Shown here: one piece after another, positions 1 through 35,417 of the stretch
How the letters are laid out: every line of letters starts with the position of its first letter
Numbering within the stretch: the first letter of the stretch is position 1
Assembly: GCA_944383035.1 (NCBI GenBank)
Contig: CALWOE010000012.1
Span: forward strand, 1-35,417
Reading direction: 5' to 3'
DNA length: 35,417 nt
Source: an uncultured Clostridia bacterium
Lineage (GTDB): Bacteria; Bacillota; Clostridia; TANB77; CAG-465
The notes under the pieces: generated by a model
Databases searched by the model: none
What the model was told of the DNA's origin: nothing
The model's input: the letters and a program-made list of their open reading frames with translations, nothing else
Translations under genes and position numbers: made by a program

Positions 1-1194
1 CCAAATACTGTTACATATATTGGTAGCCAAGCTTTTAGAGTAACAAAAAATTTAACAAGTATAAATTTACCAGATAGCATATCATTTATAGGTGGACAGT
101 CTTTTTTACGTTCTGGTATAAATGAAGTAAAAATACCAAGTTCTTTAAAAGAGATAGACGGGCAAACGTTTAGTAATTGTCAAAATTTACGAAAAGTAAT
201 AATTCCAAGTTCTGTTACTGAAATAAATTCTAGTGCATTTTCAGCTTGTAGAAATTTAAATAACATAGATACAAGTGCAAATGATAATTTTATTTTTGAA
301 AATAATTGTCTTTATACAAAAGATTATAAAACATTATTAACTGTTACAGGAAGTGTAACTAGCATACAAATTAATGAAAATACAGAAGAAATATCTTCTT
401 ATGCAATGAATGGAATTATAAGTATAAAAGAAATATATATACCATCAAATATAAAAGCAATTGGAGAACCATTAGCTTTAGGAGTACATAAATTAGATAA
501 ATTGGTAGTAGATGAAGGAAATTTATATTATGCAAGTATAGATAATGATTTATATGATAAAAGTTTAGAAACTTTAATTAAGTGTAATAAAGATGGAGAT
601 GTGGTTGTAAAAGAAGGTGTAAAAAGATTAATCAATGGAACATTTTTAATTGAAGGGATAAATTCAATAAAATTTCCAGAAAGTTTGGAAACAATAACCG
701 GAGTTAATACGATTCCTTCAAGCGTTACTTATTTATATATTCCAAAAAATGTAACAAATATAGTTAACACTTCTATAATTTATGTAAAAGAAATTGAAGT
801 ATCTGAAGAAAATACAAAATATAAATCAATAGATAATAAGTACTTAGTAAGCAAAGATGGAAAGACATTATATTTTGCATCTTATGATTTGGCTAATATA
901 AATGATTTACCAGAAACTATTGAAACAATTGAAGGTTATGCTTTCTATTCACATGCCAATTTATTAGAGGTAAATTTAAAAGCACCAATAAAAGAAATAA
1001 AAGTTGGAGCTTTTGATAGTTGTTCATCATTAAGAAAAATAGAGGTTGCAAATACAATACAAAAAATTGAAAGTAGCGCATTTGGTAGATCGAATAATTT
1101 AACAGAAATAATAATACATAAAAAAAGAGGAGAAATAGAAGGAGAACCTTGGAGAGCAGTATATGGGACAAGAGTTATACAATATGATATCTAG
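1..1194 (+). CDS. BspA-like leucine-rich-repeat (LRR_5) protein, 5'-truncated
   Basis: The reading frame is open from the first base of the window to the TAG at 1192-1194, giving 397 residues of the C-terminal part; the start and any signal peptide lie off the left edge. It is built from repeats of about 22-24 residues with the BspA/LRR_5 pattern: an aliphatic strand (IPSSV, LPDSI), then T-x-I-x-x-x-A/T-F, then a C-x-N-L turn. Examples are IPSSVTEINSSAFSACRNL and a later copy ending IGYAF-like (IEGYAFYSHANL). Family members are usually surface or secreted adhesion-type proteins. Longer spacers with an FxNNCLYT-type segment separate groups of repeats, which is common in the family. No LPXTG or other anchor is visible at the C-terminus (it ends TRVIQYDI), so any anchoring would have to be N-terminal. 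Family call is strong; the ligand is unknown. Confidence 0.85.
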   Translation, partial: PNTVTYIGSQAFRVTKNLTSINLPDSISFIGGQSFLRSGINEVKIPSSLKEIDGQTFSNCQNLRKVIIPSSVTEINSSAFSACRNLNNIDTSANDNFIFENNCLYTKDYKTLLTVTGSVTSIQINENTEEISSYAMNGIISIKEIYIPSNIKAIGEPLALGVHKLDKLVVDEGNLYYASIDNDLYDKSLETLIKCNKDGDVVVKEGVKRLINGTFLIEGINSIKFPESLETITGVNTIPSSVTYLYIPKNVTNIVNTSIIYVKEIEVSEENTKYKSIDNKYLVSKDGKTLYFASYDLANINDLPETIETIEGYAFYSHANLLEVNLKAPIKEIKVGAFDSCSSLRKIEVANTIQKIESSAFGRSNNLTEIIIHKKRGEIEGEPWRAVYGTRVIQYDI

Positions 1195-1254
1195 AAAAAT
1201 TGAACGTAATAAAATTTAAATTGTAATTATTATATATTCTTTTTTGTAATTTAA

Positions 1255-1263
1255 TGATATAAT
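1255..1263 (+). promoter_or_regulatory. Extended -10 promoter for the GNAT gene
   Basis: TGATATAAT (TG at 1255-1256, TATAAT at 1258-1263) lies 26 bases before the start codon of the acetyltransferase gene. No good -35 box is seen 17 bases upstream, as is common for extended -10 promoters. Confidence 0.5.
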
Positions 1264-1289
1264 GTATATATATTTTTAGGAGTGATTAT

Positions 1290-1868
1290 ATGGAATTTTT
1301 TAAAAAGTTATTAGGAGAAAGAATATATTTATCACCAAAAAGTGTAAGTGATGAAACAATAAAAAAATATACTGAATGGATGAATGATTTTAATGTTACA
1401 GATTATACAGGAAAGAGTAGTGATATTACAACTTTTGTAAATGAAAAAGATTGGTTAGAAAATGTAGCAAAAGGTAATGATAAAAAAAGATGTTTTGATA
1501 TTGTAACTTTAGATAATGATATTGTAATAGGTACAGTAGGACTTGAAAATATTATTTTTATTTCAAGAAGTGCAGAACTTGGTATTTTTATAGGCGACGA
1601 AAAATACAGAAATAATGGATTTGGAAAAGAAGCTATAAATTTAATTTTAGAATATGGTTTTAAATATTTAAATTTACATAGTATATATTTATCACTTTTA
1701 GCCATAAATGAAAGGGCACATAAATGTTATTTAAAGTGTGGATTTAAAGATATTGGATATAAAAGAGAGGCTATATTTTTAAATGGGAAATATTATGATA
1801 GATTATATATGGATATTTTAGAAAATGAATTTGATGGTGATTATATAAAAAATAAAAATATTAAATAA
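1290..1868 (+). CDS. GNAT-family N-acetyltransferase (RimJ/RimL type)
   Basis: 192-aa protein of the RimJ/RimL-like (Acetyltransf_3) group, which transfers an acetyl group from acetyl-CoA to a protein N-terminus or small-molecule amine. The acetyl-CoA loop is visible as YRNNGFGKEA in mid-protein. It is preceded by the strand with SAELGIFIGD and followed by LHSIYLSLLAINERAHKCYLKCGF, the typical C-terminal segment in which the Asn and the Tyr-x-x-x-GF pattern sit. The start is set by AGGAGTGA eight bases upstream and by its own extended -10 promoter. It appears to be a single-gene unit. The substrate cannot be predicted from sequence. Confidence 0.85.
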   Translation: MEFFKKLLGERIYLSPKSVSDETIKKYTEWMNDFNVTDYTGKSSDITTFVNEKDWLENVAKGNDKKRCFDIVTLDNDIVIGTVGLENIIFISRSAELGIFIGDEKYRNNGFGKEAINLILEYGFKYLNLHSIYLSLLAINERAHKCYLKCGFKDIGYKREAIFLNGKYYDRLYMDILENEFDGDYIKNKNIK

Positions 1869-2191
1869 AAATATTAAATAAATATATTAAATAAATATAT
1901 TTATATATTATTTAAGTATAAATTTTAGTTTATTATATAAAAAATATAAATTATACTTGAAAAAAGTAAAAATAATATGTATAATTTTATTATAAATTGG
2001 AAATAAAATAATTGTATAAATTTAAAATATGTAAACTAAAAGAGGTAAAAATACGATTATACTACACACACACACACATACCAAAAATTGTAAAAAATGT
2101 AATGTAAAATTAATAAATAATAAGTCAAAAAATGTAAAAAATGTAAACCAATACTAGTAAATAAACTAGTATTGGTTTTTTGGATAATGAA
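1869..2191. other. AT-rich intergenic region with an imperfect hairpin, CA microsatellite and orphan terminator
   Basis: No gene is visible in these 323 bases. They hold A/T-rich short repeats of the ATTAAATAAAT type at the start and an AT-only hairpin whose arms are 1914-1922 and 1951-1958 (AAGTATAA/TTATACTT), a possible weak terminator for the acetyltransferase gene. There is also an (AC)7A tract at 2064-2078, repeated copies of AAAAAATGTAA between about 2093 and 2146, and the strong hairpin at 2145-2178 listed separately. No start codon with an SD opens a usable ORF. Confidence 0.6.
2145..2181 (+). terminator. Rho-independent terminator without an adjacent gene
   Basis: A perfect 14-bp stem (arms 2145-2158 and 2165-2178, AAACCAATACTAGT and its complement) with a 6-nt AAATAA loop runs into a T-tract. 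It lies 277 bases after the last gene stop and just before the IS200 left end. It may end the acetyltransferase transcript or an unrecognised small RNA. Confidence 0.75.
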
Positions 2192-2239
2192 AACCCCGCG
2201 TTTTACGTGGGGTTCTAAAAGCTTTTAGCTATGAGTGAA

Positions 2240-2312
2240 ATAAATCTCCTCCTTTGATATAATATTTTTGGTTTGGTCAACCGCAAAAATAAAATCAAAG
2301 GAGGAGATTTAT
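2240..2312 (+). promoter_or_regulatory. Stem-loop that sequesters the tnpA ribosome binding site
   Basis: The 19 bases at 2240-2258 are a perfect reverse complement of 2294-2312, and the second arm contains the whole AAAGGAGGAG SD of tnpA. Folding of the leader would hide the SD. IS200 elements are known to limit transposase translation by such a leader stem-loop; here the pairing is seen directly. Confidence 0.75.
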
Positions 2313-2314
2313 CT

Positions 2315-2824
2315 ATGAAAATAGACAAAAATAGTTTAGCACATAGTGCTTGGAATTGCAAATACCATATAGTGTTTGCTCCCAAATATAGGAAAATGGC
2401 AATATATGGGAAAATAAGAAAAGATATAGGAGTAATAATAAGGAGATTATGTGAGCAGAAAGGAATAGAAATAATAGAAGCAGAATTATGTCCAGATCAT
2501 ATACATAGGCTAGTAAGTATTCCACCGAAATATAGTGTATCAAGTGTAATGGGATATATAAAAGGAAAAAGTAGCTTGATGATATTTGATAGACATGCGA
2601 ACTTAAAGTACAGATATGGAAATAGGCACTTTTGGTGTACAGGCTATTATGTGGATACAGTAGGCAAAAATAAAAAAGCAATAGAAGAATATATAAGAAA
2701 ACAATTACAAGAAGATATAGCAACAGATCAAATAAGTATCAAAGAATATGTTGACCCATTTGAGAAGGAAGAAAAGGAAAAAGAAAGAAAAATAAAAAAA
2801 GGGTTAGGACCACTTAAGTGGTAG
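2315..2824 (+). CDS. tnpA: IS200/IS605-family transposase TnpA
   Basis: 169-aa Y1 HUH transposase that cuts and rejoins single-stranded DNA at the element's hairpin ends. The start is the ATG at 2315, placed by the AAAGGAGGAG SD at 2297-2306; an in-frame upstream start at 2273 would lie inside the SD-sequestering stem and adds residues foreign to the family. The HUH motif is H62-I63-H64 in CPDHIHRLVSIPPKYS. The catalytic Tyr is expected at Y126 in EEYIRKQ, with the helper Gln four residues on (Q130). Two positions look unusual against what I recall of close relatives: Arg65 directly after HUH (usually Met) and Thr109 in HFWCTGYY (usually Arg). Length is complete and there is no frameshift, so it may still be active. 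Confidence 0.9.
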   Translation: MKIDKNSLAHSAWNCKYHIVFAPKYRKMAIYGKIRKDIGVIIRRLCEQKGIEIIEAELCPDHIHRLVSIPPKYSVSSVMGYIKGKSSLMIFDRHANLKYRYGNRHFWCTGYYVDTVGKNKKAIEEYIRKQLQEDIATDQISIKEYVDPFEKEEKEKERKIKKGLGPLKW

Positions 2825-2956
2825 CCTGAGAAAGAAATGCGGTTGACAGACCATTCAGTAGGGCTTAAGCCCAGAAGTGCCAGTACAAAAGCCTTTTAGG
2901 CGCAGAGCAAACCACCCGTTTTACGGGTGGTTATGATTGTATATTTTTTATTTATT

Positions 2957-2985
2957 TTGTCTTTTTGTAAATTTTATGGTATAAT
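2957..2985 (+). promoter_or_regulatory. SigA-type promoter for trmN6-rsmI-rnhB
   Basis: TTGTCT (2957-2962), a 17-base spacer and TATAAT (2980-2985) with an extended TGG in front. It lies 24 bases before the trmN6 start, just outside the IS200 right end. Confidence 0.6.
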
Positions 2986-3009
2986 CTTGTTTGAAATAGG
3001 AGATATTTT

Positions 3010-3783
3010 ATGGGAAATATTGATATAGTAGATTTAGGATATAACGGATATAAAATAAAACAAGATAAAAGATATTTTTGTTTTGGTATGGATAGTGTTC
3101 TTTTAGCAAATTTTGTGAGTTCGAATAATGCAAATAATGTTATTTTAGATTTATGTACTGGTTCAGGAGTTATACCAGTTATAATTTCATATAAGAAAAA
3201 GTATAAAAAAATATATGGTATTGAATTACAAAAAGAAATGTTTGAGTTATTTAAAGAAAATGTTAATTTAAATAAATTAAATGATAAAATAGAGTGTATA
3301 AATGAAGATATAAAAAATATCAAAAATATTAGAAAAAAATTAATAGATAATGAAAATAAAGATGTTTTTGATATTATATGTGTAAATCCACCATATAAAA
3401 AAGGTGGTACTGGAATAAAAAACGATGATACTGTAAAATATATAGCACGTCATGAAGTAATGTGTACATTAGAAGATGTTTTTTTTACATCTAAATCTTT
3501 GTTAAAAAGCAATGGTAAAATGTATATGGTTCATAAACCAGATAGATTAGTAGATATAATATATTTTGCAAGAAAATATAAATTAGAACCAAAAAAAATA
3601 CAGTTTGTATATCCAAAAGTAGATAAAAAGCCATCAATTGTACTTCTTGAATTCGTGAAAAATGGAAGAGGTCAGTTAGATGTATTAGAACCATTAATAG
3701 AATACAATGAGGATGGAAGTTATACAGATAGTATATATAAAATATATGGAATGGAGAATAAAGATGTCAAGAAAGAATGTTAG
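3010..3783 (+). CDS. trmN6: tRNA1(Val) (adenine(37)-N6)-methyltransferase-like protein
   Basis: 257-aa class I SAM-dependent methyltransferase of the TrmN6/YfiC group, which N6-methylates A37 of tRNA1(Val) in E. coli. The N-terminus has the family signature of QDKRYFCFGMDSVLLA. The SAM-binding motif I is LDLCTGSGVIP, and the catalytic N6-adenine motif is N126-P-P-Y129 followed by KKGGTG. AGGAGAT upstream supports this start. It is the first gene of a three-gene unit with rsmI and rnhB; rsmI starts inside its last 20 bases. In Firmicutes this gene commonly sits next to rsmI, which supports the assignment. The exact tRNA substrate is inferred from the family. Confidence 0.9.
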   Translation: MGNIDIVDLGYNGYKIKQDKRYFCFGMDSVLLANFVSSNNANNVILDLCTGSGVIPVIISYKKKYKKIYGIELQKEMFELFKENVNLNKLNDKIECINEDIKNIKNIRKKLIDNENKDVFDIICVNPPYKKGGTGIKNDDTVKYIARHEVMCTLEDVFFTSKSLLKSNGKMYMVHKPDRLVDIIYFARKYKLEPKKIQFVYPKVDKKPSIVLLEFVKNGRGQLDVLEPLIEYNEDGSYTDSIYKIYGMENKDVKKEC

Positions 3784-4660
3784 TACAAGAGGAAATAAAA
3801 TAGTAGAAAAAGATATAGAAAAAGGGTGCTTGTATATTGTTGGTACTCCAATAGGAAATCTAGGAGATATTACATATAGAGCAGTTGAAACTTTAAAAAA
3901 AGTAGATATAATATTAGCAGAAGATACAAGGAATACTTTAAAACTTTTAAATTATTTGCAAATTTCAAAGCATATGATAAGTTATCATAGACATAATGAA
4001 CAAGAAAAAATACAAAGTGTAGTAAAATTATTAGAAGATAAAAAAGATATTGCTTTAGTTAGTGATGCAGGTATGCCTATAATATCTGATCCAGGATATT
4101 TTTTAGTAGACTATTTAGTAAAAAATGGATATCATGTTGAAGTTATACCTGGGGTAACAGCTTTTGTAACAGCTCTTGTAATGAGTGGAATAAATAGTAC
4201 AACTTTTACATTTGAAGGTTTTTTGTCTGTAAATAAAAAACAAAGAAATAAAAGATTAGAAAGTTTAAGTAAAGAAACTAGAACTATGATTTTTTATGAA
4301 GCTCCACATAAAATTTTATCAACACTAGAAGATATGAAAGAAGCATTTGGTGAAAGAAAAATATGTATTGCAAGAGAGCTTACTAAAATACATGAAGAAT
4401 ATATATATACAACGTTTGAAGAAGCAATTAAAAATATAAAAGAAAACTCTATAAAAGGTGAAATTGTACTTGTAATAGAGGGACTTTCAGAGGAAAAATT
4501 AGAAGAAGAAAAAAATGAAAAGTTAAGTAAAATATCTATAAAAGATTTAGTAAAAGAAAAAATGGAAGAAGGTTTTACTAAAAAAGAAGCAATAAAGCAA
4601 GTGGCAAAGCTAAAATCAATACCTAAAAATGATGTATATAAAGAATGTTTAGATTTATAG
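3764..4660 (+). CDS. rsmI: 16S rRNA (cytidine(1402)-2'-O)-methyltransferase
   Basis: 298-aa RsmI, which 2'-O-methylates C1402 of 16S rRNA in the decoding centre. The tetrapyrrole-methylase fold is clear: LYIVGTPIGNLGDITYRA near the N-terminus, AEDTRNTLKLL, YHRHNE, then ALVSDAGMPIISDPG and VIPGVTAFVTALVMSG. The C-terminal part has the usual KEAIKQVAKL helix. I start at the ATG at 3764, which has GGAG about eight bases upstream and begins MSRKN; an earlier in-frame ATG at 3707 lies deep in trmN6 and lacks an SD. The 20-base overlap with trmN6 suggests translational coupling. Confidence 0.95.
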   Translation: MSRKNVSTRGNKIVEKDIEKGCLYIVGTPIGNLGDITYRAVETLKKVDIILAEDTRNTLKLLNYLQISKHMISYHRHNEQEKIQSVVKLLEDKKDIALVSDAGMPIISDPGYFLVDYLVKNGYHVEVIPGVTAFVTALVMSGINSTTFTFEGFLSVNKKQRNKRLESLSKETRTMIFYEAPHKILSTLEDMKEAFGERKICIARELTKIHEEYIYTTFEEAIKNIKENSIKGEIVLVIEGLSEEKLEEEKNEKLSKISIKDLVKEKMEEGFTKKEAIKQVAKLKSIPKNDVYKECLDL

Positions 4661-4669
4661 GAGGCATAT

Positions 4670-5296
4670 ATGAAAGACGAAGAAATTGAAAGATTAAAAG
4701 AAATGTTAAAAATAGAGGACAGTTTGTATAGTGAAGGTTATGAATATATATGTGGAATAGATGAGGCTGGAAGAGGTCCACTTTGTGGCCCAGTAGTTGC
4801 AGCAGCGGTAATATTACCAAAAGATAAATATATAGAAGGCGTAAATGATTCAAAAAAATTATCACCTAAAAAAAGAGAAAAGTTATATGATGATATAAAA
4901 AAAGAAGCTATATCAGTTGGCATAGGTATTGTGGATGTTGATATTATTGAAGAAATAAATATATTAAATGCAACTAAACTTGCAATGATAAAAGCAGTAA
5001 AAGACTTAAAAATAAAACCAGATTATTTGTTAATAGATGGAAATCAATTAATAGATATTGATATTGAAAAACAAACAGTAGTATCTGGAGATGCAAAATC
5101 AGAATCAATTGCAGCAGCATCAATAATAGCAAAAGTTACAAGAGATAGAATGCTTGTAAATTTTGATAAGTTGTACCCAGAATATGGATTTGCAAAACAT
5201 AAGGGATATGGTACAAAAATGCATATCGAAGCAATAAAAAAATACGGACTTACACCTATTCATAGAAAAAGTTTTTGTAAAAAATTTGTTGAATAA
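4670..5296 (+). CDS. rnhB: Ribonuclease HII
   Basis: 208-aa RNase HII, which cuts RNA in RNA-DNA hybrids and at single ribonucleotides in DNA. The signature GIDEAGRGPLCGPVVAAAV gives the catalytic D31-E32. Further expected elements are VNDSKKLSPKKRE, LLIDGN, and SIAAASIIAKVTRDR with the C-terminal KHKGYGTKMH. A TAGGAGG SD precedes the ATG, nine bases after the rsmI stop, so it is the last gene of the trmN6-rsmI-rnhB unit. Length and motifs are normal for the family. Confidence 0.96.
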   Translation: MKDEEIERLKEMLKIEDSLYSEGYEYICGIDEAGRGPLCGPVVAAAVILPKDKYIEGVNDSKKLSPKKREKLYDDIKKEAISVGIGIVDVDIIEEINILNATKLAMIKAVKDLKIKPDYLLIDGNQLIDIDIEKQTVVSGDAKSESIAAASIIAKVTRDRMLVNFDKLYPEYGFAKHKGYGTKMHIEAIKKYGLTPIHRKSFCKKFVE

Positions 5297-5316
5297 AAAA
5301 ATAAATATGATATAAT
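5289..5316 (+). promoter_or_regulatory. Promoter for the Ham1-like gene
   Basis: TTGAAT (5289-5294, inside the rnhB end) with a 16-base spacer to TATAAT (5311-5316), with an extended TGA. It lies 35 bases before the next start. Confidence 0.6.
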
Positions 5317-5350
5317 TAAAGTAACATTAAAAAGTTAGGAGGATCTGATT

Positions 5351-5941
5351 ATGTCTTTTGAAAAACAAGAAATTGTTTTTGTTACTCATAACAAAGGCAA
5401 GATTGCAACTGCACAAAAATATTTTACAAAAAATCAACTTGAATTTAAGATTTATGAGTATGAACTTGAAGAACCTAGATCAGATGATTTAAGAACTATT
5501 GCAGAATCTAAAGTAAAACAAGCTTTTAAACTTGTTAACAAACCATGTATTGCTTTAGATACAGGATTTTATATTAATAGTTTAAATGGTTTCCCAAAAG
5601 CTTTTGTAAACTTTGCATTAGATACTATTGGTGTTGATGGGATTTTAAAATTAATGGATGGTGTTGTAGATAGAAGTTGTCATTTTGGTGAGTGTTTAGC
5701 ATATTATGATGGTGCTTACTTACAATTTTTCGAATGTAAAATTCCAGGGCTAATATCATTTAAAAAATTAGGTAAAGATACAGATGTAAAATGGAGTGAT
5801 CTTTGGTATATCTTTATTCCACAAGGATATGATTTAACACTTGCACAAATGGATGATGATATGAGAAATGAAAGACAAAGAAAAATGCCAAAAGAATCTA
5901 TTGAAATGTTTTCAATTTGGTATAAACAAAGATTAAAATAA
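5351..5941 (+). CDS. Ham1/ITPA-like non-canonical purine NTP pyrophosphatase, divergent
   Basis: 196-aa protein resembling the Ham1/RdgB family, which hydrolyses dITP/XTP to the monophosphate to clean the nucleotide pool. Visible are the N-terminal THNKGKIATAQ (phosphate-binding T/S-x-N-x-x-K) and ALDTGFYINSLNGFPKAF, corresponding to the D-[DS]-S/T-G segment. Near the end is IPQGYDLTLAQM, matching the usual F-x-P-x-G-x-x-x-T-x-A-E-M. The central part (DTIGVDGILKLMDGV) reads more like archaeal/eukaryotic ITPA than bacterial RdgB. The basic SHR motif normally near the C-terminus is not visible. TTAGGAGG SD; own promoter and terminator. Family likely; substrate uncertain. Confidence 0.75.
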   Translation: MSFEKQEIVFVTHNKGKIATAQKYFTKNQLEFKIYEYELEEPRSDDLRTIAESKVKQAFKLVNKPCIALDTGFYINSLNGFPKAFVNFALDTIGVDGILKLMDGVVDRSCHFGECLAYYDGAYLQFFECKIPGLISFKKLGKDTDVKWSDLWYIFIPQGYDLTLAQMDDDMRNERQRKMPKESIEMFSIWYKQRLK

Positions 5942-5968
5942 ACAGGCTTATTGCTTGTTTATTTTTTT
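5937..5968 (+). terminator. Rho-independent terminator after the Ham1-like gene
   Basis: An 11-bp stem with one G-U pair (arms 5937-5947 and 5953-5963) and a TTATT loop, then a T-run. It includes the stop codon of the upstream gene. Confidence 0.85.
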
Positions 5969-5974
5969 GTTAGA

Positions 5975-5983
5975 TGATATAAT
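5975..5983 (+). promoter_or_regulatory. Extended -10 promoter for the exonuclease III gene
   Basis: TGATATAAT (TATAAT at 5978-5983) directly after the preceding terminator and 20 bases before the start codon. The -35 region is just T-rich. Confidence 0.5.
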
Positions 5984-6003
5984 TTAGATCAAGGAGGAAA
6001 TTT

Positions 6004-6762
6004 ATGAAATTAATATCTTGGAATGTAAACGGGCTTAGAGCTTGTATAAATAAAGGATTTAATGATTTTTTTGAAAATATTAATGCAGATATATTTTGTA
6101 TTCAAGAGACAAAAATGCAAGAAGAGCAAGCAGAAAATATAAATTATGATGGATACTTAAAATATATGAATAGTGCAATAAAAAAAGGATATTCTGGAAC
6201 AGCAATATTTACAAAAATAAAGCCATTAAATGTATATTATGGAATAGGAAAAGATGAACATGATAAGGAAGGAAGAGTTATAACTTTAGAGTATGATAAA
6301 TTCTTTCTTGTAAATTCATATACACCGAATTCTAAAAAGGATTTGGAAAGATTAGATTATAGAATGATTTGGGAAGATGAGATAAGAAATTATCTATTAA
6401 CCTTAAATGAAAAAAAGCCAGTTATATATTGTGGTGATTTAAACGTAGCACATGAAGAAATAGATATTAAAAATCCTAAAACTAACCATAATTCTGCTGG
6501 ATTTACTGATAATGAAAGAGAAAAAATGACATTACTTTTAAATAATGGATTTATAGATACGTTTAGATATTTACATAAAGATACTGTAGATGCTTATACT
6601 TGGTGGTCATATATGCATAGTGCAAGAAGTAAAAATATAGGTTGGCGTATAGATTATTTTATAACTTCAGAAAATGTGAAAGATAAAATTAAAGAAGCAA
6701 AAATTCATAGTGAAATATTAGGTAGTGATCATTGTCCGATAGAGCTTGATATTGATATATAA
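6004..6762 (+). CDS. xth: Exodeoxyribonuclease III / AP endonuclease
   Basis: 252-aa ExoIII-type endonuclease/exonuclease/phosphatase-fold enzyme that cleaves abasic sites in base-excision repair. Motifs in order: KLISWNVNGLRA at the N-terminus, DIFCIQETKM with the metal-binding Glu, VNSYTPN, the catalytic YCGDLNVAH (Asp/Asn), AYTWWSYMHSARSKNIGWRIDYF, and the terminal GSDHCPIELDI with the catalytic Asp-His. An AAGGAGGA SD sits six bases upstream. Length matches the family. Together with ung at 30319 it gives this window two base-excision-repair genes. Confidence 0.96.
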   Translation: MKLISWNVNGLRACINKGFNDFFENINADIFCIQETKMQEEQAENINYDGYLKYMNSAIKKGYSGTAIFTKIKPLNVYYGIGKDEHDKEGRVITLEYDKFFLVNSYTPNSKKDLERLDYRMIWEDEIRNYLLTLNEKKPVIYCGDLNVAHEEIDIKNPKTNHNSAGFTDNEREKMTLLLNNGFIDTFRYLHKDTVDAYTWWSYMHSARSKNIGWRIDYFITSENVKDKIKEAKIHSEILGSDHCPIELDIDI

Positions 6763-6769
6763 ATCATTG

Positions 6770-6798
6770 TTGAAAATAATTTATATTTGTAGTAAAAT
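6770..6798 (+). promoter_or_regulatory. SigA-type promoter for the 555-aa gene
   Basis: TTGAAA (6770-6775), a 17-base spacer, TAAAAT (6793-6798), 33 bases before the start. Confidence 0.65.
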
Positions 6799-6831
6799 AA
6801 AAATAAAGTAATTATAAAGTGAGGTATTCTT

Positions 6832-8499
6832 ATGGCAAGTAAACAAGAAAAAGTTGGTACAGTAAAAATGTCAGCATTTGATCTTAAAAATACAAAACCT
6901 GATTTTATGTCTTATGCTGATTTTCAAAATAATCCAGAACTTATAAAAGATTTAGAAAAGCAAGATAGGTTCTTAAATGTTCTTGAAAAATATTATAATA
7001 ATACAAAACCAAAAGATGATAAAAGTTTTCAAAGCTTTTTGTGGGATAATATTGAAAATAAAGTTAATTTAAATGAAAAACTAAATAAAAAATTAAATCA
7101 AGATGAAATTGATGATATAAAATCATCAACTATGGAAAATCATGATGATTCAACATCAAAATATCAGCAAGAAGTTCAAGAAAATGAAATGGAAAAAGAA
7201 GAAATACAAAATCTTCAAAAATCTGGTCTTGCAGTAGATAAAAATATAGAAAAAGAAGCTAAAGAAAAGCTTGAAGAAAAAAGTAACGATAAAGATAATA
7301 ATCAAAAGCAAGTTGAGGAATCAAAAGACTTAAAGAAAGTATTTTTAGAAGCTATGTATACTAATACATTAGAAGAATATTATCACTTAAAAAAAGATCT
7401 AATGGTTGGTTTTAATGGTCAAGTTAAAACTGGAGAATTATCTCCTGGTAGAAAAATGAACACAAAGCTTATAGCTTATGAAAAATATTTAAAAAAGATA
7501 AATACCATGTATAAAGCATATTCAGGGATGGATATATTTAAAGATAGTGAAGAGGTAAATAAAAAATTATCAGAACTTACAGGATATGATGAAAAAAATG
7601 AGAAAGCTTTAAATCTTAAAACAGAAAAAAATATTGGTAAGGTGTCACAATTAAGTCAAGAAATAGATAGTATATCAGAAGAAATTGTTGATCTTTCTGA
7701 AAGATCAGATAGCATGGATACTGAAGAATTTAAAAACAGAATGGATAGTTTACAATCAAAACTTGTAAATAAACAGTTGGAAATGGATGATTTAGATCCA
7801 AGTATGGAAAGACTTATTGCTGGAAATAATGAACAAGAAAGATATGAAGATATGCAACAAAGAGAAATTGGTTCTGTTTACATGAAAAGACAACAAAGAG
7901 CAATTGATTCAAAAGATAAGGTAAGTGTAAGGGCAAATGATTTACGAAATGAAAGAATAGATGATAAATTAAATAAAGTACAAAAAGATCCATTAGAAAA
8001 TCAAAAAGAAGTTGTAAAGAGGCTTATGGATGAAGCTGAAGAATATAGAAAAGATGGAAACTATATTAAAGCTATGGAAGTAATGGAAAGTATAGAAAAA
8101 ATTACTACCTCACCAAATGTTGTAGAAACTCAAAATATAAATCAAAAAGCTTATGAACCAAATACTTTAACAAGTAATGATAAACAAAAAGTAAGTGAAA
8201 TGAAACAGGAAATTGTAGATGACTACCATGAACAAAAATCTCAAAATGAAAAAGTAAATGAATCACAAAATTATAAAACAAGTATGACTGAAAGTATTGT
8301 AAAGGGGGCAGCTACAGGGATGGCTATAGGAACTATGGCAAATTTGGGAAATAAATTTGGAAACAGTTTAAAATCTCAAGTTTATTCAGAAGAAGAAGCA
8401 ATAAAAAACACAGCAGAAAGAACAGAAAGAGAAGCAAAAGAAAGAGTAAATGTTATAGATAAAAATTTAGAACAAAATAACAATTTATGGACAAGATAA
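6832..8499 (+). CDS. Unknown 555-aa highly charged, coiled-coil-rich protein
   Basis: I do not recognise this family. The protein begins MASKQEKVGTVKMSAFDLKN and is dominated by Lys, Glu, Asp, Asn and Gln with long stretches likely to form helices and coiled coils, for example around residues 85-165 and 270-330. There is no signal peptide. The only apolar segment is near residues 490-505 (VKGAATGMAIGTMANLG), a Gly/Ala-rich stretch of the glycine-zipper kind, followed by another charged helix to the C-terminus. A weak internal similarity to a tetratricopeptide helix pair (EEYRKDGNYIKAMEVMESIEKI) lies near residues 400-420. The start has a GAGGT SD and its own promoter. It is a single gene between xth and fba; base composition matches neighbours. 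Confidence 0.8.
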   Translation: MASKQEKVGTVKMSAFDLKNTKPDFMSYADFQNNPELIKDLEKQDRFLNVLEKYYNNTKPKDDKSFQSFLWDNIENKVNLNEKLNKKLNQDEIDDIKSSTMENHDDSTSKYQQEVQENEMEKEEIQNLQKSGLAVDKNIEKEAKEKLEEKSNDKDNNQKQVEESKDLKKVFLEAMYTNTLEEYYHLKKDLMVGFNGQVKTGELSPGRKMNTKLIAYEKYLKKINTMYKAYSGMDIFKDSEEVNKKLSELTGYDEKNEKALNLKTEKNIGKVSQLSQEIDSISEEIVDLSERSDSMDTEEFKNRMDSLQSKLVNKQLEMDDLDPSMERLIAGNNEQERYEDMQQREIGSVYMKRQQRAIDSKDKVSVRANDLRNERIDDKLNKVQKDPLENQKEVVKRLMDEAEEYRKDGNYIKAMEVMESIEKITTSPNVVETQNINQKAYEPNTLTSNDKQKVSEMKQEIVDDYHEQKSQNEKVNESQNYKTSMTESIVKGAATGMAIGTMANLGNKFGNSLKSQVYSEEEAIKNTAERTEREAKERVNVIDKNLEQNNNLWTR

Positions 8500-8536
8500 T
8501 AAATTGGTATAAAATATAATTTAAGGAGGAATATAT

Positions 8537-9481
8537 ATGGGACTAGTAACCACAAAAGAAATGTTTGAAAAGGCATATAAAGGTGGATATGCAATTGGAG
8601 CTTTTAATGTAAATAATATGGAAATTATACAAGGTATAATGGAGGCTGCAACAAAAAATAATGCACCAGTTATATTACAAGTATCTGCAGGTGCTAGAAA
8701 ATATGCAAATCCAATATATTTAAAAAAATTGGTTGAGGCGTCAATTGAATGTGCAAATAAAAATGGAGTAGATATTCCAGTAGTACTTCATTTAGATCAC
8801 GGACCGGATTTTGAAACTTGTAAAGACTGTATTGATTCTGGATTTACATCAGTTATGATAGATGGTTCTAAATATGATTTTGATACAAATGTTGAATTAA
8901 CAAAAAAAGTAGTTGATTATGCGCATGAAAGAGGAGTTGTAGTAGAAGCAGAACTTGGTAAACTTGCAGGAATTGAAGATGATGTAAAAGTAGCAGATAG
9001 TGATGCTATGTTTACTGATCCAGATGAAGCCGAGAGATTTGTAAAACTTACAGGTTGTGATTCTTTAGCAATTGCAATAGGAACAAGTCATGGTGCATAT
9101 AAATTTAAAGGTGAAGCAAAATTAAGATTTGATATATTAGAGGAAGTTTCAAAAAGATTACCAAATTTTCCAATTGTTTTACATGGAGCTTCATCAGTAC
9201 CACAAAAATTTGTTGAGATGTGTAATAAATATGGTGGAAATATCCCAGGTGCTAAAGGTGTACCAGAAGAAATGTTAAGAAAAGCTGCAACAATGGCTGT
9301 ATGTAAAATAAATATAGATAGTGATATTAGACTTGCAATGACTGCAAATATTAGAGAATGCTTTGTAGATTCACCAGAAGTATTTGATCCTAGAGTTTAC
9401 TTAGGTAAAGCAAGAGAAGCTGTTGAAAAAATGGTATCTCATAAAATTGTTGATGTACTTGGTTGTAATAATAAGGCATAA
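8537..9481 (+). CDS. fba: Class II fructose-1,6-bisphosphate aldolase
   Basis: 314-aa zinc-dependent aldolase that interconverts fructose-1,6-bisphosphate with DHAP and glyceraldehyde-3-phosphate in glycolysis/gluconeogenesis. The zinc and catalytic site is visible as VVLHLDHGPDFETC (H85, D87, H88), with GFTSVMIDGS, EAELGKLAGIEDDV, AIGTSHGAYKF (zinc His), VLHGASSVP and KINIDSDIRLA. The TBP-type order and length fit the Firmicutes FbaA group. A strong TAAGGAGGA SD sits seven bases before the ATG; TGGTATAAA and TATAAT boxes lie just upstream (8505-8520). Two small genes follow within a few bases, forming a likely operon. Not a pseudogene: all active-site motifs are present. Confidence 0.96.
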   Translation: MGLVTTKEMFEKAYKGGYAIGAFNVNNMEIIQGIMEAATKNNAPVILQVSAGARKYANPIYLKKLVEASIECANKNGVDIPVVLHLDHGPDFETCKDCIDSGFTSVMIDGSKYDFDTNVELTKKVVDYAHERGVVVEAELGKLAGIEDDVKVADSDAMFTDPDEAERFVKLTGCDSLAIAIGTSHGAYKFKGEAKLRFDILEEVSKRLPNFPIVLHGASSVPQKFVEMCNKYGGNIPGAKGVPEEMLRKAATMAVCKINIDSDIRLAMTANIRECFVDSPEVFDPRVYLGKAREAVEKMVSHKIVDVLGCNNKA

Positions 9482-9483
9482 AT

Positions 9484-9735
9484 ATGATTTATACATATAA
9501 ACCTACAGGTGTATGTTCTAGGAATTTCGTTTTTGATATAAAAAATGGAAAAATACAAAATTTAGAAGTACTTGGCGGATGTAATGGTAATTTAAAAGGC
9601 ATAATATCGCTAATAAAAGGAATGAATGTAGAAGATGTTATTTTAAAGTTAAAAGGAATAAAATGTAATCAAAAAAATACATCTTGTCCAGATCAAATAG
9701 CTAAAGCTTTGGAGGATTTGAAAAATGGAAAATAA
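9484..9735 (+). CDS. TSCPD-domain small protein
   Basis: 83-aa protein of the small TSCPD-domain family, named for the conserved TSCPD motif, here NTSCPDQIAKAL near the C-terminus. Other conserved positions are TGVCSRN at the N-terminus and LGGCNGNLKGI in the middle, giving a Cys-rich pattern suggestive of metal or nucleotide binding. A similar domain occurs as an appendage of some ribonucleotide reductases, but the stand-alone protein has no known function. It starts two bases after the fba stop with a weak AAGG SD, so translational coupling is likely. Confidence 0.85.
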   Translation: MIYTYKPTGVCSRNFVFDIKNGKIQNLEVLGGCNGNLKGIISLIKGMNVEDVILKLKGIKCNQKNTSCPDQIAKALEDLKNGK

Positions 9736-9961
9736 AATTGAAAAGAATACTATCTATAGACATTTTAAAGGAAATTATTATCTTGTAGAAGATATTGCAA
9801 CAAATAGTAAAGATCAAAAAGATTATGTCGTATATAGAGCTTTATATGGTGAAAATAAATTGTGGATTAGACCATATGATATGTTTTCAAGTTTGGTTGA
9901 TAAAGAAAAATACCCAAATTGTAAACAAAAATATAGATTCGAGAAGGTAGATAAAATATAA
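9725..9961 (+). CDS. DUF1653 protein
   Basis: 78-aa DUF1653 protein. The family core is clear: YRHFKGNYYLVEDIA, YVVYRALYGENKLWIRPYDMF, then a short YRFEKV end. Function is unknown; the fold is a small beta-rich domain found widely in bacteria. It overlaps the TSCPD gene by 11 bases and has a GGAGG SD nine bases upstream inside that gene, so it is the third gene of the fba unit. A terminator follows immediately. Confidence 0.88.
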   Translation: MENKIEKNTIYRHFKGNYYLVEDIATNSKDQKDYVVYRALYGENKLWIRPYDMFSSLVDKEKYPNCKQKYRFEKVDKI

Positions 9962-9971
9962 AATTTATTGT

Positions 9972-10006
9972 AAAAGTCAGCAAATAATTTGTTGACTTTT
10001 TATTTT
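9972..10006 (+). terminator. Rho-independent terminator after the fba unit
   Basis: A 13-bp stem with one G-U pair (arms 9972-9984 and 9988-10000), a TAA loop and a following T-rich run. Confidence 0.85.
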
Positions 10007-10059
10007 AAATATATATTAATAATAAACAATAATTGTAAATAAAAATAAATTTATGTTAC

Positions 10060-10088
10060 TTGAATAAAAATAGAAAATATAGTATAAT
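10060..10088 (+). promoter_or_regulatory. SigA-type promoter for pnp
   Basis: TTGAAT (10060-10065), a 17-base spacer and TATAAT (10083-10088). Predicted initiation near 10095 places the leader hairpin right at the transcript's 5' end. The stretch 10007-10059 shows nothing else. Confidence 0.75.
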
Positions 10089-10100
10089 ACTTTAAGTGTA

Positions 10101-10175
10101 AATAAAAGGCGATATGTAGTAATAATTTGTGAGTATATTATATATACTTAGAAATTATTATTACAGCCTTTTATT
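10101..10175 (+). promoter_or_regulatory. Long hairpin in the pnp 5' leader
   Basis: Three stacked helices fold the leader into one arm: 10101-10110 with 10166-10175 (10 bp), 10116-10128 with 10152-10164 (13 bp, one G-U) and 10132-10138 with 10142-10148 (7 bp), closed by a three-base loop. The SD (AAAGGAGGA) follows 12 bases after the base of the stem. In E. coli the pnp leader is a long hairpin cut by RNase III and PNPase for autoregulation; a similar role here is inference. Confidence 0.6.
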
Positions 10176-10197
10176 GAAAAAATAAAGGAGGATTTTT

Positions 10198-12306
10198 ATG
10201 TATAAAAAATTTGAAACTACATTTGCAGGTAAAAAACTTGTAGTAGAAACAGGGAAGATGGCTACTCTTGCAAATGGATCATGTCTTGTAAGATATGGAG
10301 AGACTTGCGTTTTGGTAAATGCTACAATGTCAAAAGAGCCAAAAGAAGGAATTGATTTTCTACCTTTATCAGTAGATTATGAAGAAAGATTATATTCAGT
10401 TGGAAAAATTCCTGGTGGATATATAAAAAGAGAAGGAAAACCATCAACAAAAGCAATTTTGGTTTCTCGTGTTATAGATAGACCACTAAGACCATTATTT
10501 CCAAAAGATTATAGAAATGACACAGTAATTTCTGCATTAGTACTAGCTGTTGAACCAGATGTATTACCAGAAATACCAGCTTCAATTGGTGCATCTATTG
10601 CTCTTAATATATCAGATATACCTTTTGATGTTTTAGTTGGAACAACAAAAGTTGGTATAGTTGATGGTGAGATAGTTTTAAATCCAGATTTAAAACAAAG
10701 AGAAAAATCAACACTTGATTTAACTGTTTCAGCTACACCAGATAAAATTTGTATGATTGAAGCAGGAGCAAAAGAAGTTGAAGATAAAAAAATGTTAGAA
10801 GCTATAAAAGTTGCACATAAAGAGATAAAAAAACTTTGTAAGTTTATAGCTACAATAAAAAAAGAAGTTGGAAAGAAAAAGAAAGAATATAAATCTTTTG
10901 CCGTACCTCAAGATATGGTAGATTTTGTAGACTTGCTTGCAACAGATAAATTAAAAGAAGCTGTTCAAGTAAAAGAAAAGTGGGTAAGAGATGAAAATGT
11001 AGATAAAGTAAATGAATTTGTAAAAGAAGAATATATCAAAAAATTTGGAGAAGATGTATATAACGAAAATAAATCAATGTTAAATGAAGCTTTGTATAAA
11101 GCTGAGAAAAAAGCTGTACGTGAACTTGTAATAAATGAAAATAAAAGAGTTGATTCAAGGGCAAATGATGAGATAAGAGAATTATCAGCAGAAGTTGGTC
11201 TTTTTGAAAGAGTACATGGAAGTGCATTATTTACTCGTGGACTTACTCAAGTATTATCAATGGTAACTTTAGGTAGTATATCTGATGAACAAGAAATAGA
11301 TGGATTAGATGAAGAAAGTTCAAAAAGGTATATGCACCATTATAATATGCCATCATATACAGTAGGAGAGGCAAGACCATCACGTGGTCCTGGTAGACGT
11401 GAAATCGGACATGGAGCTTTAGCTGAACGTGCTTTAGAGCCAGTTATACCATCAATGGAAGAATTCCCATATACAATTAGAGTTGTATCAGAAGTACTAT
11501 CTTCAAATGGTTCAACATCACAAGGTAGTGTTTGTGGCTCAACACTTGCTTTAATGGATGCAGGTGTTCCAATTAAAGCACCAGTTGCTGGAATATCTAC
11601 TGGTTTATTTACAAAAAATGGCGATACTAAAGATTATGTTATGGTTACAGATATACAAGGTATTGAGGATTTCTTTGGTGATATGGATTTTAAAGTTGCT
11701 GGTACAAAAAAAGGAATAACAGCAATACAAGTAGATATAAAAATTGATGGTTTATCATACGAAATAATAAAGGAAGCTTTTGCAAGAACTAAAAAAGCAA
11801 GAGAATATATATTAGATGAAGTAATGTTGAAAGCAATTGATAAACCAAGAGCTAATTTATCTAAATATGCACCAAAAATAGAAACAATAAAAATAAATCC
11901 AGACAAAATACGTGAAGTAATAGGTACTGGTGGTAAAACTATAAATAAAATAATTGAGGAAACAGGTGTAAAAATAGACATTGAAGATGATGGTACTGTT
12001 TTTGTATCTGGTGTAGATGCTAAGAAATTAGATAGAGCAATACAAATAATAGAAGGACTTACAAGAGATGTAGAATTAAATGCAGTATATTTAGGTAAAG
12101 TAACTAAAATATTACAATTTGGAGCTTTGGTTGAAATATTACCTGGTAAAGAAGGACTTTTGCATATATCTAAAATTTCAAATAAAAGAGTGGATAAAGT
12201 AGAAGATGTATTAAAAGTTGGAGATGATATTTTAGTTAAAGTAATTGAAATTAATAAAGATGAAAATAAATTTAGTTTAACAGCAAAAGACCTTATGGAA
12301 GTTTAG
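10198..12306 (+). CDS. pnp: Polyribonucleotide nucleotidyltransferase (PNPase)
   Basis: 702-aa PNPase, the phosphorolytic 3'-5' exoribonuclease of mRNA decay. Domain order is normal: first RNase PH domain (about 10-145), all-helical linker (to about 310), second RNase PH domain with the catalytic region SVCGSTLALMDAGVP (about 440-455) and TDIQGIEDFFGDMDFKVAGT, KH domain with the G-x-x-G loop IGTGGKTINKI (about 575-585), and S1 domain starting at YLGKVTKILQFGALVEI (about 630) with GLLHISKI. The SD is AAAGGAGGA. The usual upstream rpsO is absent; instead there is a dedicated promoter and a long leader hairpin. The P-loop/Asp23 gene follows after ten bases. Confidence 0.97.
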   Translation: MYKKFETTFAGKKLVVETGKMATLANGSCLVRYGETCVLVNATMSKEPKEGIDFLPLSVDYEERLYSVGKIPGGYIKREGKPSTKAILVSRVIDRPLRPLFPKDYRNDTVISALVLAVEPDVLPEIPASIGASIALNISDIPFDVLVGTTKVGIVDGEIVLNPDLKQREKSTLDLTVSATPDKICMIEAGAKEVEDKKMLEAIKVAHKEIKKLCKFIATIKKEVGKKKKEYKSFAVPQDMVDFVDLLATDKLKEAVQVKEKWVRDENVDKVNEFVKEEYIKKFGEDVYNENKSMLNEALYKAEKKAVRELVINENKRVDSRANDEIRELSAEVGLFERVHGSALFTRGLTQVLSMVTLGSISDEQEIDGLDEESSKRYMHHYNMPSYTVGEARPSRGPGRREIGHGALAERALEPVIPSMEEFPYTIRVVSEVLSSNGSTSQGSVCGSTLALMDAGVPIKAPVAGISTGLFTKNGDTKDYVMVTDIQGIEDFFGDMDFKVAGTKKGITAIQVDIKIDGLSYEIIKEAFARTKKAREYILDEVMLKAIDKPRANLSKYAPKIETIKINPDKIREVIGTGGKTINKIIEETGVKIDIEDDGTVFVSGVDAKKLDRAIQIIEGLTRDVELNAVYLGKVTKILQFGALVEILPGKEGLLHISKISNKRVDKVEDVLKVGDDILVKVIEINKDENKFSLTAKDLMEV

Positions 12307-12316
12307 GGGTGTTTTA

Positions 12317-13132
12317 ATGGAAATTTATGCATTTGTTGGTAAAACAGGCACAGGAAAAAGTTATAATGCACAAAAAGTTGCAAAGCAGTTGAATATTCAT
12401 TATATTATAGATGATGCAATTTTAATAAAAGATACAAAAGTAATAGCTGGAAAATCTGCAAAAACAGAGGCAAGTAAAATTGCCTCTGTAAAAGCAGCTA
12501 TTTTTTTAAAAGAAGATAGAAAAAATGAAATGAAAAAAGCTATAAAAAAAGAAAATATTGATAAAATTTTAATTCTTGGTACTTCAGATGAAATGATTGA
12601 TAGAATTGTTACAAATTTAGATTTAGGAAAAGTATACAAAACTATATATATTGAAGATGTTGCAACAGAGGATCAGATAAAAAAAGCGCGTAGTTCTAGA
12701 ATTAACGATGGAAAACATGTAGTTCCTGTTCCAACTTTTGAGATAAAAAAACAATTCTCAGGATATTTTTTAGAAAATTTAAGAAACTTTAATTTTTTTG
12801 GAAGTAAAGAAGAACAAGTTGATACTGCAGAAAAAACAATAATTAGACCAACATATAGTTATTTAGGTAACTATACTATATCAGATAATGTCATAAATAA
12901 TATAATTGGATATACTGTCTCAAGGATACATGGTGTAACTAAAGTATATAAGGTAAGTACAACAAAGTTTAATGATGGTATGAAGCTAGATATTGATATA
13001 GAAGTAAAATTTGGAGAAAAATTACAAAACTTATCTTCAATTATTAGAAATGCGGTTATATATGCTGTAGATAATGCAACAGGAATTAATTTATTTGGAA
13101 TTAATATAAACGTAAAATCAATAAAAATGTAG
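12317..13132 (+). CDS. P-loop NTPase-like domain fused to an Asp23/Gls24 domain
   Basis: 271-aa two-domain protein. Residues 1 to about 150 form a P-loop module: Walker A G8-K-T-G-T-G-K-S15 in YAFVGKTGTGKS, then IHYIIDDAILIKDTKVIAG, ILILGTSDEM, IYIEDVAT and HVVPVPTFEIKKQFSGYF. From about residue 165 it matches the Asp23/Gls24 (alkaline shock/envelope stress) domain: NYTISDNVINNIIGYTVSRI, HGVTKVYKV, IDIEVKFGEKL and NAVIYAVDNATGINLFGINI. The architecture is, as far as I recall, found in other Clostridia but uncharacterised. It starts ten bases after pnp (AGGGGTG SD), so it is probably cotranscribed. Nucleotide binding is predicted; its role is unknown. Confidence 0.8.
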   Translation: MEIYAFVGKTGTGKSYNAQKVAKQLNIHYIIDDAILIKDTKVIAGKSAKTEASKIASVKAAIFLKEDRKNEMKKAIKKENIDKILILGTSDEMIDRIVTNLDLGKVYKTIYIEDVATEDQIKKARSSRINDGKHVVPVPTFEIKKQFSGYFLENLRNFNFFGSKEEQVDTAEKTIIRPTYSYLGNYTISDNVINNIIGYTVSRIHGVTKVYKVSTTKFNDGMKLDIDIEVKFGEKLQNLSSIIRNAVIYAVDNATGINLFGININVKSIKM

Positions 13133-13149
13133 TTTAAACGTCTTTTTTG

Positions 13150-13178
13150 TTGAAAAATGTAGTTAAATGTAGTAAAAT
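13150..13178 (+). promoter_or_regulatory. SigA-type promoter for the anchored protein and glyS
   Basis: TTGAAA (13150-13155), a 17-base spacer and TAAAAT (13173-13178), ahead of the GAGGGTGA SD of the next gene. Confidence 0.65.
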
Positions 13179-13197
13179 ATGTGCGAGGGTGATTAAA

Positions 13198-14001
13198 ATG
13201 GAAACGATGAGAATAAATGAACCAAAGAAAAATTCAAAATGGCCTGTGGTATTGCTATTTTTGTTTTTAGCTGTAGGTGGAGTTATAATATATCTTGCAA
13301 TATCTAATGAGCAAGAGCCAGTTGTAATTGGAAGTAAAGAACCAGAAATGAATAAACTTGTAAATATAGAAGATAATACTGAAGAGAAATTAAATGAAGC
13401 ACAAAATGTTGGTGTAGAAGTTAAAAATGTAAGATTTCAAGATAAATCAAATTCTAAATGGAAAAGTAATATGACAATTCCGCAAGTATACATTAATGGG
13501 GAAGATTTAGAAGAATTAAATAAAGAAATAGAAAATAAATATACAAATGTATTTAATTCATCAAAAGAAAACATGAAAAATGTAGAAAGTAATTATACAT
13601 ATACAGTAACATATAACTCATATGAAAATATGGTTGGTACAAAAAAGATATTGTCTCTTACAATACATAGTAGAACAGTAGATGATGAAAAGCAAACATC
13701 TATATCTGATACTATAACTACATATAATATAAATGTAGTTTCTAAAGAAAAATTAACTTTAGGATCTATAGCAACAGATGTACTTGGTAAAGATTATAAG
13801 TCAATAATAAGAAGTAATCTTTTAAATTATGTTGTAAGTGAAAATATGATGAACGAAAGTGATTTTACATATGCTACAACTGGACTTGAAGAATTTTACA
13901 TAAAAGATTCAAATTTACATATTGTATTTAATGCAGGTGAACTTGTAGACAAAAAATATAATGTTGTTGATGTAACAATTGAAAATACAGCAAATAAATA
14001 A
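13198..14001 (+). CDS. Single-pass membrane protein with an extracytoplasmic domain, possibly PdaC/RsiV-like
   Basis: 267 aa from the ATG at 13198, which has GAGGGTGA eight bases upstream; an earlier in-frame TTG at 13147 falls within the promoter. Residues about 14-37 form one transmembrane helix (WPVVLLFLFLAVGGVIIYLAI) after a basic N-terminus, so the rest should face outward. The outer part has a weak resemblance to the DUF4163/DUF3298 domains of PdaC and RsiV: paired segments MTIPQVYINGEDLEELNKEI (with the conserved Ile-Pro) and YTVTYNSYENMVGTKKILSLTI. It ends with a beta-rich stretch FYIKDSNLHIVFNAGELV. No catalytic residues are obvious. glyS follows after 25 bases. Confidence 0.7.
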   Translation: METMRINEPKKNSKWPVVLLFLFLAVGGVIIYLAISNEQEPVVIGSKEPEMNKLVNIEDNTEEKLNEAQNVGVEVKNVRFQDKSNSKWKSNMTIPQVYINGEDLEELNKEIENKYTNVFNSSKENMKNVESNYTYTVTYNSYENMVGTKKILSLTIHSRTVDDEKQTSISDTITTYNINVVSKEKLTLGSIATDVLGKDYKSIIRSNLLNYVVSENMMNESDFTYATTGLEEFYIKDSNLHIVFNAGELVDKKYNVVDVTIENTANK

Positions 14002-14026
14002 CTGCTAAAGGAGGAAAAATACATAA

Positions 14027-15415
14027 ATGATAGATTCAATGGAAAAAATAGTTAATCTGTGTAAAGCAAGAGGATATATATATCCTGGTTCAGAAATATA
14101 TGGAGGTCTTGCCAATACATGGGATTACGGTCCACTAGGTGTAGAACTAAAAAATAATATAAAAAAAGCATGGTGGAAAAAATTTGTAAGAGAAAATCCA
14201 CATAATGTTGGAATTGATGCAAGTATTTTAATGAATCCTAGAACTTGGGAAGCTTCAGGGCATTTAGGTGGAAAATTTACAGATCCGTTAATTGATTGTA
14301 AAGAATGTAAAAGTAGATTTAGAGCTGATAAACTTATAGAAGAATTTGCTTTTAATAATAAAATAGATATAAAAGTAAATGACGGAATGAGTGATGAAGA
14401 ATTAGTAAATATAATAGATGAATATAGTATATGTTGTCCTAAATGCGGGAAACATAATTATACAAATATAAGAAAATTTAATTTGATGTTTAAGACATTT
14501 CAAGGTGTAACAGAAGATAATACAGCTACAATATATTTAAGACCAGAAACTGCACAAGGAATATTTGTTAATTTTAAAAATGTTTTAAGAACAACTAGAA
14601 AAAAATTACCACTTGGAATAGGACAAATAGGAAAATCTTTTAGAAATGAAATAACACCAGGTAATTTTACATTTAGAACACGTGAATTTGAACAAATGGA
14701 ACTTGAGTTTTTCTGTAAACCTGGAGAAGATTTAGAGTGGTTTTCATATTGGAAAGAGTATTGTAAAAAGTTCTTAGAAGATCTAGGAATGAAAGATGAA
14801 AATATAAGACTTAGAGATCATGAAAAAGAAGAACTATCACATTACAGTAATGCTACAACAGATATAGAATTTAACTTCCCATTTGGATTTGGAGAGTTAT
14901 GGGGAATAGCAGATAGAACAGATTACGATTTATCAAGACATATGGAATTTTCTGGTGAAGATATGACATATTTAGATGAGGCAACAAATCAAAGATATGT
15001 ACCATATTGTATTGAACCTTCTCTTGGATGTGATAGAGTAGCACTTGCATTTTTATGTAATGCATATGAGGAAGAAAAAATAAATGATAATGATACAAGA
15101 GTTGTATTAAAACTTCATCCTTATCTTGCACCAGTAAAAATAGCAGTTCTTCCTTTATCAAAGAAACTAAGTGAAGAAGCATATACAATATATGAAAAAT
15201 TACTTAGTAAATACAATGTGGATTTTGATGAAACTGCAAGTATTGGAAAAAGATATAGAAGACAAGATGAAATTGGAACACCATATTGTATAACTTACGA
15301 TTTTGAAAGTAAGACTGATAATTGTGTTACAATAAGAAATAGAGATACAATGAGCCAAGAAAGAGTAGAAATAGACAAATTAGATAAATATTTTAGCGAT
15401 AAATTTGATTTTTAA
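14027..15415 (+). CDS. glyS: Glycine--tRNA ligase (alpha2 dimeric type)
   Basis: 462-aa one-chain GlyRS, a class II synthetase that charges tRNA(Gly). Visible motifs are [20 protein letters not shown] near the N-terminus, [15 protein letters not shown], two CxxC pairs (near residues 91-94 and 136-140) that may bind zinc, [39 protein letters not shown] (motif 2), and [17 protein letters not shown] (motif 3). The C-terminal anticodon-binding domain follows from about residue 365 ([11 protein letters not shown]). The SD is AAAGGAGGA. This alpha2 type replaces the glyQ/glyS tetramer of many bacteria. There is no T-box leader; it lies just 25 bases behind the membrane protein gene. Confidence 0.96.
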
Positions 15416-15440
15416 TTATAGTAAAATAAGGAGGATTAAG

Positions 15441-15569
15441 ATGGAAAAAGGAGAAGTAAAACAAAAAAAATCTACTTTAGTTGCAAAATGGGTAGTAATA
15501 GGAATACTAATTTTTGGTATGACATTTTCTTCATTTGCTTATTTAGTATATGCATTACAGTCATTATAA
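15441..15569 (+). CDS. 42-aa single-span membrane peptide
   Basis: A short gene between glyS and cdaA: ATG at 15441 directly after AAGGAGGATTAAG, stop TAA at 15567-15569. It encodes 42 residues: a Lys-rich N-terminus (MEKGEVKQKKSTLVAK) and one transmembrane helix (WVVIGILIFGMTFSSFAYLV) with a short tail. The strong SD, the tight spacing to both neighbours and the clean membrane topology argue that it is translated. By position it could be an accessory peptide of the membrane enzyme CdaA, but nothing in the sequence proves this. I do not recognise a family. Confidence 0.65.
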   Translation: MEKGEVKQKKSTLVAKWVVIGILIFGMTFSSFAYLVYALQSL

Positions 15570-15585
15570 ATAAGAGGTGATGTAT

Positions 15586-16428
15586 GTGTTACAAAACATT
15601 TTTTCGGGTTTTGTAAATATGATTTACGATTTAGTAAGAATTTTAGATTTAACTAGTCCAATAAGAGTACTTATTTTAATTGCAGATTTAATTATAGTTA
15701 TGTTTATTATTTATTATTTTTATAAAATAATAAAGACAACTAGAGCGGGACAAATTTTTAAAGGTATATTATTAATATTCTTTTTATTTTTAATAGCAAA
15801 AGTATTTAATATGGTAATATTAAACTTTATATTAACAAATTTCCTATCCTATGGAGTTATTTTGCTTATCGTTGTATTTCAGCCAGAGCTTAGGAATATA
15901 TTTGAAAGAATAGGAAGAAGTAAAATAGTTGACGTTTTTGATATGGATGACAATATTTTAATTAAACATTCTATATCAGAGATTGTAAAAGCTGTTGAAA
16001 TATTATCATTAAAAAGTATTGGAGCTCTTATTGTAATAGAAAGAGATACTAAAATTTCTGAGGTATTAAAGGAAAGTATAGCTTTAAAAGCTAAAATATC
16101 ATCTGAGCTTATTCAAAATATATTTATGCCACGAACACCATTACATGATGGAGCGATAGTTATTTCTGGTACAGAAATAGTGGCAGCAAAATGTATTTTG
16201 CCTCTTGCATCAGAAGTAACAGTTCCTAAAGCTCTTGGAACAAGACATAGAGCTGCAGTAGGAATTACCGAAATATCAGATGCATTAGTTATAGTTGTAT
16301 CTGAGGAAACTGGAATAATTTCTGTTGCTGAAAATGGAACATTAACTAGAAATTTAACAGGAGATACTTTAAAAGATCTACTATTAAAAAAGACAGATAG
16401 AACAAAACTTGGTAAAAATAATGTCTAA
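15586..16428 (+). CDS. cdaA: Diadenylate cyclase CdaA (c-di-AMP synthase)
   Basis: 280-aa membrane-bound cyclase making c-di-AMP from two ATP. About the first 100 residues hold three transmembrane helices, ending in VVFQPELRNIFERIGR, the usual linker. The DAC domain follows: GALIVIERDTKISEVL, TPLHDGAIVISG with the catalytic D188-G-A190, and LGTRHRAAVGITE with R220-H-R222, then VIVVSEETG. I choose the GTG at 15586, eight bases after AGAGG; the in-frame GTG at 15577 and ATG at 15580 overlap the SD. The usual partners cdaR and glmM are not next to it; an unknown gene follows instead. All catalytic motifs are intact. Confidence 0.95.
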   Translation: MLQNIFSGFVNMIYDLVRILDLTSPIRVLILIADLIIVMFIIYYFYKIIKTTRAGQIFKGILLIFFLFLIAKVFNMVILNFILTNFLSYGVILLIVVFQPELRNIFERIGRSKIVDVFDMDDNILIKHSISEIVKAVEILSLKSIGALIVIERDTKISEVLKESIALKAKISSELIQNIFMPRTPLHDGAIVISGTEIVAAKCILPLASEVTVPKALGTRHRAAVGITEISDALVIVVSEETGIISVAENGTLTRNLTGDTLKDLLLKKTDRTKLGKNNV

Positions 16429-16499
16429 ATATAAAAAAAACAGTAAAAAAATTCATATATTATAATTTGTATTCATATAAACATTTATAGGTGATTTAT

Positions 16500-17354
16500 A
16501 TGAATAATATTTTTATAAGTATATGTGATGAAAAGCAAGTTTCTAGTTTTAAAATTGTTAAAGATATTTTAAATTCGAAAAATACATGTAATATACATGT
16601 TAAATTTAATATAAATTTTATAAAGAAAAATATAGATAAAGAAAGATTTGTTTTTCTAATTTATTTTTTAGTAAAAAAAATTCAACATATGATAAGAAAA
16701 TATGCTTATGCAAATAGTGATAAAAAGATCAAGTTTAATATTTTATATTCAAAAAAAATTGAAGAAGATAAAAAAATAAAACAATATTTAGAATATATTT
16801 TATCACTAGTAAAAAATATCGAACTTGCACAAATAAATATAAAAAATGAAATGTTAGAACATGATGAAAAATATATAGTAAAATACATAAGTGATGTAAA
16901 AAAAGATAAAAGTAAATTAAAAATTTTACTTGTTTTAGATAATATAAATGATTTTAATTATGATAAAATAATAGAATATATATCTGAGTATAAATTTCTA
17001 GATATTTTAAAAACAAATAATATTTCAAAATCTGATTATAAAAAATTATCTAATATAGTAGATAAAATAAATAATGAATATGGTACAACAATAGATATAA
17101 TACAAAAAAGAAATATCACAGATTACCATATTTATCTTATGTATAGCAATATAAATAAAAAAGATTTTACATCACATTTTATACTAAATAAAGATGGAAT
17201 ATATATAGATATGCTAGATGTAGATAGTGATATATACAATGAAAACTATCAAAAGTACAAAAAATATAAAGATGATATAAAGATATTTTGTAATAGAATG
17301 AATATAAAAACAGAAGAGTTTAGCAAATTGAAATTAGCATATATTTTTGCTTAA
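16500..17354 (+). CDS. Unknown 284-aa protein downstream of cdaA
   Basis: Not recognised. Start at the ATG at 16500, with ATAGGTGA upstream; an in-frame GTG at 16491 is part of that SD. The protein is very rich in Lys, Ile, Asn and Asp. It has no signal peptide or membrane helix. Alternating hydrophobic strands and amphipathic helices suggest a folded alpha/beta protein: LKILLVLDNINDFNYDKI (about 150-165) looks like a Rossmann-type strand-turn-helix, then EYGTTIDIIQK and DYHIYLMYSN repeat the strand pattern. This layout recalls a nucleotide-binding fold without an identifiable glycine loop. A TATAAT lies at about 16461, so it may have its own promoter. It could be a sporulation-associated lineage gene; that is a guess. 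Confidence 0.75.
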   Translation: MNNIFISICDEKQVSSFKIVKDILNSKNTCNIHVKFNINFIKKNIDKERFVFLIYFLVKKIQHMIRKYAYANSDKKIKFNILYSKKIEEDKKIKQYLEYILSLVKNIELAQINIKNEMLEHDEKYIVKYISDVKKDKSKLKILLVLDNINDFNYDKIIEYISEYKFLDILKTNNISKSDYKKLSNIVDKINNEYGTTIDIIQKRNITDYHIYLMYSNINKKDFTSHFILNKDGIYIDMLDVDSDIYNENYQKYKKYKDDIKIFCNRMNIKTEEFSKLKLAYIFA

Positions 17355-17376
17355 AACTTGACAAATACGATATAAT
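17347..17376 (+). promoter_or_regulatory. Probable promoter for greA-lysS
   Basis: TTGCTT (17347-17352), an 18-base spacer, TATAAT (17371-17376). A perfect TTGACA at 17358-17363 is only seven bases from this -10 box, so it is not its partner; its other possible -10 boxes would start transcription inside the SD. Confidence 0.5.
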
Positions 17377-17399
17377 ATATATTATTTTAGGAGGAAACA

Positions 17400-17882
17400 A
17401 TGGAAGAAAGAGATATAATGTTAACACAAGAAGGTTATAATAAATTAGAAGAAGAATTAAAAATGCTAAAAGGTCCAAAGAAAATGGAAGTAGCAGAAAG
17501 AATAAAAGTTGCAAGAGAATTTGGAGACTTATCTGAAAACTCAGAATATGATGATGCAAAAAACGAACAAGCATTACTAGAAGCAAAAATTATGGAACTT
17601 GAAAATACATTAAGACATGCAAAAGTAGTAGATGATGATGATATTTCAACAAGAAAAGTTGGTGTTGGTACACAAGTAACTTTATATGACTATGAATTTG
17701 AAGAAGAAGTAACATATGGAATAGTTGGTGCATCTGAAGTTGATATGTCACAAAATAAGATCTCTAATGAATCACCAGTTGGAAAAGCTGCTTTAAACAA
17801 GAAAAAAGGCGAAATATTTGAAGTAGAAACACCAGATGGTGTGGCAAAATATAAAGTATTAAATATAAAAAGATTACAATAG
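17400..17882 (+). CDS. greA: Transcription elongation factor GreA
   Basis: 160-aa GreA, which enters the RNA polymerase secondary channel and stimulates cleavage of backtracked transcripts. The N-terminal coiled coil (about 8-78) has the signature LTQEGYNKLEEELKML, then VAERIKVAREFGDLSENSEYDDAKNEQ with the acidic tip residues. The FKBP-like C-terminal domain has VGVGTQVTLYDYE, YGIVGASEVD, ISNESPVGKAAL and FEVETPDGVAKYKVLNI. The SD is TAGGAGGA, six bases before the ATG. Located directly before lysS, an arrangement common in Firmicutes. Confidence 0.97.
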   Translation: MEERDIMLTQEGYNKLEEELKMLKGPKKMEVAERIKVAREFGDLSENSEYDDAKNEQALLEAKIMELENTLRHAKVVDDDDISTRKVGVGTQVTLYDYEFEEEVTYGIVGASEVDMSQNKISNESPVGKAALNKKKGEIFEVETPDGVAKYKVLNIKRLQ

Positions 17883-17901
17883 AAAATGGAGGAGAAACGT
17901 T

Positions 17902-19407
17902 GTGGGAGAAATAAATGAATTAAGAAAAATTCGTGAAGAAAAAGAGCAAAAATTAATAGATGCTGGTATATCTGTTCATCCAGAAAGATTTGAGATAACT
18001 CATACTTTAAAACAAGTAAGAGAGTTAGAGCCAGGAGTTGAAAATGTAAAAGTGGCTGGCCGTGTTATGTCTAAAAGAAAAATGGGAAAAATAAGTTTCC
18101 TAGATTTAAGAGACATAGAAGGACATATTCAACTTTGCTTGAAAAAAGATGAACTTGGAGAAGAAAAATATAAATTTATTCATGAAACTTTAGATGTTGG
18201 TGACTTTATAGGTGTTGAGGGAGATACTTTTGTAACACAAACTGGAGAAAAAACAATAAGAGTAAAAAAATGTACTTTCTTAGGTAAATCTTTAAGACCA
18301 CTACCTGAAAAATTCCATGGCGTTACAAATAAAGAAATATTATATAGAGAAAGACATCTTGATTTAATAATGAATGAAGAAACAAAGAAAAGGTTTTTAC
18401 TAAGATCTAAATTTATTAAATTAATGAGAGACTTTTTAGATAGTAAAGGTTTTATAGAAGTAGAAACACCAATATTGCAAAATACTGCTTCTGGCGCTAC
18501 AGCAAGACCATTTATAACACATCATAATACATATAATACTGATGTTTATCTTAGAATTTCGCCAGAACTTACATTAAAGAAATTAATAATTGGAGGATTT
18601 ACAAATATTTTTGAAATTGCAAGAGATTTTAGAAATGAAGGAATTAGTGTAAATCATTTACAAGACTTTACTATGGTAGAAGGTTATAGTGCATATTATA
18701 ACTATGAAGACAACATGAAATTAATGCAAGAAATGGTAAGATATATAATTTCAAATTTATTTGATGGAAATTTAGTAGTAAAAATTGGAGATAAAGAAAT
18801 TGATTTTGGTGATGAGTGGGATGTTGTTTCATTTAGAGATTTATTAATAAAAGATTGTGGAATTGATATTGATAAATATGAAACAGCAGAGGAGTTATTA
18901 CAAGAAATTAAAAATAGAAATATAGATTTAGAAGCTGAAAATATAGAAAGTTTAGGTAGAGGTAATTTAATAGATCAATTATATAAAAAAGTAAGTAGAC
19001 CAAATATTATTAAACCTACATTTTTAACAAAACATCCAATTGATTTATCACCACTTGCTAGAAGTAATGATGAAAACAAAAATATTTCTGATAGATTCCA
19101 ATTAATTGTAAATGGACAAGAAATTATTAATGGTTATTCAGAGCTTGTAGATTCTGTTGAACAAGAAAAAAGATTAATTGAACAAAGTAAATTAAAAGAA
19201 AATGGCGATGAAGAAGCTATGAGTATAGATCATGAATATATTAAAGCTATGGAATATGGAATGCCACCAATTTCTGGTTGGGGACTTGGTATAGATAGAT
19301 TCTTACAATTCTTAACAAATAGCTATAATATACGTGATGTTGTACTTTATCCATTATTAAAACCAAGAGAAAATGTAGAAATAGATGATGATGAAATACA
19401 AGAATAA
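17902..19407 (+). CDS. lysS: Lysine--tRNA ligase (class II)
   Basis: 501-aa class II LysRS. Starts with GTG nine bases after GGAGGAG. The N-terminal OB-fold anticodon domain (about 45-140) includes VKVAGRVMSKRKMGKISFLDLRD. The catalytic domain begins at YRERHLDLIMNEETKKRF, with FIEVETPILQNTASGATARPF (motif 1 region), FEIARDFRNEGIS (motif 2, about residue 238), and GLGIDRFLQFL (motif 3, about residue 460). After motif 2 the sequence is NHLQDFTMVEGY rather than the more usual RHNPEFTM, so this belongs to a less common LysRS branch. QLIVNGQEIINGYSEL matches the family. greA is 19 bases upstream; a bidirectional terminator follows. Confidence 0.95.
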   Translation: MGEINELRKIREEKEQKLIDAGISVHPERFEITHTLKQVRELEPGVENVKVAGRVMSKRKMGKISFLDLRDIEGHIQLCLKKDELGEEKYKFIHETLDVGDFIGVEGDTFVTQTGEKTIRVKKCTFLGKSLRPLPEKFHGVTNKEILYRERHLDLIMNEETKKRFLLRSKFIKLMRDFLDSKGFIEVETPILQNTASGATARPFITHHNTYNTDVYLRISPELTLKKLIIGGFTNIFEIARDFRNEGISVNHLQDFTMVEGYSAYYNYEDNMKLMQEMVRYIISNLFDGNLVVKIGDKEIDFGDEWDVVSFRDLLIKDCGIDIDKYETAEELLQEIKNRNIDLEAENIESLGRGNLIDQLYKKVSRPNIIKPTFLTKHPIDLSPLARSNDENKNISDRFQLIVNGQEIINGYSELVDSVEQEKRLIEQSKLKENGDEEAMSIDHEYIKAMEYGMPPISGWGLGIDRFLQFLTNSYNIRDVVLYPLLKPRENVEIDDDEIQE

Positions 19408-19408
19408 T

Positions 19409-19454
19409 AACAAAAAAATTCCACCAGTTTATATCTGGTAGGAATTTTTTTGTT
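19409..19454. terminator. Bidirectional terminator between lysS and the lipid kinase gene
   Basis: A 19-bp stem with one bulged A (outer arms 19409-19422 and 19441-19454; inner ACCAG/CTGGT) and a 7-nt loop. Both flanks give T-tracts on their own strand, suiting the convergent genes on either side. Confidence 0.88.
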
Positions 19455-19472
19455 AAAATTAATAATTAATAA

Positions 19473-20360
19473 TTAATCAATATGTACAATATTTACTGCA
19501 TCTTTTAAAACTTTAATTGATAATTTATTTGTATAAAATATTTCTCCATCAATAGATACAGGAAATGGATGAGTAGATACAATATGTAATTTTTTAGCTT
19601 TAAATATATGAGCCTTTTTATGATTTAAATGATTACCTTTTTTGTATTTTGGAAGTAAAACTATTTTTTGACCAATAGTAGTAGAATCAACAAGACATAT
19701 ATCTAGTTTGCCATCATGAACATCTGCGTTTGGACATGGACATATACCACCACCATAGTATTTTCCATTTGCAATAGCAATTAAGGTATAATGACCTTTA
19801 AATATACCATTAATATCATCACGTATTTTAAACTTGTAATTTCTGTTATTAAGTAAGGTATAAAATATTGATAGGTTATACTTCATTTTACCACTTAAAA
19901 AATTAAATATTCTAAAGTTATCAACATTTTTGCCGACCATTGCATCAAAACCAGCATTCAGTATATTTATACAATACATATCATTACCAACTGATATACA
20001 GTCTGTTTTTGTACTTTCTTTATTTATTGAATTAAGTACTATCTTTCTTAAACTCATATATTTTGATACTGTTTTTACAAAATCATTTCCAGTACCTCCA
20101 GGAATAGCAACAATCTCTGAATCAGTACCAATTATACCACTTACTACTTCATTTAAAGTACCATCACCACCAATAACATAAAATCTACATTTTTTCTTTT
20201 TGGCTAGTTTTCTTGATACATAAGTTAAATGTCTTGGATATTCAGATAAGAATATCTTTGATTTAATATTATTTTTTCTTAACAATTTTTGAACTATTAT
20301 AGCTTTCTTTTTACCGTTTTTTCTACCTGAAACAGGATTTGCAAATATTATATGTTCCAT
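19473..20360 (-). CDS. Diacylglycerol kinase/sphingosine kinase-like lipid kinase
   Basis: 295-aa protein of the DagK/YegS/BmrU family, ATP-dependent kinases of diacylglycerol or related lipids, soluble and acting at the membrane surface. Motifs: FANPVSGRKNGKK at the N-terminus, the nucleotide site VIGGDGTLNEVVSGI (G64-G-D-G-T68), IPGGTGNDFVKTV (residues about 86-97), NILNAGFDAMV, ANGKYYGGGICPCPNADVHDGKLDICLV, and the end VSIDGEIF. An AAGAGGTAA SD lies upstream of the ATG. Sole minus-strand gene between lysS and the peptidoglycan-binding gene, with its own promoter. Its exact lipid cannot be told. Confidence 0.92.
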   Translation of the reverse strand: MEHIIFANPVSGRKNGKKKAIIVQKLLRKNNIKSKIFLSEYPRHLTYVSRKLAKKKKCRFYVIGGDGTLNEVVSGIIGTDSEIVAIPGGTGNDFVKTVSKYMSLRKIVLNSINKESTKTDCISVGNDMYCINILNAGFDAMVGKNVDNFRIFNFLSGKMKYNLSIFYTLLNNRNYKFKIRDDINGIFKGHYTLIAIANGKYYGGGICPCPNADVHDGKLDICLVDSTTIGQKIVLLPKYKKGNHLNHKKAHIFKAKKLHIVSTHPFPVSIDGEIFYTNKLSIKVLKDAVNIVHID

Positions 20361-20379
20361 AATCTTACCTCTTGAATAT

Positions 20380-20408
20380 ATTTTATCAAACTATAGATAA
20401 ATTATCAA
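20380..20408 (-). promoter_or_regulatory. Minus-strand promoter for the lipid kinase
   Basis: On the minus strand TTGATA (20403-20408), a 17-base spacer, TAAAAT (20380-20385), 20 bases before the ATG. A weaker plus-strand TTTAGT/TATAGT pair (20425-20452) faces the other way for the next gene. Confidence 0.6.
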
Positions 20409-20467
20409 TATAGGTAATATTTTTTTTAGTTTAACATAGTATGTAGTATAGTTTACTGGAGGTAATT

Positions 20468-21097
20468 ATGAGAAGAAAAAATATTTCAAATAATAATTTT
20501 AGGATAAATAGGAAAATGACAAATAAGGGATATAAAAATGTTTATGGTTATAACCCAAATTCTAGTATTGTAAGAAAGGGTAATACAGGAGAAGATGTAG
20601 AAAGAATCCAATCGTATCTTGTTAAGGCAGCAAAAATTTATCAAGAGTTGCCAGTTGTAGTAGAAGATGGAATATATGACGAATCAACTGAAAATGCGGT
20701 AAAATGTTTTCAAAGATTAAATTTTTTGCATGAAACAGGATATGTAGATAGATTTACCTTAAACAAATTAAGATATGTTGCAAATACTGATATAAGTGGA
20801 ATGTATAGGAAATATGAAAACGAGCCATATAATAAATCAGATAATATTATTAAAGAAGGAAGTGTGGGAAAATATGTATTAGCACTTCAAAAATATATAA
20901 ATCAATTAGCATTAAAATATGCTGTTATACATAAATTAAAAGAAGATGGTATTTTTGGACCAAAAACTAAAAATTCTGTACTTGAAATGCAACATTTATT
21001 TAAATTAGATGAAGATGGTATAGTAGGAGATATAACATGGAACACATTGTATAATGCAATAACTGGGAAATCTATTAATGATGAAATGTCTGACTAA
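20468..21097 (+). CDS. Two-domain peptidoglycan-binding (PG_binding_1) protein
   Basis: 209-aa protein with two PG_binding_1 repeats and no enzyme domain. Repeat 1 (about 35-107): VRKGNTGEDVERIQSYL, VEDGIYDESTENAVKCFQR, TGYVDRFTLNKL. Repeat 2 (about 122-196): IKEGSVGKYVLALQKYI, EDGIFGPKTKNSVLEMQ, DGIVGDITWNTLY. Such domains bind peptidoglycan, and the doubled form is common in cell-wall or spore-cortex proteins. The N-terminus (MRRKNISNNNFRINRKM) is basic and has no hydrophobic core, so no classical signal peptide is present; export would need another route or the protein acts in another compartment. The SD is TGGAGGT. Ends in a strong terminator whose sequence recurs after metG. Confidence 0.85.
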   Translation: MRRKNISNNNFRINRKMTNKGYKNVYGYNPNSSIVRKGNTGEDVERIQSYLVKAAKIYQELPVVVEDGIYDESTENAVKCFQRLNFLHETGYVDRFTLNKLRYVANTDISGMYRKYENEPYNKSDNIIKEGSVGKYVLALQKYINQLALKYAVIHKLKEDGIFGPKTKNSVLEMQHLFKLDEDGIVGDITWNTLYNAITGKSINDEMSD

Positions 21098-21127
21098 AAA
21101 ACTCTAAAGTATTAACTTTAGGGTTTT
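21096..21127 (+). terminator. Terminator, first copy of an identical pair around metG
   Basis: A 12-bp stem (AAAACTCTAAAG/CTTTAGGGTTTT, one G-U) with a TATTAA loop and T-rich end. All 32 bases are identical to 22838-22869. It overlaps the stop codon of the peptidoglycan-binding gene. Confidence 0.85.
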
Positions 21128-21153
21128 ATTTATTAATTAAATATAATTAAATA

Positions 21154-21182
21154 TTGAAATATTACTATTCAAATGTTATAAT
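21154..21182 (+). promoter_or_regulatory. SigA-type promoter for metG
   Basis: TTGAAA (21154-21159), a 17-base spacer and TATAAT (21177-21182). Predicted initiation near 21189 leaves a leader of about 29 bases, too short for a T-box. Confidence 0.75.
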
Positions 21183-21217
21183 CCTTAGTATAAAAATTAA
21201 AATAGGAGAGATAAAGT

Positions 21218-22795
21218 ATGAATAGAAAAATAATAATAGGTGGAGCATGGCCTTATGCTAATAGTTCTTTACATTTAGGACATTTAGCTGCTCTTTTACC
21301 TGGTGATATATTAGCAAGATATCATAGATTATATGGTGATGATGTTATATATATTTCTGGAAGTGATTGTCATGGAACACCAATTACAGAAAGAGCTAAA
21401 AAAGAAAAAGTAAGTCCAAATATTATAGCTGAAAAATATCATAAAGAATTTTTAGAAGTATTTAATAAGAGCCTTTTTTCATATAATTTATATACAAAAA
21501 CTTTAGATGATTTTCATAAAAATATTGTAAAAGATTTATTTAAAAGAATATATGATAATGGGTATATTACAGAAAAAATAGATGAAGATAATTATTGCAA
21601 ATTTTGTAATAAATTTGTTGCTGATAGAGAATTGATTTTGATTTGCCCAAATTGTGGTAATGAAACAAAAGGTGATCAATGTGATTGTGGTTATATACCA
21701 ACAAAAGAAGATTTAAAGAATGCAACTTGTAATGAATGTGGGAATAAAACAACAACAAAAGAAAATAAAAATCTGTATTTAAGATTGGATAAATTGCAAC
21801 TTTTAATTGAAGAATATGTATCTAATAACCTTCATAAATGGAGAAAAAATTCACAAAACGAATCTTTGAAATATTTAAAATTAGGTTTAAAAGAAAGAGC
21901 AGTAACAAGAAACTTAGATTGGGGGATTGATATTCCAATTAAAGGATTTGAAGATAAAAAAATGTATGTATGGATTGATGCTGTATTTGGATATTTAACT
22001 GCTAGTATGAAGTATTGTAATGAAAATAATTTGAATTTTGAAGACTGGTGGAAAAATAAATATTCTAAAATTTACATGGTTCATGGAAAAGATAATATAA
22101 TATTTCACTCTTTAATTTTTCCTGGTTTACTTATTGGATTAAAAGACAATTATCATTTACCAGATGTGATGGTGTCTACTGAATATTTAAATTTTAATGA
22201 TAAAAAGTTTTCTAAAAGTAAAGGTATTGGACTTACAGTAAAAGAAGCTTTAGAAAAGTTTAATGTTGATACATTAAGATTTTATTTAATAAAGAATGGA
22301 CCTGAAACGAAAGATTCAAATTTTACAGAAGATGAATATAAATCAGTTCATAATGAAATTGCAAATAAACTTGGTAATTTTGTAAATAGGACATTAAATT
22401 ATAAAGGGTTAAATAGTATTCCTGCTGGTATATTAGATAAAGAAGTAGAGGATTATATAAAAAATAAATATATAGAAATATCAAATTGTATAGAAAATAT
22501 AGAATTTAAAAAAGCTACTATATTAATAATGGAATTACTAGATTTTGTGAACAAGTACTATGATGAGAAAAAGCCATGGGTAGAATTTAAAGAAAATATT
22601 AAGAAATTTAATGATATTATTTATACATGCACTGTAGCAATTGCAAATATTTCTATTTTAATTGAACCATTTATGCCTAACGTGTCTAATAAAATCAAGG
22701 AATATCTTAAAATAGATAATAATAAATGGGAATTTATTTATAATATAAATCCTATTGATCTAGAAAATATACAACCACTTTTTGAAAAAATGTAA
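21218..22795 (+). CDS. metG: Methionine--tRNA ligase, double-zinc-knuckle type without C-terminal tRNA-binding domain
   Basis: 525-aa class I MetRS. HIGH motif in SSLHLGHLAALLPGD; the KMSKS loop is KKFSKSKGIGL (Phe in place of Met). The connective domain carries four Cys groups (CKFC, CPNC, QCDC, CNEC; residues about 127-177), the double-knuckle zinc arrangement of the E. coli/archaeal branch rather than the single knuckle of B. subtilis MetRS. DWGIDIPIKGFEDKKMYVWIDAVFGY and MVHGKDNIIFHSLIFPG are typical. The C-terminal alpha-helical anticodon domain ends at the stop with no EMAP-like tRNA-binding domain. It has its own promoter, an AGGAGA SD and identical terminators on both sides, suggesting an independent cassette. 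In Firmicutes this MetRS type can be a second, drug-tolerant enzyme; here that is inference. Confidence 0.94.
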   Translation: MNRKIIIGGAWPYANSSLHLGHLAALLPGDILARYHRLYGDDVIYISGSDCHGTPITERAKKEKVSPNIIAEKYHKEFLEVFNKSLFSYNLYTKTLDDFHKNIVKDLFKRIYDNGYITEKIDEDNYCKFCNKFVADRELILICPNCGNETKGDQCDCGYIPTKEDLKNATCNECGNKTTTKENKNLYLRLDKLQLLIEEYVSNNLHKWRKNSQNESLKYLKLGLKERAVTRNLDWGIDIPIKGFEDKKMYVWIDAVFGYLTASMKYCNENNLNFEDWWKNKYSKIYMVHGKDNIIFHSLIFPGLLIGLKDNYHLPDVMVSTEYLNFNDKKFSKSKGIGLTVKEALEKFNVDTLRFYLIKNGPETKDSNFTEDEYKSVHNEIANKLGNFVNRTLNYKGLNSIPAGILDKEVEDYIKNKYIEISNCIENIEFKKATILIMELLDFVNKYYDEKKPWVEFKENIKKFNDIIYTCTVAIANISILIEPFMPNVSNKIKEYLKIDNNKWEFIYNINPIDLENIQPLFEKM

Positions 22796-22837
22796 TATTA
22801 TATATTAAAATTCAAAACAAAAGAATTGAAAAACTTC

Positions 22838-22869
22838 AAAAAACTCTAAAGTATTAACTTTAGGGTTTT
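22838..22869 (+). terminator. Terminator, second copy of an identical pair around metG
   Basis: Identical over 32 bases, loop included, to 21096-21127, followed by a T-run. It lies 42 bases after the metG stop. Confidence 0.85.
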
Positions 22870-22874
22870 TATTA

Positions 22875-22903
22875 TTGTAAGTTTTGTGATTTTGTGGTAT
22901 ACT
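22875..22903 (+). promoter_or_regulatory. Promoter for the DUF402-trmL unit
   Basis: TTGTAA (22875-22880), a 17-base spacer and TATACT (22898-22903) with an extended TGG. Confidence 0.6.
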
Positions 22904-22935
22904 TATTAACTGTGTGAAGGTAGGGTGGATAAAAC

Positions 22936-23481
22936 ATGATAAGAAAATTTGCAGATGCATCAAATCATAAAAACATAACAGATTGTAAATTTACTTATGA
23001 AGTAGTTGATACAGAAGAATTTAAAGGAAGTATTTCTGTTATTAAAATAAAATCTGTTAAAAAAGATTGGATATTAAAAAGGAATACAGGAACTATTGAT
23101 TGTATTTTAGCACCAAATTATACTTGGGTACAAATATATCCGGATAATAAAAATTTTGCTATAACAGCAATGTATAATGAAAAAAAAGAACCTATGGAAT
23201 GGTATTTTGATATAATAAAATCATCTGGAATAATAAATAATGTTCCATATATAGATGATATGTATTTAGATGTTGTTTTAACCCATGAAAATCAAATTGA
23301 GATATTAGATGAAGATGAATTAGAACAAGCATTAGATGAAAAAGATATAACTATACAAGATTATAATATTGCTAAAAAGACTTGTAATGATATATTAGAA
23401 TATTTAAAATATGATGAAAACAAATTAAAATTAAAAAATTTTTCTGCTAAATATTTAGATATATTGGGGAGAAATATATAA
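22936..23481 (+). CDS. DUF402 protein (nucleoside tri/diphosphatase-like)
   Basis: 181-aa DUF402-family protein. The core is recognised from EPMEWYFDIIKSSG, then VPYIDDMYLDVVLTHENQIEILDEDELEQALD, followed by a helix ITIQDYNIAKKTCNDI. These Asp/Glu-rich turns bind metal in characterised members, some of which hydrolyse nucleoside di- and triphosphates and some of which belong to RNase-related proteins. The N-terminal part is less conserved. Its own extended promoter sits just after the metG terminator; a weak GGTAGGGTGG SD precedes the ATG. trmL follows after 18 bases. Substrate not predictable. Confidence 0.8.
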   Translation: MIRKFADASNHKNITDCKFTYEVVDTEEFKGSISVIKIKSVKKDWILKRNTGTIDCILAPNYTWVQIYPDNKNFAITAMYNEKKEPMEWYFDIIKSSGIINNVPYIDDMYLDVVLTHENQIEILDEDELEQALDEKDITIQDYNIAKKTCNDILEYLKYDENKLKLKNFSAKYLDILGRNI

Positions 23482-23499
23482 AGGGGATGTGTATAAACT

Positions 23500-24003
23500 A
23501 TGGGATTAAATATAGTATTAGTTGAACCAGAAATACCGCAGAATACAGGTAATATTGCAAGAACATGTGCGGTAATAGGAGCTACTTTACATCTTGTAAA
23601 GCCACTTGGATTTGATATATCTGAAAAAGCAGTAAGAAGAGCAGGTCTTGATTATTGGGACAAGCTAGATATAAAAATATATGAAAATTTACAAGATTTT
23701 AAAGATAAAGTAAAAACAGATGATATTTATCTTTTAACTACAAAAGGAAAAAAAGTGTATAGTGATGTCAAATATACACCAAATACATATATTGTATTTG
23801 GTCCAGAATCAAGAGGTATACCGGAAGATTATATATTAGAAAGATTTGACAGGGCTGTAAGAATTCCAATGAGAGAGAATATAAGATCACTTAATTTGTC
23901 AAATAGTGTTGCAATAGTTGCATATGAAGCTTTAAAACAAAATAATTTTGATGGTTTAGAAACAACAAGTAAATATTTTGATAATAAACAAAAAAAGATA
24001 TAG
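23500..24003 (+). CDS. trmL: tRNA (cytidine(34)-2'-O)-methyltransferase TrmL
   Basis: 167-aa SPOUT-class methyltransferase that 2'-O-methylates the wobble base of tRNA(Leu) isoacceptors. Motifs: NIVLVEPEIPQNTGNIARTC at the N-terminus, LHLVKPLGF, AGLDYWDKLD, and the knotted C-terminal SAM site YIVFGPESRGIP, RIPMRENIRSLNLSNSVAIVAYEAL. Length is typical for the minimal TrmL. AAGGGGATG serves as SD. Second gene of the DUF402 unit; the stop codon is inside the following terminator. Confidence 0.95.
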   Translation: MGLNIVLVEPEIPQNTGNIARTCAVIGATLHLVKPLGFDISEKAVRRAGLDYWDKLDIKIYENLQDFKDKVKTDDIYLLTTKGKKVYSDVKYTPNTYIVFGPESRGIPEDYILERFDRAVRIPMRENIRSLNLSNSVAIVAYEALKQNNFDGLETTSKYFDNKQKKI

Positions 24004-24020
24004 CAAATTCGCTATATCTT
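23995..24020. terminator. Bidirectional terminator between trmL and the convergent unknown gene
   Basis: A 10-bp stem (AAGATATAGC, 23995-24004, with 24011-24020) and a 6-nt loop, A-rich upstream and T-rich downstream. It contains the stop codon of trmL and part of the stop codon of the convergent minus-strand gene. Confidence 0.8.
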
Positions 24021-24609
24021 AATTTTTAATTACATAAAATAAAAAAATAGTTGGCATGAAATTAAGTGGATAAATTTTAAAACATTCAACCAATTTATCA
24101 TATAACTTGATTTGTTCCTCAATAGAATGTTTGCATAATTTTTTTAAACTTGGATTATCGCTATTGTCAAAATATTTACCAATATAAGTTTTTAGATTTT
24201 CTAAATGATAATTACAGATAGAATCTTTTTTTACATTATCATCAAAAAATCTAGTAAATCTTTTGCAATTTTGTAAGTTGTGAGTGCCAACATCTTGTAA
24301 AAGATGCATGTTATCAAGTTTTTTATCAATTTCTAATTCTTTTAATAAAGTATAATATTGATAAATTTCTGCTTGAATATTTTGCAGTAAAATTAGATGT
24401 GTATCTCCACTTCTTTTTATTTTATCAATAACTTCATAATTTAAATCTACCACAGCATTACAAAATTTATCTTGCAATGTATGGTACTTGTTGTACTTAT
24501 CTGAAAACATTAACTCTTTTAACATATAATTACTACTTTCCGTTAAGCAATGTAAAAGAACACCAGGTTCAGTATTTACAATTTGTTTAACAGTTTCAAA
24601 AAGATTCAT
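24019..24609 (-). CDS. Unknown 196-aa helical protein
   Basis: Not recognised. 196 residues starting MNLFETVKQIVNTEPGVLLH, with a strong TTAGGAGGA SD on the minus strand and its own promoter. The composition (Leu, Lys, Asp, Asn, scattered Cys and His) and the regular hydrophobic spacing suggest an all-alpha protein. Notable are paired His/Cys positions (LLHCLTE, MHLLQDVGTHNLQNCKRF, KKLCKHSIEEQ) that could bind a metal, though no known motif results. No signal peptide; the end (NFMPTIFLFYVIKN) is apolar. It is divergent from the small gene at 24808, and the two share an almost identical SD region (AAATTAGGAGG). Confidence 0.7.
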   Translation of the reverse strand: MNLFETVKQIVNTEPGVLLHCLTESSNYMLKELMFSDKYNKYHTLQDKFCNAVVDLNYEVIDKIKRSGDTHLILLQNIQAEIYQYYTLLKELEIDKKLDNMHLLQDVGTHNLQNCKRFTRFFDDNVKKDSICNYHLENLKTYIGKYFDNSDNPSLKKLCKHSIEEQIKLYDKLVECFKIYPLNFMPTIFLFYVIKN

Positions 24610-24672
24610 AGTTATTCCTCCTAATTTAAATTACTATTTATTAATTTATTTTTATTTTTTTTTACAATATAT

Positions 24673-24701
24673 ATTATATCATAAAATTTGATTATTGTAA
24701 A
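24673..24701 (-). promoter_or_regulatory. Minus-strand promoter for the 196-aa gene
   Basis: On the minus strand TTTACA (24696-24701), a 17-base spacer and TATAAT (24673-24678) with extended TGA. The rest of the divergent region up to 24807 shows no clear plus-strand promoter. Confidence 0.65.
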
Positions 24702-24807
24702 CTATAGATACGTTAAAGTATATATGCATAAAATAATTTAAATGTAATAGAATGATAATGTAGTTTATTAATATTAATTTAAATTTAATTAAATTAGGAG
24801 GTAAATT

Positions 24808-25077
24808 ATGAATAATTATTCTTTTAACACATTTATTTTATTCATGTATTCACTTATTAATATGCTTGATGATACAGAGATTATTAATGTATATTCAAAG
24901 AAACATAAAAATCTTGTACTTACTTATTCAAACAAGAAAAATAGTAATTCTAGAAGAATAGATTTTTTAAGTAATTGTTTGGTTACATTTGAAAATGAAG
25001 ATATAATTGTTATTTCAAGAAATAACAAAAACATATTTGAGTATAGTATAATTTCTGATAAATTAAAAAGGGTATAA
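24808..25077 (+). CDS. Unknown 89-aa protein
   Basis: Not recognised. 89 residues with a good TTAGGAGGT SD and a terminator overlapping the stop, so it is very likely a real single-gene unit. The N-terminal 20 residues (NNYSFNTFILFMYSLINML) are hydrophobic enough for a membrane-proximal helix but contain several polar residues; the remainder looks like a small beta-strand domain (KNLVLTYSNKKN, CLVTFENEDIIVISRNNKNIFEYSII). No Cys pairs, no nucleotide motif. It may be a lineage-specific gene; nothing connects it to its neighbours except the divergent arrangement. Confidence 0.65.
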   Translation: MNNYSFNTFILFMYSLINMLDDTEIINVYSKKHKNLVLTYSNKKNSNSRRIDFLSNCLVTFENEDIIVISRNNKNIFEYSIISDKLKRV

Positions 25078-25096
25078 TTTATTTATATCCTTTTTT
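25066..25096 (+). terminator. Rho-independent terminator after the 89-aa gene
   Basis: A 12-bp stem with one G-U pair (arms 25066-25077 and 25083-25094), a TTTAT loop and a T-run. It includes the stop codon. Confidence 0.85.
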
Positions 25097-25161
25097 GTTT
25101 GCAAATTAACACTAAAAATATATATTAAATTGTGAAAATTTACTTGTTTTTAGCTATATTT

Positions 25162-25220
25162 TAGATAATCACTTTACAATTTTGTGTGATATGTAGTAAA
25201 ATATATATGAAAATTATCTA
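25162..25220 (+). promoter_or_regulatory. rel promoter framed by an 8-bp inverted repeat
   Basis: TTTACA (25173-25178), an 18-base spacer and TAAAAT (25197-25202). Perfectly inverted TAGATAAT (25162-25169) and ATTATCTA (25213-25220) flank it. The repeat could be an operator or chance in AT-rich DNA. Confidence 0.45.
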
Positions 25221-25238
25221 TTTTAATAGGTGATGTTT

Positions 25239-27398
25239 ATGGAAAATAATTACGAAAAAGTATCAAACTTATTAAAAAAAGAAAATATAGTTTATGATAA
25301 AGAAAAATTAAAAGAAGTTATAGATTATTGTGAAAAAAAATATGTAAAAGTAAAAAAAGCAGATGAAGAGATGATAAATCATGTAATTGGTGTTGCAACA
25401 GAAGTTGCAAAATTAAGACTTGATGATACATCAATATATGCTTCTTTGTTACATGGTCTTGTAAAGTGTGAGGATTATGATCCAAAAGAAGTTTCAAATA
25501 AGTTTGGAAAAGAAATATTAGAAATGATAACAACAGTAGATAAATTATCTGGATTAAATTTTAAATCTAAAGAAAAAATGGATAATGAAAATTTAAGAAA
25601 GATGTTTATGGCTATTGCAAAAGATATTCGTACGGTTATAATTAAACTTGCAGATAGACTGTACAATATGAGAAATATTAAAAAATCTAAAAATGAAGAA
25701 TTAAAAAATATAATGGCAAGAGAGTGTTTAGAGGTTTATGCACCAATTGCGCATAGACTTGGTATGTCACAAGTAAAGTCTGAACTTGAAGATATATCAT
25801 TTAGAATTCTTATGCCTGCAAAATATCAGCTTATAAAACATCAAATAGATCAAAAGAAAAAAGAACGTGAAGAATATATACAAGATAGAATTGATGAGGT
25901 ATCAGAGGCATTAAAAAAACAGAATATAAAAGCTACAATTTATGGTAGACCAAAACATTTTTATAGTATATATAAAAAGATGAAGCAAAAAAATTGTAAT
26001 GCAGATGATTTATTTGATCTTCTTGCAATAAGAATTATAGTAGATACAGTAGCCGATTGTTATAGTGTACTTGGAATAGTTCATGATATGTATAAACCAA
26101 TGCCTGGTAGATTTAAAGATTATATAGCAGTTCCAAAAACTAATATGTATCAGTCACTTCATACTACTGTTTTTGGTGAGAATGGTAAGCCTTTTGAAAT
26201 ACAAATTAGAACTTGGAAGATGCATAAAATAGCAGATTATGGTGTTGCAGCACATTTTGCTTATAAAGAAAAATCTTCTAAGATAACAGAAGCAGATAAA
26301 AAAATAGTATGGCTTAGACAAACATTAGAAATACAAAAAGAGCTTGCAGATACAACAGAAAATTTAAAGAAAATGAAAGTAGAACTTTTTGGAGAAGAGG
26401 TTTTTGTATTTACACCAAAAGGAGATATAAAAGCTTTACCTAAAGGTTCAACACCAATAGATTTTGCTTATTCTATACATCAAAAAATAGCAGAAAAAAT
26501 GGTTGGTGCAAAAATAAATTCAAAAATGGTACCAATTAATACTAAACTTGAAAATACAGATATTGTAGAAATAGTAACATCTCCAAAAGCAAGTGGACCA
26601 AATAATGATTGGTTAAAATATGTAAAAACAGCTAGTGCAAAAAACAAGATAACTGGCTATTTAAAAAAGCAAGGAAAACAAGTTAATGTTTCAAAAGGAA
26701 AAGAAATATTAGAAAAATTTGTAAGAAAAGAAAAAGTACCAAAAGAATTATTGCTAAAAGAAGATAATATGCAAGAGATGTTAAAATCTACAAATTTTAA
26801 ATCAATAGAAGATTTGTATGAAAATATTGGTTTTGGTAGTGTATCTCCACTAAAAATAGTAAATAAACTTGTGGAGGTATATAATAAGCAAAATAAAAAA
26901 GAAGAAATTAAAACACCAGTTATTAGAAATAATAAAAAAAGAAAAGATAGAAGCTTTGAATTAGTCGAAGTAGAAAATATTGATAATTGTTTAGTAAAGT
27001 TTGCCAAGTGTTGTTCTCCTATACCAGGAGATGATATAGTAGGATATATTACTTTTTCAAATGGTGTTTCAATACATAGAAAAGATTGTAAAAATATTGT
27101 TTCTTTACAAAATAAAGAAAGACTTATAAATGTCAGATGGAAAGATAAAGTAAAAGTTGACTTCTTAGCACGTATTACAGTTGAAGCAAATAATAAAAAG
27201 TCTTCTATATTACAAGATGTTTTAGGAAAATTAAAAGAATTAAAAGTAGATATATTAGAATTAAATAGTAAATTTACAGATTTTGATATTATAATAATAA
27301 ATGTTGCTGTAAATATCAAAGATGTAGATACTTTACAAAAAATAATAAAAACTATAAAGAAACTTGATGGAGTATATGATGTAAAAAGAAATAAATAA
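25239..27398 (+). CDS. rel: RelA/SpoT-family (p)ppGpp synthetase with a degenerate hydrolase domain
   Basis: 719-aa long Rel with the full domain order: HD-type N-domain (about 20-180), synthetase (about 220-350), TGS (EEVFVFTPKGDIKALPKGST, about 385-445), a CC/zinc-finger-like segment (FAKCCSPIPGDDIVGYIT, about 590) and C-terminal ACT. The synthetase is intact: GRPKHFYSIYKKM, DLLAIRII, RFKDYIAVPKTNMYQSLHTT (RxKD, as in bifunctional Rel) and FEIQIRTWKMH. The hydrolase motif is altered: the usual HDxxED is H72-G-L-V-K-C (D to G, E to K, D to C), although H48 and the later LADRLYNMR Asp remain. ATG at 25239 follows ATAGGTGA; in-frame starts at 25230 and 25233 fall in the SD. First gene of a five-gene unit. 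Confidence 0.94.
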   Translation: MENNYEKVSNLLKKENIVYDKEKLKEVIDYCEKKYVKVKKADEEMINHVIGVATEVAKLRLDDTSIYASLLHGLVKCEDYDPKEVSNKFGKEILEMITTVDKLSGLNFKSKEKMDNENLRKMFMAIAKDIRTVIIKLADRLYNMRNIKKSKNEELKNIMARECLEVYAPIAHRLGMSQVKSELEDISFRILMPAKYQLIKHQIDQKKKEREEYIQDRIDEVSEALKKQNIKATIYGRPKHFYSIYKKMKQKNCNADDLFDLLAIRIIVDTVADCYSVLGIVHDMYKPMPGRFKDYIAVPKTNMYQSLHTTVFGENGKPFEIQIRTWKMHKIADYGVAAHFAYKEKSSKITEADKKIVWLRQTLEIQKELADTTENLKKMKVELFGEEVFVFTPKGDIKALPKGSTPIDFAYSIHQKIAEKMVGAKINSKMVPINTKLENTDIVEIVTSPKASGPNNDWLKYVKTASAKNKITGYLKKQGKQVNVSKGKEILEKFVRKEKVPKELLLKEDNMQEMLKSTNFKSIEDLYENIGFGSVSPLKIVNKLVEVYNKQNKKEEIKTPVIRNNKKRKDRSFELVEVENIDNCLVKFAKCCSPIPGDDIVGYITFSNGVSIHRKDCKNIVSLQNKERLINVRWKDKVKVDFLARITVEANNKKSSILQDVLGKLKELKVDILELNSKFTDFDIIIINVAVNIKDVDTLQKIIKTIKKLDGVYDVKRNK

Positions 27399-27438
27399 AA
27401 AGTTAAATTTTAAATGTATAATAAAGAGGTTAAAATAT

Positions 27439-27639
27439 ATGAATGAAAATTTAAATGAAAATCTAAATATTATTTTAGAACTTGTAATTGATGGAATAAA
27501 ATATTATATTGATGATGCAAAAAATGTTTATATTAAGCCAGATATGAATTATAGACAAATTGAAAATATGAATGTTTTAGAAAAATTTGAAAGGTTACTA
27601 TCAATACCAAGTAGTGATATGTATTTAGGTGATAAATAA
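27439..27639 (+). CDS. Unknown 66-aa protein, coupled to the 661-aa gene
   Basis: Not recognised. 66 residues, acidic, with a strand-rich core (IILELVIDGIKYYIDDAKNVYI) followed by one helix (YRQIENMNVLEKFERLL). Its TAA stop shares its last base with the ATG of the 661-aa gene (TAATG at 27637-27641), the classic arrangement for translational coupling and often for a small partner subunit. AAAGAGGT lies upstream of its ATG. It is in the rel unit, 40 bases after rel. Confidence 0.7.
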   Translation: MNENLNENLNIILELVIDGIKYYIDDAKNVYIKPDMNYRQIENMNVLEKFERLLSIPSSDMYLGDK

Positions 27640-29624
27640 TGAAAAAAAGGTTTAATTTTAATAAATATTATAAAGAAAATGAATATGATAAAAGGTTTTA
27701 CCCACTGATAAATGAGTATTTTACTAGACTTGCTAGAGTATTAGATTTGAGTAATGATGATATAGAGTATAAACTAAATTTGTTATTAGAAAATGTCGAA
27801 TATATAAATTATGAGATGCTAGATACATCTGATATACCTGTTTTGTTTGATACTACTTCAAGAAAAATAACAGTAAATGAAAGGTATTTTATAGCAGATG
27901 ATAAAAAAGATGAATTCTTTTATAACTTTGTACACGCTTTAACTCATGCTACAAGAAAAGATGATGCAAATAAAATACTAGGAATGTATAATGTAACTAA
28001 AAAAGACTTCTATTTAGATATGTGTTTTGATGAGTTAATAACCGAAATGACAGCGAATATTTTAACAGATAATTTAGATTATTCTAGTATTGATGAAAGT
28101 TGTTTAAGAGCTGGATATCAAAGTTTGATATTTGCAGGAGATGCATTAACTAATGCTTTAGGTTTATCAAAAGTAGAATTTTTAAAAATTGCAGATTATT
28201 GTAGAAACGAATTTGACATATATATGAGAAATAATCTAATTGAAAGAAATATATATGGTAAATTAATAAATAAATACGAAGCAAATATAACAGCAATATA
28301 TAATTTATATAATGAATTAACAGATAATAATGAATTTAATAAGGCAGAAGTACTTACTAATATAGAAAACTGTTTCTTTAATTTATCAGAAGTTTTAAAA
28401 GATATTTTTATACAAAGGTCAAAATTTGAGATTGCAAATAAACAAATAGATGATCTTTATGAATATGCTGAAAAACTTAAATATGATTATAACATGTTAA
28501 ATTCATCATTACTAAAAGGATTAAATTATTATAAAATAAAAGTTAAATTGCATGAAAAAGAAAATATTAAAGATATAGACTTATCATATAGGATATTATA
28601 CTTAGAAGCACTTACAAGATATGAACAATCAAATAATGTTTTTAAGAAAAATATAACTAATTATCTTAAACCAAATTATACAGGATATCAAATAGCAGAA
28701 TATATAGAGAATAGTTTTGGGATGTCAGTTGATAAAGATTTTTTAATATCAAATATAAATCTTGAAAATGAATATATAAGTTATTTGGAAAATATGGATG
28801 TAAATAATAGGGTAGAATTTAAAGATCCACAAATGGAAAAATATATTTATTCACATTTTTATAATGAAAAATTTAAAAACAAAATAAAAGAGTTTGATGT
28901 TACTGATATATTGTCAAAAATAAAATCTAGATTCTTTGAAAAAGAAGAAAATAAATATTTACCGCAAGCAAATAGTGATAATGTTTATATAAATGATGAA
29001 GATTATTTTGAAAATAATGATAATAATATATTTGAGAGTAATGTAAATAGTTTAAATAATAATTATGATGATGATTATGAAAACTATGATTATAATAATA
29101 TAAATAGTTCTATAGATAAAAAAGAAAATATAGATGAAGATAATGTAGATTATGAACCAAATATTGATGATATTGTAAATAATATTCTTTATGCTGCACA
29201 AAGCGGTATTGAAAATGAAGGAAATGTGGTTAAAAAAGAGCAATCTACTCAAAACTTTAAAATAGTAGATGAAAAAACAAGCTTTGATAATGAAGATAGT
29301 TTACAAGAAAATTATATAGCAGCAGATACCATAGAAAAAGAAGAAGATAAGGTAATATTTGATTTAAATAACATAAACAGTAGTAATGATAAGGTTATAG
29401 AAAATATAAATCTTGAGATAAATAAAGAGTATAATACTAATACATTTGATAATAGGATTGATAGTAATACAATATTTAATACAAGTGATAGTTTAACAAA
29501 TGATATAACAAATAACACTGATCTTAGTTTTGAAGAAAAAACAAATGTTGAAGAAAAAACTTTTGAAAGAACAAATGAAAGAAGAAGAGTAAGAAGAGGA
29601 GCAATGCATATACTAGACGAATAA
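27639..29624 (+). CDS. Unknown 661-aa protein with a degenerate zinc-protease-like motif and a disordered acidic tail
   Basis: Not assigned to a family. Residues 1 to about 420 are folded and mostly helical. Near the N-terminus, FVHALTHAT (H99 and H103) is followed by FDELITEMTANIL (E132, E136). This is the spacing of gluzincin proteases (HExxH, then a downstream Glu), but the catalytic Glu of HExxH is Ala here, so metal binding without proteolysis is possible. From about 440 to 640 the chain is Asn/Asp/Glu-rich, low-complexity and likely disordered. It ends with a basic patch (RTNERRRVRRGAMH). No signal peptide or membrane helix. Coupled to the 66-aa gene upstream; the MBL gene follows after 21 bases. 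Confidence 0.75.
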   Translation: MKKRFNFNKYYKENEYDKRFYPLINEYFTRLARVLDLSNDDIEYKLNLLLENVEYINYEMLDTSDIPVLFDTTSRKITVNERYFIADDKKDEFFYNFVHALTHATRKDDANKILGMYNVTKKDFYLDMCFDELITEMTANILTDNLDYSSIDESCLRAGYQSLIFAGDALTNALGLSKVEFLKIADYCRNEFDIYMRNNLIERNIYGKLINKYEANITAIYNLYNELTDNNEFNKAEVLTNIENCFFNLSEVLKDIFIQRSKFEIANKQIDDLYEYAEKLKYDYNMLNSSLLKGLNYYKIKVKLHEKENIKDIDLSYRILYLEALTRYEQSNNVFKKNITNYLKPNYTGYQIAEYIENSFGMSVDKDFLISNINLENEYISYLENMDVNNRVEFKDPQMEKYIYSHFYNEKFKNKIKEFDVTDILSKIKSRFFEKEENKYLPQANSDNVYINDEDYFENNDNNIFESNVNSLNNNYDDDYENYDYNNINSSIDKKENIDEDNVDYEPNIDDIVNNILYAAQSGIENEGNVVKKEQSTQNFKIVDEKTSFDNEDSLQENYIAADTIEKEEDKVIFDLNNINSSNDKVIENINLEINKEYNTNTFDNRIDSNTIFNTSDSLTNDITNNTDLSFEEKTNVEEKTFERTNERRRVRRGAMHILDE

Positions 29625-29645
29625 TATTAAATGAGGGTGAAAATA

Positions 29646-30311
29646 TTGGTAAATGTTTGTAAATTAGAATTGAATATTCAAAAATCAGATCATATTACAA
29701 ATTGTTATATATTATATGATGATGAGAAAAATGCTTGTGTAATAGATCCTGCCGATGAATTCGAAAAGATAAAAAATGAGATAGACAAATTAAATCTAAA
29801 TGTAGAATATGTGATTTTAACTCATGGACATGCTGATCATTATGGAGCATTAGATAAATTAGTAGAATATACAAACTCAAAAGTATATATTCATAAAAAC
29901 GATGTAGAAATGATTTTTAAAGATGAATATTCTTATGCTTCACAAATGAATTTAAATGTATCAAAAATAAATAGAGATAAAATATTAAAATTAAATGATA
30001 AAGATAAAATAAATGTTGGTGAAATTAAATTAGAAGTAATTCATACACCAGGTCATACTGCTGGTTCAATTTGTTTATATGAAAAAAATTTAAATGAACT
30101 TTTTACTGGTGATACTTTGTTTTTTGATTCATATGGTAGATGTGATTTATATTCAGGAAGTTTTAATGATATGGTAACATCTTTAAATAAACTTTTTGAA
30201 AGATTTTCTGATATTATAATTTATCCTGGACATAATAAGACATCAAATATTAATTCTACAAAAAGATGGGTAAGGATGCTTATGGCAATGAAAGGTGTAA
30301 CTTTAGGGTGA
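29646..30311 (+). CDS. MBL-fold (glyoxalase II-like) metallohydrolase
   Basis: 221-aa metallo-beta-lactamase-fold hydrolase. The metal site is THGHADHYGAL (H60, H62, D64, H65), then HTPGHTAGSICLY (third His), FTGDTLFFDSYGRCDL (bridging Asp) and IIYPGHNKTSN (last His). Short glyoxalase II-like members of this type hydrolyse thioesters or are of unknown function. I place the start at the TTG at 29646, six bases after GAGGGTG; an in-frame ATG at 29631 lies upstream of that SD. The stop is TGA, the one clear use of TGA as a stop here. It lies between the 661-aa gene and ung in the same unit. Confidence 0.9.
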   Translation: MVNVCKLELNIQKSDHITNCYILYDDEKNACVIDPADEFEKIKNEIDKLNLNVEYVILTHGHADHYGALDKLVEYTNSKVYIHKNDVEMIFKDEYSYASQMNLNVSKINRDKILKLNDKDKINVGEIKLEVIHTPGHTAGSICLYEKNLNELFTGDTLFFDSYGRCDLYSGSFNDMVTSLNKLFERFSDIIIYPGHNKTSNINSTKRWVRMLMAMKGVTLG

Positions 30312-30318
30312 GATAAAA

Positions 30319-30981
30319 ATGAACGGATTTAAAAAAATAATAGAAGAAGAGAGTAAAAAAGATTATTACATAAAATTACATGATTTTGTAGATAATGAAT
30401 ATAAAACTAAAACAATATATCCACCTAGAGAAAACATATTTTTTGCTTTGAAAAATACTCCTTATGAATATGTAAAAGTAGTTATCTTAGGACAAGATCC
30501 ATATCATGGTGAAGGAGAAGCTCATGGACTTTGTTTTTCTGTAAATCCTGGTATAAAAGTACCACCATCATTACAAAATATTTTTAAAGAAATACATAGA
30601 GATTTAGGATTAAAAATACCTAATAATGGATATTTGTTGAAATGGGCAAGACAAGGTGTTTTAATGTTAAACAGTGTTTTAACTGTAGAAAAAGATAAAC
30701 CAGCTTCACATCAAAATAAAGGTTGGGAAATATTTACAGATACAATTATAAAAAAAGTAAATGAAAAAGATACTCCTGTAGTATTCTTACTTTGGGGAAA
30801 TTTTGCAAAAAAGAAAAAAGAATTAATAACAAACCCTATACATCTTGTTTTAACTTCATCTCATCCAAGTCCTTTTGCTGTAAATTATGGATTTAATGGA
30901 TGTTCACATTTTTCTAAAACAAATGAGTTTTTAATAAAAAATAATATGGCACCAATTGATTGGCAAATAGATGATATATAA
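30319..30981 (+). CDS. ung: Uracil-DNA glycosylase (family 1)
   Basis: 220-aa family-1 UDG, which removes uracil from DNA as the first step of base-excision repair. The water-activating loop is VVILGQDPYHGEGEAHGLCFSV (catalytic D60). Other motifs: PPSLQNIFKEI (Pro-rich loop), VLMLNSVLTVEKDKPASHQNKGW, FLLWGNFAKKK, and the DNA-intercalating TSSHPSPFAVNYGFNGCSHFSK with H182. Here the usual HPSPLS is HPSPFA. It starts eight bases after the MBL gene (AGGGTGAGA SD) and ends the rel unit with a terminator after 27 bases. Confidence 0.97.
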   Translation: MNGFKKIIEEESKKDYYIKLHDFVDNEYKTKTIYPPRENIFFALKNTPYEYVKVVILGQDPYHGEGEAHGLCFSVNPGIKVPPSLQNIFKEIHRDLGLKIPNNGYLLKWARQGVLMLNSVLTVEKDKPASHQNKGWEIFTDTIIKKVNEKDTPVVFLLWGNFAKKKKELITNPIHLVLTSSHPSPFAVNYGFNGCSHFSKTNEFLIKNNMAPIDWQIDDI

Positions 30982-31008
30982 GTTTTAATTAAATAGAAAA
31001 TAAATTTT

Positions 31009-31037
31009 AAAAAACGTCTTTTAATGGCGTTTTTTTT
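31009..31037 (+). terminator. Rho-independent terminator after ung
   Basis: A 10-bp stem with one G-U pair (AAAAAACGTC, 31009-31018, with 31026-31035) and a 7-nt loop, followed by a T-run. Confidence 0.85.
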
Positions 31038-31095
31038 ATTATAATTAAATAATTTTATGTAAATTTGAAAAAAACTACCATTTTTCGACATAATA

Positions 31096-31104
31096 TGGTA
31101 TAAT
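31096..31104 (+). promoter_or_regulatory. Extended -10 promoter for queA-tgt-cls
   Basis: TGGTATAAT with TATAAT at 31099-31104; the -35 region is weak. It gives a leader of about 28 bases before queA, without room for a preQ1 riboswitch. Confidence 0.5.
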
Positions 31105-31138
31105 AATAATACTGCAAAAAAGGAGGATGTATATATTT

Positions 31139-33309
<2,171 letters not shown>

Positions 33310-33363
33310 GAGTATAAATATATGAAATCTAATGGATAATAATAGTAGATTTTGAGGTAATTT

Positions 33364-34929
33364 ATGAATGAATTAAAAAAATATAAAGGTGAGAAAAAAG
33401 GTATTGTTACTGCTTTTAAAGCAATATCAGTAATAATACTTATTTTATTACAAATAGCTTTTTTATTCTTTTTGTTTTCTAATACAACAAGATTTTCACA
33501 TTTAACTAAGATTATTTTTGAAGTATTAAAAATAATAACAGTACTATTTATATTATATAGGCACGATAGTGCAGCATATAAAATATCATGGATAATTTTA
33601 ATTATGTTTATACCTGCAGTAGGTATTGTAATATATTTACTTTGGGGTAATAATAAATTAAGAAGAAAAAAAGAACTTGTATATAGAAGAGTACGCGTTG
33701 ATACTGAAGATAACTTAATTGAAAATTTTGAACTTGAAAATGAAATAAAAAATCAAGATATATATAAATATAATCAAATAAAATATATGACTAATATAAC
33801 TGGATATCCATTATGTAGAAATGAAGGTGTTAAATATTTTGAAACAGGTGAAAAATTCTTTAAAGATGTAAAAGAAGAATTAAAAAATGCTAAGTCATAT
33901 ATTTTACTGGAATTTTATATATTATCTAAAGGTAAGTTATTGGATGATATACTAGATATATTGATAGAAAAAGCAAAACAAGGAGTAAAAGTCATATTTT
34001 TAATAGATTCTCTAGGTGCACTTTTAAGAAAACCAAAAGGATTTATAGAAAATATGAAGAAAAATGGAATTTTAGTATATGAATTTAATCCATTTTCTCC
34101 TGTAATAAATGGTTATATAAATTATAGGGATCACAGAAAAATTATTTCAATTGATGGAAAAATTGCATATACAGGTGGTGTAAATATAGCTGATGAATAT
34201 GCAAATATTATTGAAAAATATGGATATTGGAAAGATGTTGGAGTTAAAGTCACAGGTGATGTTGCATGGAGCTTTACATTAATGACCTTAAGAACAATAG
34301 AAAGTATTGATAAAAAAAGAATTGATTATGAATGGTATAAGAAAATTGCAGAAGAACAAACAAAGGATTTATCAAAAAAAGATGGTTATGTTTTAGCATA
34401 TGCAGATGGACCAGATAATAGAAAAAATCCAATAGAAAGTGTGTTTATCCAAACAATAAATTATGCAAAAAAATATTTGTATATTACCACACCATATTTT
34501 ATAATTAGTGAACCAATTCTTACAGCTTTACTTAACAGTGCAAGAAGTGGTGTAGACGTAAGAGTTATATTACCACATATTCCAGATAAAAAGATGGTTC
34601 AAATGGTAACACGTTCATATTATGAAGTGCTATTAGAAGCAGGAGTTAAAGTATATGAATATAAACCTGGTTTTGTACATTCTAAAACTTTTGTAGCTGA
34701 CGATGATACAGCTATAATTGGTACTGCTAATTTGGATTTTAGAAGTACGCATTTAAATTTTGAATGTTCATTATATACATATAAAACTGGTGAAGAGTTA
34801 AAAGTAAAACAAGATTTTGAAAGTATGCTTGATAAATGTATAGAGGTTAATCTAGAAGAAATAAAAAATAGACCGCTATTAGTAAAAGCTACAGAAGCAT
34901 TTTTATCTGCTTTTTCACCTATGCTATAA
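33364..34929 (+). CDS. cls: Cardiolipin synthase (phospholipase D family)
   Basis: 521-aa membrane cardiolipin synthase, joining two phosphatidylglycerols. Two N-terminal transmembrane helices (about 17-40 and 70-95, the latter in the PLDc_N segment ISWIILIMFIPAVGIVIYLLWG) precede two HKD catalytic modules: H257-R-K-I-I-S-I-D in DHRKIISIDGKIAYTGGVN, and H439-S-K-T-F-V-A-D in FVHSKTFVADDDTAIIGTAN. TTPYFIISEP between them and the C-terminal helix LLVKATEAFLSAFSPML are typical. A GAGGTAATTT SD precedes the ATG, 54 bases after tgt; a terminator follows. Confidence 0.95.
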   Translation: MNELKKYKGEKKGIVTAFKAISVIILILLQIAFLFFLFSNTTRFSHLTKIIFEVLKIITVLFILYRHDSAAYKISWIILIMFIPAVGIVIYLLWGNNKLRRKKELVYRRVRVDTEDNLIENFELENEIKNQDIYKYNQIKYMTNITGYPLCRNEGVKYFETGEKFFKDVKEELKNAKSYILLEFYILSKGKLLDDILDILIEKAKQGVKVIFLIDSLGALLRKPKGFIENMKKNGILVYEFNPFSPVINGYINYRDHRKIISIDGKIAYTGGVNIADEYANIIEKYGYWKDVGVKVTGDVAWSFTLMTLRTIESIDKKRIDYEWYKKIAEEQTKDLSKKDGYVLAYADGPDNRKNPIESVFIQTINYAKKYLYITTPYFIISEPILTALLNSARSGVDVRVILPHIPDKKMVQMVTRSYYEVLLEAGVKVYEYKPGFVHSKTFVADDDTAIIGTANLDFRSTHLNFECSLYTYKTGEELKVKQDFESMLDKCIEVNLEEIKNRPLLVKATEAFLSAFSPML

Positions 34930-34930
34930 A

Positions 34931-35101
34931 CAAAAAAAGATTAGATAAAACATCTAATCTTTTTTGTTTTGGTGTGATTTTAAGGAGGTATCACACATGA
35001 GCTAGTGCTATGTATTGGACTTACACCAATATTTTTATTAGTTAGATAGAGTGGATTGATTAGATAGTAAAAGTGCGGAAAAGAAGTTAACTAATAATGT
35101 A
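34931..35101 (-). ncRNA. Candidate minus-strand small RNA with an anti-Shine-Dalgarno loop
   Basis: Read on the minus strand: TATAAT at 35107-35112 with a weak TTTAGT 17 bases upstream (35130-35135); then a pyrimidine-rich, mostly unpaired 5' part (about 35090-35045); a hairpin TATTGG/CCAATA (35013-35031); then a hairpin GTGTGAT/ATCACAC (34972-34996) whose 11-nt loop contains CCTCCTT, the anti-SD sequence; then the terminator with seven T. Length would be about 170 nt. The segment is more GC-rich than nearby spacers, as structured RNAs in AT-rich genomes tend to be. CCUCC-type loops are used by several Gram-positive small RNAs to block ribosome binding sites. No known RNA family is recognised. 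Transcription is inferred. Confidence 0.35.
34933..34966. terminator. Bidirectional terminator after cls
   Basis: A stem of 9 bp (AGATTAGAT, 34938-34946, with 34952-34960) extended by A/T pairs to 14 bp, with an AAAAC loop. T-tracts lie on both sides, so it can also end a transcript coming from the right on the minus strand. Confidence 0.85.
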
Positions 35102-35132
35102 ATGTAATTATACTAACATAGCATAACAAACT

Positions 35133-35161
35133 AAAAAAATAAAAATAAAAATAAAAATAAA
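35133..35161. repeat. AAAAAT hexamer tandem repeat
   Basis: About four to five tandem copies of AAAAAT (35133-35161), between the candidate small RNA promoter region and an AT-rich spacer. No coding content. Confidence 0.7.
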
Positions 35162-35219
35162 ATCTTACTTAAAACAAATATTAAAATTAAATATATTATA
35201 TATCTTAATTATACAAAAG

Positions 35220-35285
35220 TCAATAGTTTTACATAAATAATATGTTATGTAAAATATTGATTTGAAACAATTTTTATGATATAAT
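35220..35285 (+). promoter_or_regulatory. Promoter with an overlapping 16-bp inverted repeat
   Basis: TTGATT (35257-35262), a 17-base spacer and TATAAT (35280-35285) with extended TGA. An inverted repeat (left arm 35220-35236, right arm 35245-35260, 16 bp with one bulged G) has its right arm over the -35 box, as an operator or a terminator-like hairpin would. Confidence 0.5.
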
Positions 35286-35289
35286 TCAT

Positions 35290-35417
35290 GTAACTAAGAA
35301 TATATGATACTTTTAGTTACTTTAGAAATTATCAAATAAAAATCTCAAATTTGACAGTTGTAAAAAAGTAAAAGACTGATAACCTTTGATATACAAGGCT
35401 TTCAGTCTTCAATATAT
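35290..35417 (+). other. Leader or non-coding transcript region at the right edge
   Basis: Downstream of the preceding promoter there is no ORF with an SD up to the window end. Two hairpins are visible: GTAACTAA/TTAGTTAC (35290-35297 with 35313-35320), and AAGACTGA/TCAGTCTT (35372-35379 with 35402-35409) enclosing CCTT/AAGG. This may be the 5' leader of a gene beyond the edge, or a recombination-type site; the sequence stops too soon to tell. Confidence 0.4.

Follow-up and report, generated by a model that had tools for sequence, protein, structure and literature searches.

A conserved long hairpin with a G·G mismatch in the 5′ leader of clostridial pnp

The stretch of DNA analysed here (the window) is one whole contig of 35,417 nucleotides (C12) from the 1.28-Mb draft genome of an uncultured Clostridia bacterium, the near relatives of which, where their records carry names, are uncultured gut Clostridia. 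On the forward strand we find in order fba, a TSCPD gene and a DUF1653 gene (Pfam names), an intrinsic terminator, a promoter, a 75-nt hairpin, a Shine-Dalgarno sequence and pnp. The last encodes a polynucleotide phosphorylase (PNPase) of 702 amino acids (10198-12306, forward strand) with RNase_PH, PNPase, KH and S1 domains (Pfam). The terminator (9972-10000, forward strand), lying 3′ of the first three genes, has a 13-bp stem and a T-rich tail, and is the sole one returned by the terminator scan, against 0.0 in shuffled sequences. It stands between the upstream genes and pnp, and thus separates pnp from the fba genes. Two other proteins encoded in the window (555 amino acids, 6832-8499, and 284 amino acids, 13147-14001) have no Pfam match at an E value of 1e-5.

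The promoter TTGAAT-17-TATAAT that was originally predicted for pnp is present at 10060-10088 of the forward strand, with the −35 box at 10060-10065 and the −10 box at 10083-10088, and agrees with the consensus at 10 of 12 positions. Promoter-like sites as a class show no clear excess (8 found versus 5.2), but the top-scoring promoter has its 3′ end 21-28 nt 5′ of the GUAG of the stem core in 26 of 27 related leaders; in the sole exception, leader L016, the promoter script chose a different site. Judged from the −10 box, transcription would start within 10095-10100, placing the base of the hairpin about 6 nt downstream of the start. The Shine-Dalgarno sequence AGGAGG (10186-10191, forward strand) lies outside the hairpin and is unpaired in the fold. 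Location of pnp behind rpsO is usual for leaders of the E. coli type, but is not obligatory. In this assembly rpsO lies on another contig (C8), in agreement with the expectation that pnp is not behind it. The genome encodes RNase III (TIGR02191 over its cut-off, on contig C15 of the source genome, G000), with a second, weak match below the cut-off.

In the computed fold the hairpin occupies 10101-10175 and contains 33 bp in three stacked helices of 10, 14 and 9 bp, with a single internal 1 × 1 G·G mismatch. The length of 75 nt and the three helices are therefore as originally predicted, while the proposed division into 10, 13 and 7 bp, 30 bp in all, is not. The basal helix of 10 bp is formed by 10101-10110 and 10166-10175, and two-sided changes occur in all nine of its aligned pairs. 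Above it, a 4-nt bulge in the 5′ arm (10111-10114) precedes the core helix of 14 bp (10115-10128 with 10152-10165), which is conserved in sequence. The mismatch juxtaposes G10129 of the 5′ arm and G10151 of the 3′ arm, and above it lies the apical helix of 9 bp (10130-10138 with 10142-10150), closed by a 3-nt loop (10139-10141). The predicted energy is −33.5 kcal/mol compared with a mean of −12.2 for shuffled sequences (z = −7.7), and none of 200 shuffles is as good. The same is true of the surrounding region 10060-10260 (−46.1 versus −23.7, z = −6.8, 0 of 200). Folding the reverse strand gives −22.7 for the hairpin. Hence pnp has its own long leader hairpin, as the original prediction held, a trait shared with leaders of the E. 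coli type.

Covariation in related Clostridia had been set beforehand as the test on which the prediction should stand or fall, and the pairing proves to be conserved. We aligned 26 leaders, 25 from the genus of the window and one (L035) from its family; by coordinates, L032 and G074 are identical places, as are L035 and G038. Pairing holds in 93.4% of the cells of the alignment, and 16 of the 32 pairs exhibit two-sided compensatory changes. The covariation score of 0.336 compares with 0.144 in shuffles and is reached by none of 500, and pairing falls from 93% to 40-54% when the partner strand is slid by 1-3 columns. We conclude that the pairing of the pnp leader is kept by selection. Both ends of the stem covary (above the mismatch, six of eight aligned pairs change on both sides), and its middle is unchanging, with 12 of the 32 pairs invariant, most of them in the core helix. 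The G·G mismatch is kept in 25 of 26 rows, and is replaced by a U/A pair in L032. Two G·U pairs, which can pair only in RNA of the forward strand, are conserved in 25 and 23 of the 26 rows. Together with the weaker fold of the reverse strand, this indicates that it is the RNA of the forward strand that matters.

A covariance model built from this alignment was run with the search program's stricter filters on 143 genomes of the order. It matched 36 genomes, in 33 of them strongly (best E values from 3.6e-17 to 9.1e-8), and every one of the 33 strong matches lies directly 5′ of pnp. Twenty-six of these are the members of the model itself and seven are new. Matches to the reverse strand at the same places reflect the palindrome. 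The remaining three matches (genomes G024, G108 and G134, E values from 0.0068 to 1.5e-4) are weak, lie elsewhere than at pnp, and resemble hairpins arising by chance. The other 107 of the 143 genomes of the order gave no match to the model, including three of the window's own family (G067, G072 and G076). A 15-nt core occurs in one copy per genome in 27 of 28 congeners, always at the hairpin; the reversed pattern, used as a control, is present once in all. The element is private to pnp in the congeners searched.

We examined the mismatch in three sets of pnp leaders. The near set comprises 107 distinct leaders, after removal of L095 (no upstream sequence) and the duplicates L031 and L034; it was picked by similarity of PNPase, and its members are not phylogenetically independent. 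The class sample covers 98 genomes, 97 of which have pnp, and provided 90 leaders, reduced to 89 since L357 is too short. The one genome with no pnp match at the threshold used, G322, is listed as 100% complete. The phylum sample provided 125 leaders of 129, with G000, G181 (contig end), and G209 and G259 (partial pnp) excluded. Start codons in the class and phylum samples were chosen by script, and 2 of the 125 fall on no start codon. Five genomes of the class sample belong to the near set as well, and two, G203 and G262, to the phylum set; L291 and L227 are one and the same leader, shared by the class and phylum sets. The relatives and the class sample combine to 195 non-redundant leaders, with L312 and L091, which are identical, counted once.

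On folding, a hairpin of at least 20 bp is found in 164 of the 195 leaders, and a 1 × 1 G·G mismatch in 128 of these 164 long hairpins, whereas the phylum sample has it in 14 of 71 such hairpins. Of the 44 families represented in the class sample, 27 have the mismatch. As a share of all 1 × 1 mismatches in the folds, G·G accounts for 140 of 369 in the related leaders and 19 of 74 in the phylum sample, but the fold model may itself favour G·G, and we therefore place weight on counts made per leader and from pairing only. Strict G·G hairpins, defined by pairing at 14 or more of 15 flanking positions, are present in 67 of the 107 near leaders versus 6 of 535 shuffles, and those with all 15 paired in 32 of the 107 versus none in shuffles. 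The next mismatch in the near leaders by the same pairing-only count is U·U (22 of 107). G·G is again foremost in the class sample (18 of 89), followed by A·C (9). No excess of G·G is seen in the phylum sample at a pairing score of at least 14, where there are 3 G·G in 125 leaders versus 12 U·U, and a general cross-phylum G·G rule is accordingly rejected.

The pairs that flank the G·G vary but stay paired. U-A, A-U, C-G and G-C all occur below it, and U-A, A-U, G-C and C-G above; this survey is anchored on folded structures, which biases native pairing upward. For the uninterrupted helix below the mismatch the commonest length is 7 bp (44 of 128), the 5′ side reading GUAGCUU, GUAGAUU or UUUAGCA; the helix is longer in the genus of the window, reaching 14 bp in the window itself. 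The median stem has 22-24 bp below the G·G and 10-11 bp above, a length that is ample for RNase III. A second recurrent stem, UUAGCA-G-UUA / UAA-G-UGCUAA, also with a G·G, is observed in families f90, f99, f100, f102, f120 and f121 of the class sample (for example in L310, L328 and L342).

Among pnp leaders fetched from other groups, the stems of Listeria and Amphritea do carry a G·G. That of Proteus has an A·C near the place of the E. coli mismatch, those of Actinobacteria have other mismatches, and in the folds of the leaders of Neisseria, Acinetobacter, Legionella and Bacteroides we found no comparable G·G. In rRNA processing stems, likewise substrates of RNase III (16S and 23S from each of two Clostridia and from E. 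coli, with the flanks alone folded), a G·G is present in one of six. That one, in the 23S flanks of G289 (L368), has its G·G in UUGAA/UUGAG, like the pnp leader of the same genome.

The feedback of PNPase through an RNase III-cut leader in E. coli is a textbook case. In our fold the E. coli rpsO-pnp leader resembles that of the window in having a long stem 5′ of pnp and a 1 × 1 G·G with U-A pairs and a U·G wobble on its flanks; it differs in that the strands of the motif are swapped, a second G·G lies three positions up, pnp is behind rpsO and there is no sequence match. Cutting of this leader by RNase III is described in the passages on pnp in PMC5371410 and PMC8708148, the former of which gives a read-ratio peak for RNase III at 3311286. 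Counted from the pnp start this falls at −118 (NC_000913.3 coordinates, version.3 being assumed for the paper), and corresponds in our fold to the 5′-arm G of the leader's own G·G, although such a peak marks lost coverage and is not a mapped cut.

The original prediction implied that control by RNase III and PNPase would be new in a Gram-positive lineage, yet it has already been reported there. The passage on pnp in PMC8708148 states repression or processing of pnp by RNase III for Streptomyces coelicolor and Streptococcus pyogenes, and likewise for Borrelia burgdorferi and Campylobacter jejuni. According to the relevant section of PMC6431027 the S. pyogenes pnp 5′ UTR is processed by RNase III, with predicted cuts leading to fragments of 22 and 30 nt, and feedback is proposed; this Gram-positive leader stem-loop is likened to ours by that description and not by sequence. 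Staggered cuts have been mapped in a paired region of the pnp leader of Propionibacterium acnes and likened to E. coli in the corresponding part of PMC3848588. Here too the likeness to the leader of the window is one of description and not of sequence, and the organism is actinobacterial.

The Actino-pnp RNA (RF01688), described in a section of PMC2864571, resembles the hairpin of the window in that it is conserved in sequence, lies in pnp 5′ regions and carries mismatches in mid-stem, but its sequence is different and so are its mismatches (A·G, U·U, C·A or C·U). An Rfam scan matched it to four actinobacterial leaders and not to that of Collinsella (L121). The Actino-pnp hairpins of Streptomyces, Nonomuraea, Tsukamurella and Arthrobacter (L119, L120, L122 and L132) have near-constant mid-stem mismatches, and form a parallel case. 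No Rfam family, RF01688 included, reached its gathering threshold in the window or in 12 clostridial pnp loci; in the latter a few sub-threshold matches are found away from the leaders. The scan also placed antisense RNAs over or beside the pnp leader, rliD in Listeria (L116:605-940) and SraG in E. coli (L111:2728-2899), both scoring best on the strand opposite pnp. Full-text literature searches, and term searches of PMC6429828 and PMC8040213 (their supplements lying outside the search), returned no description of a clostridial pnp motif. Thus the RNase III/PNPase circuit of pnp is already known in several phyla, and for the clostridial G·G motif we found no description. The original prediction offered either independent evolution or retention of autoregulation. 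Given that the G·G of E. coli is alike with its strands swapped, that most of the other phyla fetched show none and that the phylum sample shows no excess, we make no choice between the two.

By its anatomy the hairpin of the window is very likely a member of the known RNase III/PNPase leader circuit. The reading we favour, with a probability of about two in three, is that it is a cis-acting element of the pnp leader, a substrate of RNase III by means of which PNPase keeps its own production in check. The hairpin would form at the extreme 5′ end of the pnp mRNA, and while uncut this 5′-terminal stem would protect the message. RNase III would cut the long stem near the conserved G·G, leaving a short 5′ fragment still base-paired with the message. 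When abundant, PNPase would degrade the paired fragment, opening the 5′ end of the mRNA to decay and so limiting its own synthesis. We infer the transcript start, the cutting by RNase III, its position and the control by PNPase from the structure and from the better-known leaders. Against the proposal stand the absence of G·G from L032 and from 36 of the 164 long hairpins, and its presence in just 14 of 71 long hairpins of the phylum sample, where pairing-only scores likewise give no excess. So does the single G·G among the six rRNA processing stems.

RNase III cuts generic double-stranded RNA. Such cutting needs no invariant stem sequence, and another binder may therefore be involved. The stem might be a sequence-specific site for a protein, either PNPase through its KH and S1 domains or some other, which represses translation or stability without RNase III. 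The conservation of sequence beyond pairing would be explained, as would a G·G whose neighbouring pairs differ from family to family; the Shine-Dalgarno sequence being outside the stem, direct occlusion is not evident, and the precedent elsewhere, in the passages cited above, is cutting of pnp leaders by RNase III. We regard such a site as unlikely. It is also improbable that the stem does nothing but shield the mRNA from 5′-end-dependent decay of the RppH/RNase J type, with neither cut nor feedback. The closeness of the hairpin to the probable start and the promoter-to-stem spacing kept within the genus fit a stabiliser, but simple shielding would not call for an invariant core or for a G·G in a stem whose ends covary, and in the congeners searched the element occurs solely at pnp. 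That the inverted repeat is a DNA operator for a transcription factor, as its proximity to the promoter might suggest, is very improbable in view of the conserved G·U pairs, the covarying pairs and a distance between the two mismatch G nucleotides that varies by species from 20 to 29 nt. Transcription attenuation or termination within the leader would account for a strong stem 5′ of the gene, but no T run follows the stem and the scan gave 9972-10000 alone, making this hardly credible.

Within the favoured reading of an RNase III-cut leader, the G·G may have a role of its own. We suggest tentatively that it serves bacterial RNase III (or PNPase) as a specificity signal that would fix the place at which the pnp leader is cut. 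The mismatch has freely covarying neighbours and lies roughly one helical turn from the loop. L032, the long hairpins without G·G and the rRNA stems argue against such a signal, and the rRNA stems speak likewise, though weakly, against the idea that every substrate of RNase III carries a G·G. The double-stranded RNA-binding domains of the RNase III-family enzymes DROSHA (mGHG) and DICER (GYM, mWCU) read mismatch motifs, and a single mismatch near the cut helps the choice of site, according to the portion of PMC10899750 that deals with them. It is conceivable, but doubtful, that the G·G of Clostridia, and in strand-swapped form that of E. coli at the site of RNase III action, is a bacterial counterpart of these motifs. 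The comparison is an analogy only, for these enzymes are eukaryotic and the same portion of that paper describes mGHG as depleted of G-G.

The leaders assembled here form a large clostridial set of candidates that share a common, simple and mutable feature, the G·G mismatch, together with a core that is frozen in one genus. The clostridial motif is a candidate for curation as an RNA family beside Actino-pnp. With this set a long-standing question becomes testable, namely what besides double-strandedness directs cutting by bacterial RNase III.

Follow-up and report, generated by a model that had tools for sequence, protein, structure and literature searches.

A predicted minus-strand small RNA with an exposed anti-Shine–Dalgarno loop and anti-start codon at a contig end of an uncultured Clostridia bacterium

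Does the stretch that runs from the end of a cardiolipin synthase-like gene to the end of its contig encode a small RNA (sRNA), and if it does, could that RNA act on the initiation sites of other genes? These questions were raised by an original prediction, made from the letters of the sequence alone, of a 171-nt minus-strand sRNA with an anti-Shine–Dalgarno (anti-SD) hairpin loop. The window analyzed is an entire contig of 35,417 bp from a draft genome of 1.28 Mb and 25% GC, and the neighbor of the locus is the convergent gene cls (33364–34929, plus strand), whose cardiolipin synthase-like product has PLDc_2, PLDc, and PLDc_N domains.

Results

The locus and its flanks

No open reading frame of at least 80 aa was found on the minus strand at the locus, in line with its original description as gene-free. 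The GC content of 34971–35127 is 30.6%, compared with 10.6% in the stretch upstream of it (35128–35268). Among spacers of more than 60 bp in the window, only 2825–3009, beside an IS200 gene, is richer, so the spacer is GC-rich, as had been claimed. Within 2273–3009, that IS200-type gene (Y1 transposase) has very stable structures near both of its ends, and the spacer downstream of it is the most GC-rich of the window (36%).

The right end of the contig is repetitive. A 75-bp element at 35269–35343, with near-palindromic ends (ATTTTTAT..AATT / AATTATATCATAAAAAT) and an inner hairpin (GTAACTAA/TTAGTTAC), resembles a small repeat or a MITE; contig C52 has a 100% identical stretch that ends at 7401–7422. 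From 35341 to the contig end at 35417 lies the end of a multicopy element that recurs at the termini of contigs C46 (100%) and C49 (91%); it carries AAATTTGACAGTTG, which is also present at the end of C52 next to the 75-bp repeat. Should C52 and the contig studied here (C12) lie on either side of a single insertion, that insertion would be bordered at each end by the 75 bp as a direct repeat.

Promoter and terminator

Both strands were scanned for promoters from 34200 to 35417, and 12 promoter-like sites were listed. The best-scoring site on either strand is a sigma-70-type promoter on the minus strand, TTGACT-17-TATAAT at 35223–35195 (11/12). Sites of at least 11/12 in 460 kb of the genome number 92 with a spacer of 17, compared with 26 and 20 with spacers of 16 and 18, respectively; with the latter two as a measure of chance, about three quarters of the spacer-17 sites are probably real promoters. 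The TATAAT at 35112–35107, which had been taken as the promoter, has no usable −35 element and is not among the 12 sites. Moving the promoter to 35223–35195 makes the predicted RNA ~258 nt long instead of 171 (34931–35188, minus strand), with its 5′ end inferred from the promoter and its 3′ end from the terminator. The true start of the transcript is uncertain because of the extreme AT-richness of the initial 60 nt past the promoter. Overall, the RNA is put at roughly 200–260 nt. The terminator, a strong hairpin with a T-tract at 34933–34965 on the minus strand, was found as originally proposed, and because it is nearly symmetric, it probably also ends cls on the plus strand.

Directly upstream of the −35 element is an inverted repeat, TTTTACATAA-N8-TTATGTAAAA (35227–35254), which is a possible operator. 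A similar repeat, TTTTACATAA-N10-TTATGTAAAA, occurs at one other site in the genome (C66:2109–2136), where it overlaps the −35 element of a promoter. Because 7 of the 92 strong promoters bear some inverted repeat of such size, the operator reading has weak evidence. The promoter on C66 is followed by a long leader with a terminator-like hairpin and then by the gene for a 432-aa secreted or surface-type protein.

Anti-SD hairpin and fold of the full-length RNA

The CCTCCTT hairpin loop of the original prediction was readily recovered. On the minus strand, 34972–34996 forms a perfect 7-bp stem (GTGTGAT/ATCACAC) with an 11-nt loop, that is, GTGTGAT-ACCTCCTTAAA-ATCACAC in DNA and GUGUGAU-ACCUCCUUAAA-AUCACAC in RNA, with the anti-SD CCUCCUU at 34982–34988. 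No second copy of the hairpin sequence exists in the window, where 0 are expected, or elsewhere in the genome. Perfect hairpins of at least 6 bp whose loop holds CCTCC or GGAGG number 15 in 460 kb, and only the stem at 34972–34996 has three G–C pairs, the others being A/T-only or nearly so, which fits the composition. This CCTCC-loop hairpin is not a product of chance. Together with the terminator (66 nt), it is far more stable than expected (z −6.7). None of the Rfam 15 families reached its gathering threshold in the window, consistent with the earlier statement that no known family is recognized.

Whether the anti-SD hairpin forms is decided by the choice of 5′ end, its probability being 0.1–0.25 in the 171-nt RNA versus 0.91–0.99 per pair in the 258-nt RNA. 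The 171-nt RNA prefers a rival fold, UUGGUGU/ACACCAA with ACAUAGC/GCUCAUGU, although CCUCCUU is mostly unpaired there too. The hairpin is dominant in the 258-nt RNA because 35127–34999 forms a long interrupted stem through the pairings GCUAUGU/ACAUAGC, UUACAUUA/UUGGUGUAA, and UUAUUAGUUA/UAACUAAUAA. This minus-strand stem (34999–35127; 30 predicted pairs, MFE −21.6) encloses a 43-nt single-stranded, pyrimidine-rich loop at 35045–35087, and in the full-length RNA the anti-SD loop is unpaired with p ≥0.98.

The structure is specific to the strand. When 34968–35127, from which the terminator is excluded, was compared with dinucleotide shuffles, z was −4.4 for the minus strand, none of 300 shuffles being as stable, and −0.98 for the plus strand; for the stem domain alone the values were −3.2 (again 0 of 300) and −1.1. 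The plain MFE is not extreme, with 143 of 1,764 windows of 160 nt equally stable, owing to the higher GC content of coding DNA; the fold signal is one relative to composition. Promoter, terminator, strand-specific folding, and GC island thus all support the minus-strand sRNA of the original prediction, but its boundaries (35188–34931 in place of 171 nt) and its structure had to be revised. We infer that the sRNA gene is likely to be real.

Complementarity to translation initiation sites

The strong SD sites that had been attributed to the genes of this organism are evident in 460 kb of its genome, in which a start codon follows 104 of 135 AGGAGG sequences. The loop is, over all of its 11 nt, the perfect complement of UUUAAGGAGGU, of which there are nine copies in the genome, including the sRNA locus itself, and 7 of the other 8 are located at real SDs, among them those of rpsP, rpsT, and a SpoIIIAC-like gene. 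The remaining copy, TTTAAGGAGGT at C38:5240–5250, is without a gene start at SD distance and could be another noncoding or regulatory site. A 15-nt segment around the loop pairs at −10 kcal/mol or below with 42% of 309 SD-bearing start regions versus 1.6% of coding controls. For the broad translational repressor that was originally hypothesized, this indicates in principle a capacity for wide SD pairing rather than specificity. The 16S rRNA presumably ends in GAUCACCUCCUU, which GAUACCUCCUU of the sRNA would imitate. The 16S 3′ end was looked for in the genus without a match, probably because rRNA is missing or withheld in the draft genomes, and the anti-SD identity therefore rests on general knowledge and on SD usage.

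The four unpaired bases that precede the anti-SD hairpin are UCAU, and the CAU within them (34997–34999, minus strand; p unpaired 0.84–0.98) is an anti-start codon at a distance of 8 nt from the anti-SD. In the genome, the spacing between AGGAGG and ATG peaks at 7–8. Because the chance of an ATG at such a distance is ~12%, CAU adds little weight alone, but its position at the SD–AUG spacing gives the RNA the design of an anti-initiation-region RNA and somewhat strengthens the anti-SD idea.

A real structured sRNA could also have its main role elsewhere, in the 43-nt loop or in the long stem (protein binding or another antisense seed), with CCUCCUU being incidental or stabilizing. Most of the RNA consists of the long stem and its large loop, whose fold is significant by itself, as described above. 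However, the anti-SD is fully accessible, with an unpaired CAU next to it at the spacing that the genome uses, and the 43-nt loop is no more complementary to start regions than shuffled sequence; as an antisense seed, it was rejected for that reason. Such a role is conceivable but improbable, and an action of the candidate sRNA through the blocking of initiation sites is, by a modest degree, the better supported expectation.

On the plus strand, the same bases read AAGGAGGT-ATCACAC-ATG and resemble an SD with a start codon, and any CCUCCUU is necessarily complementary to an SD. The plus strand could therefore be the functional one, with TTTTAAGGAGGTATCACACATG as the SD and start codon of a small gene, or of one decayed after mobile-element insertions, and the minus-strand motif as the mirror image of its SD. 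The frequency with which AGGAGG precedes start codons here (104 of the 135 sampled), the patatin-like gene with its own SD that directly follows cls in many relatives, and the repetitive right flank are all in keeping with this. Yet the frame from that ATG ends after two codons (ATG AGC TAG), no promoter-like site was found on the plus strand from 34200 to 35087, and the cls terminator intervenes. Furthermore, the fold is significant on the minus strand and not on the plus strand, and the minus strand has its own promoter. The two-codon frame, the lack of an upstream promoter-like site in the scanned region, and the preceding terminator lead us to prefer an anti-initiation-region RNA over a plus-strand start, which is unlikely.

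Search for relatives

Homologues of the sRNA were sought by blastn, patterns, and single-sequence covariance models in 28 genomes of the genus, 36 of the family, and 287 of the order, and none was found. The blastn matches of the region at these three levels were AT-rich only and were discarded, and the hairpin pattern with 3 mismatches matched only itself among the 28 genus genomes. Exact hairpin cores were absent from a collection of 84,980 species and from viral contigs; one 18-mer match in a viral contig was dismissed as an unrelated stretch that did not match the model. The next best match of covariance model R1 (26.8 bits) was antisense within a glycosidase-like coding gene, and model R2 (hairpin plus terminator) returned ordinary terminators, a few with a nearby CCTCC but without the hairpin arrangement; both sets were rejected. 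Phage and plasmid records yielded nothing beyond AT-rich noise. Downstream of cls, relatives carry other genes, often the patatin-like gene. Because Cls is only ~60% identical to that of the nearest genomes, a real sRNA could have diverged past recognition, and the missing homologues are weak evidence. The sRNA is probably lineage-specific.

The surroundings of the locus bear on two further explanations. The RNA is convergent with cls and has the near-symmetric terminator region in common with it, so it might be a cis antisense or convergent transcript that tunes the 3′ processing or termination of the cls mRNA. This is quite unlikely, as the predicted RNA stops at the terminator just past the cls stop codon without overlapping the coding sequence, and within the genus cls has no conserved downstream neighbors. 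It is more doubtful still that the RNA is a remnant of an integrated element or a replicon counter-transcript RNA: the contig-end repeat is common to two other contigs and adjoins the 75-bp repeat found in a third, the sRNA is absent from all relatives searched, and a weak, sub-threshold ctRNA_pT181 match lies here on the plus strand, but the phage and plasmid matches are noise, the flank has no replication or integration gene, and the repeats begin at 35269, outside the sRNA.

Discussion

The features of a trans-acting anti-SD sRNA are present at this locus, namely a promoter and terminator of its own, no open reading frame, and an accessible SD-complementary segment. The closest documented precedent is the group of CiaR-dependent csRNAs of streptococci, which comprises csRNA1–5 and their relatives. 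In csRNA1–3 and 5, CCUCCU lies in the first loop (PMC4438229), an anti-AUG CAU occurs within unpaired regions in 53 of 61 cases (PMC3091779), and base-pairing control of comC is supported by compensatory mutations (PMC4507080). The candidate shares with them a small RNA at an orphan locus, a terminator stem, a Gram-positive AT-rich host, and a CCUCCU loop and CAU anti-start codon that are both unpaired (PMC4438229, PMC3091779). In contrast to the csRNAs, it is present as a single copy rather than as several siblings, is longer, bears a large stem domain at its 5′ side, and is unrelated to them in sequence. No CiaR repeat (TTTAAG-N5-TTTAAG, up to one mismatch) was found near its promoter, the sole match in the window being at 14574, and the csRNA nonamer [A/C]UCCUAAA[A/C] (PMC3091779) is not present exactly, the loop CUCCUUAAAA having one inserted U. 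The candidate was therefore rejected as a csRNA.

RsaE/RoxS and RNAIII of Firmicutes likewise bind SDs through single-stranded C-rich seeds, those of RsaE and RNAIII being UCCC (PMC9217828). Their seed is UCCC(C), whereas that of the candidate is CCUCCUU, and no Rfam family exceeds its threshold in the window. The best-ranked bacterial sRNA in a permissive Rfam search was SpF25 of Streptococcus (RF02432), which consists of two hairpins and a terminator and matched 34928–34998, but it reached 21.6 of the 48 bits required by the gathering threshold, mostly through the terminator. Judged by its predicted anatomy, the candidate is csRNA-like and belongs to no family.

In the mechanism that we propose, a free-standing sRNA would be encoded on the minus strand, beginning near 35188 and ending near 34931. 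Its 5′ domain, the long interrupted stem with the pyrimidine-rich loop, would prevent the 3′ part from misfolding, so that UCAU-[GUGUGAU-ACCUCCUUAAA-AUCACAC] could display the unpaired anti-AUG and anti-SD loop. The most likely action would be in trans, with the loop beginning to pair at the SD of a target mRNA and the pairing possibly extending to the start codon, which would exclude the 30S subunit. The expected outcome is less translation of a subset of genes that carry a (U)UUAAGGAGGU site, presumably in the way in which the streptococcal csRNAs act. A bolder version, in which this one RNA imitates the 16S end and titrates the strongest SDs, including those of rpsP and rpsT, as a lineage-specific global translation brake under a possibly operator-controlled promoter, is a speculation to which we give little credence.

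Anti-SD sRNAs have so far been documented mainly in streptococci, staphylococci, and Bacillus. If the proposal holds, the RNA described here would be an independent case in a lineage with a small and very AT-rich genome, with the anti-SD and anti-AUG at the spacing used by the host, and the design would seem to have evolved repeatedly.
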